Of a stretch of 64,000 nt of DNA, positions 1 through 64,000 are shown piece by piece. Numbering within the stretch: the first letter of the stretch is position 1; every line of letters starts with the position of its first letter. The notes beneath the pieces were generated by a model. The model made no database searches. It was given only the letters and a program-made list of their open reading frames with translations, and was not told the origin of the DNA. The position numbers and the translations under genes were made by a program. Source of the stretch: Ignavibacteria bacterium (GTDB taxonomy: Bacteria; Bacteroidota; Ignavibacteria; Kapaibacteriales; Kapaibacteriaceae); the NCBI GenBank assembly GCA_947495975.1, contig CANMBE010000001.1, forward strand, positions 62,001 to 126,000. Reading direction: 5' to 3'.

Positions 1-1
1 A

Positions 2-1975
2 GGCGCCTGCGCTGCACTTTCTACAAAAATTGAAGCCTGGCGCAAGGGCACTGGCGGCGTTGTTATAGTCTCTGCCGAATCAGGCATGGGAAAAACAATG
101 CTGCTCGACTGGGTAGAAGCAACCCTTACTGCTGATACGTTTGGCACTGCGGTGCGTGTTGATTGTAGACCACCTATCGGCGCAATTAACACAACGGCAA
201 TTCAGCCTCTCCAACCGTTTGGGGTTGCAATCGATAAGCTCTTTCTTCAATCAGGACACGCAGCACGTAAACGTCTCGCACTCAACATCGGCATGAGTGT
301 ACTGGCATCTATTCCAATTGCTGGTGATTTGTTCTATGCGGTAAAGGCAATCTCCCAGGATGTAAACGAATACAAGCGCGACACGGCGGCACTGCATGAG
401 AAAAAACGGTCTGCTGTTTCTGAATGTGTTTCTACTCTGCGTACACTAGCAGAAAAGTCTCCCTTTATTCTGCTGGTTGATGAAGCACAATGGTCAGACT
501 CACAGAGTGTAGAAGTCATACGTCAACTTGCAACAGCACTCACTGCTACGCCACTTCTCATTGTGTGGGCAGTCTCTCCTACCATCGTGCAGAGATCAAA
601 CCTTGCACTTGCTACACTTATGCGCACCGATGAATTGCGTGCATCAACGATTCATCTAGAGCCAGTTGACCTACAACATGTATTGCCCGTCATACAAGCG
701 ATCATTCCAACGGCAAACGTGCCAGAGAATATAATCGCAACAATTTTTGAGAGATCTGGTGGCAATCCAGGAATTATCGCTGAGTACGTAAAGTTTATTC
801 AGGGGGCTGGGCATCTTCGCCCAGATGGCTCATTTGATGAACGTGCGTTTGATAGCGTCAAACTTGTTAGCTCCGAACATCCTGCAACAGACGTAATCCT
901 GCGTGATATTTCAGAAGAGGATTCTGTAACGCTCTCACTGTGTGCCTCAGAAGGTCAGGAGTTTACTGCCTTCCTCCAAGCAGCGCTAACAAATACGGAT
1001 GTGCTCACTACTATCAGAACATTGCGCCGACTTCAGAATTCTACTGGTCTCATTCGAAGTGTTGGTGCACGCACTAGATATGGTGTAAAGTCGACTGCCT
1101 TTGAGTTTGTGCAGAGCTTTCCTTTTACATACTTCCTACACCGCCCCGAGTACGAAGAACGCAAGGACATTCATCAACGGATTGCAGAGATATTGTCACG
1201 CGAATATGAGGCAACACAAATCGAAGAGTTGCGCGGTCAACTTGCCGTGCATGTTGCAGCCCATAGTGCCGAAGCTGGAGACAATACCTCCGTTGAACGT
1301 ATGCTTATTACTGCAGCCGTTGAAGCTGACATCCATGGCGCATCTGAGATTGCATCGTACATCAACGAAGAGATTCTTCCGATATATGCGAGTGCGTTCA
1401 TCGGACAATCATTTGATGAGAGTGGTAGCACCATTGGTGTGGATCACAACACAGATGCTGATGAAGGAAAAAGCTTGCGCACTCATCAGCCAATTGGTGT
1501 AGTAGTGCGAGAGATCTCTGATGCCATCATTCAAGGCCGAGCTTCTGACGCACGTGTCGCTGCAATTCGCGTTTTGGAGACGCATAGTGGTCTCTCGCGC
1601 CATGAACGTGTATTGCTTACATGTCTTGCTTCTCGTGCATGCATCGAGCTTTCAATGGTAGAAGATGCCGAGGCACTGATGCGCCCCATATCGTCGCTCT
1701 CTGATATCTCACCAGCAGACCATTGCGTAATGAAGAATGTTGAGGGTGCCATTGCTTTAGCACGTGGCAATACGGAGCTGGCTGCAATGCACCTACACGA
1801 AGCTGCTCGGCTTGCCGAACAACTACCTGTGCATGTTCGCGTGATGACGCTGGGAAATATTATCGTTCATCTTCGTGCGATTGGCGATCTTTCTGTTGAC
1901 AGATATGAGAACACGGTTCGGCGACTTGCTTCTGTGCATGGCTGGCCAGGCGTTAGAGCTGATCTGGGTCTTTGA
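2..1975 (+). CDS. AAA_16/STAND-type signalling ATPase, 5' end missing
   Basis: The frame is open to the left edge, so the N terminus lies outside the window. The first in-frame ATG (86) is inside the P-loop and is not a start. Visible are a Walker A-like AESGMGKT (positions ~71-97), Walker B FILLVDEAQWSD (~residues 127-138 counted from that Met), and RSGGNPG, typical of AAA_16/MalT-like ATPases. After these come a winged-helix-like part (around residue 335 on) and a helical, TPR-like C-terminal half. Proteins of this class usually carry a kinase, cyclase or DNA-binding domain at one end, which could be in the missing part. The first glycine of the P-loop is alanine. The next gene starts 21 bp after the stop. 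Family call fairly sure; role unknown. Confidence 0.7.
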   Translation, partial: GACAALSTKIEAWRKGTGGVVIVSAESGMGKTMLLDWVEATLTADTFGTAVRVDCRPPIGAINTTAIQPLQPFGVAIDKLFLQSGHAARKRLALNIGMSVLASIPIAGDLFYAVKAISQDVNEYKRDTAALHEKKRSAVSECVSTLRTLAEKSPFILLVDEAQWSDSQSVEVIRQLATALTATPLLIVWAVSPTIVQRSNLALATLMRTDELRASTIHLEPVDLQHVLPVIQAIIPTANVPENIIATIFERSGGNPGIIAEYVKFIQGAGHLRPDGSFDERAFDSVKLVSSEHPATDVILRDISEEDSVTLSLCASEGQEFTAFLQAALTNTDVLTTIRTLRRLQNSTGLIRSVGARTRYGVKSTAFEFVQSFPFTYFLHRPEYEERKDIHQRIAEILSREYEATQIEELRGQLAVHVAAHSAEAGDNTSVERMLITAAVEADIHGASEIASYINEEILPIYASAFIGQSFDESGSTIGVDHNTDADEGKSLRTHQPIGVVVREISDAIIQGRASDARVAAIRVLETHSGLSRHERVLLTCLASRACIELSMVEDAEALMRPISSLSDISPADHCVMKNVEGAIALARGNTELAAMHLHEAARLAEQLPVHVRVMTLGNIIVHLRAIGDLSVDRYENTVRRLASVHGWPGVRADLGL

Positions 1976-1996
1976 TTGAGTAACATCGGATACGCT

Positions 1997-4852
1997 ATGT
2001 CTCGCATCTCTTGGCTTGTCCTTGCATTGGCTCTACTTCAGTTTTCTGCCATTGCGCAGGAAAACAATCCGCACGTGCGGCACATGGAGCGCGCCCACCC
2101 AACGCCAATCGGTACACCCGCATATGAAGGCTATTATTTTATGCTTCCGATGCTAGAGGAGAGAGTCTTTCCAAGTCTCTTCTTTAACGTAAACATGATT
2201 GAAGCCGAAACAGATGCGTTGCCTGCACAAAATGAATCCTCTATAGCCATTAACCCACGCAACCCTACCAACCTCATAGGGTCTGCTGTTGATTATCGGG
2301 GTGGGTCTTCTACCTGGGCCTACTACTCTACCGATGCTGGCAATTCGTGGAAGAACGTTACACTTGGTACGGCACGCCCAGGGTGGACATCATCAAACGA
2401 TCCGTCTGTTTGTTTTGATCACAAGGGCAAGGGCTACCTCTGCTATGGGGGCTTTAAGCGCACAGGTAACGTGCAGTTTGGTGAGAATGGAATTTTTGTA
2501 AGCTCTACAACAAATGGTGGCGCTGCATGGGGAATGAAGCACACGGCCGTGATTATTCACACTGGACAACAAACCGCAGACTCTTCGTTTGAAGATAAAT
2601 ATTACGTTCATGCTGATACGGCTGCGGGTTCGCCATATCGTGGGCATCTCTACATTCCCTGGAAGCGTGTTGTCAATCGAGATTCATCAACGCAGATCGT
2701 CATTGTTAAGAGCACCGATGAAGGGGCTACATGGTCTCTCCCAACATATGTGAGTGATCGTTTTCCGGGCACGTCAGAAGACACAACCTTTGGTCAGAGT
2801 TTTCCGCTGGCTCGTACTGGTCCTGATGGCTCCGTGCACCTTGTGTGGAATAGTGGCACTGAAGATGCAATACGCTATGCACGTTCAAGTGATGGTGGTG
2901 CATCGTGGACTGCGCCGCGCATTATTCAGACGTACAAACCATTTGGTGTGAAGAGCACAATCAATGGACAAACAAATTCGCGTGTAAAGGGTGTTGTGCG
3001 CGCTGAATGTTATCCAACCCTCACCATCAACAATACTGGTTCGCTACGCAACGGTTGGCTCTATCTTACATGGGCAGCAGATAACTATCCAAATGTCTAC
3101 TTCTCGCGCTCCACAGATAATGGGGCTACGTGGTCTGCTGCACGAATCGTGCACAGCGATACCACAAATGATCAGTTTTGGTCATGGATATCACTTGATC
3201 CGTTGAATGGCGATATCGCAATCATGTATAGCGATAGTAGAGATGATGCTGCTAACATTCTTGTGAACACCTACGTTAGTCTCTCTACTGATGGCGGCAC
3301 AACATGGGTAGACAGGCGTGTGGGTGATGGTGTTAATGACCTTCGCAGAAATCCATTTGCTGGCAACACATTCGCGGGCGACTATTCTGGTTGCGACTTT
3401 CGCAATGGTATCGTCTATCCATCATGGGTTGATATGCGCAACACGTTTGAGAATCTCGCAGACAATGACGTGTACACCGCAGTTATTGACATGCGTGCGC
3501 CAGGTGCGCCTGCTACGTTCAATGCAAAAACTATAGCTGAGCGGTCTACGGAGATTGATCTCTCGTGGTCTGCCGTTACATCACTCGCTTATGGCCAGCC
3601 CCTTCCCGCAGGTACAATAATTGTGATAAGCAGAGACGGTGTTCCAATCGATACACTTCCTTCTTCTGCAACATCGATGACTGATACGGGGCTAACCAAG
3701 TACCAATTGTATATGTATCAGTTGGTTGCGATTGCAAACGGTAGAAGGAGTTCCACACGAGATGCCTCTGCGTATGCTGGTGGTTCAAAAGAACTCGGCC
3801 CACTAGTGCTATTGTCAGCAGTTGGTCGTGAGGATGACCGTATTGATGCTGTTGTTGTGTTGCCCCACATTCGTTTGGATGGGATTACACCCATCATCAA
3901 TCTTGCCACACTACAAACAGAAGCATCAGAGTTACGATTCACGATGCCACTTGCTCCCAGTGATACGGCACGCCGTGTTGTGTATTATGTAAGCCCTTTT
4001 GTGAACGGCTGGTACAGAGTAAGAGCCCGCGCGTTTGATACAGATGAAAATGGAAGTCCGTATACGGATTCCCTGTGGACGTATTCCGGTTCTCTGAGTA
4101 TTGCTTCTCAGTCGTATGATGTTGAGCCCCGGTATCATCGTCTCTTAGGGGCGTGGGGCAGAACTACCAACTTCTTTCGATCTGCACCAAGTTCATACAG
4201 TCACTCTCCCGTTGGTCCGTATCTGGCCAACAGAAGAGATACTGTTGTTTTGTTTCCGTATAAATCAGTTCAGCCAATTGGAGAGGGTACCAGTCTGCGT
4301 TTGAATTTTTCTGTTGCCGCATTCATTGATCCATCTGATACGATGTTTCTTGAATCGTCGTTGTCTGGTGTTAATGGCTCCTACAACACACTCACGTGGT
4401 GGAACGCTTCAAAGGACGTACGTTGGGCTGATACAACAAAAGGTGATGACGCATGGCGTGCTCAAAGCATTATCATTCCGGCGTACAAGACTGGAGATAC
4501 GCTTTATCTACGTTTGCGCTTTCGCAGCAATGCCGCGCGGCAGTCAGATGGCTTCTACATAGACGATGTAGCCTTCGATGAGGTTGTTGGTGTAGATGAA
4601 GACACTGCTCCGCTTGTAACTGAATGTTGGCCAAATCCTACGTCTTCTCACGCCAACATCACGCTGTCTAGCTCCGCGCCTATTCGTGCACTTCGGGCCT
4701 TTGGTGCAACCGGCGCTTCGTATTCTCTTCCGTGGATTCAATCAGGCATCTCGCTCATTGCAGACATGAGAGGACTTGCTCAAGGAGTCTATGTTCTGTT
4801 GATTGATGGGGCTCAACATCAATCACAAATCAGAACCTCAGTTATCAGATGA
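1997..4852 (+). CDS. Secreted sialidase-like (Asp-box/BNR) protein with type IX sorting domain
   Basis: Start set at the ATG at 1997, because MSRISWLVLALALLQFSAIAQ is a signal peptide; a TTG at 1976 is in frame but unlikely. About 951 residues. The N-terminal half carries at least six Asp-box motifs of the S-x-D-x-G-x-T/S-W kind (STDAGNSW, STDEGATW, SSDGGASW, STDNGATW, STDGGTTW and a degenerate TTNGGAAW), which mark a six-bladed beta-propeller as in sialidases. A fibronectin type III-like domain follows (APATFNAKT... near residue 510), then a jelly-roll-like region, then a C-terminal tail starting CWPNPTSSHANI and ending in ...IRTSVIR, the pattern of type IX sorting domains. Asp-boxes do not prove sialidase activity. 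Ends 8 bp from the convergent histidine kinase gene. Confidence 0.8.
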   Translation: MSRISWLVLALALLQFSAIAQENNPHVRHMERAHPTPIGTPAYEGYYFMLPMLEERVFPSLFFNVNMIEAETDALPAQNESSIAINPRNPTNLIGSAVDYRGGSSTWAYYSTDAGNSWKNVTLGTARPGWTSSNDPSVCFDHKGKGYLCYGGFKRTGNVQFGENGIFVSSTTNGGAAWGMKHTAVIIHTGQQTADSSFEDKYYVHADTAAGSPYRGHLYIPWKRVVNRDSSTQIVIVKSTDEGATWSLPTYVSDRFPGTSEDTTFGQSFPLARTGPDGSVHLVWNSGTEDAIRYARSSDGGASWTAPRIIQTYKPFGVKSTINGQTNSRVKGVVRAECYPTLTINNTGSLRNGWLYLTWAADNYPNVYFSRSTDNGATWSAARIVHSDTTNDQFWSWISLDPLNGDIAIMYSDSRDDAANILVNTYVSLSTDGGTTWVDRRVGDGVNDLRRNPFAGNTFAGDYSGCDFRNGIVYPSWVDMRNTFENLADNDVYTAVIDMRAPGAPATFNAKTIAERSTEIDLSWSAVTSLAYGQPLPAGTIIVISRDGVPIDTLPSSATSMTDTGLTKYQLYMYQLVAIANGRRSSTRDASAYAGGSKELGPLVLLSAVGREDDRIDAVVVLPHIRLDGITPIINLATLQTEASELRFTMPLAPSDTARRVVYYVSPFVNGWYRVRARAFDTDENGSPYTDSLWTYSGSLSIASQSYDVEPRYHRLLGAWGRTTNFFRSAPSSYSHSPVGPYLANRRDTVVLFPYKSVQPIGEGTSLRLNFSVAAFIDPSDTMFLESSLSGVNGSYNTLTWWNASKDVRWADTTKGDDAWRAQSIIIPAYKTGDTLYLRLRFRSNAARQSDGFYIDDVAFDEVVGVDEDTAPLVTECWPNPTSSHANITLSSSAPIRALRAFGATGASYSLPWIQSGISLIADMRGLAQGVYVLLIDGAQHQSQIRTSVIR

Positions 4853-4860
4853 TGAACTGA

Positions 4861-5946
4861 TTAACTCACATTCTCTCCCGTTCTTAACATAAACGCAATC
4901 GTAGTACCTTCGCCCGATATGCTTTGTATGGTGATAGGTGCATGATGAGCTTCGAGGATGTGTTTCACAATTGCCAGACCTAGGCCTGTACCGCCCACTG
5001 CTCGCGAGCGGTCTTTGTCTACACGATAAAAGCGTTCAAAGATGCGCGGCAGGTGTTCTGTAGGAATGCCAATACCAGTATCGCGGACACTTATCCGCAT
5101 TGCGCCGTCTATTGGCTCTGCGCGCACGTAAACGTGGCCACCTTCAGTATTGTACTTCACGGCGTTGTCAAACAAATTGGTCATCACTTGCGTTAGTCGT
5201 TCTTTATCTCCGTATACCGGAGAATCGCTGATTACATCGCAGTGAACAGTAACGTTGCGTTGTGCCGCTCTGATTTCCGTCGACTGTACAAGATCTCGGA
5301 GCAGGTCTTCAACATCAAAATATCTGAATGAGAACTTTAGTTCGCCACTTTCGATTCGCGATATATCGATGAGGTCGCTCAAGAGGACATTGAGACGTAG
5401 AGCATTGTTGTATGCTTTCTCAAGGAACTGCAGAGACACTTCAGGGTCTTCCATTGCACCGTCGAGCAATGTTTCTAAATATCCCTGCACACTAAAGATA
5501 GGCGTGCGCAATTCATGTGATACGTTTGCGATGAACTCAGAGCGCACTCGTTCTAGACGGCGCATTTCGGTAATGTCTTTAACTGCTTTCTCTGCGAGTC
5601 CATTGATTGCTTCTGCAATACGGACAACGTCGAGCACTGCTTCATGGTCAAGCTCAATCCGACCACTGAGCGCACCGGCGGCGATAGCATGGGTTGCTTC
5701 TATGATTCGTTCAATGGGTTCAAGCACTCGCTTGCGTTGTGAGTTCAGGTACAGCCACACACATGCAGAGCCCCCTGCCGTGCCGCTGAGAACAGCGGTA
5801 ACAATTGCTGTAACACTATTGTGAATTGCTGCCGGAGATGCCAGGACAACAACTAACAGAACACAGACATTGACTCCGACCAACGAGAACGTTAGCCAGA
5901 ACCATGAATACCGAGCAATCGAGGGTCGACGTAAGGTAGGCGCCAT
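4861..5946 (-). CDS. phoR: PhoR-like sensor histidine kinase
   Basis: 361 residues. Two transmembrane segments (about residues 13-36 and 44-67) with almost no periplasmic loop between them, then a HAMP-like region (~70-120). The HisKA domain has NVSHELRTP with the phosphorylated His at 144, and the HATPase domain has the N-box LFDNAVKYN, G1 DTGIGIP, F-box FERFYRVD and G2 GGTGLGLAI. It should autophosphorylate and pass the phosphate to the response regulator encoded 9 bp upstream. The very short loop suggests it senses through partner proteins or the membrane, as PhoR does, rather than through its own ligand domain. The phosphate role is inferred from architecture; no pst or phoU gene is nearby. 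Kinase call very sure, symbol moderate. Confidence 0.85.
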   Translation of the reverse strand: MAPTLRRPSIARYSWFWLTFSLVGVNVCVLLVVVLASPAAIHNSVTAIVTAVLSGTAGGSACVWLYLNSQRKRVLEPIERIIEATHAIAAGALSGRIELDHEAVLDVVRIAEAINGLAEKAVKDITEMRRLERVRSEFIANVSHELRTPIFSVQGYLETLLDGAMEDPEVSLQFLEKAYNNALRLNVLLSDLIDISRIESGELKFSFRYFDVEDLLRDLVQSTEIRAAQRNVTVHCDVISDSPVYGDKERLTQVMTNLFDNAVKYNTEGGHVYVRAEPIDGAMRISVRDTGIGIPTEHLPRIFERFYRVDKDRSRAVGGTGLGLAIVKHILEAHHAPITIQSISGEGTTIAFMLRTGENVS

Positions 5947-5955
5947 ATGCGCAAG

Positions 5956-6657
5956 TTAGACCTGCGCGGAGAAACGGTAGCCAACACCTTTTACGGTTTC
6001 AATCCATGTACCGTATTTACCGAGCTTCTCACGAACCTTGCTTACATGCACGTCCACGGTACGGTCTATGACGTACACGCTTTCTCCCCATATGCGACGC
6101 AGGAGCGCTTCGCGGGAGAACACCTTGCCACGATTTGAGGCAAGGAATGCCAAGAGTTCAAATTCTTTCTTTGGGAAGAATGTCTCTCGGCCGTCTACTC
6201 GGACAGTGTAGTTCTGGCGGTTCACTTCCAATGCACCAAGGCGGAGAATCTCAGGTGCGGCAATTGTTTCTGTGCGGACCTTTTCAGAGCCGCGGCGAAG
6301 AATGGTCTTCACCCGAGCCAGGAGAACCCTAGGAGAGATTGGTTTCTGAATGTAATCATCGGCTCCGAGCTCTAAACCTAGTATCTGGTCGATTTCGCCA
6401 GATTTAGCGGTAAGGAACATAATTGCCGTGGGGGCCAGAGATGGATCTTGCCTGAGGCTTCTACAAACCTCAAAGCCGTCCATGCCGGGCATCATAATGT
6501 CGAGGATCACAACGTCGGGTTTAACGGTACTGGCTACTTCAACTGCCTGGGTTCCGTTAGAGGCCGTAAAAACCTTGTACCCCTCTTTGCTGAGGTTGTA
6601 CGAGACAAGGTCAACGATATCTTGCTCATCGTCCACAACAAGGATCTTTTTTTCCAT
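5956..6657 (-). CDS. phoB: PhoB-like OmpR-family response regulator
   Basis: Start taken at the ATG at 6657 (MEKKILVVDDEQDI); a TTG two codons upstream is in frame. About 233 residues. The receiver domain shows the acidic pair DD, the phosphoacceptor Asp in VVILDIMMPGMDGFEV (about residue 53), the Thr of FLTAKSG and the Lys of DDYIQKP. The C-terminal winged helix (about 130-233) ends in VDVHVSKVREKLG...IETVKGVGYRF, diagnostic of OmpR/PhoB DNA-binding domains. Transcribed with the kinase gene 9 bp downstream. It runs divergently from the PKD-protein gene, so the roughly 100 bp between the two starts probably holds promoters for both. Phosphate control is inferred only; the regulator family is certain. 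Confidence 0.87.
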   Translation of the reverse strand: MEKKILVVDDEQDIVDLVSYNLSKEGYKVFTASNGTQAVEVASTVKPDVVILDIMMPGMDGFEVCRSLRQDPSLAPTAIMFLTAKSGEIDQILGLELGADDYIQKPISPRVLLARVKTILRRGSEKVRTETIAAPEILRLGALEVNRQNYTVRVDGRETFFPKKEFELLAFLASNRGKVFSREALLRRIWGESVYVIDRTVDVHVSKVREKLGKYGTWIETVKGVGYRFSAQV

Positions 6658-6759
6658 AGACAAAGCTACCGTGCAACCGCCTTACGATTCCGTTAAAATT
6701 CCGTAATGTCGGAAACATCGCATGAGCCCCTTCCTTCGCTATTTTGCTCAGGGTTCATT

Positions 6760-9700
6760 ATGTCCATGCAACCACGACACAACTCCGGGGGGAGAACACA
6801 CGTAAGGCGCCTGATTTGGCGCGCCACGATGGTGGTGGTGTGTATCATGATCAGCACATTTTCCGTGGTTGCACAGCCCATTGCCACATGGAACTGGCAC
6901 TTTGGGCAACGGGCAGGCATAACCTTCCGAAATGGCTCCGTAGAGACAATTGCAGACGGCCAGTTGAATACAAGTGAAGGATGCGCCTCTATCTCAGATC
7001 CTGTTACAGGCGATCTCCTCTTTTACACTGACGGTGTTACCGTGTGGAATCGCATTCATGAGATCATGCCAAACGGAATGGGGCTGTTTGGCGACGCATC
7101 TACGAGCCAAAGTGCACTTATCGTACCGGCGCCTGGACGTCCATCAATCTATTACATCTTTAATCCCGCTCCAATCTCATCGCTGAATGTTGGATCTCGC
7201 TGTTGGTGTCTGTATTACAGCATTGTTGATATGCGGGCAGATGCTGGCTTCGGAGATATTGTAAAAAAGAATGAGCTCCTACTCAATGATATAACAGAGC
7301 ACGTAACAGCTACCGCAGATTGCAAAGGAGACGGATGGTGGATTGTTGTACGAAGCAGATCAACGAGACATTTCTATAGTCTTCATCTCTCTCGCGATTT
7401 ACTTTCTACTGTTCCTGTTGCATCAGATGCGGGCAACCCAGCAATCATTGTTCGTGAATCTGGTCAAATGCATATATCACCAGATAGCAGACAGCTGTTA
7501 ATCACATCCACTGCTGGAAGTTCGCAGATATATGACTTTGATGCGCAGACCGGCAAGGTGACGAACGGAGTGAGTCTCTTTAAGAATCAAGTGTTTGGCT
7601 CACATTACGGCGCAGCATTTTCCGTGGACAGTAGAAAAGTCTACGTTGCCGTCTCTAATGAAGGTGCAACTGTTCCAACTCGTATCTATCAGTTTTCTCT
7701 TGACAACAAGGATGCTGATGCAATTACGAGTTCTCGATATCTGTTGGGCGAGCTAAACGGAATTTACACGTGGGCGCCCATGCAGATTGCACCTGATGGT
7801 CGCATTTACATAGGACTTTCTGGGCAACCATGGTTAGCCATGATTGCAACGCCCAATGAAGACACAACACTGGCAAACTTTCTCGACGCAGCCGTTCGGC
7901 TCAATGGAGTCTGTAGGTTTGGTCTACCAAACGTCATTGGCTCAATGCTCATTGAACCAACGCTTCGTGTAACAGCATGTAGCCTTCCACGAGCATTGTT
8001 CACAGACCCGCCCGCTGTTTGCGCACAACAATGTGTGAACTTCCGAGATATCAGCACAGGCATCATCGATATGTGGCAGTGGCTTTTTCAAGGGGGCTCT
8101 CCAGCCACTTCTATTGAGCGCAATCCACAGCAAGTGTGTTACGACAAACCCGGTATTTATCCAGTGAGGCTTGTTGTTTCAAATGCATACGGTACGGACA
8201 CGGCGTATAGCAATGTTACGGTATACCCAACGCCAACTCTTGTTGCAGACAGCGTGCCAGAGATATGTCCGGGCGCTGCTACGCGCCTTCGAGCCAGTGG
8301 CGCGGTTTCATATCTGTGGTCACCCACAGCTCTTGTTGATGACCCAACTCGGCCCGATCCCCTCGTGCAACCCCGCGCCAACACAAGGTATACGGTAATA
8401 GGCACCAATACCTTTGGATGCAAGGACACAACCACCGTCTTGGTGAGTGTAACGGATATGGCTGCGAGCGGCGAGGTTACGATTTGCACTGGATCATCTA
8501 CGCAACTCATAGCACGTGGTGCAAGCACGTATTCGTGGTTTCCTGTAAGCGGGCTAACGGACCCACGTTCTGCTACGCCCCTTGCAACACCCGCAACTAC
8601 AACATCGTATGTAGTAACGATGCAACGTGGAAGCTGCATTGTGCTCGACACTGTAACTGTGACCGTTGTAAGCGCTTTTACCACAAAAATTCTTGGCGTT
8701 GATCGTTCATGCGTGGGCGACACGATTATTTTGACTCCGTCCGCTGGTACAGTTCATGAATGGTCTGGCGCGGGCGTTATTGACCGCTTTGCAACCGTCT
8801 GCCGCGTTGTTCTCGGAACTACGCCAGCGATGATTAGACTCACCTCGCGCAGTGGTGAATGTTTTTCCTCTGACTCCATGCTCTTGCAGCCTCTGCTTAG
8901 CACCTCTATTGATCTTGGTGCAGACGTAGATGTGTGCGCTGGTGAGTCCCTGATTCTCTCTGCAGCAACTATTGCAACAAATGTAGTGTGGCAGCCAACA
9001 ACCGGACTTGACCAAGCAACAGGGACGTCCGTTACCTGCACCCCTGGTGTTACAACGCAGTACATTGCAACGGCGAGTGATCTCAATGGATGTATTCGCG
9101 CAGACACAATTGTGGTTGTCGTAATCCAGCGTCCATTGATAGACGCTGGTCCGGCACAGACAATTTGTGTAGGGGGCTCAACACAGCTTGCGGCAACAGG
9201 ACAAGCAGATCGGTATGTATGGACGCCGGCAACCGGACTCAGCGATTCAACAACACTCTCTCCAATTGCGTCTCCATTGCAAACAACAACATACGTTCTG
9301 CGTGCACTCACTGGCTCTTGTGATGGGCTGGACTCTGTAGTTGTATACGTTTCGACTCTTGACGTATCGATAACACCAGACACAGCAGTTTGCATAGGAG
9401 AAGCAATCCGTTTACGGGCCTCAGGAGCATTACGCTATGCATGGACGCCACGTGCAGGACTCAGCGATACATCTTCTGCAGAGCCCCTTGCCTCACCACG
9501 TACAACCACTACGTATAATGTTCGATGCACCGATCAACGTGGGTGCGAGCAGGTGCGATCAGTACGCGTTGTTGTGCAAGACACAGCATCCATTAGGGTG
9601 ATTGCAGGAAGCGTAACCGCACGCGCCGGTGCGCGTGATGTTGGCATTCCAATTATTGTTGAAGTGTCTGCGTCATTGTTGCCGTTAAAGATTACAGAAC

Positions 9701-10275
9701 TGCGTGCTACGCTTGTTAATGACGCTTCTGTTTTTGTGCCCGACTCTACAGATCGCGGCGCATTGCGAACGAGTCTGAGAGGCACAGACAGACTTTCTTA
9801 TTTACTCGTTGAAAATGTTCAGATAATTTCCACACGTCAAAAGATTACGGAGATACGTGGAAGCGTGTTAGCGGGCAGAATAGAAGTTGCACCGCTGCGA
9901 TACGAAGACGTTAGCTGGCGAGGCGAGAGTTGCCCTACACTTACGTCTACGAACGGTATACTCTACATTTCGGGATGTAATGTAGCTGGCAGAACCATAC
10001 GCACATTTCTGTCTTCATTCATTGCGGTTGGCCCTTTACCGTCTCAGGATGTTCTCTCAGTAACACTTGAGGCAAACCAACCAGGATCATATGTTCTTCG
10101 TCTACTTTCTGTAGACAGCCGTGTGATATGGTCGCAAACGGTTGATCGTTCTACCGGCAATGAGGGGTCAATGAAAATTGACATCGATATGTCTTCTGTA
10201 GGATCGGGTCTTTATTATCTGGCCGCTATCATGCCCACATCAATTGAGACAATTCCTTGTGTATGGATCCGATAA
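6760..10275 (+). CDS. Large secreted PKD/Ig-like repeat protein
   Basis: Start placed at the ATG at 6760, preceded by AGGG six bases upstream; it gives a signal peptide with RRLIWRATMVVVCIMISTFSVVAQ. An upstream in-frame ATG at 6706 has no ribosome site. About 1171 residues. The N-terminal ~400 residues resemble the propeller-like domain common in Bacteroidota gliding-type proteins (WNWHFGQRAGITF, SEGCASISDPVTGDLLFYTDG, VWNRIHEIMPNG). Then comes a PKD domain (NPQQVCYDKPGIYPVRLVVSN) and about six Ig-like repeats of the form C-x-G-x-...-Y-x-W-x-P-x-x-G-L-x-(15)-T-T-Y. The tail (GSYVLRLLSV...GLYYLAAIM) resembles a short sorting domain. Probably a cell-surface or gliding/adhesion protein; exact role unknown. 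A TonB receptor gene follows 26 bp later. Confidence 0.8.
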   Translation: MSMQPRHNSGGRTHVRRLIWRATMVVVCIMISTFSVVAQPIATWNWHFGQRAGITFRNGSVETIADGQLNTSEGCASISDPVTGDLLFYTDGVTVWNRIHEIMPNGMGLFGDASTSQSALIVPAPGRPSIYYIFNPAPISSLNVGSRCWCLYYSIVDMRADAGFGDIVKKNELLLNDITEHVTATADCKGDGWWIVVRSRSTRHFYSLHLSRDLLSTVPVASDAGNPAIIVRESGQMHISPDSRQLLITSTAGSSQIYDFDAQTGKVTNGVSLFKNQVFGSHYGAAFSVDSRKVYVAVSNEGATVPTRIYQFSLDNKDADAITSSRYLLGELNGIYTWAPMQIAPDGRIYIGLSGQPWLAMIATPNEDTTLANFLDAAVRLNGVCRFGLPNVIGSMLIEPTLRVTACSLPRALFTDPPAVCAQQCVNFRDISTGIIDMWQWLFQGGSPATSIERNPQQVCYDKPGIYPVRLVVSNAYGTDTAYSNVTVYPTPTLVADSVPEICPGAATRLRASGAVSYLWSPTALVDDPTRPDPLVQPRANTRYTVIGTNTFGCKDTTTVLVSVTDMAASGEVTICTGSSTQLIARGASTYSWFPVSGLTDPRSATPLATPATTTSYVVTMQRGSCIVLDTVTVTVVSAFTTKILGVDRSCVGDTIILTPSAGTVHEWSGAGVIDRFATVCRVVLGTTPAMIRLTSRSGECFSSDSMLLQPLLSTSIDLGADVDVCAGESLILSAATIATNVVWQPTTGLDQATGTSVTCTPGVTTQYIATASDLNGCIRADTIVVVVIQRPLIDAGPAQTICVGGSTQLAATGQADRYVWTPATGLSDSTTLSPIASPLQTTTYVLRALTGSCDGLDSVVVYVSTLDVSITPDTAVCIGEAIRLRASGALRYAWTPRAGLSDTSSAEPLASPRTTTTYNVRCTDQRGCEQVRSVRVVVQDTASIRVIAGSVTARAGARDVGIPIIVEVSASLLPLKITELRATLVNDASVFVPDSTDRGALRTSLRGTDRLSYLLVENVQIISTRQKITEIRGSVLAGRIEVAPLRYEDVSWRGESCPTLTSTNGILYISGCNVAGRTIRTFLSSFIAVGPLPSQDVLSVTLEANQPGSYVLRLLSVDSRVIWSQTVDRSTGNEGSMKIDIDMSSVGSGLYYLAAIMPTSIETIPCVWIR

Positions 10276-10301
10276 GTTCGGAACCTAAGCATTACTTTTG
10301 C

Positions 10302-12419
10302 ATGATGAATCGACAGCGCGCCCATTTTGTATGGGCTTTTTTCTTCGTTACAACGCTTGCAATAAGTCAGCCCGCGCCGCGCGATACGCTCCGTGCGCGT
10401 TACGTCACAGACAGCCTGCGCACGTACGTTATGTCACAGGTTGTGGTAACCGGTACGCGAAATGAAGTTAGACTCAAAGACTCTCCTGTTCGCGTAGAAG
10501 TTATTGGCAAGGACCGCATCTCTACCACGGCAATGTCTGACCTAGGTGAGTTGCTTAAAGAACAGTCTGGAATTCTCATCACTGGTTCCGTGCGTAACGG
10601 AATTCAGATGAATGGACTCGGACCTGACTACACACTTATTCTCATTGACGGTCAGCCGGTGATTGGACGAATAGCAGGAGTCATCGATCTTTCTCGCATC
10701 TCTGTAGGAAATGTAGAGCGAGTTGAGGTTGTAAAGGGGCCAATGAGTAGCATGTATGGGAGCGACGCGTTAGCTGGTGTAGTAAACATCATCACGAAGC
10801 GCCCAGCCGATGGTTTCACTGGCTCGATGATGCTGCAAGGTGTAACACGAGGTCCACGAGAAGCGCGCGTTGAAGGAGGATGGGGAACCGACTCTGTAGA
10901 AATCACAGGCTTCCTCACCTATAAAAATCAATCACCATTCTCGCTTCCGCTGGATTCAGTCTCCATACCGTATGCGGGCTACCAAGATGGAACCGCACAA
11001 GGAAAACTTCAGTGGCGTTTTGCAAAAGGCTGGACTGCTCGCACATGGATACGAGTGTTTGGATCTGAAACGCGAGGCACGTTTGTTGAAAGTGTTGCTG
11101 GCCAAATCGCACAAAACTCTGGTTCCGTTCAACAGTGGGATGGCTCTAGCACACTTGGCATGGAGTACCAATCTGGCCGCGCTCGTCTAACGTTAAACGC
11201 CTATGGATCTGCCTACAACGAGACCTACAACTTTGACTCTGCTCAAGGTACCGCTGGCTCAACAGACAATCTCCTGCGACGTATCGGCAGATTGTATGCA
11301 CAATACGATGTGCAGCTTGGCGTAGCAAACAGACTTACAATGGGTGGCGAGCTTCTCTATGATGACATCAATGGATCTCGGTACAGAGATACAAATGGTG
11401 GTCATCCATTTTACCGTACATACGTGGGATTTGCTCAATGGGAAGGCATGCCAACAGATTGGATCTCTTACGTTGCAAGTGCTCGATTTGATGGCAACAG
11501 CGTGTTTGGCAGTGCTGTGAGTCCACGTTTTTCTATCCTATGGAAGCCGGGCGAACACGTACGCGCTTCAGGATCCATTGGTACTGGTTTTAAAGCGCCT
11601 GACTTTCGGCAGCTCTACGTTACGTTCTCAAACAGACTTGCAGGAGCAGGTTATGATTTGATCGGAGCAGAGCGTCTAGGAAACTCACTCGTGCCTGAGC
11701 GCAGCGTTTCGTATGATCTAAGTCTCCGATACGAAGACGGAAGCCTTCATTTTTCAAATGGTCTATCTCTGCTTTACAATGCAGAGATTCGTGGCTTTCG
11801 TAACGATGTAAAGAACCTCATCGAATATTACTTTGTAAAGTCTCTGAATGCACGCGATGTGTATTCGTACCGCAATATCTCACAAGCGTATACTCAAGGA
11901 ATAGAATTCAACATACGTGTGGCTCTTGCAGTTGAAGACATCGGACTCATATCAGTGCTAGGTGGCTATCAACTGCTTGATGCCATGGATGTGCAAGTGC
12001 TTGATGCAATTGACCGTGGTAATGCAGGCACAATCAATGGCCTCCTTACACGCGCTACCTATCAGGGTCTTTGGGGCAGGTCTCGCAATAGCGGAACATT
12101 GCGTGTGCAGTATAACACAGATGATCATGTGTGGAGCGTAAACGTACGCCTTCAATTCATTGGCAGATTTGGCGATGAATCACTCGATAAGAACGGGATT
12201 GTCATTACAAATCCTCCGCGCAAAGTGCTAGACCGAGACGACGAGTTTGTTGCTGGCTATACGGTCATGAATCTTGGGTGCACGCACTCATTTATGTTCA
12301 ACAGCAATCGCTTGCTCATTGGTGCAGGAATCAATAATCTCTTTGATGAGTTCCAACCAACACTCGTACCCGGTCTCGTTGGTCGTCAATTCTATATTCA
12401 ATCTACCTTCACATTCTAG
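10302..12419 (+). CDS. TonB-dependent outer-membrane receptor
   Basis: Start set at ATG 10302 (MMNRQRAHFVWAFFFVTTLAISQP, a signal peptide); a TTG at 10257 overlaps the previous gene and is less likely. About 705 residues. The mature N terminus carries a TonB-box-like stretch around VVVTGTRNEVRL, followed by a plug domain (VEVIGKDRI, LLKEQSGILI, DGQPVIGR, VERVEVVKGPMSSMYGSDALAGVVNIITKRP). The rest is a 22-strand-type barrel ending in the aromatic FYIQSTFTF. It has no carboxypeptidase-like regulatory domain, unlike SusC. The plug resembles siderophore/vitamin B12 receptors, but the ligand cannot be told from sequence and no uptake partner (periplasmic or ABC gene) lies nearby. Convergent with the paa genes. 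Confidence 0.88.
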   Translation: MMNRQRAHFVWAFFFVTTLAISQPAPRDTLRARYVTDSLRTYVMSQVVVTGTRNEVRLKDSPVRVEVIGKDRISTTAMSDLGELLKEQSGILITGSVRNGIQMNGLGPDYTLILIDGQPVIGRIAGVIDLSRISVGNVERVEVVKGPMSSMYGSDALAGVVNIITKRPADGFTGSMMLQGVTRGPREARVEGGWGTDSVEITGFLTYKNQSPFSLPLDSVSIPYAGYQDGTAQGKLQWRFAKGWTARTWIRVFGSETRGTFVESVAGQIAQNSGSVQQWDGSSTLGMEYQSGRARLTLNAYGSAYNETYNFDSAQGTAGSTDNLLRRIGRLYAQYDVQLGVANRLTMGGELLYDDINGSRYRDTNGGHPFYRTYVGFAQWEGMPTDWISYVASARFDGNSVFGSAVSPRFSILWKPGEHVRASGSIGTGFKAPDFRQLYVTFSNRLAGAGYDLIGAERLGNSLVPERSVSYDLSLRYEDGSLHFSNGLSLLYNAEIRGFRNDVKNLIEYYFVKSLNARDVYSYRNISQAYTQGIEFNIRVALAVEDIGLISVLGGYQLLDAMDVQVLDAIDRGNAGTINGLLTRATYQGLWGRSRNSGTLRVQYNTDDHVWSVNVRLQFIGRFGDESLDKNGIVITNPPRKVLDRDDEFVAGYTVMNLGCTHSFMFNSNRLLIGAGINNLFDEFQPTLVPGLVGRQFYIQSTFTF

Positions 12420-12440
12420 ACCCTGCGGGGGCCCTCTGCC

Positions 12441-12923
12441 CTACAGAGGCTTAAATCCCTCAAACGCTTGCGAACAGGCATTGCAGTAGTGCAAAGATCT
12501 ACAAAGCGTTGGACCAAACGGACTCTTCAGTTCGGTATTGCGAGAGCCGCAAAGTGGACATGCAACATTGTTCAGCACATCTAAGCTCAATGTTAGCGTT
12601 TCAAAGTGTTCAGGCGGAGCAAGTCCATGCTTAAGAAGAGCAGCCTTGCCTTTTTCACTAATTCTGTTTGTTGTCCACGGAGAGTCAAAGGTTACGTCAA
12701 CCGTAACGTTTGCAATGCCTAGCCCCGTAACCGCAGACTCTACATCACGCCGCATGTAATCGATTGCAGGGCAACCAACAAACGTTGGCGTCATTGTTAT
12801 GCGCACGTCATCATCATTACGAACTTCAACATTTGTAATAATGCCCATGTCTACAACGGAGATTGTAGGTATCTCCGGATCATACACAGATTGAAGCGCA
12901 GTATAGATTTCTGCTTCAGTCAT
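12441..12923 (-). CDS. paaD: Phenylacetyl-CoA epoxidase subunit PaaD
   Basis: Start chosen at ATG 12923, one base after the paaC stop and preceded by GGAG; a start at 12947 would overlap paaC by 23 bp. About 160 residues. The N-terminal DUF59/MIP18-like domain shows SVYDPEIPTISVVDMGII and the conserved TPTFVGCPAIDYMRRDV with its Cys. The C terminus is a zinc ribbon-like CPLCGS...HYCNACSQAFEGFKPL, as in PaaD/PaaJ. PaaD is needed for maturation (likely Fe-S or diiron assembly) of the oxygenase that converts phenylacetyl-CoA to its ring 1,2-epoxide in aerobic phenylacetate breakdown. Last gene of the paaBCD run; no paaE reductase follows, only the convergent TonB receptor. Confidence 0.92.
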   Translation of the reverse strand: MTEAEIYTALQSVYDPEIPTISVVDMGIITNVEVRNDDDVRITMTPTFVGCPAIDYMRRDVESAVTGLGIANVTVDVTFDSPWTTNRISEKGKAALLKHGLAPPEHFETLTLSLDVLNNVACPLCGSRNTELKSPFGPTLCRSLHYCNACSQAFEGFKPL

Positions 12924-12924
12924 C

Positions 12925-13680
12925 TCACCACTCCGCTGACGGATCAACGCGGTAGACTTCCGTCATTTCATCAAGCAATGGCTTGAGGTATACCGTGTGG
13001 TAACCTTTTCGTCCGCCATACACAGGCTCAACACCGTGTGGCGTAACGAGAGTTGACGGTTGAAGCAGTTCTGCAACCAGTTCCAGCCAGCGTTCTTGTG
13101 CCGCGTGTTCTCCAATAAAGATTCCATCTGCAATGAGTGAATCTTCATGCTTGCCTGGCTCAAACAAACCTACTGCGAATGGCCATGCTTCATGTAATGC
13201 AGATTGCATTCGTAGATGCGATTCTTCATTACCCTTGGCTCCGAGTTGCACCATCCACGTTTGAGCGTGATAAAGATGATACTTTAATTCTCCACGAATC
13301 TTTTGCGCTAGCTTAGCAAGGGGCTCCACGGTACTTTGTATGAGGGCTGTCCAGCGAATGTATTCTGCTGCATCAAACAAAAAGTGTCGCACGAGTGAAA
13401 AGTCATATTCCCCATTCGGCAACTCTACAAAATGTGAGCATCGCATTGCATTCTCTTCTCGCGTAAATGCAATAGTGTCGGCATTAGGTTCACCACAATG
13501 TTCATGCATGATGGTATAGAGTGCCTGCGCATGTCCAAGCTTGTCCTGTGCGATTGAAGAAAACGCGATGTCTTCTTCGAGCAATGGCCCAAGGCCTGTC
13601 CATTCAGAATGGCGGTGTGCTAAGATCAATTCATCGTCTGCCATGCGATAGCAGAGATCTTTTATTGCTTCGGTATTCAT
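12925..13680 (-). CDS. paaC: Phenylacetyl-CoA epoxidase structural subunit PaaC
   Basis: 251 residues, the usual length. Ferritin-like helical protein with RMADDELILAHRHSEWTG, EEDIAFSSIAQDKLGHA, FVELPNGEYDFSLVRHFLFDA and HLRMQSALHEAWPFA, all recognisable PaaC segments. In the known complex PaaC pairs with the catalytic PaaA subunit and stabilises it but does not itself hold the active diiron site. The start ATG overlaps the paaB stop by four bases (ATGA), so the two are translationally coupled, and paaD starts one base after its stop. The catalytic partner PaaA is not in this window, so it must be encoded elsewhere if the complex works. Confidence 0.94.
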   Translation of the reverse strand: MNTEAIKDLCYRMADDELILAHRHSEWTGLGPLLEEDIAFSSIAQDKLGHAQALYTIMHEHCGEPNADTIAFTREENAMRCSHFVELPNGEYDFSLVRHFLFDAAEYIRWTALIQSTVEPLAKLAQKIRGELKYHLYHAQTWMVQLGAKGNEESHLRMQSALHEAWPFAVGLFEPGKHEDSLIADGIFIGEHAAQERWLELVAELLQPSTLVTPHGVEPVYGGRKGYHTVYLKPLLDEMTEVYRVDPSAEW

Positions 13681-14072
13681 TCAGTTGTGCCGTCTGGTTT
13701 CTTGTTCTTGAAGGCTTCTACTTTATTGCGGACCATATACGCAGCTACATCTCGATACATTTTTTCTGGTGTTGTTGTAAACACATCGGAGTCTTCGGCC
13801 GACATCGTAAATACATCGCGTGTGTTCACAACCCACAGATTGATCGTCTGGCCGCGTCTGCCATATTGCTCTTTAGCAAGCAGGAGAGCAAGTTCGCGGT
13901 TTGGCGCGTGCACACTACCAACGTGAACGTGGTGAGCGCCACTCTTTCCTTGGTGAAAGACCTCAAAGGTTTGAAACTGATCAAGCTCCGGTTTTGGTTC
14001 AAGCGCTTCGGCCTGGTTCGGGTTGATCTGCATCCGCGTAACACGCGGATCGAGGGATGTAATCATCGTCAT
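13677..14072 (-). CDS. paaB: Phenylacetyl-CoA epoxidase subunit PaaB (with N-terminal extension)
   Basis: 131 residues. The family core (FQTFEVFHQGKSGAHHVHVGSVHAPNRELALLLAKEQYGRR, then NLWVVNTRDV) begins near residue 32. The usual protein is about 95 residues, so there is either an N-terminal extension or a later start; ATG 14072 has a weak GAAG upstream, and Met14 (MQINPNQ) is the main alternative. PaaB bridges PaaA-PaaC heterodimers in the epoxidase. First gene of paaB-paaC-paaD: upstream on the same strand lies a secreted-protein gene that ends 56 bp away, not paaA. A promoter is therefore expected in the short 14073-14128 gap, though no clear box is visible. Confidence 0.9.
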   Translation of the reverse strand: MTMITSLDPRVTRMQINPNQAEALEPKPELDQFQTFEVFHQGKSGAHHVHVGSVHAPNRELALLLAKEQYGRRGQTINLWVVNTRDVFTMSAEDSDVFTTTPEKMYRDVAAYMVRNKVEAFKNKKPDGTTE

Positions 14073-14128
14073 AACTTCAAAATTACGAACTTTTCATCCC
14101 TAGCTGAGCGTAGGGAGATACGGAGATC

Positions 14129-16402
14129 CTAGCGCAGGATAGTAACCACGCAACTCAGAACTGGCTCGCCATCAGCTTCTACAACCATAACATACGGGCC
14201 AGGTGAAATCTCGCCAATAATTATGCGCAGGTCGGTGCTAGATGCCACTATTCGTCCCGTTACATCTAACAAGCTTGCTGTAAAGGCGCCATCGCGTCCA
14301 TTGATGAGCGTAGCAGTGATTGTAAGGGTTGTAGAGGCTGGAACTGGGAAAGGGGCTGAGAGGCGCCACGAGGACCCTGCACGATAGACGAGTGCGTCAA
14401 CGCTAACGTTGCACCGAGACGTGCCATTGAACAGAATTGGGAGCCCCCTACTTCTCACAATAACCTTGCTAGTGGAGCATGTGTCTGGCAACCCAAGTGT
14501 GTCAAATACGAGCCCGGAATCTATGGCTGAGGCGCATATCTGCAGTTCACCAAAATCGCCCGGAGCAATTGTTATTGGCAGCTGCGATTGTGGAATAGAG
14601 AAATAGACATTCCCTACAAGAAATGGCTTGGAGATCAGCAGTGGTTCATCGATTGATAGATTTCGGATTTGAATGATGCGGCACGCTAGCATTCCTACGT
14701 CATGATCTTGAACAACAATCACCCCGCCATCACTTGCGCTGAATTGCACATCTGCTTTATTGCGAGTATCTAACGCAGTCACACGAACAGAATCAGAAGT
14801 GCCTACACACCCTTGATTGTCTGTAACCGTTACAGCATATGACCCACCCTTTGCAGTTGTAATGGACTGCGAGATTTCGCCCGTGCTCCATTCATAGCTT
14901 CTAAAACCATCTTGTGCAGAGAGTGTAAGTACATCATCGAGGCAAATCGTGAGCGATCGGTTTGTTTGAATAACGGGAACTGGACGAGGATGAACAGTAA
15001 TGGTCGTTTGTGTTGTACGAAGACAGCCGTTTGAGTCAAGCGTTGTGCATGTATACATTCCAGACTGACTCACAATCACAGTTGAGGTTTTCTCACCCGT
15101 TGACCAGAGCCATGTAGTTATGGGACCCGCAACAAAAAGTGAGGCTGAATCTCCTTCACATATCTCACGCGCAGATGCAGTAATGCTAGGCTCAAAAGCA
15201 CTCTTCAATACAACGGTCATCGTATCGCTTGATTCGATGCATGTTTCACCATCAGTCACTGAAACGATGTAGCGTCCTGGTTTTGTGAGGAACCTACCTT
15301 GCGCGTTTACGCCATCATTCCATTGATAGGATCCGAACGTGCCATCCGCTGTTACGAATACACTATCACCTCTACAAATCGCAAGAGAGTCTTCCTTTGG
15401 ATCAATGGCAACCTTCTTTATTGGCGCATTAAAATTGCTTCGATAGATCCCTTCCCCTGCTGCCCAACCAAGAGTATCGTTGATAAAAAAGATATCATCA
15501 ATGTTCCCTCGAATACCACAATTGCGCAACGTCCACGAGGTACCATAATCGCTTGTGTAGATAACAGTACGCGAATCCCCAACGCCCCAGCCACGGCGTT
15601 CATCAACAAGGAAGCTACCAAACATGTTCGTGCCTGTCTGATATTCGTTCCACGTTCGTCCGCCATCGGTGCTAAATCTCATAGAGCCAATTCCGCGTGA
15701 GTTTCCGTCGCAATTGTTTCCAGAACTGGGAATGAGAAATGAGTTGCCATTTATCGCAAGCTCTTCATTCCAAACTTTGGCACCTGTGCTGGAATAATAC
15801 GACCAAGACCTGCCAAAATCTGATGTTCTCCAGAGCACGCCGCTACTGACTGCATAGCCACTACCGTTATTAAACACGATGCCATCACTAAGCCCACTTT
15901 GAGGCTCTGAACCATACGATACTGACCACGAAGATCCTGCATCGGTGGTTCGATAAAAAGCTTGCAATCCTGTTGCACAACCTCCAACAAAGTAGAGTCC
16001 TTCGTTTTGGTTTATCCAGAAGGAGCCCCATCCCTTTTCATTATTGGGATCGAACGGTGTGATATCGTACCAACTGGCGCCACCATTCACGCTTCGGAAT
16101 ACTCCAGCTTGACCAGAAGTATAGCCGATTTGTGGGGTGAGGAATTGAATGTATTCGAGAAAGGCGCCTGGGATAGTAGTGCCCCGCCACGTTGTACCAC
16201 CGTCTGTCGTTCGAACGATGTCGCCAGTTATGCTGCAGGCCCACCCAAGATTGGGATTGCCTGGTAAAAAATAGATGTCGAGGTAGTAGCTAGCATTAAA
16301 GGGAGCAGGAATTGTAGCCTCTTTCCATTGTGCAGACACGGGAAGCATCTGCACACTGGTGCAAAGCGCAAGAATGGCGATATACGTTGCAAAAGGCTTC
16401 AT
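14129..16402 (-). CDS. Secreted Ycf48/BNR-propeller protein with sorting domain
   Basis: 757 residues, starting with the signal peptide MKPFATYIAILALCTSVQMLPVSAQ. Residues ~25-350 form a propeller with repeated RTTDGGTTW, RSVNGGASW, RTTDAGSSW, RTSDFGRSW, STDGGRTW and TSDYGTSW motifs, typical of Ycf48-like/Asp-box proteins; phrases such as LGWACS, IGYTSG and RGWGVGD mark the blade ends. Three Ig-like segments follow with CRGDSVFVTADG...YQWNDG, CEGDSASLFVAG...WLWSTGE and CLDDVLTLSAQDG...YEWSTGE. The tail PFPVPASTTLTITATLINGR ... GPYVMVVEADG is a type IX-like sorting domain. The start overlaps the stop of the upstream secreted-protein gene by four bases, so the two are probably made together. 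Function on the surface unknown. Confidence 0.8.
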   Translation of the reverse strand: MKPFATYIAILALCTSVQMLPVSAQWKEATIPAPFNASYYLDIYFLPGNPNLGWACSITGDIVRTTDGGTTWRGTTIPGAFLEYIQFLTPQIGYTSGQAGVFRSVNGGASWYDITPFDPNNEKGWGSFWINQNEGLYFVGGCATGLQAFYRTTDAGSSWSVSYGSEPQSGLSDGIVFNNGSGYAVSSGVLWRTSDFGRSWSYYSSTGAKVWNEELAINGNSFLIPSSGNNCDGNSRGIGSMRFSTDGGRTWNEYQTGTNMFGSFLVDERRGWGVGDSRTVIYTSDYGTSWTLRNCGIRGNIDDIFFINDTLGWAAGEGIYRSNFNAPIKKVAIDPKEDSLAICRGDSVFVTADGTFGSYQWNDGVNAQGRFLTKPGRYIVSVTDGETCIESSDTMTVVLKSAFEPSITASAREICEGDSASLFVAGPITTWLWSTGEKTSTVIVSQSGMYTCTTLDSNGCLRTTQTTITVHPRPVPVIQTNRSLTICLDDVLTLSAQDGFRSYEWSTGEISQSITTAKGGSYAVTVTDNQGCVGTSDSVRVTALDTRNKADVQFSASDGGVIVVQDHDVGMLACRIIQIRNLSIDEPLLISKPFLVGNVYFSIPQSQLPITIAPGDFGELQICASAIDSGLVFDTLGLPDTCSTSKVIVRSRGLPILFNGTSRCNVSVDALVYRAGSSWRLSAPFPVPASTTLTITATLINGRDGAFTASLLDVTGRIVASSTDLRIIIGEISPGPYVMVVEADGEPVLSCVVTILR

Positions 16403-17226
16403 CGAATGATGATTGCTCTTCCCTTCATGAGTCGGCGATCAGAAAGAATCGACACAATATAATAGCCTTGTGGGGCCAGCGAACCATCCGAGCGGCGTCC
16501 ATCCCATACATAGCGGAAGGAATCACCCGATGCGGTTTCTTCATTGCTGGACACAATGGCACCCAGTTGATCAACGATTGAGATACGGAGCTTTTCACCG
16601 GAAGTACTTGGGACAGTAATCGACACACTTTCGTGTGAGGGAACTGGCGTTACCGCAACATCAACTACTGCGTACTCATTCACTGAACTAGCCTCACTCA
16701 CCACAATTTGTACTGGGGTTAGCCAGTTCCACTGATCGGCAGCTCCTGCTGATCCATCGCGATTAACGGCATTAGAGATTGCGCGAAGGAAATATGTTCC
16801 CGGTGTGGTAGGTGCAGTCCATGTAAATGAAAACGATGCTTCGCCTGCTGTAAGACTTTTAGAAGTTGAGTGGGTCAGTTCGCCGGCAGAGAGCCGCAGA
16901 CCTTCGCCCGTAATAAGAGCAAGAGTACCCGCAGCCGTTGTGCTCGTTTCCGAAGTCTTCACTGCAATGTTTACGCCTGCTGCTGGGCGTGTTGCATGCG
17001 CAACAATAACTGTAATTCTGGTTTGAGAGCCAGGTGCTACAGAAATCTTACCATCAACTGCTTGTTGTACTCGCAGTGCTGTTGCTGTATTTGCACTCGA
17101 TCCGTGGCAACCACCGCCGCCGCAGCCTGCAGATACTGTATTTGTTCGTCCTATTTGACCGCTGCTGCTTGCATAAAGCGGCATGCTGAGGTTAACGGTC
17201 ACGAAAAGGTACATAGCAAAACGCAT
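16399..17226 (-). CDS. Choice-of-anchor V-like secreted protein with CX4CH motif
   Basis: Start chosen at ATG 17226 because of AAGGGAG just upstream and the signal peptide MRFAMYLFVTVNLSMPLYA; longer in-frame starts (17280, 17319) would bury the signal. About 275 residues. Right after the signal comes GRTNTVSAGCGGGGCHGSSANT: two cysteines and a histidine in a C-x4-C-H arrangement, where relatives usually have a C-x2-C-H-like motif. An Ig-like/reeler-like beta domain follows (RITVIVAHATRPAAGVNIAV ... ASFSFTWTAPTTPGTYFLRAISNAVNRDG, with DQWNW). The tail VTPVPSHESVSITVPSTSGE ... LAPQGYYIVSILSD is a sorting domain. Heme binding is possible but unproven. Operon with the next gene (ATGA overlap). 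Confidence 0.72.
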   Translation of the reverse strand: MRFAMYLFVTVNLSMPLYASSSGQIGRTNTVSAGCGGGGCHGSSANTATALRVQQAVDGKISVAPGSQTRITVIVAHATRPAAGVNIAVKTSETSTTAAGTLALITGEGLRLSAGELTHSTSKSLTAGEASFSFTWTAPTTPGTYFLRAISNAVNRDGSAGAADQWNWLTPVQIVVSEASSVNEYAVVDVAVTPVPSHESVSITVPSTSGEKLRISIVDQLGAIVSSNEETASGDSFRYVWDGRRSDGSLAPQGYYIVSILSDRRLMKGRAIIIR

Positions 17227-17326
17227 GGGCTCCCTTAGAAAAATTGGACGGTACTTCCTTATCGCGAATCTCAATAACATGATACACGATTTATGAGTTC
17301 TGTTTACGGGGCTCCCCAAAAATAAA

Positions 17327-17357
17327 AGCGGGGATGCACTGAAAGTGCATCCCCGCT
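17327..17357 (-). terminator. Rho-independent terminator of the repeat adhesin gene
   Basis: A perfect 14-bp stem (17327-17340 with 17344-17357) with a 3-base loop, GC-rich, lies 24 bp past the stop of the minus-strand adhesin gene. Read on the minus strand it is followed by TTTATTTTT, a good U-tract. On the plus strand only TTTT follows after three bases, so it mainly serves the minus strand. Confidence 0.88.
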
Positions 17358-17381
17358 GAATTTTAAAGCCGCCTCGTCAGA

Positions 17382-20300
17382 TTATTGACGAACCAGACGG
17401 ACAACCCAACGCTGGCTAGCCGTGGTTACAACCACGTTGTACACACCGTGAGCAAGGATACCCATGTCTACTGATGTACGGAATGTTCCGCCGTCTGCAG
17501 TTTCGTTGAGTGTCATTACTAGCTCGCCGATTGCATTAACAAGTTCGATGCGGATCGGACCAGCTTGGCTGATCGAAGATTCAATAGAGAATTGACCATT
17601 CGATGGGTTCGGGAAGAGGCGAAGCTCAGCCTGACGGCCAGCTACAATGTCCTCATCAACGTCCGTTAGGATAACATCGAATGCATCAGATACCGACGAA
17701 CAAGTGTTGTTGTCTGCAATCTCAACACGGTATGAACCTGGGAGGCTCACTGTCAGTGCCTTGAAGTTAGCACCGGCAATCATCGTTCCGTTACGGAACC
17801 ACTGCCATGAAAGCGCAGCACCAGAGTTTGCAGTAAGAACATCACCCATCCGCGAGATCGTTGGTACAACCGGTAGGCTGTTAACGACAATCGGGGTCTT
17901 TGTTGAAAGGGCTGGGCACGAACTGCTATTCGTTACCGTTACCCAGTACTGACCTGCGGTTTGAATTGTGACCGAGCGGCCAGTTGCGCCATTCGACCAA
18001 ATGTAGGACGTAAATCCTGCAGGTGCCGTAAGTGTTACTGAACTACCATCACAGAACGTAGTTGGGCCATTTGCAATGATGACTGGAGGAACAATTGGGC
18101 TGGCAACAACACGTGCAGTGTCCGATGTACCAACACAACCATTCACGTCAACCACTTGCGCATAAACCGTGTCCGTTTGGCGGATGATGATTTTCCGTGA
18201 AGTACCGTAGTTCACAAGTGACGTTGAAACCCATGTGTAGGAGACAAAGCCAGCAGGTGCACGAACTTCAACACTATCACCAGCGCAGAGATTTGTAGAA
18301 CCAATCAGGCTAAGAACTGGTGTTGGCTTAGGATTTACAACTACATCAACTTCCGTGGATGTACCTGTGCAGCCATTACCATCAGCAATTGTTACAGTGT
18401 ACGAGCCAGACTTCACTACTACGATCGATTGCGTTTTTGCGCCATTCGACCAGAGGTAGGCAGTGAATCCGGCAGGTGCTGTAAGTGCTACGCTACCACC
18501 TTCACAGAACGTTGTTGGGCCGTTGATTGCAATGATTGGCAACGCACTTGGGAAGACGTTGATTTGAATTGTGTCAGAGCTGTTTGAGCAACCGTTAGCA
18601 TCTGTCACAATAGCCCAGTACTTGCCCGTAGTCCGTACAACGATGCTTCGTGCTGTTTGACCCGTGTTCCATACGTACGAAGCGAAACCGTTCGGCACGC
18701 TCAGTGTAACATCTCCACCTTGGCAGAACGTTGTGAGGCCAGAAGCCGTTACGATTGCGTTTGGTAGTGCCTTCACAGTAACGGTGCGAGTGTTGATTGC
18801 AACACAGAGGAAACTGTTGACTTCCGTTACAGTAATCGTTGCTGCGCCTGGAAGCGTCCATTCAACGGTTACGTTTGGTGTGCCTTGACCAGCGCGGATG
18901 ATGTTACCACCAGAGACCGCCCAGTTATAGCTGTTACCAGGGATACCTGTTGTGCTATAGTTCTGAAGCGAGTTCTGACAGACAGACGCTGAACCAGTGA
19001 TGGTCGGATTCGGAAGCGGATTGATCGTGACGTTGAGTGAACCAACGGCTGAGCAACCGAAGCTTGAGAGGTGTGTGACCGTAAGTGTACCGGTGATTGG
19101 CGTTAATAGACCGTTTGCCCACTGAACACCAATCGTGTTTGTACCCTGACCAGAGACGATTGCACCGTTTGTTACTGTCCAGGTTGGTGATACCGAACCT
19201 GAGCCAGCACCGATAACCGGTACGCTCGAATTGTATGTAGCCGTGTTGATGGTTTGCGGCGAATCTGAAAGATCCGTTGCGCATACCGGTGATGGGCCCG
19301 TAATCGTAGGTACAAGTGGGATTGGACGGATCGTAACGTTGAATGTGTTCGTGCCAAAGCATGAGCCGGCAGGTAGTACATCAGCAACATCTTCACGAAC
19401 CGCTACTGTTCCAGCTGTTGTGTTTGGCCACACTGGCGAGCTCCATGTTACACGGATTGTGTTTGGTGCAACAGTGACGAATGTGCCACCAACTACCGTC
19501 CACACATATGCGTTACCAGAGACGAGCGTTGTTGTGTAGTCTTGAACACTAATACCACACGGATTACCCTGACCTGTTATGACCGGCGTTGGCGTTGGTC
19601 TAATGAAGATCGAGTCTCTATCGGTTGTAATACAATCAGAGCCAGGAACAGTTTCTGTTGCGGCGATTGTACCGGTTCCGGCAGCACCCCAAAGAACTGT
19701 GATTTGATTCGTGTTGCTACCAGCTGTAATTGTTCCACCTGTTACAACCCACTGGAAGACATTTCCAGGTGTAGCTGTTACAGAGTATACATTCGAACTG
19801 TTGTTGCAAACGATACCCGGACGGCGTGTTGTTGGGCTACCGTATCCTGTAGCAGACTGAATGTCTGGTGTTGGAACCGGGTTAACACGAATGTTTGCCG
19901 TTGTTGTAGCAAAGCAGAAGCCACCAAGTGCTGTTTCCGTTACACTCATTGTGTGAAGACCCGGCTGAATCCAGCGAACCAAGATGGCATTACTTGCAGG
20001 ATATCCATTGATAGCAGCAAATGACGTTGCAGGAGTGATCACCCAGTTATAGGTGCTTCCTGGAACAACTGCTGGCGTTGAATATGTATGCTCCTTATTG
20101 ATACAAACAACTGTTGAACCGGTGATGGTTGGTGTAGGCGTGTAGCTAACCGCAACATTTGCCGTTACTGTTGTGAAGCACGGCGTACCCGTGGTTGTCT
20201 CCGTTACAGTCACAGTGTTGTTGCCGATTGTCTGCCACGTTACAGATAAGGTATTTGTTGTTGCCGTACCGTTAATCACTCCACCTGCCACTGTCCAGAG

Positions 20301-23300
20301 ATACGAGCTCGCACCATTTGCAGGTGTTGAGTACGTAATGGTCTGACCGTCACAAGCTTGGTTCACAGCACCAGCCGGTGTTATACGAGAGATTGCTGTA
20401 GCCGTTGGCGTTTGCTGAACTGTTGCTACAAGGTTTGCAGTGCGAGTACAGTTACCAGTGTTGTTTGTTTGAACCACAGACACAGTGTATGAGCCGGCGT
20501 TGTTCCATGTGACAGACATGCTGTTGCCATTCACTGCTGTTACGATTGTGCGATCTACAGCTGTTCCTGTGACTGACCATAGGTATGTGTGTCCGGCTAC
20601 GGCCGTTACTGAGTAAGCCTGTGTTGTACCTGAGCACACTGGTGTGCCACCGGAGATAACTGGATTTGGCTGCTCTTCAACCGAGACGCTGAGTGATTGG
20701 GACATGAAGCAACCAGGATTTGCCGCTGCTGTTTCCGTGACTGTCAGCGTTTGACCTCCAAGTGACGTCCAGTTAACTGTTACTGCGTTTGCATTGTTTA
20801 CACCTGTGATTGCACCACCTGTTACTGTCCAGAGGTACGTCGTTCCACCGCCGTTAGGTGTTGAATACGTGATAACATCATCCATACATGCCTGGTTGAG
20901 GAGGCCTGCTGGTGATGTACGAGAGATGACCGGTGCTGGTGTGGCCGTTACTGTTACGGTTGCCGTTGCCGTTGCTGAGCAAGGACCTGCGGTTTCCGTT
21001 ACTGTAACTGTGCGTGCGCCGGCTGTAAGCCACGTTACAGAGATTGTGCTGTTTGTTGTTCCAGTAATCGTGCGGTCTGCTGCAGCACCCGATACCGTCC
21101 AAGCATACGTGCTACCACCTAGTAACGGTGTGCTATATACTTGTGTTGTGCCCGTGCATAAGGCCAGACTGCCTGTGATTGTTGGCGTAGGGACTGTGTA
21201 CACCGTTACGCGGTTTGTATACGTGTTCGTGAATGCACAACCCAATGACCCGTTTGTTTCCGTTACCGTGATGTTGTAACTCGTTCCAGCGTTTGAACCA
21301 CCACCTGGATATGTGATGGTGGCAGTACCGTTTTGCGCACCAGATACAACGATCGTTGCTCCAGGGGCAGTTGTGCTCCATGTTAGCGTTGATGGTGATG
21401 CCAATGACGGAACTGCAGTATAAACTACATTCCCAGCTGCACAAACGTTCTGTGTGCCCGCAATTGTAGCAATCGCTACCGGTGTGGCCGTTACTGTTAC
21501 GGTTGCCGTTGCCGTTGCAAAACAAGGACCTGCGGATGCGGATTCTACTACTGTAAGTGTGCGTGTGCCCAGTGTATGCCACATCACAGAGAGTGTCTGG
21601 CTTGTTGTTCCAGAAACAATCGTGTGATCTGTTAGATTAACAACAGTAGCAGTACCAGCAGTTATCGTCCACACATATGTGTTACCAACTACTAATGACG
21701 GTGTGCTATATGCTTCTGTTGCGCCCGAGCATGCGGCCAGATTACCTGTGATTGTTGGTACAGCAGGTGTATTGTTGAAAATCGTTACGCGGTTTGTATA
21801 CGTGTTAATGACTGCACAACCCAATGCCCCATTTGTTTCCGTTACCACGATGTCGTAATCCGTTCCAGCGGCTGAACCACCAGTTGGATATGTGATGGTG
21901 GCAATTTCATTTTGCGTACCAACACCAGATACAACGATCGATGCTCCAGCAGTTGTGCTCCATGTAAGCACCGATGTTGCCAATGACGGAACAGCAGTAT
22001 ATACTACAGTCCCACCTTCGCAAACATCCTGTGTACCCGTAATAGTAGCAATCGCTACCGGTGTGGCTGTTGCTGTTACGAGTAACGTTGCCGCTACTAC
22101 GCAAGGACCTGCGGTTTCCGTTACTGTAAGTGTGCGTGTGCCGGCTGTAAGCCATTGCACAGAGAACACGTCGGTTAGTGCTCCAGAAATAATCGTGTGA
22201 TCTACTCCAGCAGCAACACCAGCACTACCAGCGGTTATCGTCCACGCATAGGTGCTAGCACCTAACAACGGTGTGCTATATACTTCTGTTGTTGCGCCCG
22301 TACACACTGCCACACTACCTGTGATTGCTGGTGTAGGGACTGTGTAAACCGTTACGCGGTTTGTATAGGTGTTCGTAAAGACACAACCCAATGACCCATT
22401 CGTTTCCGTTACCACAATGTCATAATCCGTTCCAGCGTTTGAACCACCAGTTGGATATGTGATGGTGGCAATTTCATCTTGCGTACCAACACCAGATAAT
22501 ACGATCGTTGCTCCAGCAGTTGTGCTCCATGTAAGCACCGATGTTGCCAATGACGGAACAGCAGTATATACTACAGTCCCACCTTCGCAAACATCCTGTG
22601 TGCCTGCAATTGTAGCAATCGCTACCGGTGTGGCTGTTGCTGTTACTACTTGCGTTGCCGTTGCTGAGCACAGACCTAAAATTTCGGTTTCCACGACAGT
22701 AAGTGTGCGTGTGCCCAATGTAAGCCATTGCACATCGAACGTCTGCGCTGTTGAGGTACTGATGATATTTTGATCTACTCCAGCAGCAACACCAGCAGTA
22801 CCAGCAGTTATCGTCCACACGTATGTGGCACCAACTGCTGTTGCCGGAGCGCTATATGTTTCTGTTGTTGTGCCCGTGCACACGGCAATACTACCTGAGA
22901 TCGTAGGTACGGCAGGTGTGGCTGTTGCTGTTACGAGTAACGTTGCCGCTACTACGCAAGGACCTGCGGTTTCCGTTACTGTAAGTGTGCGTGTGCCGGC
23001 TGTAAGCCATTGCACAGAGAACACGTCGCTTGTTGCTCCAGAAATAATCGTGTGATCTACTCCAGCTGCAACACCAGCAGTACCAGCCGTTATCGTCCAA
23101 GCATAGGTGCTAGCACCTGGTGCCGGCGTGCTATATACTTCTGTTGTTGCGCCCGTACACACTGCCGCACTACCTGTGATTGCTGGTGTAGGGGGGTCGA
23201 AAACCGTTACGCGGCTTGTATAGGTGTTAATGAATGCACAACCCATTGACCCATTTGTTTCCGTTACTACGATGTTGTAACTCGTTCCAGCATTTGAACC

Positions 23301-24587
23301 GCTAGCTGCACCTGAATAGGTGATGGTGGCAATTTCATCTTGCGTACCAACACCAGATAATATGATCGTTGCTCCAGGAGCAGTTGTGCTCCATGTAAGC
23401 ACCGATGTTGCCACTGACGGAACAGCAGTGTAGACTACAGTCCCAGCTTCGCAAACAGTTGTGTTGCCCGCAATTGTAGCAATCGCTACGGGTTGTCCTT
23501 CTGCAGTGATTGTATAGTCAGGCGATGTTATCGTTGCACAGTTATCAAGCGTTGTAACAGCATAATAATCCCACGTGCCATCGACCACTCCTGTTGGAAT
23601 TGCGGCTGATAAGGTGAATGGGCTTCCGCCTGGTCCATCTGTTCCAACAGATGTTCCACCAGAGCCGGCGCATGCGACGCCTATCGTTGGGCAACGGAAG
23701 AATTCTGTAGATGTACCAACAAGTACTGTTCCAGCTGGATCCCAGCTATACATTTCATTGCCGATATCTGCACCCGGAACGCGTTGGTTTTGTGCAACAA
23801 CGCCAGCATCAGGACAACCATTTACAAGACCGATTGAGTGGGCCGTTGCGGGAGCCACTACGTTTCGGTCGATCCCAGTTACACGGATTTCGATTTGGCC
23901 AGGATTGGCAGCATTATTACAGTGCAGTACCGCCTGAACCGTAACGAGGTCAGCAGCCGCGCCGTCATACGAAACTGCATCGAAGGTTACGAAAAGAAGG
24001 TCAGTAGCATCATCATATTCCCACCACACATCACCACCTAAACCAGGGTTAAGGTCCGTGTTGCACAGATAGATGGCCTTGTACGATCCTGCTGGTGCAG
24101 CAAGATCCTGCGCAAGAATCTGCGTTTGCAGTGCAGCGTTGCGGAAGGTTATAAAACCGTTCGATCCGATGTAGAAACCAGATCCTGCAGCTTTAAGGTT
24201 GATGTCCTGACCAAAGAAACGGAAGATACCGTTACCAACAGTAGCAGTAACAACTAACTGCTCAACTGAGACCTCGTCATCCGCCATAATTGGGGCGGCT
24301 CCGAAGTCAGAGAGATAGGTTTCAGCGCCGGACCCAGCAAAGGCCGCAGCCCATGCAAGCCCCGCAACACCATATCCATTAAGGCTCGTGCCTGCTGTTA
24401 CGGTTGCAGTGAGTGCTGTATTTCCACCAGCACAGTGTGGCGTTGTACCGGTTAAAGCAACTGTTTGTGCCTTCAACGAGATACCCGTGAGCATCACGGC
24501 GGTCGTGATGACCGTCAACATCAAAGCGTGAAGCCAACGCGCCACTCTAGGTTGTTGTGATGAGAACGCGGAATAGAATCGATTCAT
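17382..24587 (-). CDS. Giant Ig/PKD-repeat surface adhesin with type IX sorting domain
   Basis: Start chosen at ATG 24587, which has GGAGGA five bases upstream and begins a signal peptide (RVARWLHALMLTVITTAVMLTGISLKAQ); the frame stays open 85 codons further up but without such a site. 2401 residues. The N-terminal ~330 residues are a jelly-roll-like domain (SNGFITFRNAALQTQ, LFVTFDAVSYDGAAADLVTVQAVL). Then come about twenty Ig/PKD-like domains of roughly 85-95 residues: first an alternating, nearly identical pair family, later more divergent ones of the type ITGSxxVCxxxxxxYSTPxxxGxxYxWxVxGG, and near the end FCEGGSVALTAPAGF-type repeats with W/SNGA. The tail LRLFPNPSNGQFSIESSI ... GVYNVVVTTASQRW is a clear sorting domain. 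Likely a very long surface fibre or adhesin. Single-gene transcript ending at a strong terminator. Confidence 0.87.
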   Translation of the reverse strand: MNRFYSAFSSQQPRVARWLHALMLTVITTAVMLTGISLKAQTVALTGTTPHCAGGNTALTATVTAGTSLNGYGVAGLAWAAAFAGSGAETYLSDFGAAPIMADDEVSVEQLVVTATVGNGIFRFFGQDINLKAAGSGFYIGSNGFITFRNAALQTQILAQDLAAPAGSYKAIYLCNTDLNPGLGGDVWWEYDDATDLLFVTFDAVSYDGAAADLVTVQAVLHCNNAANPGQIEIRVTGIDRNVVAPATAHSIGLVNGCPDAGVVAQNQRVPGADIGNEMYSWDPAGTVLVGTSTEFFRCPTIGVACAGSGGTSVGTDGPGGSPFTLSAAIPTGVVDGTWDYYAVTTLDNCATITSPDYTITAEGQPVAIATIAGNTTVCEAGTVVYTAVPSVATSVLTWSTTAPGATIILSGVGTQDEIATITYSGAASGSNAGTSYNIVVTETNGSMGCAFINTYTSRVTVFDPPTPAITGSAAVCTGATTEVYSTPAPGASTYAWTITAGTAGVAAGVDHTIISGATSDVFSVQWLTAGTRTLTVTETAGPCVVAATLLVTATATPAVPTISGSIAVCTGTTTETYSAPATAVGATYVWTITAGTAGVAAGVDQNIISTSTAQTFDVQWLTLGTRTLTVVETEILGLCSATATQVVTATATPVAIATIAGTQDVCEGGTVVYTAVPSLATSVLTWSTTAGATIVLSGVGTQDEIATITYPTGGSNAGTDYDIVVTETNGSLGCVFTNTYTNRVTVYTVPTPAITGSVAVCTGATTEVYSTPLLGASTYAWTITAGSAGVAAGVDHTIISGALTDVFSVQWLTAGTRTLTVTETAGPCVVAATLLVTATATPVAIATITGTQDVCEGGTVVYTAVPSLATSVLTWSTTAGASIVVSGVGTQNEIATITYPTGGSAAGTDYDIVVTETNGALGCAVINTYTNRVTIFNNTPAVPTITGNLAACSGATEAYSTPSLVVGNTYVWTITAGTATVVNLTDHTIVSGTTSQTLSVMWHTLGTRTLTVVESASAGPCFATATATVTVTATPVAIATIAGTQNVCAAGNVVYTAVPSLASPSTLTWSTTAPGATIVVSGAQNGTATITYPGGGSNAGTSYNITVTETNGSLGCAFTNTYTNRVTVYTVPTPTITGSLALCTGTTQVYSTPLLGGSTYAWTVSGAAADRTITGTTNSTISVTWLTAGARTVTVTETAGPCSATATATVTVTATPAPVISRTSPAGLLNQACMDDVITYSTPNGGGTTYLWTVTGGAITGVNNANAVTVNWTSLGGQTLTVTETAAANPGCFMSQSLSVSVEEQPNPVISGGTPVCSGTTQAYSVTAVAGHTYLWSVTGTAVDRTIVTAVNGNSMSVTWNNAGSYTVSVVQTNNTGNCTRTANLVATVQQTPTATAISRITPAGAVNQACDGQTITYSTPANGASSYLWTVAGGVINGTATTNTLSVTWQTIGNNTVTVTETTTGTPCFTTVTANVAVSYTPTPTITGSTVVCINKEHTYSTPAVVPGSTYNWVITPATSFAAINGYPASNAILVRWIQPGLHTMSVTETALGGFCFATTTANIRVNPVPTPDIQSATGYGSPTTRRPGIVCNNSSNVYSVTATPGNVFQWVVTGGTITAGSNTNQITVLWGAAGTGTIAATETVPGSDCITTDRDSIFIRPTPTPVITGQGNPCGISVQDYTTTLVSGNAYVWTVVGGTFVTVAPNTIRVTWSSPVWPNTTAGTVAVREDVADVLPAGSCFGTNTFNVTIRPIPLVPTITGPSPVCATDLSDSPQTINTATYNSSVPVIGAGSGSVSPTWTVTNGAIVSGQGTNTIGVQWANGLLTPITGTLTVTHLSSFGCSAVGSLNVTINPLPNPTITGSASVCQNSLQNYSTTGIPGNSYNWAVSGGNIIRAGQGTPNVTVEWTLPGAATITVTEVNSFLCVAINTRTVTVKALPNAIVTASGLTTFCQGGDVTLSVPNGFASYVWNTGQTARSIVVRTTGKYWAIVTDANGCSNSSDTIQINVFPSALPIIAINGPTTFCEGGSVALTAPAGFTAYLWSNGAKTQSIVVVKSGSYTVTIADGNGCTGTSTEVDVVVNPKPTPVLSLIGSTNLCAGDSVEVRAPAGFVSYTWVSTSLVNYGTSRKIIIRQTDTVYAQVVDVNGCVGTSDTARVVASPIVPPVIIANGPTTFCDGSSVTLTAPAGFTSYIWSNGATGRSVTIQTAGQYWVTVTNSSSCPALSTKTPIVVNSLPVVPTISRMGDVLTANSGAALSWQWFRNGTMIAGANFKALTVSLPGSYRVEIADNNTCSSVSDAFDVILTDVDEDIVAGRQAELRLFPNPSNGQFSIESSISQAGPIRIELVNAIGELVMTLNETADGGTFRTSVDMGILAHGVYNVVVTTASQRWVVRLVRQ
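20930..23480 (-). repeat. Nearly identical tandem coding repeats in the adhesin
   Basis: Two alternating Ig-like modules repeat here with a combined unit near 567 bp (189 codons): the DNA around 21950-22100 recurs 567 bp later around 22517-22667. A 114-bp stretch at 22060-22173 is identical base for base to 22915-23028. Such identity at DNA level, against clear divergence elsewhere in the gene, indicates recent duplication or gene conversion. Assembly collapse or expansion is a real possibility in this part. Confidence 0.85.
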
Positions 24588-25093
24588 ACGATCCTCCAAA
24601 TGAGAACGTGAAATATTGTTATTCATCTTATTATTAATCATCATGGTACTGGTTTGATGTTTGCCTACGGCAAACGCCAATAGACGCTTAGAGCGTCTTG
24701 TTTTTTTACTGATTTCGTTTTCGAGGGTCTTAAGCACCCTGTCTCCTTGGTACCTTATTTTCATACTGCTCTTCCGGTCCGTTGAATGATAACGGCACGG
24801 CAAACAACGCCTCCGTTGCCAGAGGTGTTTCCATTGCCGCAAAAATAGCTTCCAAGCACGTATCCACCAAACACGAATTTACCACAGAGCATCTTTTGTG
24901 CTAAGAGGGTTACGCTTTGTGTATGGGATTTGTACATCTTCTTGCTCATTAATAGTGATTGCGACCCACGATTCCCACCTTACGGTGTATATACGTAGCC
25001 AGAACTGTGAAACAGATTCCACACCTACAAGGCAAGCAGCCAAGATAGTGGAGGCTTACCCCCCAAAAATCTAGCACACCTTGATGGCAAAGG
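24588..25093. other. 506-bp non-coding gap upstream of the adhesin
   Basis: No convincing gene. It separates obg (stop at 25094) from the adhesin start, both on the minus strand, so it should hold the adhesin promoter and a long leader. An in-frame run of codons upstream of the adhesin start (to about 24842) and a 62-codon frame at 24761-24949 have no recognisable product. Two small hairpins lie at 24659-24698 (separate entry), and a third imperfect inverted repeat AGGGT/ACCCT around CTTAAG lies near 24725-24740. I could not identify a known riboswitch or a clear promoter box. Confidence 0.6.
24659..24698 (-). promoter_or_regulatory. Two adjacent hairpins in the adhesin leader
   Basis: Hairpin A: GTTTGCC-TAC-GGCAAAC at 24659-24675 (7-bp stem). 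Hairpin B: AGACGCT-TAG-AGCGTCT at 24682-24698 (7-bp stem), followed on the plus strand by TGTTTTTTT (24699-24707). In the adhesin mRNA (minus strand) they lie about 70-110 bases ahead of the start and could be a leader structure or stabiliser. On the plus strand hairpin B looks like a terminator, perhaps for antisense transcription. Function not shown. Confidence 0.4.
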
Positions 25094-26119
25094 CTATTCT
25101 ACAAGCAGCGTGCCAAATTCCTGTGAACTGCGCATCTCCTGAACGTATTTCCACAGGTCTTCTACGAGTTCGGGCATTCCCTCATGCGCAACCGCAGAAA
25201 TTAACCGGGCGCTATGACGCTGTACGAAGGCGCTCTGTTCCAATGTTTTTCTCTCCTCTGAGGTTAAAACATCTGCCTTGGTAAGCCGCACCAACCACGG
25301 CTTCTGCAAGAGATGCTCTGCATAAAGCCCAAGCTCATTTCGCAGGGTAGACAGGTCCTCTTCTGGAGTTTCTGACTGCACATCAATCATGAACAACAAT
25401 ACTGCCGTTCGCTCAATGTGCCTCAAGAATTGAATGCCCAGCCCCTTACCAATGTGAGCACCCTCTATGAGCCCGGGGATATCGGCAACGGTAAAGCTGC
25501 GGTACTCACCAGCCCTAACGAGTCCAAGGTTTGGCACAAGTGTGGTAAAAGGGTAATCCGCAATCTTGGGGCGAGCAGCAGAAATTGTAGCTATGAGGGT
25601 ACTCTTGCCGGCATTTGGGAATCCGACTAAACCCACGTCTGCCAATAACTTCAGTTCAAATTCGATGTTGCGCTCTTCGCCTGGTGTGCCAGGATCAGAC
25701 TGCCGTGGTGCCTGGTTTACGGAGGTAACAAATTCTGAATTACCTCTGCCTCCGCGGCCACCCTTTACAACAACAATCCGCTGTCCGTGTGTGGCAAGGT
25801 CTGCAATCTGTTCCTGAGTGTCCTTATCGCGAATAACTGTTCCAGCAGGTACTCGGATAACTACCTCATCCCCACTTTTACCCGTGCAATTGCTACTTCC
25901 TCCTCGCGCACCACTCACTGCCTTATAGTGCCTGCGGTAGGTAAAGTCTAACAAGGTACCGAGTTGCCTATCGGCCTCAATAACAACCGAGCCCCCGTTG
26001 CCACCATTGCCGCCATCTGGCCCACCCATTGGGACGTACTTTTCTCGCCGGAACGAGATGTGCCCAGGGCCACCATCTCCGGCCTTGACGTTAATCCAGG
26101 CGGTATCAATAAAATTCAT
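25094..26119 (-). CDS. obg: Obg/CgtA ribosome-associated GTPase
   Basis: 341 residues, the typical length of the short form. The N-terminal glycine-rich Obg fold (residues 1-158) shows FIDTAWINVKAGDGGPGHISFRREKYVPMGGPDGG and VVVKGGRGGRGN. The GTPase domain has G1 GFPNAGKST, the switch I segment DYPFTTL, G3 DIPGLIEGA and G4 LTKAD, with SAVA as G5. It acts in late assembly of the large ribosomal subunit and in stress/growth control. No C-terminal OCT or TGS domain. The start overlaps the stop of the upstream unknown gene by four bases (ATGA), so the two are coupled. The gene ends about 500 bp before the adhesin start. Confidence 0.97.
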   Translation of the reverse strand: MNFIDTAWINVKAGDGGPGHISFRREKYVPMGGPDGGNGGNGGSVVIEADRQLGTLLDFTYRRHYKAVSGARGGSSNCTGKSGDEVVIRVPAGTVIRDKDTQEQIADLATHGQRIVVVKGGRGGRGNSEFVTSVNQAPRQSDPGTPGEERNIEFELKLLADVGLVGFPNAGKSTLIATISAARPKIADYPFTTLVPNLGLVRAGEYRSFTVADIPGLIEGAHIGKGLGIQFLRHIERTAVLLFMIDVQSETPEEDLSTLRNELGLYAEHLLQKPWLVRLTKADVLTSEERKTLEQSAFVQRHSARLISAVAHEGMPELVEDLWKYVQEMRSSQEFGTLLVE

Positions 26120-27222
26120 AGAAAACTCCTGTGCAGGGCTTGCGAAAACTCCATGGCGGCAGTGCTGTCAGGCGCCATCCCCTGTCTGGCATAAAATCTA
26201 TCAACGATGGCGGCAGCTTCCTTCCAGTTCCCACAACTGAGCACTTCGTCTACAATTGCTGAGAAAGACTCCGCATCCTTATGAAACAGCTTGCGGATGA
26301 TTCGCTCACGGGTGCCGTCATCCAACATTGTCTGAAACTTTTCTGTTCGAACGTGTAAAAGAGCCTTTGGAGCCTCTTCAGCAACAGCCTTGGCCTGCTC
26401 CTCAACTGCTATCTGTGGTGCGTTTGCCGGCACGTCAATGTTTGCAATCACGCTGTCTATGACATCAATGAACTTTGAGCGCGTTACGGTTCTCAATTCT
26501 TCTCGGTATAAAAGTCTTTCCAATGCCTGAGAAATGGGGACAGCCCCTTTATCATCTAAGAAAATGATCACAGCCTCAGTAGGAACAGACTCAGGGGGCA
26601 AATCGGGATTAGCCTCTGCAAAAAAGGTGTAGATACCATCCAGTAACTGCACAAACTCTTCCTGAGACAGATCCAGGATTGCGTCGTTATCTATCTTCTC
26701 AACAATTCGCTCAAACTCAACCACACTAAGAATTTCATAGGCAGACGATTCCGCAGGACGTGCCTGCGCCCACTGTCTGATTCCGTTCAGCAGATATGCA
26801 TTGTCCGTAAGGTAATTGAGGCGCAGAAGAACTTCGTAAAGGGGCTTTGTAGGCTCCCCACGGTACACAAACCACTTTAGGGTGGTACGTGGACGCACCA
26901 AGAAGTTCAGCCGCGTCTTCACTGCCGCATCTATGGATGACGTAAGCTCCTCGTGATCAAACCGTGCCGATGCGATATAGAGCTCATCGAGCTTGGGGAA
27001 AAGCCCCTTCATCGCCTCGCTGTTGGTATCGAATCGTGTATTTGATGTACGAATAGCACGCTCTTCATGCAACCACCACTCCGCTTCCGCACGGAAATAG
27101 GTGCGGAAAGCAGCATGAACGTTCTCATTGGCTATGATAGCCGAGAGGGTGATGTTGGGCTGACTCGTGTCTAGCTGTTGTTTCAGCTGCTTGCGAACAC
27201 GGTCAATTTCCTTTTCAAACAT
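26116..27222 (-). CDS. Unknown 368-residue protein coupled to obg
   Basis: I do not recognise this family. The protein is soluble (no signal peptide or membrane segment) and mostly alpha-helical by composition, with acidic and Arg-rich stretches. Recognisable segments: FRTYFRAEAEWWLHEERAIR near residue 40-60, RPRTTLKWFVYRGE near 133-146, and a C-terminal part with LFHKDAESFSAIVDEVLSCGNWKEAAAIVDRFYARQGM that resembles a helical repeat. The reading frame is long and clean, starts with ATG 27222 and overlaps obg by four bases, which suggests joint expression. A link to ribosome assembly or growth control is only guilt by association. Confidence 0.7.
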   Translation of the reverse strand: MFEKEIDRVRKQLKQQLDTSQPNITLSAIIANENVHAAFRTYFRAEAEWWLHEERAIRTSNTRFDTNSEAMKGLFPKLDELYIASARFDHEELTSSIDAAVKTRLNFLVRPRTTLKWFVYRGEPTKPLYEVLLRLNYLTDNAYLLNGIRQWAQARPAESSAYEILSVVEFERIVEKIDNDAILDLSQEEFVQLLDGIYTFFAEANPDLPPESVPTEAVIIFLDDKGAVPISQALERLLYREELRTVTRSKFIDVIDSVIANIDVPANAPQIAVEEQAKAVAEEAPKALLHVRTEKFQTMLDDGTRERIIRKLFHKDAESFSAIVDEVLSCGNWKEAAAIVDRFYARQGMAPDSTAAMEFSQALHRSFL

Positions 27223-27372
27223 GGAGTCTGTATCTCTAAACTAAGCCGCAAGATACGACATCCGTAACCCTCAAAGGCTTGCAACTCCATATGGAACGTG
27301 TACGAACTGCGGCGCCGTGTATTTTTTGCTCAGTTTGGGGGTTCACACCAGGCGGCAGATCTTTATGTTGCC

Positions 27373-28737
27373 CTAATGGAAAAGAGCACGAAGAACAAAA
27401 GAGAGCCTATCTACCTGAATGATGTTCTTAGAAGGGGCTTCTGCCGTATTTGGAGCATAGATTTTATCCAGCCCCAGACGCACGGCTTCACTCACCCTTT
27501 GTTCTAGATACGCTACTCTGCGCACTTCCCCCGTAAGCCCTAATTCCCCAACAAAGGCAATCCCCGCCGGAATAGGTCTGTCAGCCACGCTACTTGCAAT
27601 AGCCATGGCCACTCCTAGGTCAATTGCGCTGTCTTGAACCGCTATACCACCAGCCACATTAACGAATACATCACTTTGCCGTACTTGTACGCCCCCTCGT
27701 TTCTCCAAAATGGCGAGAATCATCTGAAGACGCCTAGCGTCATAGCCGGTACTAACCCTTTGTGGAACGCTATATCCTGAAGGTGAAACTAATGCCTGAA
27801 CCTCAACGAGAAGAGGGCGAGTACCCTCCATAACGGCAACCACTGCCGTACCCGGTTCATCCATACTTCTATTGGAGAGAAGCGCTTCACTCGGGTTAAG
27901 AACCTCCCGCAGACCAGAAGCGGTCATGTCAAACACACCAATCTCGTTGGTAGACCCGTACCGATTCTTGAGCGCGCGCAAAACCCTATAGGAATACGTT
28001 CCCTCTCCCTCAAACTGCAAAACGGCATCTACCATGTGCTCTAATACCTTTGGTCCGGCTATGAGACCATCCTTTGTAACATGCCCAACGATAATGATTG
28101 GTATGCCACTGCGTTTGGCAACTCTGGTCAGCAGTGAGGTACACTCTCTCACTTGCGCCACACTTCCAGCGGTTGACTCTAAAAGGTCCGTTGTAATGGT
28201 CTGTACGGAATCTACCACAACCAAAGCGGGTGAGACTTGCTCAATGAGAGCAACAATTCGCTCAACATTTGTCTCAGACGCCACAACAATTCCCTCGCTG
28301 CGCACACCAAGCCTTTCTGCACGCTGCTTAATCTGATGAAGGCTCTCTTCACCAGTAACATAGAGGCAAGGATGCTCAGGAACAGCAGCGCCGGCAAATG
28401 CAGCCAGTTGCAGCATAAGTGTGCTTTTGCCCATGCCAGGGTCACCCCCCACCAGAACCATACTTCCAGGAACAAGACCGCCGCCAAGCACTCTATCGAG
28501 TTCTATCATGCCTGTATGTATGCGGGGTGCCTGGTCTGCCTGGACATCTGCAAGCAAGGTTGCGGCGCTCGAAACAAGATGAAGAGTTGATCGAGATGCT
28601 CTACTCTTGGCTTTTGATTGTACAGCCTCTACTTCTTCTACCATGGTTTCCCAGGTTCCACAGGCCGGACAGCGCCCAAGCCACTTAGGTGCTACGTGGG
28701 CGCAGGAAGTACAGCGATAGACGGTGCGTATCTTCAT
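27373..28737 (-). CDS. radA: DNA repair protein RadA/Sms
   Basis: Start set at ATG 28737 (MKIRTVYRCTSCAHVAPKW), giving 454 residues, the normal RadA length; a start 22 codons upstream would overlap the divergent gene. The N-terminal zinc finger CTSC...CPAC is complete. The RecA-like ATPase domain has Walker A GGDPGMGKST and Walker B ALVVVDSVQT. The RadA-specific KNRxG motif reads KNRYG (usually KNRFG). The C-terminal Lon-like domain shows GGIAVQDSAIDLGVAMAIASS and FVGELGLTGEVRRV. RadA helps branch migration and processing of recombination intermediates. Divergent from the squalene/phytoene synthase gene with only 44 bp between starts. Confidence 0.96.
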   Translation of the reverse strand: MKIRTVYRCTSCAHVAPKWLGRCPACGTWETMVEEVEAVQSKAKSRASRSTLHLVSSAATLLADVQADQAPRIHTGMIELDRVLGGGLVPGSMVLVGGDPGMGKSTLMLQLAAFAGAAVPEHPCLYVTGEESLHQIKQRAERLGVRSEGIVVASETNVERIVALIEQVSPALVVVDSVQTITTDLLESTAGSVAQVRECTSLLTRVAKRSGIPIIIVGHVTKDGLIAGPKVLEHMVDAVLQFEGEGTYSYRVLRALKNRYGSTNEIGVFDMTASGLREVLNPSEALLSNRSMDEPGTAVVAVMEGTRPLLVEVQALVSPSGYSVPQRVSTGYDARRLQMILAILEKRGGVQVRQSDVFVNVAGGIAVQDSAIDLGVAMAIASSVADRPIPAGIAFVGELGLTGEVRRVAYLEQRVSEAVRLGLDKIYAPNTAEAPSKNIIQVDRLSFVLRALFH

Positions 28738-28781
28738 TGTATATGAGTTCGTGAATGTCAAAGCTAGGGAATGTTTAACGC
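28738..28781. promoter_or_regulatory. Short divergent promoter region, radA / prenyl synthase
   Basis: Only 44 bp separate the two divergent starts, so each promoter must overlap the other gene's control or leader region. No clear boxes seen; inferred from geometry only. Confidence 0.35.
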
Positions 28782-29732
28782 GTGATACCTCAACCAATAT
28801 CAAGTGAAGAAGCCTACAAGGTCTGCCGTAAAATCACATTTCGGTTTGCGAAGACGTTTTCACTTGCCTCAAACTTTCTACCACGTGCAAAGCGCAACGC
28901 TTGTTTTGCTGTGTATGCTTTTTGCAGGTATGTAGACGATCTGGTAGATGTGGCGATGGAACAAGGAAACGTGACGCGAGAGGATGCCGTAAATCTTGTG
29001 GCGCAGTGGAAGACTGACCTCGATGCACTCTACAATCGGTCTCTCACAGCCAATGAACAAGATGAGAAGAGCGTAGATGACCGCGCAGCAATTCTTCTTG
29101 CATGGGAAGACACCCTCAACAATTTTCATATTCCGCGCAACCTACCGCATGAGCTCATTGAAGGTGTGCTCATGGACACATCCATTACACGTTTTGACAC
29201 GTTTGAGGATCTTCGAGAATATTGCTACAAGGTTGCATCGGTAGTTGGACTCATGACGTCAGAGATCTTTGGGTACTCGTTGCCCGATGCGTTAGCACGA
29301 GCGGTTGACCTTGGCATTGCGATGCAGCTAACAAATATTATCCGAGACGTAAAGGAAGATGCATTGAGAGGCCGCATTTATCTTCCAAGGGAGGATATGC
29401 AAAGATTTGGAGTGAACGAATCTGATATTCTTGAGCATCGTTTTACGCCAAGCGTAAAGGAACTTATTCGCTATTACGTTGGATTGGCCGATAATTATTA
29501 CACTGCTGCACAGCCCGGCCTTCAACTGCTGAATGCTGATAGCCGCCTTACTGTTCTTCTTATGAGCACGAACTATCGCCGCATACTTCGTGCGGTTGAG
29601 TCGATGGATTACAACATCTTTACGGGACGCGCGAGCATTTCACTTCTGAGAAAAATAGGTGCTATCCCAGAAGCGATTGTCATGTCTTGGCGTATGTGCA
29701 TGATCAGACACACTGAAACGCAACATCAATAA
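28782..29732 (+). CDS. Squalene/phytoene synthase family protein
   Basis: 316 residues, starting at GTG 28782 (MIPQPISSEEAYKVC). The two aspartate-rich motifs are present: YVDDLVD (near residue 50) and NIIRDVKEDALRGRIYLPREDM (near 186-207), as are FAKTFSLASNFLP and AVYAFCRYVDD at the front. Enzymes of this family join two prenyl diphosphates head to head: two GGPP to phytoene for carotenoids, or two FPP to squalene/presqualene for hopanoids and menaquinone-linked sterols. The sequence alone does not decide which, and no desaturase, HpnC/D/E or cyclase gene is nearby. Its 3' end overlaps the convergent DUF6544-like gene by 29 bp. Confidence 0.9.
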   Translation: MIPQPISSEEAYKVCRKITFRFAKTFSLASNFLPRAKRNACFAVYAFCRYVDDLVDVAMEQGNVTREDAVNLVAQWKTDLDALYNRSLTANEQDEKSVDDRAAILLAWEDTLNNFHIPRNLPHELIEGVLMDTSITRFDTFEDLREYCYKVASVVGLMTSEIFGYSLPDALARAVDLGIAMQLTNIIRDVKEDALRGRIYLPREDMQRFGVNESDILEHRFTPSVKELIRYYVGLADNYYTAAQPGLQLLNADSRLTVLLMSTNYRRILRAVESMDYNIFTGRASISLLRKIGAIPEAIVMSWRMCMIRHTETQHQ

Positions 29733-30546
29733 TGTTGAACTGACCGTACTCAAAATCACCCGATTCAAGATTCCACACAAAGTCTACTTCAGTTGGAATC
29801 ATCACGCCTTCGAATTCGCCATAATTACGGCACGTTAGCGTGAACGTTGCTTGCTCAAATCCACTCTTGTGATCTCGATATTTATCGCCAGTTACAATTC
29901 TCTCTATCTGGCCAATGTCATTCACATAAAATGTGGCTTGCACGTGAATATCACCATCTGTGATAATTGCTCGAGCCGAAGAATCATCTATCGCTTCCCA
30001 TCGTAGCGTGCGTGTTGGCAGAAGCCCCGTAGGCAACCACACAAGTTCACTCAAGAAACGGAACAACATAGAAGTGTCTGTCTCTGGTCCTTCATATTCT
30101 TGTAGGGTAAGCGCGCCAAATAGTTTGATGTGACCATGACCTGCGCCACCAATGTAACTGAGCTTTGCTGTGCGCCACCACGCGCGGTTATGTCGTAACA
30201 CTGCGTCCCACACAAACCCGGGTTCCATCCCAGAGATTACTTCCGTTGCCGTTACAGTAAACCATGGGCTGCCTGGCCGGTGCCGGAAGCGAGCCTTCTG
30301 CGTAAGGGTGGCATACCGAATGTTTGGTTGACCTTCCTTTAACGTGTACTGCAGATATCTTCTTACAGGAGCAGGTAAAGACCGGGCAAGCTCAGCAGAG
30401 AAATGGGGAAGGGGCTCCTTGCCAATAGAACGAATGAGTTTGCGCACAGCCCTAGTCACAAACATCCGAGATACAAATGCGCTAAGTGCTGCGAGTACAA
30501 TGAGTGTGCCAAAGGACGCAATGAGTATAACGAAAATCTTAGGCAT
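29704..30546 (-). CDS. DUF6544-like membrane-anchored protein
   Basis: 280 residues. An N-terminal membrane segment (IFVILIASFGTLIVLAALSAFV, residues 4-25) is followed by a soluble domain. Segments such as LPAPVRRYLQYTLKEGQPNIRYATLTQKARFR, PWFTVTATEVISGMEPGFVWDAVLR, YIGGAGHGHIKLFG, LSELVWLPTGLLPT and RWEAIDDSSARAIITDG match the pattern I know from the DUF6544 (or DUF6920) family of uncharacterised proteins. Function is unknown; the fold may be lipid-binding, like LolA-type proteins (inference). It lies 7 bp downstream of the GT-C-like gene on the same strand, so it is likely the last gene of that run. Confidence 0.65.
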   Translation of the reverse strand: MPKIFVILIASFGTLIVLAALSAFVSRMFVTRAVRKLIRSIGKEPLPHFSAELARSLPAPVRRYLQYTLKEGQPNIRYATLTQKARFRHRPGSPWFTVTATEVISGMEPGFVWDAVLRHNRAWWRTAKLSYIGGAGHGHIKLFGALTLQEYEGPETDTSMLFRFLSELVWLPTGLLPTRTLRWEAIDDSSARAIITDGDIHVQATFYVNDIGQIERIVTGDKYRDHKSGFEQATFTLTCRNYGEFEGVMIPTEVDFVWNLESGDFEYGQFNIIDVAFQCV

Positions 30547-30553
30547 GATGTGT

Positions 30554-31927
30554 TCAGGACGGACGTCCTGCCTCCCATTGCGTTAACCGGTGCGAAGCGC
30601 GCTGAAGTAACTCTGTGCCTGCAACATACACGAAGATGAGCGGTATCACTTTGAAGATTCCTCTACGAATTGTCTGCTCTACGATAGCAGCACTAAAGAC
30701 CGTACCAACAATCCACAGTCCAAGAAATGTGGTGCCAATCCACATCAGAAGCAAGACAGGAGAAACTGACCGTTTTACAAAAAGATTCACAACCACCACA
30801 ACACCAAACACAATAAATGTTGCTGCCCACAAAGCAGTGTCCAAAACAACCGCAGTACATGAACTCAATACCACATGAACAAACCGCTGAGTGTCAAAGC
30901 CAATGATCTGCTCTGCTGGTGAAGGGTGCACCGGTAGATATGCGTTAAAGAATAGCACGTGCCATAAGCCAAAAACAACAAGACAACCCAAACCTGCGGT
31001 TGCTATGTATGTAAGTGCAAAACGCCACGACCAATTCTTTGCAATAAACGCTATGCTTCCAATAAGACCAATTCCCACAAGCAGAATTGACTCTGAACGC
31101 GACCAGCATGCGCCGCACAACAAGATCATTGAAAGCCACACATATGGTTGCTGCTTCTTCTCAATTGCCTGAAACAAGAAGATAGCTGCACTTGCATAGT
31201 ATGCCGCATTGATCAGGTCCGTCTGCACGATGTATGTATATCCAAGCATCTCAGGCGTAAGCACATAGAGCACAAACAAGAGGTCTGCGATGAACGGATG
31301 CACAAGCTGCCGAAGCGCGGTCCATACAATCCATCCAAGGCTGATCGCAATGATGCTAACCCACACCTGACCATATGCAAAACCTATCAGACGATACATC
31401 ACCTGCAAGAGCATTGAAAAAGGGGCGTAGAAGGGTTGGTTAGAAAGGTGACCCACAAGCGACGGATCAGTAAACACTCGGTTTACAATTGTGCCCTCTT
31501 CCACCGTCTGCTTTGCAACAAGATCTATACCTGCCATTGCATCAAATGGCGTTACGGGCCAATACCAACTTGCCCACACGGCAATGAACGTCACATACCC
31601 TATCACTCCAAGCGTAACTACATCGTACAATGTTAGCGTCCATGTTGGCTTTGATAACAATCGGCCGTAGAACGTTGTTACGTTCTTCCACCATATGTGT
31701 GGTATGACTGCAACAAGTACTGCCGAGAGCAACATTGATTGTGTTGACAGCGGAATATGAAGCAACTCACATCCAAAGAAAGCAAGACTATGTAGGAACG
31801 TACCTACAAGTAACGATACAGGAACAGCCATCGATCGCTGCATGTCAATGCGTAGAGCACCAAGCGTAGCAAAGCCCGCAACAAATTGTATGCCCAGCAT
31901 CAATAAGAATGGTACAGTGGCATTCAT
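30554..31927 (-). CDS. Polytopic membrane protein, GT-C glycosyltransferase-like
   Basis: 457 residues with about ten to eleven predicted membrane helices. Two features recall GT-C (ArnT/PMT-like) glycosyltransferases: a loop after the third or fourth helix with YWPVTPFDAMAGIDLVAKQTVEEG (acidic residue in the first large outer loop) and HLSNQPFYAPFSMLLQ, then short cytoplasmic loops and SRSESILLVG. These enzymes move a sugar from a polyprenyl-phosphate donor to lipid or protein on the outer face of the inner membrane. The usual large soluble C-terminal domain is absent, but the gene just upstream (one-base TAATG overlap) encodes a small anchored protein that could supply it. Family assignment moderate. 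Confidence 0.55.
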   Translation of the reverse strand: MNATVPFLLMLGIQFVAGFATLGALRIDMQRSMAVPVSLLVGTFLHSLAFFGCELLHIPLSTQSMLLSAVLVAVIPHIWWKNVTTFYGRLLSKPTWTLTLYDVVTLGVIGYVTFIAVWASWYWPVTPFDAMAGIDLVAKQTVEEGTIVNRVFTDPSLVGHLSNQPFYAPFSMLLQVMYRLIGFAYGQVWVSIIAISLGWIVWTALRQLVHPFIADLLFVLYVLTPEMLGYTYIVQTDLINAAYYASAAIFLFQAIEKKQQPYVWLSMILLCGACWSRSESILLVGIGLIGSIAFIAKNWSWRFALTYIATAGLGCLVVFGLWHVLFFNAYLPVHPSPAEQIIGFDTQRFVHVVLSSCTAVVLDTALWAATFIVFGVVVVVNLFVKRSVSPVLLLMWIGTTFLGLWIVGTVFSAAIVEQTIRRGIFKVIPLIFVYVAGTELLQRASHRLTQWEAGRPS

Positions 31928-32430
31928 TATTGTCCACTCCCATATTCATTAAGGAGAGAATCAATATTCGTAGCACCACCGCGCCGCGCTATCCAAATCT
32001 GATTCGCAGTAAGGACAACAAAAGCATTTGCAGAAGCACGCCGAGTTGTGTCCGTCCATGCAACGATTGGATGAAAACCAACCATCCAGGTAAAGATTCG
32101 AGGGTCAGACCATATAGCATTGGTAACCATGTAGCGATTGCCGTAAGACATCGGCGGTAACAGAACAGTGTCTGTTGGTCGCATGTGGTTTACGATATAC
32201 GTTGGGATCTCAATGTTGGCAACATGACGCATGAACATGCGCGAGCGCCATGAGTGGATCTTGTTAAGTGAATCAAGCTTCTCGCCATAGAGACCAATTC
32301 GTGCATCGTACGATGTAGCGTATGAATTAAGGTCTCCAAACTTTGCAGAGAGCAAAAGCGTGAGTACTACAACCATAACGATGGCTAGTATCAAACCTCT
32401 TAGCGAAAAGATAGGAAGGCGCTCACTCAT
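31927..32430 (-). CDS. Small single-pass protein, partner of the GT-C-like protein
   Basis: 167 residues with one N-terminal membrane helix (GLILAIVMVVVLTLLLSA, residues ~12-29) and an outer soluble domain containing HMRPTDTVLLPPMSYGNRYM and a hydrophobic C-terminal strand NAFVVLTANQIWIARRGG. The TDTVLLPP pattern resembles the soluble tails of GT-C glycosyltransferases, where a phrase about a threshold residue and a proline-rich strand is common. Stop and next start overlap (TAATG), so it is co-translated with the membrane protein that follows. It lies 14 bp downstream of atpG. No family recognised with certainty. Confidence 0.5.
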   Translation of the reverse strand: MSERLPIFSLRGLILAIVMVVVLTLLLSAKFGDLNSYATSYDARIGLYGEKLDSLNKIHSWRSRMFMRHVANIEIPTYIVNHMRPTDTVLLPPMSYGNRYMVTNAIWSDPRIFTWMVGFHPIVAWTDTTRRASANAFVVLTANQIWIARRGGATNIDSLLNEYGSGQ

Positions 32431-32444
32431 GAGAGTTCCCTACC

Positions 32445-33326
32445 TCAAGAGCTGGCAAGTGCCTCTGCACCGCCCACAATCTCTAACATTTCCTTGGTAA
32501 TCGTTGCCTGACGTTCTCGGTTATAGATGAGCTGCAGGGACTTAATAAGATCGCGTGCATTTGTTGTAGCGTTCTCCATCGCCATACGGCGAGCAGCATG
32601 CTCAGCAGCATTTGAGTCAAGCAAAGACTTCCACACTTGGAGTTTCACATACATCGGTAGAAGCGTTTCGAGGATGTCTGCACGTGTTGGCTCAAAGATA
32701 TATTCAGTTGGTTTGTCTGGCGTTCCTGACGTTGCATTAGGCACAATGGGAAGAAGCTGCATTCTGCGCACTTCCTGACGCATCACTGTTACAAATTCGT
32801 TGGAGATGAGCTCAACGTGATCAGTACGAAGAGCAAGAAATGAATCTGAAACGAGTTCAGCAATTTCTACGGCTGTGTTGTAGTCTAGCTTCTGAAATAC
32901 GTCATTAAACTCTCGGACGATAGTCTCACTGCCTTTGCGTGCAGCATTTACGGCGCGCTTTCCAACTGGTATGATATGTATGACAACGCCTGGGTGCTGC
33001 TGGCGCAGTTCCTTCATTCGAAGTCCCACGGCACGCAGAAGACTTGTGTTAAATGCGCCACATAGCCCGCGGTCAGAGGAGATTACAATGATCGAAGCAG
33101 AGGCAATCGCCTTGCGTGTTTCAAAAAAAGGATGAGCAAATTCGGAGTCAGCTGATGCGAGGTTGGCAAGGATCTTCTGTGTTTGAAGTGCAAAGGGGCG
33201 CGCAGCAATAATCACGTCTTGCGCACGACGCAGTTTGGCTGTAGCCACCATGCTCATCGCTTGCGTAATCTTTGATGTGTTTCTGACCGATGTTATGCGG
33301 TCACGTGTTTCGCGTAAGGTTGCCAT
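32445..33326 (-). CDS. atpG: F1 ATP synthase gamma subunit
   Basis: 293 residues. The N-terminal helix RDRITSVRNTSKITQAMSMVATAKLRRAQ and the conserved ITSDRGLCG-like ISSDRGLCGAFNTSLL are present, and the C-terminal helix ends RMAMENATTNARDLIKSLQLIYNRERQATITKEMLEIVGGAEAL, all diagnostic. Gamma is the central rotating shaft of F1. It follows rfaD by 29 bp on the same strand rather than directly following atpA. After it come the small membrane protein and GT-C genes, not atpD. Confidence 0.97.
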   Translation of the reverse strand: MATLRETRDRITSVRNTSKITQAMSMVATAKLRRAQDVIIAARPFALQTQKILANLASADSEFAHPFFETRKAIASASIIVISSDRGLCGAFNTSLLRAVGLRMKELRQQHPGVVIHIIPVGKRAVNAARKGSETIVREFNDVFQKLDYNTAVEIAELVSDSFLALRTDHVELISNEFVTVMRQEVRRMQLLPIVPNATSGTPDKPTEYIFEPTRADILETLLPMYVKLQVWKSLLDSNAAEHAARRMAMENATTNARDLIKSLQLIYNRERQATITKEMLEIVGGAEALASS

Positions 33327-33355
33327 CCGTCTGTTCCCATCTGATCAATAGTTTT

Positions 33356-34315
33356 CTACAAATACGGCTGCTTGTTCAGTAGATATCCGCTCACATAGTC
33401 AGCAACGGTTGATTCGAGTTCACGAAAATGCACGTCTGGTAAAAGTTGCAGCAGGGTAGTCATGTCAGCTTGAGTGTAGTTCTGATACTGCGTTGCAATC
33501 TCATTGGGCATGTCTGTATAGACAATGTTTGACTCAACGCCCATTGCTGCAAAAACTGCATTCACAAGATCATTCCATGTTCGTGCCTTACCGGTGCCAA
33601 GATTTACGATACCATTGATTTGAGGAGCACCGAGAAGTCTCATCATCACATCGCACACTTCTTTTACGTAGATGAAGTCTCGCGCTTGCATTCCGTCTCC
33701 ATACGCCGGGTCTGTGCTTTTGAACAATTGCACGTGACCAGTTGTACGAATCTGTTCAACGGCCTTGAATACCATGCTGCACATTGCGTCTTTATGATAT
33801 TCATTTGGGCCGAACACATTAAAGAATTTCAATCCAACACATGATTCCGCAAGCCCTTGATTGCGGATCCAAAGATCAAAGAGATGTTTGGAGTATCCGT
33901 ACATATTGAGTGGACGAAGATCCACCGATGCGTCTAGATATCCTTGCTCTCCATTGCCGTACGTTGCCGCACTGCTTGCGTAGATGAATCGAGCGTTTCT
34001 CTCAAGTGCAAACTCAGCTACGTCTATGCTATAGAGGTAGTTGTTGCTGTACAGATAATCGGCATCTGTTTCCGTAGTTGATGAGCATGCACCCATATGC
34101 ACAACCGCATCTACTTCATCAAGATCTTCTGTACCCAACATCTCCAGGAAATCTTCCTTGCCAACAATACCAATGAACTTTTTACCAACAAGATTCTTCC
34201 ATTTGTGCCCGCTCCCTAAGGAGTCTACAACTAATACATCCTCGCGGCCAGCTGCATTAAGAGCAGCTAGGAAACAGCTTCCGATGAAGCCCGCACCGCC
34301 AGTGAGAATGAGCAT
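33356..34315 (-). CDS. rfaD: ADP-L-glycero-D-manno-heptose 6-epimerase
   Basis: 319 residues, usual length. Short-chain dehydrogenase-like epimerase: NAD(P)-binding LILTGGAGFIGSCFLAALN, VVHMGACSSTTETDADYLYSNN, catalytic SSAATYG and YGYSKHLFD (Tyr and Lys), and the RfaD-specific FNVFGPNEYHKDAMCSMVFKA. It converts ADP-D-glycero- to ADP-L-glycero-D-manno-heptose, the precursor of the inner core of lipopolysaccharide. So the organism makes heptose-containing LPS core if its partners are present elsewhere. The gene is placed between atpA (15 bp upstream) and atpG (29 bp downstream), which is unusual. Confidence 0.95.
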   Translation of the reverse strand: MLILTGGAGFIGSCFLAALNAAGREDVLVVDSLGSGHKWKNLVGKKFIGIVGKEDFLEMLGTEDLDEVDAVVHMGACSSTTETDADYLYSNNYLYSIDVAEFALERNARFIYASSAATYGNGEQGYLDASVDLRPLNMYGYSKHLFDLWIRNQGLAESCVGLKFFNVFGPNEYHKDAMCSMVFKAVEQIRTTGHVQLFKSTDPAYGDGMQARDFIYVKEVCDVMMRLLGAPQINGIVNLGTGKARTWNDLVNAVFAAMGVESNIVYTDMPNEIATQYQNYTQADMTTLLQLLPDVHFRELESTVADYVSGYLLNKQPYL

Positions 34316-34330
34316 TCGTAGAGCTTCTGT

Positions 34331-35881
34331 TTAGAGTGCCGCAGCGAAGCGCTCTGTAAAGCTCTTCAGAACTGTGTTGAGTTTAGAAACGATTTCTTCC
34401 GTGAGCGCCTTCTGGGTGCGAAGACCATCAATGATATCAGAGTGTCCAGCTTGAACAAATTCCAACAACTCGGCTTCATACTTCTTGATGCTTTCTACCG
34501 GCAACTCATCCATGAATCCATTTGACGCAGCGTAAATAGTAACTACCTGATCTTCAACAGAAACAGGTGAATATTGCGCTTGCTTCATCACTTCCATGAG
34601 TCTGGCGCCGCGGCGAAGTTGTTGAAGTGTTGTTTTGTCAAGGTCTGATCCAAATCTTGCGAAAGCTTCAAGCGCACGATACTGTGCAAGATCAAGCTTC
34701 AACGGTCCGGCTACTTTCTTCATTGCTTTGATCTGTGCATTTCCACCAACACGAGATACCGAGATACCAATGTTGAGGGCAGGACGAATACCGGCGTTAA
34801 AGAGGCTTGGTTCGAGATAGATCTGACCGTCTGTAATGGAGATTACGTTCGTTGGAATGTATGCCGATACATCACCGGCCTGCGTTTCGATAACAGGAAG
34901 TGCTGTAAGTGATCCGCCACCAAGCGCATCGCTTAACTTGGCTGCGCGCTCTAGAAGGCGAGAGTGGAGATAGAACACATCGCCCGGATATGCTTCGCGG
35001 CCCGGCGGACGGCGCAGCAAGAGCGAAACTTGACGGTAGGATGCGGCTTGCTTTGAGAGATCATCATACACAACTAACGCATGTCTGCCAGAGTCTCTAA
35101 AGAATTCACCCATCGAGCAACCGCTATACGGAGCAATGAACTGCAGTGGTGCCGGATCTGATGCCGTTGCACTTACTACTGTTGTGTACGTCATTGCGCC
35201 ATACTTCTCCAACGTGGCTACAACGTTTGCCACTGTAGATCCCTTTTGGCCAATAGCCACATAGATGCAGTAGACAGGTTTAATACCTTGCTCTTGTGCT
35301 TCTTTTGTGTGCGTGTAGCGTTGATTGATGATCGCATCAAGTGCAACCACAGTCTTGCCAGTTTGACGGTCACCAATGATCAGCTCGCGCTGACCGCGAC
35401 CGATTGGAATAAGAGCGTCAATGGCCTTGATACCTGTTTGAAGAGGCTCCGTTACCGGCTGACGATCAATAACGCCAAGCGCCTTGCGCTCAATTGGATA
35501 GAATGCTGATTCCTTTATTGGCCCCTTACCATCGATAGGGCGGCCAAGAGGATCAACAACTCTACCAATCAAACCTTCTCCTACGGGTACAGACGCAATA
35601 CGCCCTGTTCGGCGAGCTTGATCTCCCTCTTTCACAAGAGAGTCTTCTCCGAACAAAACAATACCAACGTTGTCTTCCTCGAGGTTGAGCACCATGCCCA
35701 TCACACCGTTTGGAAGCTCTACCAGCTCAGAGGCCATCACGTTAGAGAGGCCATAGATGCGGGCAACGCCGTCTCCTACTTGGAGCACGGTTCCTACTTC
35801 ATAAATATCAGTCTCTTTTTCGAACCCCGTTAACTGTCTGCGGAGTATTGCTGAGATCTCATCTGGACGTACTTCGGACAT
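34331..35881 (-). CDS. atpA: F1 ATP synthase alpha subunit
   Basis: 516 residues. N-terminal [17 protein letters not shown], beta-barrel segment [27 protein letters not shown], Walker [54 protein letters not shown] and the arginine-finger region [19 protein letters not shown] are all present, so it is complete. Alpha forms the F1 hexamer with beta, whose gene (atpD) is not in the window. Fifth of the core subunit genes atpB-E-F-H-A. Confidence 0.99.
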
Positions 35882-35923
35882 CGTTGCTTTTCCTTGAGAG
35901 TTTATTCATTCCTGTGGCGAAGG

Positions 35924-36463
35924 TTACGCGTTAGCGAGCTTCTCCTTCAATACAACAAGTTGATGACGAAGTGAGCTATCAGTAACTGTGTCGCCAACAC
36001 GAATGATGGCGCCGCCAAGAATAGCTGCATCTACGTCGTACGTTGCTATGATCACCTTCTTCTGTTTACCTGCAAGCGCTTGTTCTATCTGCGCACGTGT
36101 TGGCGCGTCGATTTCTACAGCAGATGTTACCCGAACACGTTCAATGTTTTGGACATCATCAAGCAGTGCTCGGTATTCCATAACGATCTCGCGCCATAGA
36201 TGCCCCCTACCCTTATCGAGTACAAGCATCATAAAGTCGAGCGTCAATTGATGCACATGTGTACCGATGATTTCTCGAATAACTTGCTTCTTGATGCTCA
36301 CATCGATAATGGGGCTCCGCAGCATTGCACGAAGATCTTTTGAAGAATCTCCGGTTCGTCCGATGAAGTCTAAGTCCTTTGCTACCTCGTCTGCCACATT
36401 CATTTCAATGGCGGTGGCAAGGATTGCCTTAGCATAGCGACGCGATATTTTCAGATTTGACAT
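35924..36463 (-). CDS. atpH: F1 ATP synthase delta subunit
   Basis: 179 residues. N-terminal SRRYAKAILATAIEMN and the conserved tail VRVGDTVTDSSLRHQLVVLKEKLAN (GGAIIRVGD...D-x-S-x-x-x-x-L) mark the OSCP/delta family. It links F1 to the b-subunit stalk. Seven bases lie between the atpF stop and this start, and the gap to atpA is 42 bp. Confidence 0.95.
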   Translation of the reverse strand: MSNLKISRRYAKAILATAIEMNVADEVAKDLDFIGRTGDSSKDLRAMLRSPIIDVSIKKQVIREIIGTHVHQLTLDFMMLVLDKGRGHLWREIVMEYRALLDDVQNIERVRVTSAVEIDAPTRAQIEQALAGKQKKVIIATYDVDAAILGGAIIRVGDTVTDSSLRHQLVVLKEKLANA

Positions 36464-36470
36464 CGTTGAC

Positions 36471-36965
36471 TCAATTATTCGAAAGTTCGTTCACGTAGCC
36501 ATCAATGATGCGCTTCTGATCCTCGCCCTGAAGGTTGCGGCCCAGTAACTTCTCTGTGGCTCCAACAACGAGTGTTGAAACCTCAGTACGAAGCGCCATA
36601 ATTGCCTCGTCCTTCTGACGATCGATCTCGCGCTGCGATTCAGAAAGCTTCTGCTGCTTCATTGCTTCGGCTTCATCAGTTGCCTTGTGCATCATGGCTT
36701 CGGCCTGCACCTTACCCTCGCGCACAATTGCCATCATCTCTTGCTGAGCGCCCGCAATCTTTTCCTTGCTCTCTTGCAGAATACTCAACGCCTGGGTGTT
36801 GGCGCGCTCTGCACTCACGATGGATTCAGCAATCGCGTTTTCTCGCGCATCTAGTCCTTCGCGCATAGGCTTGTAGAAGAACTTCGCGAGGATAAATACG
36901 AAGATGCTGAAGTTAACAAGGGTCCAGATTACCAGACCCGGTTCGAATTGTAAGAATGCTGGCAT
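36471..36965 (-). CDS. atpF: F0 ATP synthase subunit b
   Basis: 164 residues. One N-terminal membrane helix (LVIWTLVNFSIFVFILAKFF, about 10-29) followed by a long Ala/Glu/Lys-rich helix ending in LLGRNLQGEDQKRIIDGYVNEL. This is the peripheral stalk. A single b gene is present, so the stalk is probably a b homodimer. Lies 41 bp downstream of atpE. Confidence 0.95.
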   Translation of the reverse strand: MPAFLQFEPGLVIWTLVNFSIFVFILAKFFYKPMREGLDARENAIAESIVSAERANTQALSILQESKEKIAGAQQEMMAIVREGKVQAEAMMHKATDEAEAMKQQKLSESQREIDRQKDEAIMALRTEVSTLVVGATEKLLGRNLQGEDQKRIIDGYVNELSNN

Positions 36966-37006
36966 TATCGAGCTTTCATCGTGATTTCGTTGAATGCGAC
37001 TTTAAA

Positions 37007-37246
37007 TCAACCGGTCGGACCTTTTACGGCAAGAAGAATGCACACAACTCCAGCAAGGAGAGCAACACCTTCGATAAGAGCTGCACCAATAATCATTGTT
37101 GTGCGGATGTCACCGGCGTTCTCCGGCTGACGGCTGCTGGCTTCGAGTGCTGCTGCAGCTAGACGACCAATACCTGTACCTACACCGAACACGGTGATGC
37201 CAAGACCAATTCCGGCAGAAAGCCATGCAAATGCTACTGGATCCAT
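37007..37246 (-). CDS. atpE: F0 ATP synthase subunit c
   Basis: Start set at ATG 37246, preceded by GGAAGG seven bases upstream; a TTG five codons up is the alternative. 79 residues, two membrane helices. The first has GVGTGIGRLAAAALEASSRQPE (loop Arg-Gln-Pro), the second carries the ion-binding Glu in GAALIEGVALLAGVV. The Glu is followed by Gly-Val and lacks the Ser/Thr partner and the loop Gln spacing of sodium-type rings, so protons are the likely coupling ion (inference). Confidence 0.96.
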   Translation of the reverse strand: MDPVAFAWLSAGIGLGITVFGVGTGIGRLAAAALEASSRQPENAGDIRTTMIIGAALIEGVALLAGVVCILLAVKGPTG

Positions 37247-37309
37247 GAGAGTACCTTCCAATTGAGATGAAGAGATGAACGAATACTGTTGTCTTTTTAA
37301 AAGTCTGAT

Positions 37310-38359
37310 TTAATGCGCTTCTGAATGATGGTCATGTTTTGCATGATCGCCAAGAGCTAGTCCAACGAATACTGCAGTAAGCATCGTAAAAATGTATGCC
37401 TGCAAAAACGCTACTAAAAGCTCGAGGAGGTAGATGAATACGGAGAAGAGAACACTGATTGGTACCACAGCCCACCCAACAACCTCACCCATTTCTTGGG
37501 CAAAGAAGAAAATGAGTCCAACAAGCGACATCAATACAATGTGTCCAGCCGTCATATTCGCAAACAAACGAATCATCAATGCAAAAGGCTTTGTAATGAG
37601 GCCAACTATTTCAATCGGCACCATGATCGGAGAAATATATGCTGGCGCTCCACCTAACAAGTGCTTAAGCCACGCTAACACTCCCGCATCCTTTATCGAA
37701 ACAAAGTTGATCACGATAAAGGTGCACGTTGCTAGCGCCATCGTAACTGGCAAGGCACCCGTTGCGGCATGGCATCCTGGAAGGAGTGAAATCAGGTTAA
37801 GCGTAAGGATGAAGAAGAACAGACCAAGCATGAACGGCATCAAACGAATGGATCGCTTCTTTGTCCCCACGTTTGGTTCAACAATCTGGTCTCGCACGTA
37901 GACAACAACCGACTCCATGATATTCTGTATGCCGCGCGGTGCAGCAAGTGGGCTCTTCTTATACCGACTGCGAACTACACCAAAAATGATCGTCAAGACA
38001 AGGATTGCAATCCATTGATAGGCCACGAGGTTCGTCACCGAAAGGTCAAGCGCAGGTGACAGGGGCTTGCCCGTTCCATCAACCTTGGTAGTACTCACAA
38101 GTTTGTGATGAGCAGCCGGATTGTTCATCGTGTATTGGCCCTGCGCCTCCATGGCGTGCGCGTTGGCATACACATGTGGCACGTACGACTCGTCTAACAC
38201 AATGATGGGCAGTATATCGTAATGGCCAAAGAAGATGTTTAGCTCATGGTGATCGCCAAGTTGATCGATCATTTGATCGAACGTAAACTTTCCCGGAGCC
38301 GCTTCGTGATGAGCGCTCGGCACGTCTTGTGAGTGTTGTTGACCTTGTTCAGACTTCAT
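37310..38359 (-). CDS. atpB: F0 ATP synthase subunit a
   Basis: 349 residues, longer than the usual ~250-270 because of an N-terminal part of about 110 residues rich in His, Asp and Glu (for example FTFDQMIDQLGDHHELNIFFGHYDILPI). This is typical of Bacteroidota/Chlorobiota relatives. The essential helix shows PFALMIRLFANMTAGHIV with the conserved Arg, and the last helix LLVAFLQAYIFTMLTAVFVGLALGDHAKHDHH has the conserved Gln. It forms the proton channel next to the c ring. The start codon directly follows the stop of the previous small gene (TAA-ATG), so both are translated together. Confidence 0.97.
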   Translation of the reverse strand: MKSEQGQQHSQDVPSAHHEAAPGKFTFDQMIDQLGDHHELNIFFGHYDILPIIVLDESYVPHVYANAHAMEAQGQYTMNNPAAHHKLVSTTKVDGTGKPLSPALDLSVTNLVAYQWIAILVLTIIFGVVRSRYKKSPLAAPRGIQNIMESVVVYVRDQIVEPNVGTKKRSIRLMPFMLGLFFFILTLNLISLLPGCHAATGALPVTMALATCTFIVINFVSIKDAGVLAWLKHLLGGAPAYISPIMVPIEIVGLITKPFALMIRLFANMTAGHIVLMSLVGLIFFFAQEMGEVVGWAVVPISVLFSVFIYLLELLVAFLQAYIFTMLTAVFVGLALGDHAKHDHHSEAH

Positions 38360-38680
38360 TTACTCATGCCCTCTCATCTCACGCTTTCGTTTTTCCATCG
38401 ATAGATGGAAGTAAAACACTTCGGCCATGAGAAGAGCAAAACTTGCAATGGAAAAAGTGAGTGCAAAAGCCACCTGGTGCATTCTTGCAACTCCCAACGC
38501 TACATATGCCAACCCAACTACAATCACACCTCGTGCCGCCAAGCTGCCAAACACCATAGCCAGGAATGTGTTGAGATCCTTCGTTGTTGCACTCTTTGCA
38601 AACAGGTAGCCAACCAACGTGTTGACAATGCTGATGCCGAGAGCGCTCAGAATTGCAATCAACGGGCTCTTCACATCCAC
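38360..38680 (-). CDS. Small AtpI-like membrane protein
   Basis: 106 residues with about three membrane helices (LIAILSALGISIVNTLVGYLFA, AARGVIVVGLAYVALGV, FALTFSIASFALLMAEVFYF) and a basic tail KRKREMRGHE. Its place directly ahead of atpB, with adjoining stop and start, is where many bacteria encode AtpI (UncI), which helps c-ring assembly or ion uptake. The sequence itself gives only weak similarity, so the assignment rests mainly on position and topology. Confidence 0.6.
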   Translation of the reverse strand: MDVKSPLIAILSALGISIVNTLVGYLFAKSATTKDLNTFLAMVFGSLAARGVIVVGLAYVALGVARMHQVAFALTFSIASFALLMAEVFYFHLSMEKRKREMRGHE

Positions 38681-38689
38681 GCTCTAGAT

Positions 38690-38938
38690 CTACCTTTCTT
38701 GCTCAGAATTTGCCAAGTCTCTGTCTCTACGAGACAACCTTTGTACCGTTCGCAGAAACTGCACGAGACCAACGATTGATCCTCCTACAACTCCAACCAA
38801 TAACCCAACAGGAGCCGAGAGCATCACCGAGTCTATCCACCAACCTACGGCTCCACAAACAACAACAGTACCTGCTAGTTGAACACCTAAAACAAGGTAC
38901 GGGGCTGCTTGTTGCATCGCAGATTGTGTTGATCTCAT
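38690..38938 (-). CDS. AtpZ/AtpI-family F0F1 accessory protein
   Basis: Start at ATG 38938 (MRSTQSAMQQAAPYLVLG); a TTG five codons upstream is in frame. About 82 residues with two membrane helices. The motif YLVLGVQLAGTVVVCGAVGWWIDSVM ... GLLVGVVGGSIVGLVQFLRTVQRL fits the AtpZ/AtpI family (Gly-rich helices, a G-x-x-x-D between them). It probably aids ATP synthase assembly or Mg2+ supply. Nine bases ahead of the next small atp-associated gene; starts the ATP synthase cluster, 31 bp after the CBM9-like gene. Confidence 0.75.
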   Translation of the reverse strand: MRSTQSAMQQAAPYLVLGVQLAGTVVVCGAVGWWIDSVMLSAPVGLLVGVVGGSIVGLVQFLRTVQRLSRRDRDLANSEQER

Positions 38939-38969
38939 TTGAAATGCAGGCAAAATTAGGTCGGAGGGG

Positions 38970-40328
38970 TTAAAAACCCAATTCTCTTAATGCATTTAAC
39001 ACTGCATCGGTGTAGATGTTGGCTGTATCGCCATACCATTTACCTTCGGGCACAAATCGAATTGCGCCATACGTAGAAGGATTTAGAGGCTGAATAGGGC
39101 TGGTTGCCACAATTGTGGTCTCATCCCCTCGGAATTCGTTATCCACATCGTATAAAGCAATGGTACAACCCAGTTCTGTGAGCGAATGTTCGTCTACGAG
39201 TGCCTTCTCATATCCAAGGAGAACAAAGGGCACACGCACTTTTACAACGTAGCCGTCAGAACGTGGAGCAGTTACCACTCTTACCAACTGAACTGCCTCT
39301 TCTTGCGCGGGGTCTAGCTCATCAGTTGTTTTGACCTTTATTGATGGCCTACGGTCAACAAAATCACCAATACGCACAGAGAGGGCAAAAAGGCCAGAGT
39401 CGCTGCTCGATCGTACGACGAGTTTTGAACGGTCTATCTTTGATATGCAACGTGAGCCCCCTACCTCTTCTGCCGGCGTAACGTCTAACCAAATGTCTAA
39501 GCGGTCTGCTATACACGTGTCACACCAACCGGTGATAATGCTCGAATCTCGCACGGCAATTCGGAAATAGAGAAAGTCTTCGTCATAGACCACACGGGCC
39601 TTAAATGACGCGTCTTCCTCACCCTTCCACCAGAACGCACCACTCACTACATTTTTTACGGCAGTGATGTTTACTTCGGGAACAAATCCCGCAAATATTT
39701 GCCTACCTCTGCCATAACAAGGGATCGTAAGGTATTCAGAGGAAAAAGCACGCTCTCCTTCTGGCGTCAAAAAACGTTCTCGCGTTTCAAGCGTGTGGTA
39801 TGACCGAAAGGTCTCGTGGCCAAATGATTCAATGCGATTACTGACAAACTCATCAACGAGCACCACACTGCCTTCTGCAAACCGATATCCAAGAATGGTC
39901 CAATCTTCAGCCCGACGTTTCTGTGTGATGTAACACGTTACGTCCTTGATCACCACACCGATTTCCAGCGGCAGATCTACATACTGAAGTGGCATTTTTG
40001 AAATGTTGATGAGGAAGCCCTCGTTGTCAACAAACAAGTACACAACACACTCTCTGCGCCGCGTACCCAGCACGTTAACAGATATTGCTAGGTCGTAAAA
40101 ACCATCACCACTAAAATCGCCCACGTCCCAACCCCATATGCGGTATTGAGATCCTTGTGGCATTGCAGTGCGTACGTCTGCGATGAGATCCTCAGCAAAG
40201 TATGGATCTATCTTTCGCTTGAATTCTTCGAAGTTCATTCCCGATTGTGCCAACATGTGAACGGGGCTCACCATAGTGGCCAGGAGCAGTCCGATCAGGG
40301 GAATGAGGACAAGGCGGACAAGAGTCAC
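38970..40328 (-). CDS. Exported protein with CBM9-like C-terminal domain
   Basis: 452 residues, starting with GTG 40328. Signal peptide VRLVLIPLIGLLLATMVSPVHMLAQ. The first half (WGWDVGDFSGDGFYDLAISVN) resembles an FG-GAP/VCBS-like repeat that binds Ca2+ in similar proteins. The second half (EEDASFKARVVYDEDFLYFRIAVRDS ... DRLDIWLDVTP ... YVVKVRVPFVLLGYE) has the pattern of carbohydrate-binding module 9-like domains. No catalytic domain and no sorting tail are visible. It is sandwiched between an adenosine-kinase-like gene (9 bp) and the ATP synthase cluster (31 bp), with no obvious link to either. Confidence 0.6.
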   Translation of the reverse strand: MTLVRLVLIPLIGLLLATMVSPVHMLAQSGMNFEEFKRKIDPYFAEDLIADVRTAMPQGSQYRIWGWDVGDFSGDGFYDLAISVNVLGTRRRECVVYLFVDNEGFLINISKMPLQYVDLPLEIGVVIKDVTCYITQKRRAEDWTILGYRFAEGSVVLVDEFVSNRIESFGHETFRSYHTLETRERFLTPEGERAFSSEYLTIPCYGRGRQIFAGFVPEVNITAVKNVVSGAFWWKGEEDASFKARVVYDEDFLYFRIAVRDSSIITGWCDTCIADRLDIWLDVTPAEEVGGSRCISKIDRSKLVVRSSSDSGLFALSVRIGDFVDRRPSIKVKTTDELDPAQEEAVQLVRVVTAPRSDGYVVKVRVPFVLLGYEKALVDEHSLTELGCTIALYDVDNEFRGDETTIVATSPIQPLNPSTYGAIRFVPEGKWYGDTANIYTDAVLNALRELGF

Positions 40329-40337
40329 AATGATTGC

Positions 40338-41336
40338 TTAAAGAGTTAACGCTGTGTTCAAGACCGTGTTTCGAATCTCGATGTGGTCCGTTGTAAGCCG
40401 CGCACCGTATTGTGCAACAACTTGTGCTGACGCGTATGATGCCAACCGTGCAGAATGCTCTGGGTGATGTCTGTGCAGCACTCCATACAGAAAAGCACCC
40501 GCAAACATATCACCAGCACCGGTTGTATCAATTGTCTGTACCGCAAAGGCCGGAACGTTAACGTCAATACCGTTCCACCGGATGCGGGCACCCTTTGGTC
40601 CGGCAGTCAACACCACGTTTGTAAACCTATCTACTAAATGTCTGTACGCCTCATCTGCCGTTTCAGCCTGTGCTAGCATCGTACCTTCATTTTCGTTGCA
40701 AAACACAAGGTCAGATTGTTTTAAGACATTACGTAGACGATCACCAAAGACATCAATGATGAATCCATCAGAGCAGCTTACGGCAACGTGTGTTCCATGC
40801 TTACGCGCATAGAACAATGCGTGATCCACAGCTTCTGCTCCGTTGTCATCTGTAAGCTTGTATCCCTCGATGTATAGCCACTCACTTGCCTTGATGAGTT
40901 CTTCGCTGATACTACTACGAGAAAACTCAGTGTTTACAGCAAGAGTAGTGTTTAACGTGCGTTCGCCGTCTGGTGTAATGAGCACAAGGCAAGATCCAGT
41001 TGTAGCCCCCTTCACCTGTTCGGCAGCAAGGACAATTCCGAGATCCTTAAACTCCGAGGCATAGAAGTCGCCAAAGTGATCGGCACCAAGGAGAGAGCAA
41101 TACGCAGCGCTTCCTCCAAATTGCGCAAACGCAATGATGGAGTTTGCCGCCGAACCACCCGAGGACCGGTGCGCTTTGCGCTGGCCAAGTGCGGCAATCA
41201 TTTCACTCTGACGTACGGAATCTGTTAGTGCCATTGAACCCTTGGTAACACCAAAGTTGTCTAGTTCAATGTCGGTAATGCTGTACTCGAGGTCTACAAG
41301 GGCGTTTCCGACCCCAGTAAGGAGGATGTTTTTCAC
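40338..41336 (-). CDS. PfkB-family adenosine kinase-like sugar kinase
   Basis: 332 residues, starting with GTG 41336. PfkB features: N-terminal VGNALVDLEYSI, substrate-binding SSGGSAANSIIAFAQFGG, and the C-terminal anion hole TIDTTGAGDMFAGAFLYG with the catalytic Asp. It most resembles bacterial adenosine kinase-like members (GNALVD..., TNTEF-like VNTEFSRSSIS), which phosphorylate adenosine or another nucleoside/sugar with ATP. Substrate not certain. First gene of the minus-strand run leading into the ATP synthase genes. Confidence 0.85.
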   Translation of the reverse strand: MKNILLTGVGNALVDLEYSITDIELDNFGVTKGSMALTDSVRQSEMIAALGQRKAHRSSGGSAANSIIAFAQFGGSAAYCSLLGADHFGDFYASEFKDLGIVLAAEQVKGATTGSCLVLITPDGERTLNTTLAVNTEFSRSSISEELIKASEWLYIEGYKLTDDNGAEAVDHALFYARKHGTHVAVSCSDGFIIDVFGDRLRNVLKQSDLVFCNENEGTMLAQAETADEAYRHLVDRFTNVVLTAGPKGARIRWNGIDVNVPAFAVQTIDTTGAGDMFAGAFLYGVLHRHHPEHSARLASYASAQVVAQYGARLTTDHIEIRNTVLNTALTL

Positions 41337-41413
41337 ATCACAAATATATCACTGGGAGAATCAAAACTGTTTTGCATAGTTATGTTCCTACGAACAACAA
41401 TCAGGAACTCACG

Positions 41414-43045
41414 ATGTTTGGCTACGTTCGGCGCACCCTCTTCTCGGTTTGCTCTATTGCACCCTTTCTCCTCTTTCCTGTTCGGCCAATAATGCCAACT
41501 GACTCTTCGGTTCAGGTGTATGCAGGAGTTTCGCAAGATGACCCTTCAATCCGGCTGACAATGGCCACAGTACGAGAAGCAACTGTATGGGTGCTTCATG
41601 ATGGGAAGGGGCGAACGGAAGTGTCATGGACAAATGATCAGGGACTCATTGTCCACGCGCCGCAAGGCGGTCCATATGCATTGCCACGGCCTGAATCCTT
41701 ATGCAGCCAAACGCAATCGGGAGAAAGCCTGGCCAAGCCAGTGGACAAGAGCCAGGCAGACAACGGCGATGCCATTAGCGTTCGTATTGCCATGGAGGCA
41801 GACTACGAGTATTACAAGAGCGCTGGGCAGATGAATGCAGACCGCGCACTGGCGTACACCGCAACAATGATGTCTGTTGTTAGAGATCTCTTTGAAAAAG
41901 AGGCAAACATGAGTTTACAGGTCAGTTGGTTCAAGGTGTGGACAGATGAGTCAAACGACCCATACAAGGTTAAGGGTAATGCCTACGCTCTTCCAGACCT
42001 TGTGCGTGCGTATTGGAGCGCAAACTACAAGAGCGTAGACCGAGATCTCGTACACGTGATGACGTCAGTGTCCTATGGTGGAGGGGGCTTCGGATACTAC
42101 GAGGCTCTATGCAACAAAGAATACGGCTTCTCCGTGAGCTCTCCTACAGGTCTTCAAAGCCTTCCAACCTTTGGATTTACGTATGACGCATACATCGTTG
42201 CGCACGAGCTTGGACATAATTTTAACGCTCCGCACTCGCACGATTGTTTTTGGAGCCCTGCACTTGATACGTGCTACACAAAGGACGATGCGGCTTTGAG
42301 CCTTGGTGACGCCTGTTACACTCGCCCCATCACCCCCCGACCAAACAAGGGCTCTATCATGAGCTATTGCGCCAACGCGAACTACACTCTTTCCGGCAAT
42401 GACTTTTCGAAGTACAAGGTTGAACTAACGTTTATCCCGAAGGTTGCTGATCACATGCGCGCAGCGGCTATTGATGCTATCTCAAAAGGATGTTTCACAC
42501 AGCCCAAGACGCCCCTTCTCTACCTCAGAACACCAATTGGAGAAGAAACCTTTTCCGGTGGTTCGCCGCTCACAATCACATGGGGCTCCGCTAGGCTAGA
42601 CTCCGTTGATCTCGATTACAGCATCGATGGTACATCATGGAATCGTATTGCGTGGGGCGTTCCTTCGCGCCCAGCTCTCTATGAGTGGGTTGTTCCGAAT
42701 GTATCAACATCAGCACTCATCATTCGGATAGCATCTTCACGAGATACATCACTAAAAGATGGCATGGTTCTTCCACTAACAGTAAAGAAAACTGTTGGCA
42801 TAAGCACAGATAAGCCATTTGCGAAAGGTGTTGTTCTGACGAACACGGATGTTTTTGTCAATAGCAATGAAGCCATAACGCTCGTTGTCTATGACCTTCA
42901 AGGTAGAGCACTTCTTCGGCGAGATGTTTCTCCGCACACAACCTCTTCATGGCGTGAGGGGCTCGCAACACACGGCGCCGTCATCGTCACTGCATCAACA
43001 CGAGGCGGCACACTTTTGAATCGTGGCGTGTTTCTGGGAGAATAG
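41414..43045 (+). CDS. Reprolysin-like secreted zinc metalloprotease with sorting domain
   Basis: Start set at ATG 41414, with AGGAA seven bases upstream and a signal-like N terminus (MFGYVRRTLFSVCSIAPFLLFP); a TTG 14 codons earlier is less likely. 543 residues. The catalytic zinc motif AHELGHNFNAPHSHDC has His 264, Glu 265, His 268 and His 274, and the Met-turn is IMSYC, as in M12B (adamalysin/reprolysin) peptidases. There is no obvious propeptide or disintegrin domain. The C-terminal ~100 residues (SNEAITLVVYDLQGRALLRRDV ... VIVTASTRGGTLLN) form a sorting-type tail. Divergent from the kinase gene, and convergent with ddl. Confidence 0.82.
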   Translation: MFGYVRRTLFSVCSIAPFLLFPVRPIMPTDSSVQVYAGVSQDDPSIRLTMATVREATVWVLHDGKGRTEVSWTNDQGLIVHAPQGGPYALPRPESLCSQTQSGESLAKPVDKSQADNGDAISVRIAMEADYEYYKSAGQMNADRALAYTATMMSVVRDLFEKEANMSLQVSWFKVWTDESNDPYKVKGNAYALPDLVRAYWSANYKSVDRDLVHVMTSVSYGGGGFGYYEALCNKEYGFSVSSPTGLQSLPTFGFTYDAYIVAHELGHNFNAPHSHDCFWSPALDTCYTKDDAALSLGDACYTRPITPRPNKGSIMSYCANANYTLSGNDFSKYKVELTFIPKVADHMRAAAIDAISKGCFTQPKTPLLYLRTPIGEETFSGGSPLTITWGSARLDSVDLDYSIDGTSWNRIAWGVPSRPALYEWVVPNVSTSALIIRIASSRDTSLKDGMVLPLTVKKTVGISTDKPFAKGVVLTNTDVFVNSNEAITLVVYDLQGRALLRRDVSPHTTSSWREGLATHGAVIVTASTRGGTLLNRGVFLGE

Positions 43046-43062
43046 AGCTCTGACCTGTGGCC

Positions 43063-44079
43063 CTAGGTTTTAGAGAGAGCAATGATCTCTTCGCATAAGT
43101 CACCAAATTCAATGCCTGCGGCACGCGCAGCCATGGGCACCAGACTTGTCTCTGTAAAGCCGGGAATGGTATTCACTTCTAAGCAATACGGCATGTTGTC
43201 TTCTGTGAGTCGGAAATCTACCCTGCTGTACGCTCTACAACCAAGAATGTTATGGGCTGCGATAGCGAGATTCTGAACATGGTTCTGGACTTCTTCAGAT
43301 AACTCGGCTGGGCAGAAGTATTCCGTCTTTCCCTGTGTATACTTATTAGCGTAATCATAATACCCGTCCTTTGGAACAATCTCAATAATCGGCAAGGAGG
43401 TATTGCCAAGAACAGCCACTGTTAGCTCTCTGCCTGGGATATATCGCTCAACAAGAATCAACTCCGTGAACTGCCCTGCAAGCCGAATTGCTGCCGACAA
43501 TTCTTCGTCCGTTGCCTGCTGTAGAATGGTCATCCCAACAGTAGACCCTTGATCATTGGGCTTAACAACCATCGGTCCATTGATTTCTTTGCGCACTTCT
43601 GCAAGAAGGTCTGTGTCATCTGCTTGGTCTGGACGAACACTTACCCAAAACGGCGTTGGTATGCCTGCAACCTGGAACAACATTTTAGAAAGCCCCTTAT
43701 CCATCGCTGCTGCGCTGGCTAACATCGTGCTACCCGTATATGGTATTCCGCGTAAATCGAGTAGCGATTGCACGTATCCGTCTTCGCCAAACCGGCCGTG
43801 AAGAAGAATGAAAACAAGATCGATACCATCAAACAATGCTGATGTAAAACACTCCATCATTTTTAGGGGGCTAAAGCCTGCGAGTTCCGTCTCCGTTACT
43901 TCAACGGCCGTTGCAGCACGCAACTCATCGTCTGACACAATCGCATGAACCCCACGCGAAGGATCAAGTGCAATAACCGAATGACCACGCTCGCGCAAGG
44001 CAAACACTGCAGCGCGTCCGCTCAAAAATGAAATGTTACGTTCGGGGCTAATCCCACCCAGGAGTACTGCTATGTTCAT
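43063..44079 (-). CDS. ddl: D-alanine-D-alanine ligase
   Basis: 338 residues. N-terminal IAVLLGGISPERNISFLSG, LHGRFGEDGYVQSLL, IPYTGSTMLASAAAMDKGLSK, ATP-grasp KPNDQGSTVGM and RVDFRLTEDNMPYCLEVNTIPGFTETSLVP are all present. It makes the D-Ala-D-Ala end of peptidoglycan precursor from two D-alanines with ATP. The motif KGLSK and the ligase signature are intact. The start overlaps the stop of the uracil-DNA glycosylase gene by four bases, so the two are coupled. Confidence 0.97.
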   Translation of the reverse strand: MNIAVLLGGISPERNISFLSGRAAVFALRERGHSVIALDPSRGVHAIVSDDELRAATAVEVTETELAGFSPLKMMECFTSALFDGIDLVFILLHGRFGEDGYVQSLLDLRGIPYTGSTMLASAAAMDKGLSKMLFQVAGIPTPFWVSVRPDQADDTDLLAEVRKEINGPMVVKPNDQGSTVGMTILQQATDEELSAAIRLAGQFTELILVERYIPGRELTVAVLGNTSLPIIEIVPKDGYYDYANKYTQGKTEYFCPAELSEEVQNHVQNLAIAAHNILGCRAYSRVDFRLTEDNMPYCLEVNTIPGFTETSLVPMAARAAGIEFGDLCEEIIALSKT

Positions 44080-44789
44080 GATGCGTCGTAAAGTGTTCGA
44101 AGAAGCTTAACGTCTTCCCATGCAAGTTTCTTCCATTCTGGATTGCGAAGCAAAGCTGCCGGGTGATAGGTAACTAATGTTTTAATACCGTGGTAGTCGT
44201 GAATCTTACCTCTAAGATTCGTCATCGATTCTTTGTTCTTCAACAGCGTGTTTGCCGCTGTTAAACCCAATGCCAGAATAAACCGTGGCTTGATAAGTTC
44301 AATTTGCTTCCACAGATATGGTTCACATTGATCCGTCTCTGATACAAGGGGCTTACGGTTGTTTGGTGGACGGCACTTAAGAATGTTGCAGATATACACT
44401 TCATCGCGAGTGAGGTTGATTGCCTCAAGCACCTTTGTTAAGAGCTCGCCCTCTTTGCCCACAAATGGCAATCCTTGTTCATCTTCATCTGCGCCTGGAG
44501 CTTCGCCGATAACCATGATGTGCGCATTGGGATTTCCAGAACCGAAAACAAACTTTGTTCTCGTAAAACCTAGTGCGCAATTCGTACACGTGTGTATCTG
44601 CGTATAGAACGTATCGAGTGATTTCACCTGACGAAAGTCCACGGGAATCGATGATTGAACCATCTCGCGTGCATCTGGTTCTTGCGCTAGCACAATTGGT
44701 CCTTCGTAGTCATCCGCATAGAGAACATTCCCATACATCTCGCCTTGTTGGCGAAGGTAACGTGCGAGTTCGTTTCGTGGGTCAGTCAT
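44076..44789 (-). CDS. Family 4 uracil-DNA glycosylase
   Basis: Start at ATG 44789; a GTG one codon upstream is also possible. About 237 residues. Motif A GEAPGADEDEQGLPFVGKEGELL, motif B-like HPAALLRNPEWK and the four Fe-S cluster cysteines (Cys-x2-Cys in CTNCALGFTRTKFVFG, then CNILKCRPP and EPYLW context) mark a type 4 UDG. It removes uracil from DNA, and its 4Fe-4S cluster is structural. Coupled with ddl by a four-base overlap. Preceded by the clpC terminator, so it should have its own promoter. Confidence 0.93.
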   Translation of the reverse strand: MTDPRNELARYLRQQGEMYGNVLYADDYEGPIVLAQEPDAREMVQSSIPVDFRQVKSLDTFYTQIHTCTNCALGFTRTKFVFGSGNPNAHIMVIGEAPGADEDEQGLPFVGKEGELLTKVLEAINLTRDEVYICNILKCRPPNNRKPLVSETDQCEPYLWKQIELIKPRFILALGLTAANTLLKNKESMTNLRGKIHDYHGIKTLVTYHPAALLRNPEWKKLAWEDVKLLRTLYDAS

Positions 44790-44815
44790 CACTGCGAAGA
44801 TACGTGTACAAGAAA

Positions 44816-44848
44816 CTACAACGGCTCTGTAGTGCAGAGCCGTTGTAG
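44816..44848 (-). terminator. Rho-independent terminator of clpC
   Basis: A perfect 14-bp inverted repeat (44816-44829 with 44835-44848) with a 5-base loop. It lies 26 bp after the minus-strand clpC stop and just ahead of the next gene. On the minus strand it ends in TTTCTTGT, and on the plus strand in AAAAAA, so it terminates clpC and may also block antisense transcripts. Confidence 0.85.
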
Positions 44849-44873
44849 AAAAAACATCTGGAGTTGTTGAACC

Positions 44874-47387
44874 TTACTCTTCGTGCGCTTCGGCTTCCTC
44901 GGGTTCTTCCAATGAGTCTCCAACCTTGGCCTTCCACAACGAGAACACGAGTTGACCGGTCTTCTTATCAAGTTTGCCCTTGATGACAGAGCCGTCAACA
45001 AAGAGCCCCTTCAGGATATCTTCTGCAATTGGATCTTCAACATACCGCTGAATAGCACGGCGGAGTGGCCGCGCGCCATACTTCTCGTCAAAGCCCTTTT
45101 CAGCAATAAACTCCTTTGCTGATTTAGCGAGATCAACGGTGATGCCACGCGAATGCAGTCTTTTGAGTAGTCGCTTGAGTTGGAGATCAATGATCTTCAC
45201 CATGTGCTCTCTTTTGAGTGAGCGGAAGATCACATACTCGTCGATTCGATTAAGGAATTCAGGGTTGAAGAGGCGTTTCATTGTCTCTTCAACGGTGGAC
45301 TTCATGTTCTCGTAATCATCAGTTGCTTCGTTCGTTGTAAAGCCGATTCTGCCACCTGCTTTAACATCGCGCATTCCAACGTTTGACGTCATAATGATGA
45401 TCGTGTTTTTGAAATCAACACGCCTCCCAAGTCCATCTGTGAGCTGCCCGTCATCGAACACTTGCAACAGAATGTTGAAGACATCTGGGTGAGCCTTCTC
45501 AATTTCATCAAGAAGTATTATTGAATACGGCTTCCGGCGCACTTTCTCTGTAAGCTGTCCGCCTTCTTCGTAGCCAACATACCCGGGAGGAGCGCCAACC
45601 AGCCGCGACACAGTGAACTTTTCCATGTACTCAGACATATCGATACGAATGAGTGCTTCTTCACTGTCAAACATGTACCTGCTCAGTGCCTTTGCAAGCT
45701 CTGTTTTCCCAACGCCTGTTGGCCCCAGAAACATGAATGAGCCAATTGGACGCATCGGATCTTTGAGTCCGGCACGAGCCCGTCTGATAGCTTTTGCGAG
45801 GTGTTCAACGGCTTCGTCCTGTCCAATGACCTGTGCTCGAAGCTCATCTGCCATTTTGAGAAGCTTTGCAGTTTCTCCCTCGGCAATTCGGTTTACAGGA
45901 ATGCCGGTTATCATCGCGATGACGTCAGCAACATCGTCTTCTGTTACGTCAAAGACAACATCTCCAGCCTTGTTCTCCCAATCTTCTTTTGCGATTTCGA
46001 GTTCAGACTGTTGCTTTTTCTCCAGATCGCGCAAACGTGCGGCTTCTTCAAAATTCTGAGATTTCACCACGCTATTCTTGAGCTGACGTACTTCTTCGAT
46101 CTTCTCTTCGAGGGCAAGCACTTCTTTAGGAACGTGGATATGCGCGAGGTGCACTCGTGCTCCTGCTTCATCAAGCACATCTAGTGCTTTATCCGGCAAG
46201 AATTTATCTGTGATGTACCGATCTGCCATAAGAACACAGGCGCGAACGGCTTCATCCGTATACCGAACGCCGTGGTGTTTCTCATATCGATCCTTCACAT
46301 TTGTAAGGATCTGAATTGTTTCGTCAGCCGTAGGTGGATCTACAAGAATCTTTTGGAATCGTCTATCGAGTGCACCGTCCTTTTCTATGTACTGACGGTA
46401 TTCATCAAGCGTAGTGGCTCCGATACACTGTATATCGCCCCTTGAGAGTGCAGGCTTAAACATATTCGACGCATCAAGGGATCCGCTTGCTCCACCGGCA
46501 CCCACAATCGTGTGGAGTTCATCGATGAAGAGTATAACGTCCTTGGCCTTCTCCAGTTCATTCATCACTGCCTTCATACGCTCTTCGAACTGACCCCGAT
46601 ATTTTGTGCCCGCAACAAGAGCGGCCAAGTCAAGCGTTACAATACGCTTGTCAAAAAGTATCCGAGAAACCTTGCGGTCTATGATTCGCAATGCCAGTCC
46701 CTCAACAATGGCCGTCTTGCCAACGCCTGGTTCACCAATAAGAACTGGATTGTTCTTCTTGCGGCGCGAGAGGATTTGGGCAACACGCTGAATTTCTTTT
46801 TCGCGGCCAATCACAGGATCAAGTTTGCCTTCTACCGCAAGCTTGGTGAGGTCTCGGCCAAAGTTGTCGAGCACTGGCGTCTTTGTCCGCTCTGGTCCGG
46901 CCTTTGTTCTTACAGAACCTTTGTCTGCAAGTTGAGGGCCTGAACTAGGCTTGCCGCTGAGATAGGCATCGAGCTCTTTTCGTACAGCATCGTAGTTCAC
47001 AGAGAACTGTCCCAAAATCTGGGCAGCTATGTTGTCCTCATCACGAAGCAAGGAAAGCAGAAGATGCTCTGTACCTATTACATCAGACTTATAGAGCTTG
47101 GCCTCGAGATACGTGATCTTGAGAACCTTCTCGGCTTGCTTTGTGAGCGGAATATTACCAATGGTGAGCGGCCCGCTCATTGAGCGCACAGTGTCTTCAA
47201 CTGCTCGCTTGAGTTTGCTGAGATCTACACCAAGGTTTCGAAGGATCTTTACGCCTATTCCTTCGCCCTCTCGTATAATACCGAGCAAGAGATGTTCTGT
47301 ACCGATGTAGTCGTGTCCGAGTCTAAGAGCTTCTTCGCGGCTTAAGCGAATGACATCTTGAACGCGGTTTGAGAAGTTGCCTTCCAT
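44874..47387 (-). CDS. clpC: ClpC ATPase/chaperone
   Basis: 837 residues, full ClpC length. Two N-terminal Clp repeats ([41 protein letters not shown] and the second with [17 protein letters not shown]), D1 Walker A GEPGVGKT and [18 protein letters not shown]-like motif [24 protein letters not shown], and D2 Walker [15 protein letters not shown]. The C-terminal acidic tail ([11 protein letters not shown]) is short. ClpC unfolds proteins for degradation by ClpP, which is not seen here. Followed by a strong terminator. Confidence 0.97.
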
Positions 47388-47427
47388 GGCGGATATCCTT
47401 GGAACGTGATCAGTTCCCTATAAAGAC

Positions 47428-47443
47428 GAACACCGCGGTGTTC
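47428..47443 (-). promoter_or_regulatory. Palindrome upstream of clpC, possible operator
   Basis: GAACACCGCGGTGTTC is a perfect 16-bp palindrome centred about 49 bp ahead of the clpC start. A second, imperfect inverted repeat GGAAC-N7-GTTCC lies at 47401-47417, between it and the start. clpC is often controlled by stress repressors, so an operator is plausible. It does not match the CtsR direct repeat. On the plus strand a run of T follows, so a terminator is the other reading. Confidence 0.4.
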
Positions 47444-47507
47444 TGTTACTTTTTTTGAAGAAATATACTGCCTCAGGGCATCCAGTCTATGGAGAGGTTA
47501 TACACAC

Positions 47508-48392
47508 TCAATCATAGAGCTTCTTAACCTTGCCCACTTTTATCGTCAATGTTGGAAAATGTGAGGCAGGAACAGATGATAAGACCTTCTTTCCCTTCTT
47601 CTTTGACTCTGCTGCAACGGGAGCAGCAGGAGTTGGAACGGCTGAGACTGATAGCGGAGCGATGATGTAGCGTATCCGAACATCGCCGGCTTTAACCTCT
47701 TTAACAATCTGCTTTATATTCTTGATACGGTCTTGCACTAACTGAATGTTGAGGTCTACGGAATCTACAGAACGTACAGGCTCTACGGGAGGTGTCTTTC
47801 CCTTCTTTACCTTCTTTGCTGCCTTCACCCAGGCATCGTACAACTTCTTGTATTCTGCTTCAGACTTTGCCTTCATCTGTGCGTGCAGATCTTCGTCTGC
47901 CGCAACGCTCACAACCACGTTCATTTCTTGATTCACACGCAGTAGATCAGCCATTTCTGCAACCTGCCTGCGGCCTTCTTCTGACAATGCGGCAGAGTTC
48001 TTTTCGAAGCCTTGTTGAGAGGTGGCCAACGTAACACCCTCAACAAGAAGCCGGACAGCAATGTCTTGCTTGATGATTCGATATTTCTGAGCAACAGGAA
48101 TTTCGATGTTTACTTCTTTGCGGTATACATTGTAGCCCGAGAACGCAAACTTGTGCGTTCCAGATTCTGAGAGTGTCTGGAGGTACGAACCGTCTTTTGA
48201 ATTTGATGTTATCGTTATTCGTTTTCCAGAAGGAGCGAAAATGAAGATCTTACAACCCACAGGCTCTCCGGTAACTTCATCCCGCACAAAGCCTTCAACA
48301 TTAAGATTGGCTTGTTGAGACCACACAGAAATGGCAGACAGCGCGCAGATGGCCATTGCAACCCAGAATCTCTGATGCATTGTTGTTTTCAT
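47508..48392 (-). CDS. Exported protein with carboxypeptidase-regulatory-like and OmpA-like parts
   Basis: Start at ATG 48392 (MKTTMHQRFWVAMAICALSAISVWSQ, signal peptide); a GTG two codons upstream is possible. About 294 residues. Residues ~30-115 (NVEGFVRDEVTGEPVGCKIFIFAPSGKRI ... GSYLQTLSESGTHKFAFSGYNVY) form a carboxypeptidase-regulatory-like domain, typical of Bacteroidota outer-membrane proteins. Then comes an OmpA-like stretch (GFEKNSAALSEEGRRQVAEMADLLRVNQEMNVVVSVAADEDL) that has lost most peptidoglycan-binding residues, a charged helical region and a Lys-rich tail. Possibly an envelope-spanning scaffold. Lies 15 bp after the enoyl-CoA hydratase stop. Confidence 0.55.
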   Translation of the reverse strand: MKTTMHQRFWVAMAICALSAISVWSQQANLNVEGFVRDEVTGEPVGCKIFIFAPSGKRITITSNSKDGSYLQTLSESGTHKFAFSGYNVYRKEVNIEIPVAQKYRIIKQDIAVRLLVEGVTLATSQQGFEKNSAALSEEGRRQVAEMADLLRVNQEMNVVVSVAADEDLHAQMKAKSEAEYKKLYDAWVKAAKKVKKGKTPPVEPVRSVDSVDLNIQLVQDRIKNIKQIVKEVKAGDVRIRYIIAPLSVSAVPTPAAPVAAESKKKGKKVLSSVPASHFPTLTIKVGKVKKLYD

Positions 48393-48402
48393 ACGCACTG
48401 CG

Positions 48403-49170
48403 TCATCCCTTGTTTGATTTCAAAAATTTCGCAATTCCCTCTTTGCAGTCATCAGTTTGTCTGGCCAAGGCGTTCATAACCGTTGCATAGTGTAGTCCGG
48501 CATCAAGAGACATTCCTTGCACCGCGCTAAGCATCATCTTACTTAGAGCCATAGCCGATGAACTGTTCTTGGCCAACTGCTGCGCAACTCTCATGGTCTC
48601 ATCGTGCAATAACTCGTCATCAACAACCATTGTGATCAGGCCAAGACCAAGCGCCTCTTCGGCACTGATGTTATCGGCCATGAGCACCATACGCCGTGCC
48701 TGGGTATCGCCAATCTTTCTGACGAGGTAGACCATCACAATAGCAGGAATGAATCCTATCCGTACTTCGGAATAGCCAAAGAGAGCGTTTTCGCGACTCG
48801 CAACAACAATATCGCATACTGTAGCAAGGCCGCATCCACCCGCAATTGCTGCGCCATGCACCATAGCCACTACTGGCTTTGGGCACTCAACAATAGTCTG
48901 AAACATGTCTTTCAGCGCAGTAGAATCGGTTAGGTTTTCGAGCGGCGAGTTTTCCGAGATTCTCTGTAGGTACGCTAAGTCTGCTCCGGCACAAAATGCT
49001 GGGCCCTCGCCTTTGAGAACAATCACGCGCACTGCTTCATCAGTTGCAAACGTTGTGAAGGCCGCATGAAGCCCCTTTACAAGTTCTGCGCTGAGAGCAT
49101 TGCGCTTCTCAGCACGATTCATCGTAATGGTTCCGATGCCGTTGGCGATGGTCTTGAGTACTGTATCCAT
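48403..49170 (-). CDS. Enoyl-CoA hydratase/isomerase family protein
   Basis: Start at ATG 49170 (MDTVLKTIANGIGTITMNRAEKRNAL); a start 17 codons upstream is unlikely. 255 residues, crotonase length. CoA-site motif FCAGADLAYLQRI, oxyanion-hole region VHGAAIAGGCGLATVCDIVVAS and Glu in SEVRIGFIPA are intact, so it should be active as a hydratase. The closest functional type may be methylglutaconyl-CoA hydratase or PaaF/G-like enzymes, but the substrate cannot be told. It is not next to the paa genes; 37 bp downstream of the subtilase. Confidence 0.85.
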   Translation of the reverse strand: MDTVLKTIANGIGTITMNRAEKRNALSAELVKGLHAAFTTFATDEAVRVIVLKGEGPAFCAGADLAYLQRISENSPLENLTDSTALKDMFQTIVECPKPVVAMVHGAAIAGGCGLATVCDIVVASRENALFGYSEVRIGFIPAIVMVYLVRKIGDTQARRMVLMADNISAEEALGLGLITMVVDDELLHDETMRVAQQLAKNSSSAMALSKMMLSAVQGMSLDAGLHYATVMNALARQTDDCKEGIAKFLKSNKG

Positions 49171-49207
49171 ACAAATCAAAGATACGGACTCATTCTGAGT
49201 AGGGGGC

Positions 49208-52021
49208 TTAATGAACAACAACGAAGGACCACGATCTCATGGTAAGCCCATCTATGAGCTGCACTTCATACGTGCCACTTGCCAAATCCCGAATATCAAT
49301 TGGCTGAATGAAGGAAAGCGAAACGTCACCAGCAGGTAGTTGTTTTACAATCTGACCACGACTATTGTAGATGATGAACGTTGCGGTAACAGATGTGGCC
49401 CCGTCTACAGGAATGTAGATTATATCATTCCCTGGATTTGGGAATATCGGATCAGTGTCTTGCACAAACAGCGTATCTATGGGTAGGGGCTGCACGGTAA
49501 CGGAGTTTGAAAGCTCTAAAGCCATCACAACGGATGTGTCTATGGCAATCGTGTGTCGGAATGATCTTCGATGTCTTGGTGGCACAAGACTCTGAAAACG
49601 CATCCCAACAATGGTAGCAATATCATTCTCACCATCATATTGCACTGAATCGGGTGCTTGAAAAATCTTGACTTTTTGCTCGTTCGTAAATCCACTGTAC
49701 GTAGATGTATTGTTGAGTCCACAAAGAATCGGTATACCATCTTGATAACGAGAAGTAGCAGTCATCGCAACCACTGGCTCCTGTTCCTTAGTAGAAGTTG
49801 CTATTTGCGTAGTACCGTACTCTTTCCACGTACGATTCTTTGCAGGCTGTGTTCCAAGATCCCAATCATAGAACCATGCAGCAGAAAGGTTACGCAAAGT
49901 TTCAGCTCCGGTGTTTACAATTGTAACATCAATGACAAGCAATGCCGCAGAGCTATCAAGATGAACATCTAGCTCAACTTCAACACCTATGCGAACAGAG
50001 TCTGGCGCATCATCATCACGAACAATTGCGCGATTGGCATCAGGTGCAATGAATCGCTTCTTAGGTCTAAAGTGATCGTTCACTCCTTTCTTTGTGCGAA
50101 TGGCATCTACTACCTTTCCATTGGCGTAGACCATTAAGCCCCCTTCATAGAGCTGACCGCAGAAGGCTTCATACCGAAGTCCTTCTCCTTGACCTCGCTC
50201 AATGTCTGTGTTACCAATACGTCCACGGTCACCCAGGCTTACGCGCATGCGATTGTTATACAACGTCGTAAAAGCAGGTGATGGCGTTATTGGAAATGAG
50301 AGCCTACGTGTTGTGCTAGCCCCCGTAACATCCTTTCCATGTAGGTCAAATATTGCGTATGCAGCAGTATCTGTCTCTTTCACTATCTCAAAGGATAGCG
50401 GCGGCAGAACAACGCGCTCATCTTGCACAGCATCTCGATTAAATGGAGCACTGTTATTGAGCCACCGAATGCTTTGTGCCTGTATACCTGCCAATGTGAC
50501 GGCGCTCTGTTCGTTGATCGTCCACGGTGCGAGTGTGTTGATTACAGTTGTCACAACCTGAACCGTATCTCCCACGGTCCATCGCTGTGAGCCATTAACC
50601 TCTCGAATTGCAACAGTATCTACGTCAATCGATACAACGGTGTCTGGACGTAAAGTCACCGCGCTCAAAACATTCACACGTCCCCTCGGTAACAACAAAG
50701 AATCGATTGTTGCAGGAATGTCCTTCCATGGTCTTTCATCTACTGCCTCGCGTACAACTGCACAGGCTTGTTGTGGCGATAGTTCAGGATGCCGCGAGCG
50801 CACAAGCGCAACGATTGCAGCAACAATTGGAGCCGAACCACTTGTGCAACAAAAACTTCCATACCCACCGTCGTTACTTGTTGTCCACGAATCCTGACCC
50901 GGGGCCATCACATCAACTGTTGGTCCATGTGCAGACATTGGAATGACGTTATCATTTGGATCAACAACGCCAACACTGAGTACACCGGGATAGCTTGCCG
51001 GATAGAACGCTGCTGCAGTACCGTGGTTGCCTGCCGCTGCCACAACTGCCGTGCCGCGCGCAATTGTATATGCGATAACATCTTCGTCAATGCATGATGG
51101 CGAGAATCCACCCCACGAACAATTCACAACATCAATGTTATTCGTGGCGCAGTAGATGAGTGATTCATATCCGTATACAATTCCCGTGCTATTGTCAGGC
51201 ATGGTGCGCAAAGGAAAAATCTTACAGTTGCGAGCGATTCCTGCAATGCCAATGTTGTTATCAACCGTGGCGCCACAAATGCCCCCTACACCAGTGCCAT
51301 GTCCATTTTTTGAATTGTATGTATTGCCCGGCGTGCTTCCACCTTGAGTTGCTGCAAAGTTGTAGCCTCGTTGATCATCTACGTACCCATTAGAATCGTC
51401 GTCAATGTTATTATCCGGAATCTCATTCTTATTCACGAATAACGCGTCAATCAAATCTTCGTGCTCCTGACGCAAACCACTGTCGCTGATTCCAATCACA
51501 ACTGTATCAGAGCCCGGTTCAATATCCCATGCTTCATAGATGCTAATTGTTCGCAGGAGACTCTGCGTTTCTCGCTGCGGATCGTTTGGTTCTGATACAA
51601 GCTGGCTTACACACCACGGTGCAGCACATTCAAAGGGTCCACATCCAACGCGTAACATTGCAATCATACGTTCAGGCGAAATGGCAGTGTTTGTATATGC
51701 CACCACATACGATCGTAGTAGCCGATTTTCAATCTGCATCGCCCGCTGAAGATTCATCGTGCGATTCTTCAACAATTCATCTCTTTGCGATTTCCACAAG
51801 AGTGATTGTTCAAATGGAAGCACCTGGCGCACGATGTACAATCCGTAGGATTCCAACACCTTTGCAGCCGTGAAGGCTGCCTCAGGAGTAAGCCGCACTT
51901 TCAACATTCCAGAGACAACTACATCTGGCCGGTACGGGGGCTCTGCAGGGAGGTATGAAAGTTGTGCATTTGCAAAACATGTGCACAGAATAATGCTTAC
52001 GATGAGAAAAACCGTTTTCAT
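49208..52021 (-). CDS. Subtilisin-like (S8) protease with type IX sorting domain, copy 2
   Basis: 937 residues, signal peptide MKTVFLIVSIILCTCFANAQ. The propeptide-like region (~20-160) is followed by the S8 catalytic domain: Asp 180 in VVIGISDSG, His 241 in NGHGTGVGG, Asn in AAGNHG, Ser 394 in CCTSGSAPIVAA. The Gly before the catalytic Thr-Ser is Cys here. After ~450 there are beta domains (VDTVAIREVNGSQRWTVGDTVQVVTTV, LHGKDVTGAS...), and the C-terminal FPNPGNDIIYIPVDGATSVTAT ... SGTYEVQLIDG is a sorting domain. It starts one base after the stop of the upstream paralogous subtilase (TAAG-ATG), so both are one transcript. A Cys-rich part near 127-137 (GCGPFECAAPWC) is odd for a secreted protease. 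Confidence 0.86.
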   Translation of the reverse strand: MKTVFLIVSIILCTCFANAQLSYLPAEPPYRPDVVVSGMLKVRLTPEAAFTAAKVLESYGLYIVRQVLPFEQSLLWKSQRDELLKNRTMNLQRAMQIENRLLRSYVVAYTNTAISPERMIAMLRVGCGPFECAAPWCVSQLVSEPNDPQRETQSLLRTISIYEAWDIEPGSDTVVIGISDSGLRQEHEDLIDALFVNKNEIPDNNIDDDSNGYVDDQRGYNFAATQGGSTPGNTYNSKNGHGTGVGGICGATVDNNIGIAGIARNCKIFPLRTMPDNSTGIVYGYESLIYCATNNIDVVNCSWGGFSPSCIDEDVIAYTIARGTAVVAAAGNHGTAAAFYPASYPGVLSVGVVDPNDNVIPMSAHGPTVDVMAPGQDSWTTSNDGGYGSFCCTSGSAPIVAAIVALVRSRHPELSPQQACAVVREAVDERPWKDIPATIDSLLLPRGRVNVLSAVTLRPDTVVSIDVDTVAIREVNGSQRWTVGDTVQVVTTVINTLAPWTINEQSAVTLAGIQAQSIRWLNNSAPFNRDAVQDERVVLPPLSFEIVKETDTAAYAIFDLHGKDVTGASTTRRLSFPITPSPAFTTLYNNRMRVSLGDRGRIGNTDIERGQGEGLRYEAFCGQLYEGGLMVYANGKVVDAIRTKKGVNDHFRPKKRFIAPDANRAIVRDDDAPDSVRIGVEVELDVHLDSSAALLVIDVTIVNTGAETLRNLSAAWFYDWDLGTQPAKNRTWKEYGTTQIATSTKEQEPVVAMTATSRYQDGIPILCGLNNTSTYSGFTNEQKVKIFQAPDSVQYDGENDIATIVGMRFQSLVPPRHRRSFRHTIAIDTSVVMALELSNSVTVQPLPIDTLFVQDTDPIFPNPGNDIIYIPVDGATSVTATFIIYNSRGQIVKQLPAGDVSLSFIQPIDIRDLASGTYEVQLIDGLTMRSWSFVVVH

Positions 52022-52022
52022 C

Positions 52023-54878
52023 TTATCGCATCACAACTATTGTACGAGCCATCGTTATATCGCTCGTAGTAACCCTCACAATGTAGGTTCCAACTGGAAG
52101 AGTGGAAACATCCATTGTAGCGATCATCGCATGATCTAGCATCTGCTCCACCACGCGCCTACCTGTGACATCAACAATAGCTATGTGTTGCATTGGTGCA
52201 AGGTTAACGATGGTCACACTCTCTGAGGCGGGATGAGGCGCAACGATAAATGAAGACTCATTGTTTGATGCCACAACACTGTTTGGTGTTGTAAGGGTCT
52301 CTCGAACCACACGCGCAGCCTCTGCTTCTGTTGACCCCACGCCAATCACAATCATGTACGATTGCACATCATTGTTTGCAAGCACACCTGGGAATCTCAT
52401 ACCGAGGACACTTCCAAGATCGCCACGAGAAGTGGGTTGGATAAGCGTTCCACTTGTCAACAGTGCGATTTTATCATCGTTGGTGAACCCATCTCCATCA
52501 TTCACACGAATAGATATTCTTTCAACGGCCGACTGCCCGATTGCGCTAACGTCTGGAGTATATACCGCCTGACAAATTGCAATAGGAAAGTTGGGCCGTG
52601 TGAACATCTGTGCCACAGCATTGTTGCCCACAAGATTTGCTGGGATTGCCTCTGGCGCCAATCTCGAAGCATTATCTGTTCCACCGGAACCAATATCCCA
52701 ATCCAAATAATATCCAGATGATATGTCCCTAAGATTGGCTCCGCTTACATTCTGGAGGCGCATACTCAAAACGGTAGCTGCAATGCTGGATCCTGGAAAT
52801 GAACATTTCTGTGTGATCTGCACGCCAATGCGGTTGGACAATGCGTTGTCATCCGAAATAATATTCACATTTCGCTGTGGCGCACTGAATGGCTTTATTG
52901 TTACAAAGTCCGAATTGTATGGCTCCACGTCTGCATACGCCGAAACAGACCGGCGTAGATCTTCGCACATAATCAGTCCGCCTGGTGCAAGCAGCGAGAA
53001 TCCTTTTTTCCAGCCAAACCCAGCCCCTTGCCTGTTTTCTAAAATCGAGCTATACCCCACTGCTCCTCTATCACCCATTGAATAGGCGAGCTGATCATTT
53101 TCAAAGGTGGTCATAAATGAGGGGGCTTGCAGATACCAAAGCGCCCGATCATTGTATGAGTCCGCTGTGAGACTCAAAGTGAAAATGAGGGGGCGATCAG
53201 GACTAATGAAGTCTATGATAACGATGTATTCTCCAACGCGTTTGTGCTCATTCGTTCCAATGAAGTCAGCCGTTGCGTTGTCTTGAAGAAACCTCACCGT
53301 CCAGCCATTTTCTTCTGCAATGGAAAGTTTTGCTTCTAGTGCAGTTACTGGTCCAAGGTCGTTAACAAGATTAAATGCAATGTGAAGAGTGTCGCCTGGA
53401 AAGAACCTATCAGCGGACCTGCCATCAGAAAATGTTTGAACCGTTTCATCAATGCGAACGGATGGTGCTGACAGTGGGTCCGTTGTTAGCGCGCGAAGAA
53501 CATTCACTCTTCCTGGCAGCACCTGCGAGTAATTCGAATTTCTCGCAGAAATGTCATCCGCGGTTCGGCGGATATGAGCAGATGTTTGCAATGCAGAGAG
53601 TGCGGGATATTTACCGCGCACAAGCCCTGCAAGACCAGCAACTATTGGTGCTGCAAATGATGTACCTTGGCCAGCGGTTGAATACCCACCACCTATATCT
53701 GTTGTAAACGCAAGGTTGCCTGGAGCCATGACATCCGAGTTTAACCCTAACCCAGATGAAAATTCTACATCATCTAACGGTGTGGTTTCTCCTACACCGA
53801 GAACGCCATCGTAGGCTGACGGATAGTTCAAACTTTTCCACCCCTGGCCGCTGAAACCATCACCGTGATTGCCAGCAGATGCAACAACAAGCACATCACT
53901 TGCTACGCAATAGTCAATAACAGATTGATCAATTGGAGACCACGGCTTAACGATACCCCAGCTTGTATTCACAACTTTAAACTTGCGTAGTGCAGCGTAC
54001 ATCAGCGACTGGTATCCATAGATGATTCCTCCGCCCCCTGAAACAGATGTTTTCATTGGGAAGAACCGAGAACGAAAACCCATCCCCGCAATGCCAGTTC
54101 CATTATTCGTTGCAGCGGCAGCAATGCCTGCCACCTTTGTCCCGTGTCCACCATTTGCTGCATTGAAGGTGTTGCCAGGAGGCGTGCCATCTAAAATGCT
54201 GGCAAAGTTGAAGCCGATGTGATCGTCAATGAAACCGTTCTGGTCGTCGTCTATTCCATTGTCAGGAATCTCTCCTACGTTTACAGCGATGTTTGAAGCA
54301 AGGTCCTCGTGGGTCTGCGAGATTCCATCGTCACTAATACCAATCACGACAGACGCATTTCCTTCATAGGTAGACCAACCTTCAAATGCCTTTACCGTTG
54401 TTAGGTACTCTTGGCTAGTGACAAGGGGGTCATCTGGAGTACCTTGGGTTACTGCCAGGTACCATGGCTCCGCACATTCAACAGAGGTTGCATACTTCGA
54501 TTTGAGGATGTGAGCAGCAACGGCCGGTATGTGCGGACCTACGAATGACACCGTGAATGTGCGCGTAAGCTGGTCTTCGGCGTGATATAATTTGGCATTA
54601 CGAGACGGCATTGATCGAGAATCAATATTTAGGAGCGCTTGACCTGAAAAATTGACCGTGCTGCGTGGAGCAAGGAGCTGGTCTTCCGCTCGATACCCAG
54701 CTGGAAGCGCCTCATTGGCTGCCGAGATCGTCCGTGCGCTGAGCATCCGGACAACAACGTAGTGTGGGCGCACTGAAGGGTTTGCCCCCTGAGCCCGTGC
54801 TTGTAGAGTCAGAATTGCCAAGGCACCGAGTAATAACAAGGAAACGTGGACAAGTTGATGTTTTATGTGTTTGCTCAT
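52023..54878 (-). CDS. Subtilisin-like (S8) protease with type IX sorting domain, copy 1
   Basis: Start at ATG 54878 (MSKHIKHQLVHVSLLLLGALAILTLQARAQ), preceded by GGAGGTTTG on the other side of the divergent region is not relevant; the minus-strand site is weak. 951 residues. Triad: Asp 183 in VVIGISDDG, His 245 in NGGHGTKVAG, Asn in SAGNHG, Ser 407 in GQGTSFAAPIVAG, so all catalytic residues are standard. The middle contains large beta domains, and the tail APHPASESVTIVNLAPMQHIAIVDVTGRRVVEQ ... GTYIVRVTTSD is a sorting domain. It shares long stretches with its neighbour (EIPDNGIDDDQNGFIDD, IIYGYQSLMYAAL), showing tandem duplication. Only 56 bp separate this start from the divergent dnaX start. 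Confidence 0.88.
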   Translation of the reverse strand: MSKHIKHQLVHVSLLLLGALAILTLQARAQGANPSVRPHYVVVRMLSARTISAANEALPAGYRAEDQLLAPRSTVNFSGQALLNIDSRSMPSRNAKLYHAEDQLTRTFTVSFVGPHIPAVAAHILKSKYATSVECAEPWYLAVTQGTPDDPLVTSQEYLTTVKAFEGWSTYEGNASVVIGISDDGISQTHEDLASNIAVNVGEIPDNGIDDDQNGFIDDHIGFNFASILDGTPPGNTFNAANGGHGTKVAGIAAAATNNGTGIAGMGFRSRFFPMKTSVSGGGGIIYGYQSLMYAALRKFKVVNTSWGIVKPWSPIDQSVIDYCVASDVLVVASAGNHGDGFSGQGWKSLNYPSAYDGVLGVGETTPLDDVEFSSGLGLNSDVMAPGNLAFTTDIGGGYSTAGQGTSFAAPIVAGLAGLVRGKYPALSALQTSAHIRRTADDISARNSNYSQVLPGRVNVLRALTTDPLSAPSVRIDETVQTFSDGRSADRFFPGDTLHIAFNLVNDLGPVTALEAKLSIAEENGWTVRFLQDNATADFIGTNEHKRVGEYIVIIDFISPDRPLIFTLSLTADSYNDRALWYLQAPSFMTTFENDQLAYSMGDRGAVGYSSILENRQGAGFGWKKGFSLLAPGGLIMCEDLRRSVSAYADVEPYNSDFVTIKPFSAPQRNVNIISDDNALSNRIGVQITQKCSFPGSSIAATVLSMRLQNVSGANLRDISSGYYLDWDIGSGGTDNASRLAPEAIPANLVGNNAVAQMFTRPNFPIAICQAVYTPDVSAIGQSAVERISIRVNDGDGFTNDDKIALLTSGTLIQPTSRGDLGSVLGMRFPGVLANNDVQSYMIVIGVGSTEAEAARVVRETLTTPNSVVASNNESSFIVAPHPASESVTIVNLAPMQHIAIVDVTGRRVVEQMLDHAMIATMDVSTLPVGTYIVRVTTSDITMARTIVVMR

Positions 54879-54934
54879 GGAGGTTTGATTTCGCAGTTTG
54901 GATGGTTGCATCAGGTTTGACCTTAGAGAAGACT

Positions 54935-56620
54935 ATGTCAGAAGAACAACGTTACATCGTAACAGCTAGAAAATGGCGCCCACTTCGGTTTTCCGACGTG
55001 GTTGGCCAGGAGCATATCACAACAACGCTCAAAAACGCCATCGAAATGGGCCGCGTTCATCACGCGTACCTATTTACAGGACCGCGTGGTGTTGGCAAAA
55101 CCACCTGCGCACGCATTCTAGCGCGTGCATTGAACTGTACAAATGGCGTAGACAATGAGCCCTGTAATGAATGTGATTCATGCAAGGATATGCTTGATGG
55201 TCGTAGCGTAGACATTATTGAAATCGATGGTGCTTCGAATAACTCTGTTGATGATATCCGTAAACTACGAGACAATGCGAAATACGCACCGATGTCTGGT
55301 CGGTACAAAATGTACATCATCGATGAAGTACATATGCTCTCCACTGCAGCTTTTAATGCGCTGCTGAAGACCCTAGAAGAGCCCCCTGATCACCTCGTAT
55401 TTGTCTTTGCAACTACCGAGATACATAAGGTACCGGCCACAATTCTGAGTCGCTGCCAGCGTTTTGACTTTCGGAGGATGGAGATCGATTCTATCACAAG
55501 TCACTTACGCCACATTGCAGAAACTGAGAAGATCATCATTGATGAAGCGTCCTTGGTCTCGATTGCAAAGAAGGCAGACGGGTCCATGCGCGATTCACAA
55601 TCGATCTTTGATCAAGTAGTTTCTTTCTGTGGAACTACCATCAACATATCTGATGTGAGTTCGGCATTACACCTCATCGACGTTGATTTCTTTTTTGCAC
55701 TGAGCGAAGCAGTCCGTAATCACGATGTGCCCAAGATGTTTCATCAGGCACGCATGGTAATACAGCGTGGCTATGACCTACAAGAATGTCTCATCGGTTT
55801 GCTTGAGCATTTCAGAAATATTCTTACTGTCATAACGACAAATGATACGGGGCTTATCGAGGCCTCTGTGCAGGACTTAGAGCGTTATACAAAGGAAGCG
55901 GCACTTTTTACCAAAGCCGACGTTTTACGAATCATGACGTTGATCACACAAGGCGAAGCAATTCTCAGACAAAACCCGCCGCAGCCACGTGTTCGCTTTG
56001 AATTCACGCTTGTTCAACTTGCAGCAATGGATACAACGGTTGATCTTGGACGTGTGCTTGCACAACTGGGAAAGACTCCACTTGCAGCCAAACCGTCGGG
56101 GTCATCAGTAACTTCAATTCCTAGCACTGCTTCTCAGGGAATTGTTGGTGGAGTTGCCATTGCCCAGCCCCTTCCCATACGCATCGGAAATCCGGTTGTA
56201 ATCCGATCGCATCAAGCGCCAGTGAATTCATTGAGTTCAGGGAACCTTGCCAAACGGTGGAACGAACTTTTGGATTCGCTTCCTGCAACCTTGTCCTTTG
56301 TTAAAGACTCGGTGGCTCGCAACATGCTCACTGTTGACTTTACTGATGTTGGCATAATACTTCGTCCGCACGCCGAGATTGTTCATCATCGGCTACACGA
56401 TAAGATTCCGGCTCTCAAGACATTCTTAGCAGAGACCTATGGTGCGCCTATTGGTGTGCAACTTATCATGCCGCGTATATCCACAACCACCACGTTGGCG
56501 AATGACAATGGAACCAGCGTTGACGCAAATGTTGTTGCACACGATGATGATGTGTTGCCGATTGAGCGTACACTCATTGAACTCTTTAAGGCTCGCAGGT
56601 CTACATCACCAGGGAAATGA
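54935..56620 (+). CDS. dnaX: DNA polymerase III subunit gamma/tau
   Basis: Start at ATG 54935 (MSEEQRYIVTARKWRPLRFSDVVGQEHI); longer frames reach 57 codons upstream but overlap the divergent gene's signal region. 561 residues. Walker A GPRGVGKTT, zinc-binding CTNGVDNEPCNECDSCKDM, Walker B IIDEVHMLS and sensor region RCQRFDFRRM mark the clamp-loader ATPase. The C-terminal part beyond ~370 is shorter and less conserved, as in many tau proteins. No A-rich slippage run for a separate gamma product is obvious. The stop overlaps the next start (ATGA). Confidence 0.95.
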   Translation: MSEEQRYIVTARKWRPLRFSDVVGQEHITTTLKNAIEMGRVHHAYLFTGPRGVGKTTCARILARALNCTNGVDNEPCNECDSCKDMLDGRSVDIIEIDGASNNSVDDIRKLRDNAKYAPMSGRYKMYIIDEVHMLSTAAFNALLKTLEEPPDHLVFVFATTEIHKVPATILSRCQRFDFRRMEIDSITSHLRHIAETEKIIIDEASLVSIAKKADGSMRDSQSIFDQVVSFCGTTINISDVSSALHLIDVDFFFALSEAVRNHDVPKMFHQARMVIQRGYDLQECLIGLLEHFRNILTVITTNDTGLIEASVQDLERYTKEAALFTKADVLRIMTLITQGEAILRQNPPQPRVRFEFTLVQLAAMDTTVDLGRVLAQLGKTPLAAKPSGSSVTSIPSTASQGIVGGVAIAQPLPIRIGNPVVIRSHQAPVNSLSSGNLAKRWNELLDSLPATLSFVKDSVARNMLTVDFTDVGIILRPHAEIVHHRLHDKIPALKTFLAETYGAPIGVQLIMPRISTTTTLANDNGTSVDANVVAHDDDVLPIERTLIELFKARRSTSPGK

Positions 56621-57093
56621 TAATGGCACTCAACGAAGGAAATACCGTACCCTCGTTCAAAGGAATGTTGGATGATGGCTCGTGGTTCTCATCAAAAGAT
56701 TTGAAGGGTTTGTGGACAGTATTGTATTTCTATCCCAAGGATGATACATCGAGTTGCACCGCAGAGGCTTGTTCCTTTCGGGATTCTATGAGTTGGATCA
56801 TGAAGCAGGGCGTGCAAGTAATCGGTGTGAGTCCAGATACGATTCATTCCCACGTAAAATTTCGATTGAAATACGAACTCAACTATCCATTGATTTCAGA
56901 CCCTGACCACTCCATCTGTGAAGCATTTCTTGTTTGGAAAGAAAAGTCGATGTACGGACGGAAATACATGGGAGTGGAGCGCACTACCTACATCATAAAT
57001 CCACAGTGTTTGGTTGCGCACACTTTCGAAAAAGTAAAGGTTGCCGGACATGTTGATGCAGTTATCCTCGCATTGAAGGGGTTGATAGTGTGA
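56617..57093 (+). CDS. bcp: Thioredoxin-dependent peroxiredoxin (Bcp/PrxQ)
   Basis: 158 residues from ATG 56617; ATG 56623 (MALNEGNTVP) is two codons later. The peroxidatic Cys and its partner are in PKDDTSSCTAEACSFRDSM (Cys-x4-Cys), typical of PrxQ with an internal disulfide. The other family residues YFYPKDDTS, PDTIHSHVKF and HTFEKVKVAGHVDAVI fit. It reduces hydrogen and alkyl peroxides using thioredoxin. Both ends overlap neighbours by four bases (dnaX upstream, tatD downstream), so the three are translated together. Confidence 0.96.
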   Translation: MIMALNEGNTVPSFKGMLDDGSWFSSKDLKGLWTVLYFYPKDDTSSCTAEACSFRDSMSWIMKQGVQVIGVSPDTIHSHVKFRLKYELNYPLISDPDHSICEAFLVWKEKSMYGRKYMGVERTTYIINPQCLVAHTFEKVKVAGHVDAVILALKGLIV

Positions 57094-58694
57094 TTGATTC
57101 GCACTCCCACATCGATGCCGACGCTTTTGATGACGACAGGGATCAAATGCTTCAGCGAGCAATGAACGACGGAATTGAATTCATTGTTGTGCCAGATATC
57201 GAACCACAGCGCCGAGAAAAACTTAAATCAATTGTTGATGCATATCCTTTTCTTGTGCGCGGAGTTGGCATACATCCACATCATGCTGGGGCCGTTACGG
57301 AGGCTCACTTAGCCGAGGTAGATGATCAATGCACCGAAGCAAAGGTTGTTGCTATTGGTGAGATAGGGCTTGACTACTACTATGACTTTTGTGCGCCCGG
57401 TGTGCAGAAGTCGTATTTTCGTGAGCAGATTCGCATAGCAAAGGCACACGATCTGCCGATTATCGTACACAATCGCGAATCTGATAAAGACGTTCTGGAT
57501 ATAATTGAAGAAGAGCAGGACGGTTCGCTACGTGGAGTACTTCATTGTTTCTCTAGCGATATCAATGTACTTGAACGTGCACTGTCACTAAACATGCATA
57601 TTTCATTCACAGGGAATATTACGTTCAAGAAGTCTACACTCAACGATGTTGTCCAACGTGTACCTATCGATCGTGTCATGATCGAAACGGATGCGCCGTA
57701 CATGACGCCAGCGCCTCATCGCGGCACGAGAAACGAACCACTCTATGTCCGCCTTGTTGCGGAAAAACTTGCGGAGATTAAAGGTATGCCCCTAATAGAA
57801 GTATTGACCACCACCACCTCTACGGCAAAGCGTTTTTTTGGGCTTTTGACCATCCTCCTTCTTTGGTCGATGTCCGTATCGGCACAGCCAAAGAGACCTG
57901 ACGAAGATGAAATCGACAATGACACCCAGTATGAGATCGCGCTTGAAAATTATGAGATCGATTCAACCGGCTGGGCAAAATTCATACGGCCTCGTTCCAT
58001 TGGGTTCGGGATCACACTTGGCTCAAACACCGTAGTTGAGCAACACACCTATACGCAGCTCTACAAGAGGGCTGTGCAGGGCACAACAACTCCACAGGGA
58101 TGGACTACATTTCCGTCGGATAGTGGCCCGTCGCGCTCATTCTCTTATGAAGGGCTGTTAAGTTTTGGTGTAACTGGCATGCTTCAAGCGTCTGACAGGA
58201 TTGGGCTAGAGCTTACGTACCTGTATAGCAAGAACGTGGGAGACAGAGTATTGTATGGCCTGCCACCAGTTGTTACGAATATCATTGAGACCTCGTTTCT
58301 TTATTCTCTCAACCCATACAACAAGGTAAACTTCGTCCCACATGCCGGTGTTACCCTCGCAATTCAAAGCGGTGGCAAATCGTCAATTACTCAAATTGGC
58401 GTCAATGCTGGAATGGGCATTGGAATTAATATTCCTACATCTATCGGCCTTTTCTATCCGATGGTCAATGTGCGGTTTAACGTCATGTTCGGCACAGTGC
58501 CTGACGCAAACATTGCAACCTATCCTGTTATACCAGGCGAAGATCAATCCAACACTGCACCAGATCCAGATCGCGACGGTGTGCGTCTGCATTATAATTC
58601 CGATAAACCATCGCAGCTTTCCGTAGATAAGGCAGACATCACAACGCTCTATTCTATACCACGCCTTTCGATCATGTTCTTTCCGAATTTCTAA
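57090..58694 (+). CDS. tatD: TatD-family metal-dependent hydrolase fused to an outer-membrane barrel-like protein
   Basis: 534 residues from GTG 57090, which overlaps bcp by four bases. Residues 1-250 are a full TatD DNase: IDSHSHIDADAFDDDR, VGIHPHHAG, GEIGLDYYYDF, VHNRESD, HCFSSD and ETDAPYMTPAPHRG hold the metal ligands. TatD proteins normally end just past TTSTAKRFFGL, but here the frame runs on into LLTILLLWSMSVSAQ, a perfect signal-peptide core, and then about 275 residues of strand-rich outer-membrane protein (GFGITLGSN, GLELTYLYSKN, VPHAGVTLAIQ ... IPRLSIMFFPNF). The join is the run of seven T at 57833-57839. One T fewer would end TatD at a TGA at 57847. An internal ATG (57786) with GGAG upstream could start the barrel protein alone. 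Confidence 0.8.
   Translation: MIDSHSHIDADAFDDDRDQMLQRAMNDGIEFIVVPDIEPQRREKLKSIVDAYPFLVRGVGIHPHHAGAVTEAHLAEVDDQCTEAKVVAIGEIGLDYYYDFCAPGVQKSYFREQIRIAKAHDLPIIVHNRESDKDVLDIIEEEQDGSLRGVLHCFSSDINVLERALSLNMHISFTGNITFKKSTLNDVVQRVPIDRVMIETDAPYMTPAPHRGTRNEPLYVRLVAEKLAEIKGMPLIEVLTTTTSTAKRFFGLLTILLLWSMSVSAQPKRPDEDEIDNDTQYEIALENYEIDSTGWAKFIRPRSIGFGITLGSNTVVEQHTYTQLYKRAVQGTTTPQGWTTFPSDSGPSRSFSYEGLLSFGVTGMLQASDRIGLELTYLYSKNVGDRVLYGLPPVVTNIIETSFLYSLNPYNKVNFVPHAGVTLAIQSGGKSSITQIGVNAGMGIGINIPTSIGLFYPMVNVRFNVMFGTVPDANIATYPVIPGEDQSNTAPDPDRDGVRLHYNSDKPSQLSVDKADITTLYSIPRLSIMFFPNF
57786..58694 (+). CDS. Possible separate outer-membrane protein nested in the tatD frame
   Basis: Alternative reading of the 3' part of the fused gene, in the same frame. 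ATG 57786 is preceded by GGAG eleven bases upstream. It would give a 302-residue precursor, MPLIEVLTTTTSTAKRFFGL followed by LTILLLWSMSVSAQ, a proper signal peptide with basic residues before the hydrophobic core. The mature part looks like a porin-like or Bacteroidota outer-membrane barrel of unknown family. If real, tatD and this gene would overlap by about 60 bases, as their neighbours do. Not supported independently of the fusion. Confidence 0.4.
   Translation: MPLIEVLTTTTSTAKRFFGLLTILLLWSMSVSAQPKRPDEDEIDNDTQYEIALENYEIDSTGWAKFIRPRSIGFGITLGSNTVVEQHTYTQLYKRAVQGTTTPQGWTTFPSDSGPSRSFSYEGLLSFGVTGMLQASDRIGLELTYLYSKNVGDRVLYGLPPVVTNIIETSFLYSLNPYNKVNFVPHAGVTLAIQSGGKSSITQIGVNAGMGIGINIPTSIGLFYPMVNVRFNVMFGTVPDANIATYPVIPGEDQSNTAPDPDRDGVRLHYNSDKPSQLSVDKADITTLYSIPRLSIMFFPNF
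57833..57839 (+). other. T7 homopolymer at the tatD/barrel junction
   Basis: Seven T in a row sit in codons CGT-TTT-TTT, exactly where TatD proteins end. They form a T-TTT-TTT slippery heptamer in the zero frame. Loss of one T gives KRFLGF and a stop at 57847-57849. It could be a sequencing error, polymerase slippage, or a real fusion. Confidence 0.75.
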
Positions 58695-58696
58695 CA

Positions 58697-59317
58697 ATGT
58701 CTATTGTTCTATCAGGAACGGCTCTCTCAACAGATCTTGCTACCATCCGCAATAGCACGTCTACAATTGATGTTTTCAGGGCAGCAGTGCACCGAGTTGG
58801 ACTGCACCTTGCCGTTGAAACGTCGCGCCATCTTCCAAGCAAAGAAGTCACCGTTAGCACTCCCATCGAGCAAACCGTGTGCAACGTGATCGATGGGAAT
58901 GTGATAGTGATTCCCGTCCTCCGCGCTGGCCTAGGCCTGCTCGATCCATTCCTCACAATCTGTCCAAATGTCTCGGTGGGTTTTATTGGATTAAAGCGGA
59001 ATGAGGATACTCTTGAACCATCCGAGTATTATCGAAATGTGCCGCCATCGGATGAAAAAACTACGTTCATCGTTATCGACCCTATGCTGGCCACAGGTGG
59101 TAGTATGTCTGCCACACTTCGGCTCATAAAGCCCTTGGCCCACCAAAAAATCATCGCTGCCTGCCTTATCGCAGCCCCTGAGGGCATTGGCCGCATACAA
59201 GCTGATCATCCTGACGTGCTTATAGTCTCGGCAGCCGTAGACCGCCAGTTAAATGACGTAGGCTTTATTATGCCAGGCTTGGGAGACGCTGGGGACAGAC
59301 TTTTTGGAACTCTCTGA
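58697..59317 (+). CDS. upp: Uracil phosphoribosyltransferase
   Basis: 206 residues, usual length. PRPP-binding motif VIDPMLATGGSMSATLRLI and the uracil-site end GFIMPGLGDAGDRLFGTL are intact, as is VIPVLRAGLGLLDPFL. It salvages uracil to UMP with PRPP. Starts two bases after the previous stop; last gene of the dnaX-bcp-tatD-upp run. No clear terminator in the 65 bp before the convergent aminotransferase gene. Confidence 0.97.
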   Translation: MSIVLSGTALSTDLATIRNSTSTIDVFRAAVHRVGLHLAVETSRHLPSKEVTVSTPIEQTVCNVIDGNVIVIPVLRAGLGLLDPFLTICPNVSVGFIGLKRNEDTLEPSEYYRNVPPSDEKTTFIVIDPMLATGGSMSATLRLIKPLAHQKIIAACLIAAPEGIGRIQADHPDVLIVSAAVDRQLNDVGFIMPGLGDAGDRLFGTL

Positions 59318-59382
59318 CAAGAATAACTGTGCGTGCACTCCCATTGAGAAGGAGGCAAAGAGAAGAGCATTCAGGTTCCAGC

Positions 59383-60540
59383 CTAGATCGTGTTTCGTAG
59401 ATATTCGTTGACGGCCATTGCAAGTGCGTCTATATCTGCACGCGACGTATGAGCGTGTGCGCTGCAACGAAGAATAGGTTTCCCAAGCCATCGATGGACC
59501 ACAACCTCGATGGATCGCTTGTTATAGAGCCAGTCTTTCATGTCTACTGTATCTGTACTATCCGGTAGTGTTACCGCAGCCATTTGCAATATGGCGTCTT
59601 GCCCAATTGCGCAGAGTGATTCAACTCCCCCTATTGTCAACAACACCTCAGATGCATACGCTGCTAGCGCTCGAGCATCATGTTGTACCTCTGCCCAATG
59701 ATGTTCTGCCATCCATTTTAATGCGAAGGGAACGGTGAGGAAGGGGCTTATGTCTCGTGTGCCAACATATTCATGCTCATCTACAAAGAAACCGTCATCA
59801 GCCGTTGGAATATCTGAACCCCAACTCACAATGAGTGGTAGAACGTGTTCTTGTAGATCTGGAGTAACCCACAAGAACGCAGATCCCTTTGGAGTACACA
59901 TCCACTTGTGACAGTTGGCCGTGTAGATATCAGCTTGCAGTGTAGAGAGATGAAGCGGAATGTGACCCGGTGCATGAGAACCGTCTACGACGGTACGAAT
60001 ACCTGCAGACTTTGCCCTAGCACATAATTCTTCAACCGGCAGACGCACTGCTGTAGGAGAGGTGATGTGACTAAGAAAAAGCACTTTTGTCTTAGGAGTT
60101 ACGCGATTCCAAATGATTTCTACTAGATCATGTATTGGAGGCACTGGAAATGGGATTTCTGCGCGGACGTATTTGATTCCCTTTTTTACACAGTATTGAT
60201 GCCATGCTCTGTCACATGCACCGTACTCGTGATCGGTTGTTACGATCTCATCCCCTGCTACCAATAAATCCCCAAAGGCATGAGCTGCTACGTTAACTCC
60301 ATAGGTAGAATTCGTCACGTAAACGAGGTCTTGTGGCTGCGCTCCAACGTACGCAGCGAGCGATTCTCGTGATGACTGCAAAAGTGCTGGTGCTTCGCGA
60401 AAAAACAAAACAGGCTGGCGCTCAAGTCTCTCAACCCACCTACGTTGTTCGTCGAGAATGGCTCGAGGACAGGCACCGAACGAACCATGATTAAGAAAGA
60501 TAATGTCTTCGCGAAGAAGGAAGTCAGAACGCTGAAGCAT
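59383..60540 (-). CDS. Class V aminotransferase, isopenicillin-N epimerase-like
   Basis: 385 residues. PLP lysine in TANCHKWMCTPKGSAFLW, FLNHGSFGACPRAI at the front, TNSTYGVNVAAHAFGD, TDHEYGACDRAW, and VDGSHAPGHI with the PLP-binding Asp. The order and motifs match the CefD/isopenicillin-N epimerase-like group of class V PLP enzymes. In bacteria these usually act as cysteine desulfurase-like or epimerase enzymes of unknown substrate, and antibiotic synthesis should not be assumed from one gene. Eight bases after the OmpA gene stop, same strand. Confidence 0.85.
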   Translation of the reverse strand: MLQRSDFLLREDIIFLNHGSFGACPRAILDEQRRWVERLERQPVLFFREAPALLQSSRESLAAYVGAQPQDLVYVTNSTYGVNVAAHAFGDLLVAGDEIVTTDHEYGACDRAWHQYCVKKGIKYVRAEIPFPVPPIHDLVEIIWNRVTPKTKVLFLSHITSPTAVRLPVEELCARAKSAGIRTVVDGSHAPGHIPLHLSTLQADIYTANCHKWMCTPKGSAFLWVTPDLQEHVLPLIVSWGSDIPTADDGFFVDEHEYVGTRDISPFLTVPFALKWMAEHHWAEVQHDARALAAYASEVLLTIGGVESLCAIGQDAILQMAAVTLPDSTDTVDMKDWLYNKRSIEVVVHRWLGKPILRCSAHAHTSRADIDALAMAVNEYLRNTI

Positions 60541-60548
60541 GTATTGAC

Positions 60549-62465
60549 CTATTGGATAATTGCGCGCACACTTCGATTGGCAGTCCTGCCCATTGGTGTC
60601 TCGTTAGATGCAGCGGTTGTGACTACAGCAGAGACAGAAACATCTTGGTCCCGCACGCCCAGTAACTCAATTGCAGCGCGAGCCCTACGTTGAAGTAATT
60701 GCTCGTTGTACAACTCAGTACCAAGATTGTCAGCACTCGGAATCAGCGTCACTTTTTTACCTGCTGCAATGGCATCACGCACAGCGGCTATGGCATCTGG
60801 ATTGGTTGTTAGAAACGTAGATGCATCAAACGAGAAGTGGCCGAGCACAAGTGGGTCGCCACCAATTTGCTCTGCCCCCACTGTTGTTCGCACCTCACTC
60901 CTACTGCGAACCTGCGGTGCGATCATAACCGTCGTGGCAGACGTTGCTCGGCGCCCCGTTGTGTCCGTCACAAGTCCTTGTACCTCGAGTGTTTCTGTCC
61001 GTCCAACATTCAAGAGGCCACTCTGCGGCAACACAACCGAATACACGGGTCCAATTCCTTGCACCTTGATATCCATTCCAACAAATCGAACACGAAGTTC
61101 TGAATCACACGGACCTGCTTCGCATGTGATGATATGAGACACAGGAATTACAACATCAATGGAGGTACGAGTGGTGTCTCGTTGAACAATGAGAATAACT
61201 ATTGACTTGTTGTTTACCAAAAAGGACACCGAGCGGTGCTCTGCTGCAAGCTCGGGATATGGAACATCACCTTGCTGCTCTGTTCGCATCGTAAGTCGCG
61301 ATGCATCAATGCCAAGTTCGTTGATTGTCCAAGACAGACGCTCCTTGGCAAGTGACGGTTCTTCATCCGCAGAAGAAGAACCAATTACAGTTATCCGTGC
61401 TTCAGGATGTTCAATTGCATATTGGCGCAATGCCTTCAACACGCTCTGTTGGTACATACCAAGTTGAGTTGTTGAACTCAGCGGTAGCGTGCTATTCTTT
61501 GCAAAGAACACGACCGGAGCTGCCTCGTATGAGACGATGGCTACAACCTCATTGACAGATGCCACGTCAATTGTATCGACCCGCCGCTTCACTCCCTCCA
61601 CACCAACCTCAGAGCGAAGCGCAGCTACAACCACTGGCGGTGGTGGCGGTGGTGGTGGCGGTGGCGGAGATGTAGTATTCTTTGAGAGACGGTAGTGAAG
61701 AGTGATCCCACCACGTAGTGCACCAACAGACCATGAGAGCGAGGATACAACGTTGGATAACCCAAACTGATACACAATCTCTGGTGAGATTGCCAGCTGA
61801 TTACTTACTGTATGTTCATATCGCAGGCCGAGTATAAGTCCGGCATATAAACCAGACTTACGAGGAATAGCTCCTTCAGATTGATTACGCTCCCGTAATC
61901 CATTCTCAAATGTATAGTTCGGATCTGATGGAGACGTTAGCTCTTGCTTCTGTACATACGAGGCGCCAATCGGTATACCTGCAATCAATCCAAGATGCAA
62001 GCGCAGTGGTATGGATGGGGCGATGGGGATCGAGACAAATGGTTCAACTCCAATAACGCTGTAGGCTGCGCCAAGCTTATGCTGAACTGTGCCCTGCGTT
62101 ACAGATGTGCCATTTATGATGTTTCCTACAAACTCAGGCTGCGAAAGTGTACCAGAGAGGATCTGATACGTGCCACCAACACCGAGTTGCAATGGTTGAT
62201 CAAAGATTCTCACGGAGAGATCAGTTTCAATTCCTGCTTTGATGGCCACGCCAAAACCAGATCCCGACGTAAAAGTGGTGCAGCAGTTAGGTACCGATGG
62301 CAATGCAACAAAATTGGCGCTGTGTGTATTGAGTCCAGCAAACGCACCTCCAAACAAACGAAGTGCGGTTAACGAGGTGTCGCGCTCCTGTGATTGCAGT
62401 GTTCCACAGACAAACATCAAGGCACATATTGCACGCCACGGGCGAAGAGGGCTATGTACGCTCAT
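60549..62465 (-). CDS. Outer-membrane barrel protein with polyproline linker and two OmpA-like domains
   Basis: 638 residues. Signal region MSVHSPLRPWRAICALMFVCGTLQSQ, then a barrel-like N-terminal domain (~30-265: GFGVAIKAGIETDLSVRIFDQPLQLGVGGTYQILSG ... LGLRYEHTVSNQLAISPEIVYQFG ... GGITLHYRLSK). A run of eleven prolines follows, then two OmpA-like segments: one with VFFAKNSTLPLSSTTQLGMYQ... HPEARITVIGSSSADEE...LAKERLSWTINELGI, one near the end with FSFDASTFLTTNPDAIAAVRDAIAAG...LLQRRARAAIELLGV. It probably ties the outer membrane to peptidoglycan or stiffens the envelope. The start overlaps the previous gene's stop by four bases. Confidence 0.78.
   Translation of the reverse strand: MSVHSPLRPWRAICALMFVCGTLQSQERDTSLTALRLFGGAFAGLNTHSANFVALPSVPNCCTTFTSGSGFGVAIKAGIETDLSVRIFDQPLQLGVGGTYQILSGTLSQPEFVGNIINGTSVTQGTVQHKLGAAYSVIGVEPFVSIPIAPSIPLRLHLGLIAGIPIGASYVQKQELTSPSDPNYTFENGLRERNQSEGAIPRKSGLYAGLILGLRYEHTVSNQLAISPEIVYQFGLSNVVSSLSWSVGALRGGITLHYRLSKNTTSPPPPPPPPPPPVVVAALRSEVGVEGVKRRVDTIDVASVNEVVAIVSYEAAPVVFFAKNSTLPLSSTTQLGMYQQSVLKALRQYAIEHPEARITVIGSSSADEEPSLAKERLSWTINELGIDASRLTMRTEQQGDVPYPELAAEHRSVSFLVNNKSIVILIVQRDTTRTSIDVVIPVSHIITCEAGPCDSELRVRFVGMDIKVQGIGPVYSVVLPQSGLLNVGRTETLEVQGLVTDTTGRRATSATTVMIAPQVRSRSEVRTTVGAEQIGGDPLVLGHFSFDASTFLTTNPDAIAAVRDAIAAGKKVTLIPSADNLGTELYNEQLLQRRARAAIELLGVRDQDVSVSAVVTTAASNETPMGRTANRSVRAIIQ
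61637..61669 (-). repeat. GGN trinucleotide run coding for the polyproline linker
   Basis: About eleven GGT/GGC triplets (plus strand), coding for eleven Pro on the minus strand. It is a short tandem run that can grow or shrink by whole codons without changing the frame, so linker length may vary between strains. Confidence 0.7.
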
Positions 62466-64000
62466 CGAATCACAACTATAAACGTTGATGTAGTATTTTT
62501 CTCTGCTGTTATATAAGCAGCGTGCACACCTGACGAAAGCTTGCGCGTATCAACTTCAATAGTAGATGCACCACGGACAATATGTACGTGCTGTCTATGA
62601 TGAACTACACCCTGCTGGTCGGATAGTGTGAGAGTGCCCACGGCATCATCGTCTGAGAAAATAGAAATCGTGGCAATCTCTGAAGATGGCTGGGGAGCAA
62701 CAGACCTGATCTGCAATCCTGAGCTATACAGAATGTGTCTATTGGGATCAGGATTGAGAATGCGAAGGAGCCCCTTCTGATACGTCATTGCAACAGAGGA
62801 TCCGAATGCGGTTGCTGTTGAGTCAAAGGTCAGCACAGATGAATCTATCTCAGCAATTCCTGCTGGCCCTAGCAATCTGGCAATTTCTTGAGTTCTCGAA
62901 AACGATCCCACTACACGAAAGCGAATGTGTCGGTCACCGTCTACAATGTCTTGCGAAAGAATCTCAGCAGTACCTAAATCGCTTGATATCGTTCTTGCAA
63001 GGAAGAGTCTAGGGTTAACAAGCATCACGCCCTCAAATGAGCGTTCTCCATTATAAAGCACATTCTCAACAATCGTTGTTGTTATTGGTATCACTGCATC
63101 CCCTCGTGGGTCTGCACTCACAACTGGGGCAATAACTGTTGCCTTCCCAACGTATGAGACAAGCCGAATTCCAAGTGATGATGCACATGGCGCAAATCCT
63201 AGCGCAAGAATGTCGGTTCCACTTATTGCTCCGCCATCATAACGTATACGTAACCGTATAGAATCGTTGCCAGGTATCGATGCAGGAATTGCAGTCAATA
63301 GCGTAAAGGGGGCTCCTGCAGGAAGCACCGCAGATGTTAGCACAACCTCGTTAGCGGAATGGTTGGCAACAACAACTTCGCGCTCATCGATTTCAGGTAC
63401 GAAGGCAAGTGACGGATGTGACAATTGAATATCTGCACCAGCCCCATAGCCAATCACACGAATAGTACGAGTGACATTCACTTGACCGGCGTAAAGGATG
63501 ACAACGTCATCAGTGTCTCTTCCTAGTGTACGAGGCACAAACAAGATGTCTAGATCGAGACTCTCATTTGGTGAGAGTGACGTGCCTGAGTTGAAACCGC
63601 GAATTCGAAATTGCGATCCAATTCCCTTGCGCATATTCAAACCGTTTATAACAACATCAATTGGGTCATTATTTTGGATGAGTGAAAGTCTCGTTGAGCT
63701 TGTGTCACCAATGCAGACATTCCCAAAGTCAGTCATATCGCCAGACAGCGTCAGATTACGATCACGTGAAGTACCTTGAATAGGCACACGATACTTTACA
63801 CCACACGCTGTAAGGTCTAATGTGTCAACGAGTCTTCCAGTGTCTTGAAGAGTTGCAATAAACTGAACGCGTAAACATTCACCTGGGAGCACTGTATCAT
63901 TACGTATAGCATTAGGTAGTGCCAGCCATGAGTTAAGCTTTAATGCACCCGTTTCAAAAAGTGCTCTCACTGCGCCATTATTACATATGGTGGTTGTAAC
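62462..64000 (-). CDS. Secreted choice-of-anchor D-like protein with sorting domain, 5' end missing
   Basis: The frame is open through the right edge of the window (residues CNNGAVRALFETG precede a GTG at 63970 that would otherwise look like a start), so the N terminus lies outside. The visible ~510 residues show repeats of ASH/choice-of-anchor D type: ECLRVQFIATLQDTG ... TACGVKYRVPIQGTSRD, FGNVCIGDTSSTRLSLIQNNDPIDVVINGL, LDILFVPRTLG and ALGFAPCASSLG, each with a conserved Phe/Gly at the strand start. The tail SVAPQPSSEIATISIFSDDDA ... SGVHAAYITAEKNTTSTFIVVIR is a sorting domain. Its stop overlaps the start of the OmpA gene by four bases. Confidence 0.7.
   Translation of the reverse strand, partial: VTTTICNNGAVRALFETGALKLNSWLALPNAIRNDTVLPGECLRVQFIATLQDTGRLVDTLDLTACGVKYRVPIQGTSRDRNLTLSGDMTDFGNVCIGDTSSTRLSLIQNNDPIDVVINGLNMRKGIGSQFRIRGFNSGTSLSPNESLDLDILFVPRTLGRDTDDVVILYAGQVNVTRTIRVIGYGAGADIQLSHPSLAFVPEIDEREVVVANHSANEVVLTSAVLPAGAPFTLLTAIPASIPGNDSIRLRIRYDGGAISGTDILALGFAPCASSLGIRLVSYVGKATVIAPVVSADPRGDAVIPITTTIVENVLYNGERSFEGVMLVNPRLFLARTISSDLGTAEILSQDIVDGDRHIRFRVVGSFSRTQEIARLLGPAGIAEIDSSVLTFDSTATAFGSSVAMTYQKGLLRILNPDPNRHILYSSGLQIRSVAPQPSSEIATISIFSDDDAVGTLTLSDQQGVVHHRQHVHIVRGASTIEVDTRKLSSGVHAAYITAEKNTTSTFIVVIR

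Follow-up and report, generated by a model that had tools for sequence, protein, structure and literature searches.

As judged from the sequence, a young alternating domain array sits in one gene of the 64,000-nucleotide stretch analysed here (the window; positions 62,001 to 126,000 of contig CANMBE010000001.1, Ignavibacteria bacterium assembly GCA_947495975.1) at the place where relatives carry a long middle. We consider it rather probable that this lineage lost the middle of a T9SS-type stalk protein and then amplified the two domains at its boundaries, A and B, into an array whose copies exchange short tracts. The kind of process is already known, and what makes the case useful is the preserved older layout: because relatives keep what is likely the older arrangement, the two source domains of the young array can be named. 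Such naming is rare, and the locus might be seen as a snapshot of how stalks of this type may be rebuilt, here for a T9SS cargo protein from an uncultured lineage (an environmental bacterium).

From the N-terminal side, the protein consists of a probable signal peptide, an N-terminal domain (NTD), 17 Ig/PKD-like domains, which were numbered U1-U17 from that side according to our own division of the stalk, and a T9SS sorting tail (Table 1). The open frame extends beyond the conserved start codon to 24842 and holds an in-frame ATG at 24764, which may be the true start. In a Pfam search of the whole protein, 15 stretches matched PKD_6 (PF19408) with 191 bits against a gathering score of 25; among the isolated units tried (U3, U4 and U5), U3 and U5 stayed under the gathering score and U4 gave no match. 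Six of the seven PKD_6 matches at E<=0.001 in the window's own genome (2.18 Mb in 24 contigs) lie inside the stalk gene. The C-terminal sorting domain scored 37.7 bits with PF18962 (cut-off 27) and 25 with TIGR04183 (cut-off 23), and the genome encodes SprA (TIGR04189, with matches in one frame adding up to 917 bits against 200), so that by sorting domain and SprA the stalk protein is a predicted type A cargo of the T9SS. At E<=0.001, Por_Secre_tail matches this genome 88 times, with 51 matches flagged as exceeding the cut-off, and the predicted T9SS cargo load is large. AF2 modelling of the two domains U4U5 gave five models with mean pLDDT of 81, 76, 53, 48 and 47; Foldseek with the A-B model returned titin Ig pairs and GhpA (9fly; TMq 0.53, 21% identity), and the label Ig, given to the repeats in an earlier note on this DNA, agrees with this predicted fold. 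The word adhesin in the same note we treat as presumptive. Searched by sequence against solved structures, the A2 profile had no significant match (best E=0.083, antibody chains).

Table 1. Features of the stalk gene, in window coordinates.
Feature	Coordinates	Strand	Remarks
T9SS-type multi-domain stalk protein gene	17382..24587	minus	2401 aa from conserved ATG behind GGAGG motif
Signal-peptide-like segment, residues 1-41	24465..24587	minus	judged by eye; kept in orthologues
N-terminal domain (NTD)	23490..24464	minus	without Pfam match; aa identity 47% to G004, 50% to G007
U1, type A domain	23190..23489	minus	
U2, type B domain	22914..23189	minus	
U3, type C (diverged B) domain	22626..22913	minus	PKD_6 21.8 bits
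U4, type A domain	22335..22625	minus	without Pfam match
U5, type B domain	22059..22334	minus	95% nt identity to U2; PKD_6 24.2 bits
U6, type A domain	21765..22058	minus	90% nt identity to U4
U7, type C domain	21480..21764	minus	
U8, type A domain	21189..21479	minus	A copy nearest congeners' A: bit score 4/4, identity 3/4
U9, B domain	20937..21188	minus	probable positional orthologue of relatives' B
U10-U17, diverged domains	18762..20936	minus	one-to-one pairing with G004
Por_Secre_tail / T9SS type A sorting domain	17403..17618	minus	
114-nt tract in U5	22060..22173	minus	identical to 22915..23028 in U2, spacing 855
114-nt tract in U2	22915..23028	minus	identical to 22060..22173 in U5
93-nt tract in U6	21942..22034	minus	identical to 22509..22601 in U4, spacing 567
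93-nt tract in U4	22509..22601	minus	identical to 21942..22034 in U6

Nine domains at 20937-23489 form the array A-B-C-A-B-A-C-A-B, which fits the interval 20930-23480 in which the earlier note had placed near-identical alternating repeats. The class A domains (U1, U4, U6 and U8) share 82-90% nt identity, while class B consists of U2 and U5 (95%) and has diverged relatives in U3, U7 and U9 (68-80%). Since protein identity between A and B/C units is only 29-38%, adjacent domains of the array are unlike, except for U2-U3 (68%). The contrast that the note had drawn with strongly diverged repeats elsewhere in the gene is also found, the mutual DNA identity of U10-U17 being only 41-58%. The repeats are real: the reported recurrence of 22060-22173 at 22915-23028 is exact over all 114 nt, the 93-nt pair is the second-longest exact repeat after it, and 18 pairs of exact direct repeats of at least 24 nt lie within the stalk gene, with none involving the window outside it. 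TRF, with a longest period of 500, listed no array. What did not stand is the claim of a 567-bp unit repeated with very few changes, as U4U5 vs U6U7 differ at 92 of 564 sites (84% identity; U4 vs U6, the first half of the unit, at 28 of 291 compared sites), and identities of 90-95% are reached by single domains. A register of 855 bp fits better (U1U2 vs U4U5, 54 differences in 567), and at the protein level U4U5 is 87% identical to U1U2, with U3 between them, and 73% identical to the contiguous U6U7.

The relatives compared are MAGs, mostly of Candidatus Kapaibacterium or Ignavibacteria and one of Bacteroidetes, with one genome per species. Domains were mapped by per-domain searches; whole-protein gapped BLAST mixed the repeats with one another. 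All 11 genomes of the genus that were searched, the window's own included, match at E<=1e-20, G008 with only 96 bits in a 384-aa frame. The proteins of four congeners (G004, G005, G006 and G007) are 3573-3984 aa long, and with these U12-U17 and the C-terminal part pair one-to-one at 62-92% identity; U10 and U11 are one-to-one in G004 (79 and 77%), and both match a duplicated block in G007. Every A copy of the window maps to one position directly behind the NTD of the congeners (374-465 in G004, 370-466 in G007, within 370-470 in G005 and G006), and every B/C copy to one other position (2337-2420 in G004, 2319-2401 in G005, 2327-2411 in G006), or to two in G007, which has the duplicated block. 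The spacing from A to B is 1,854-1,901 residues in the four congeners, and the middle between them is common to G004-G007 at 50-81% identity. A search of the window's genome with the 1,871-aa middle of G004 gave one 59-residue match (E=3e-4) and nothing else.

A short form, in which the signal-peptide-like segment is joined straight to U12, was found in G001, G002, G003, G009 and G010 (1066-1072 aa in the three complete genes; the locus is cut at the contig start in G009 and at the contig end in G002). At these loci (L036-L040, in the order G009, G002, G003, G001, G010) an Obg-like frame lies upstream in four, where the contig reaches, and a BNR-like frame downstream in four; the window has the same Obg-like and BNR-like neighbours. 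In the family, NTD and U1 were matched at E<=1e-8 in 13 of 23 genomes, own included; for the 12 of the 22 other genomes the matches are all in frames of 3110-4209 aa. At the same threshold, extra A copies were found in the window's genome only, among the 23. Measured from the conserved ATG, long orthologues have 3049-4146 aa, and length between species ranges from 1066 to 4146 aa across orthologues. The long form is probably the older layout, because it is found in other genera.

Exact repeats of at least 24 nt number 18 in the window gene, one in G007, two in G015 and none in 15 orthologues, and no exact repeat longer than 32 nt occurs among the 17 orthologues, five of which are short forms without the array region. 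The block of G007 (L033) is an independent duplication, at open-frame residues about 2538 and 2889 (shift 351 residues). With 94% protein identity over 80 residues, a longest exact DNA repeat of only 26 nt, and a dS of 1.88 between its two B copies, it is an old duplication that selection has maintained, in contrast to the array of the window. Self-matches of 70-79% were observed in the same part of the stalk in G005, G006, G013 and G015; on account of these and of the G007 block, that part seems prone to duplication.

The leader of the gene (24588-24871, minus strand) is conserved across genera in 13 aligned long-form genes, the window included. In the window it holds a promoter-like TTTG-N20-TATTTTTG of the Bacteroidota type and a GGAGGATCGTATG start region. 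The upstream ATG is in frame in 12 of the 13 genes, the exception being G014, and would add 59 residues in the window. A second copy of the leader was not found in the genome, the best other match having E=0.18. Inside the possible coding extension lies a hairpin (24683-24697, minus strand) with five of six pairs kept in all 13 long forms and with two-sided changes at two pairs in the window and G004. Rfam gave no gathering matches in the window or in 10 of the 17 orthologue loci, and none for the leader up to E=1. Because the covariation term of RNAalifold over the 13 leaders is only -0.83, we do not propose a regulatory RNA.

Synonymous distances (Nei-Gojobori, own script) bear on the age of the copies. 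The A copies form one clade (95/94) in a tree with seven of the 12 long orthologues, the other five, whose best A match is not behind the NTD, being left out. They look much younger than the species split, since dS among them is 0.17-0.31 vs 1.59 between U8 and the G004 domain; between the window and G004, dS is 0.53 for B (U9) and 0.70 over the part that runs from U12 to the end. The recent duplication proposed in the earlier note is thus supported for the A domains and no more than possible for B/C, where dS among copies is 0.09-0.55. In the B tree, with 11 of the 12 long orthologues (G021 was left out despite a 39% match), U2-U5 is firm (100/99), U3-U7 likely (86/91), and U9 groups with the orthologues (83/91); the data neither favour nor reject B/C monophyly (AU p=0.28). 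Because the U3-U9 dS (0.55) equals that of U9-G004 (0.53), some of the variety among B/C copies may be older than the split. Meanwhile, dN/dS between copies is 0.37-1.70, vs 0.12-0.19 from U12 to the end, and 0.11-0.48 for those between-species A and B pairs that have a finite dS. The between-copy values may stem from relaxed constraint or from diversifying selection.

Identity between copies is patchy, and this could reflect either exchange of tracts or plain duplications with uneven constraint. U2 and U5 have no differences inside the 114-nt tract vs 15 in 162 sites outside (9%), and U4 and U6 none inside the 93-nt tract vs 28 in 198 outside (14%), both tracts having been picked after the fact. 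If constraint had made these patches, the other copy pairs would not be expected to be equally diverged inside and outside the tracts, as they are: the other nine B/C pairs differ by 17-27% inside the 114-nt tract, with no tract effect, and the other five A pairs show no effect of the 93-nt tract. Permutation within codon position gave p=0.00015 for the longest identical run of U4/U6 and p=0.0037 for that of U2/U5 (both values uncorrected for the 12 runs tested), and a global all-site permutation over all pairs gave p=0.0013 for A and p=0.0033 for B/C, where the best pair is U3/U7, not U2/U5. Duplication without exchange draws on the permutation restricted to codons silent in all copies, which was not significant (p=0.09 and 0.38; 15 and 14 columns). 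The gene conversion or unequal exchange suggested by the earlier note is therefore backed by the patchy identity and the permutations, but not by silent sites taken alone; on these sequence patterns exchange between copies is likely, and we regard its complete absence as doubtful.

The N-terminal head raises another alternative, namely that the whole 5' half (NTD and array) entered by recombination from an unsampled relative in which the array was already present, with no deletion or amplification in this lineage. The leader and C block of the window are close to G004, unlike the NTD, which has only 47% identity to G004 (whose NTD contains a run of unknown bases) and 50% to G007, vs 74% between G004 and G007. 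In the NTD tree (window and 12 long orthologues of the 17), G004, G007, G005 and G006 are joined without the window (89/95), whereas the C-block tree places the window as sister to G004 (98). However, grouping the NTDs of the window, G004 and G007 into one clade is not rejected by an AU test (p=0.08), and no NTD nearer to that of the window was found among the 23 family genomes searched. A fast-evolving head is also general, since dS of the NTD exceeds that of the part from U12 onward in other pairs too (G004-G007, 1.81 vs 0.78; G005-G006, 1.05 vs 0.34). The divergent NTD, for which AF2 gave a pLDDT of 36, is possible via import or via fast evolution, and import of the entire 5' half seems to us somewhat unlikely. 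An assembly artefact, with a wrong copy number or a chimeric A-B join, is very improbable; it would draw on the fact that this is a single assembly of 24 contigs and that tandem repeats are said to produce assembly errors (PMC6868369), but the longest exact repeat is 114 nt, every copy has differences of its own, the frame is open throughout, and collapse would conceal copies, not create nine different ones. That copy number changes between cells today and thereby alters reach, as the layout resembling Periscope Proteins (PMC8201768) might suggest, we likewise think unlikely, because the longest perfect homology is 114 nt and the contiguous U4U5 and U6U7 share just 73% protein identity.

The reading we favour, amplification after loss of the middle, starts from what is directly observed: how the domains are laid out, the single domain of the congeners to which each class maps, the absence of the middle from the assembly, the patchy identity and the low dS of the A copies. 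A T9SS-exported surface stalk protein with an N-terminal head would have been remodelled in this lineage. Loss of about 1,870 residues between A and B would have brought the two together, and the A-B module would then have been amplified to A-B-C-A-B-A-C-A-B; we infer this order of events, and that B/C belonged to the same episode as A. The copies would exchange short tracts, presumably through intragenic recombination, while their amino acids diverge. The signal peptide would direct the protein into the Sec pathway, and its type A sorting domain would then lead to T9SS export, with attachment probably at the C-terminal side, by analogy with the type A cargo of Porphyromonas (PMC9143113). Stacked Ig-like domains, presumably forming a rod, would keep the NTD at a distance from the cell, and a change of the array may then change reach or the binding of a putative partner in adhesion. 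Alternation separates the domains that are most alike, as expected if like neighbouring domains misfold (PMC4660218). On a broader and quite tentative reading, there is one family locus in which the C-terminal half and the start region are kept and the distal half is lost, replaced and rebuilt time and again; the array of the window species would have been regenerated from the two domains left at the deletion, self-recombining, under a divergent head, and length-variable within the population. The distal half is absent in five congeners and spans about 2,200-2,600 residues from head to C block in four others.

A literature search limited to open-licence papers turned up no account of this locus. 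Among solved proteins, only GhpA (the grappling hook protein of Aureispira sp., PDB 9flp and others) gave a significant match by sequence (E=5e-80, in 15 stretches), which comes from repeated Ig-like domains in the C-terminal part. GhpA was rejected as a whole-length homologue: unlike the stalk protein, it is a chain of 5898 aa, and its matches are repeat-to-repeat, hitting many GhpA repeats, not collinear, and significant only from query residue 1734 on. With SprB-type T9SS adhesins, as described in PMC9143113, the protein shares its character of a large repetitive T9SS-exported surface protein; the CTD of SprB is type B, whereas the stalk protein matches the type A model TIGR04183. A parallel in architecture exists with the Periscope Proteins (SasG, Rib and Sgo_0707; PMC8201768), which also combine an N-terminal domain with a stalk built from folded repeat domains, differ in length, are proposed to undergo inter-repeat recombination, and are attached to the surface at the C-terminal side, as is presumed here. 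Unlike them, the present protein has a T9SS sorting tail, its A and B domains alternate so that the most alike copies are non-adjacent, and its variation is seen between species only. Periscope Proteins are delimited in that paper by tandem repeats that are longer than 50 residues and, in T-REKS, 80% or more identical, and the contiguous modules here (U4U5 vs U6U7, 73%) fall below this cut. Strict membership aside, by analogy the stalk may work like that of a Periscope Protein.
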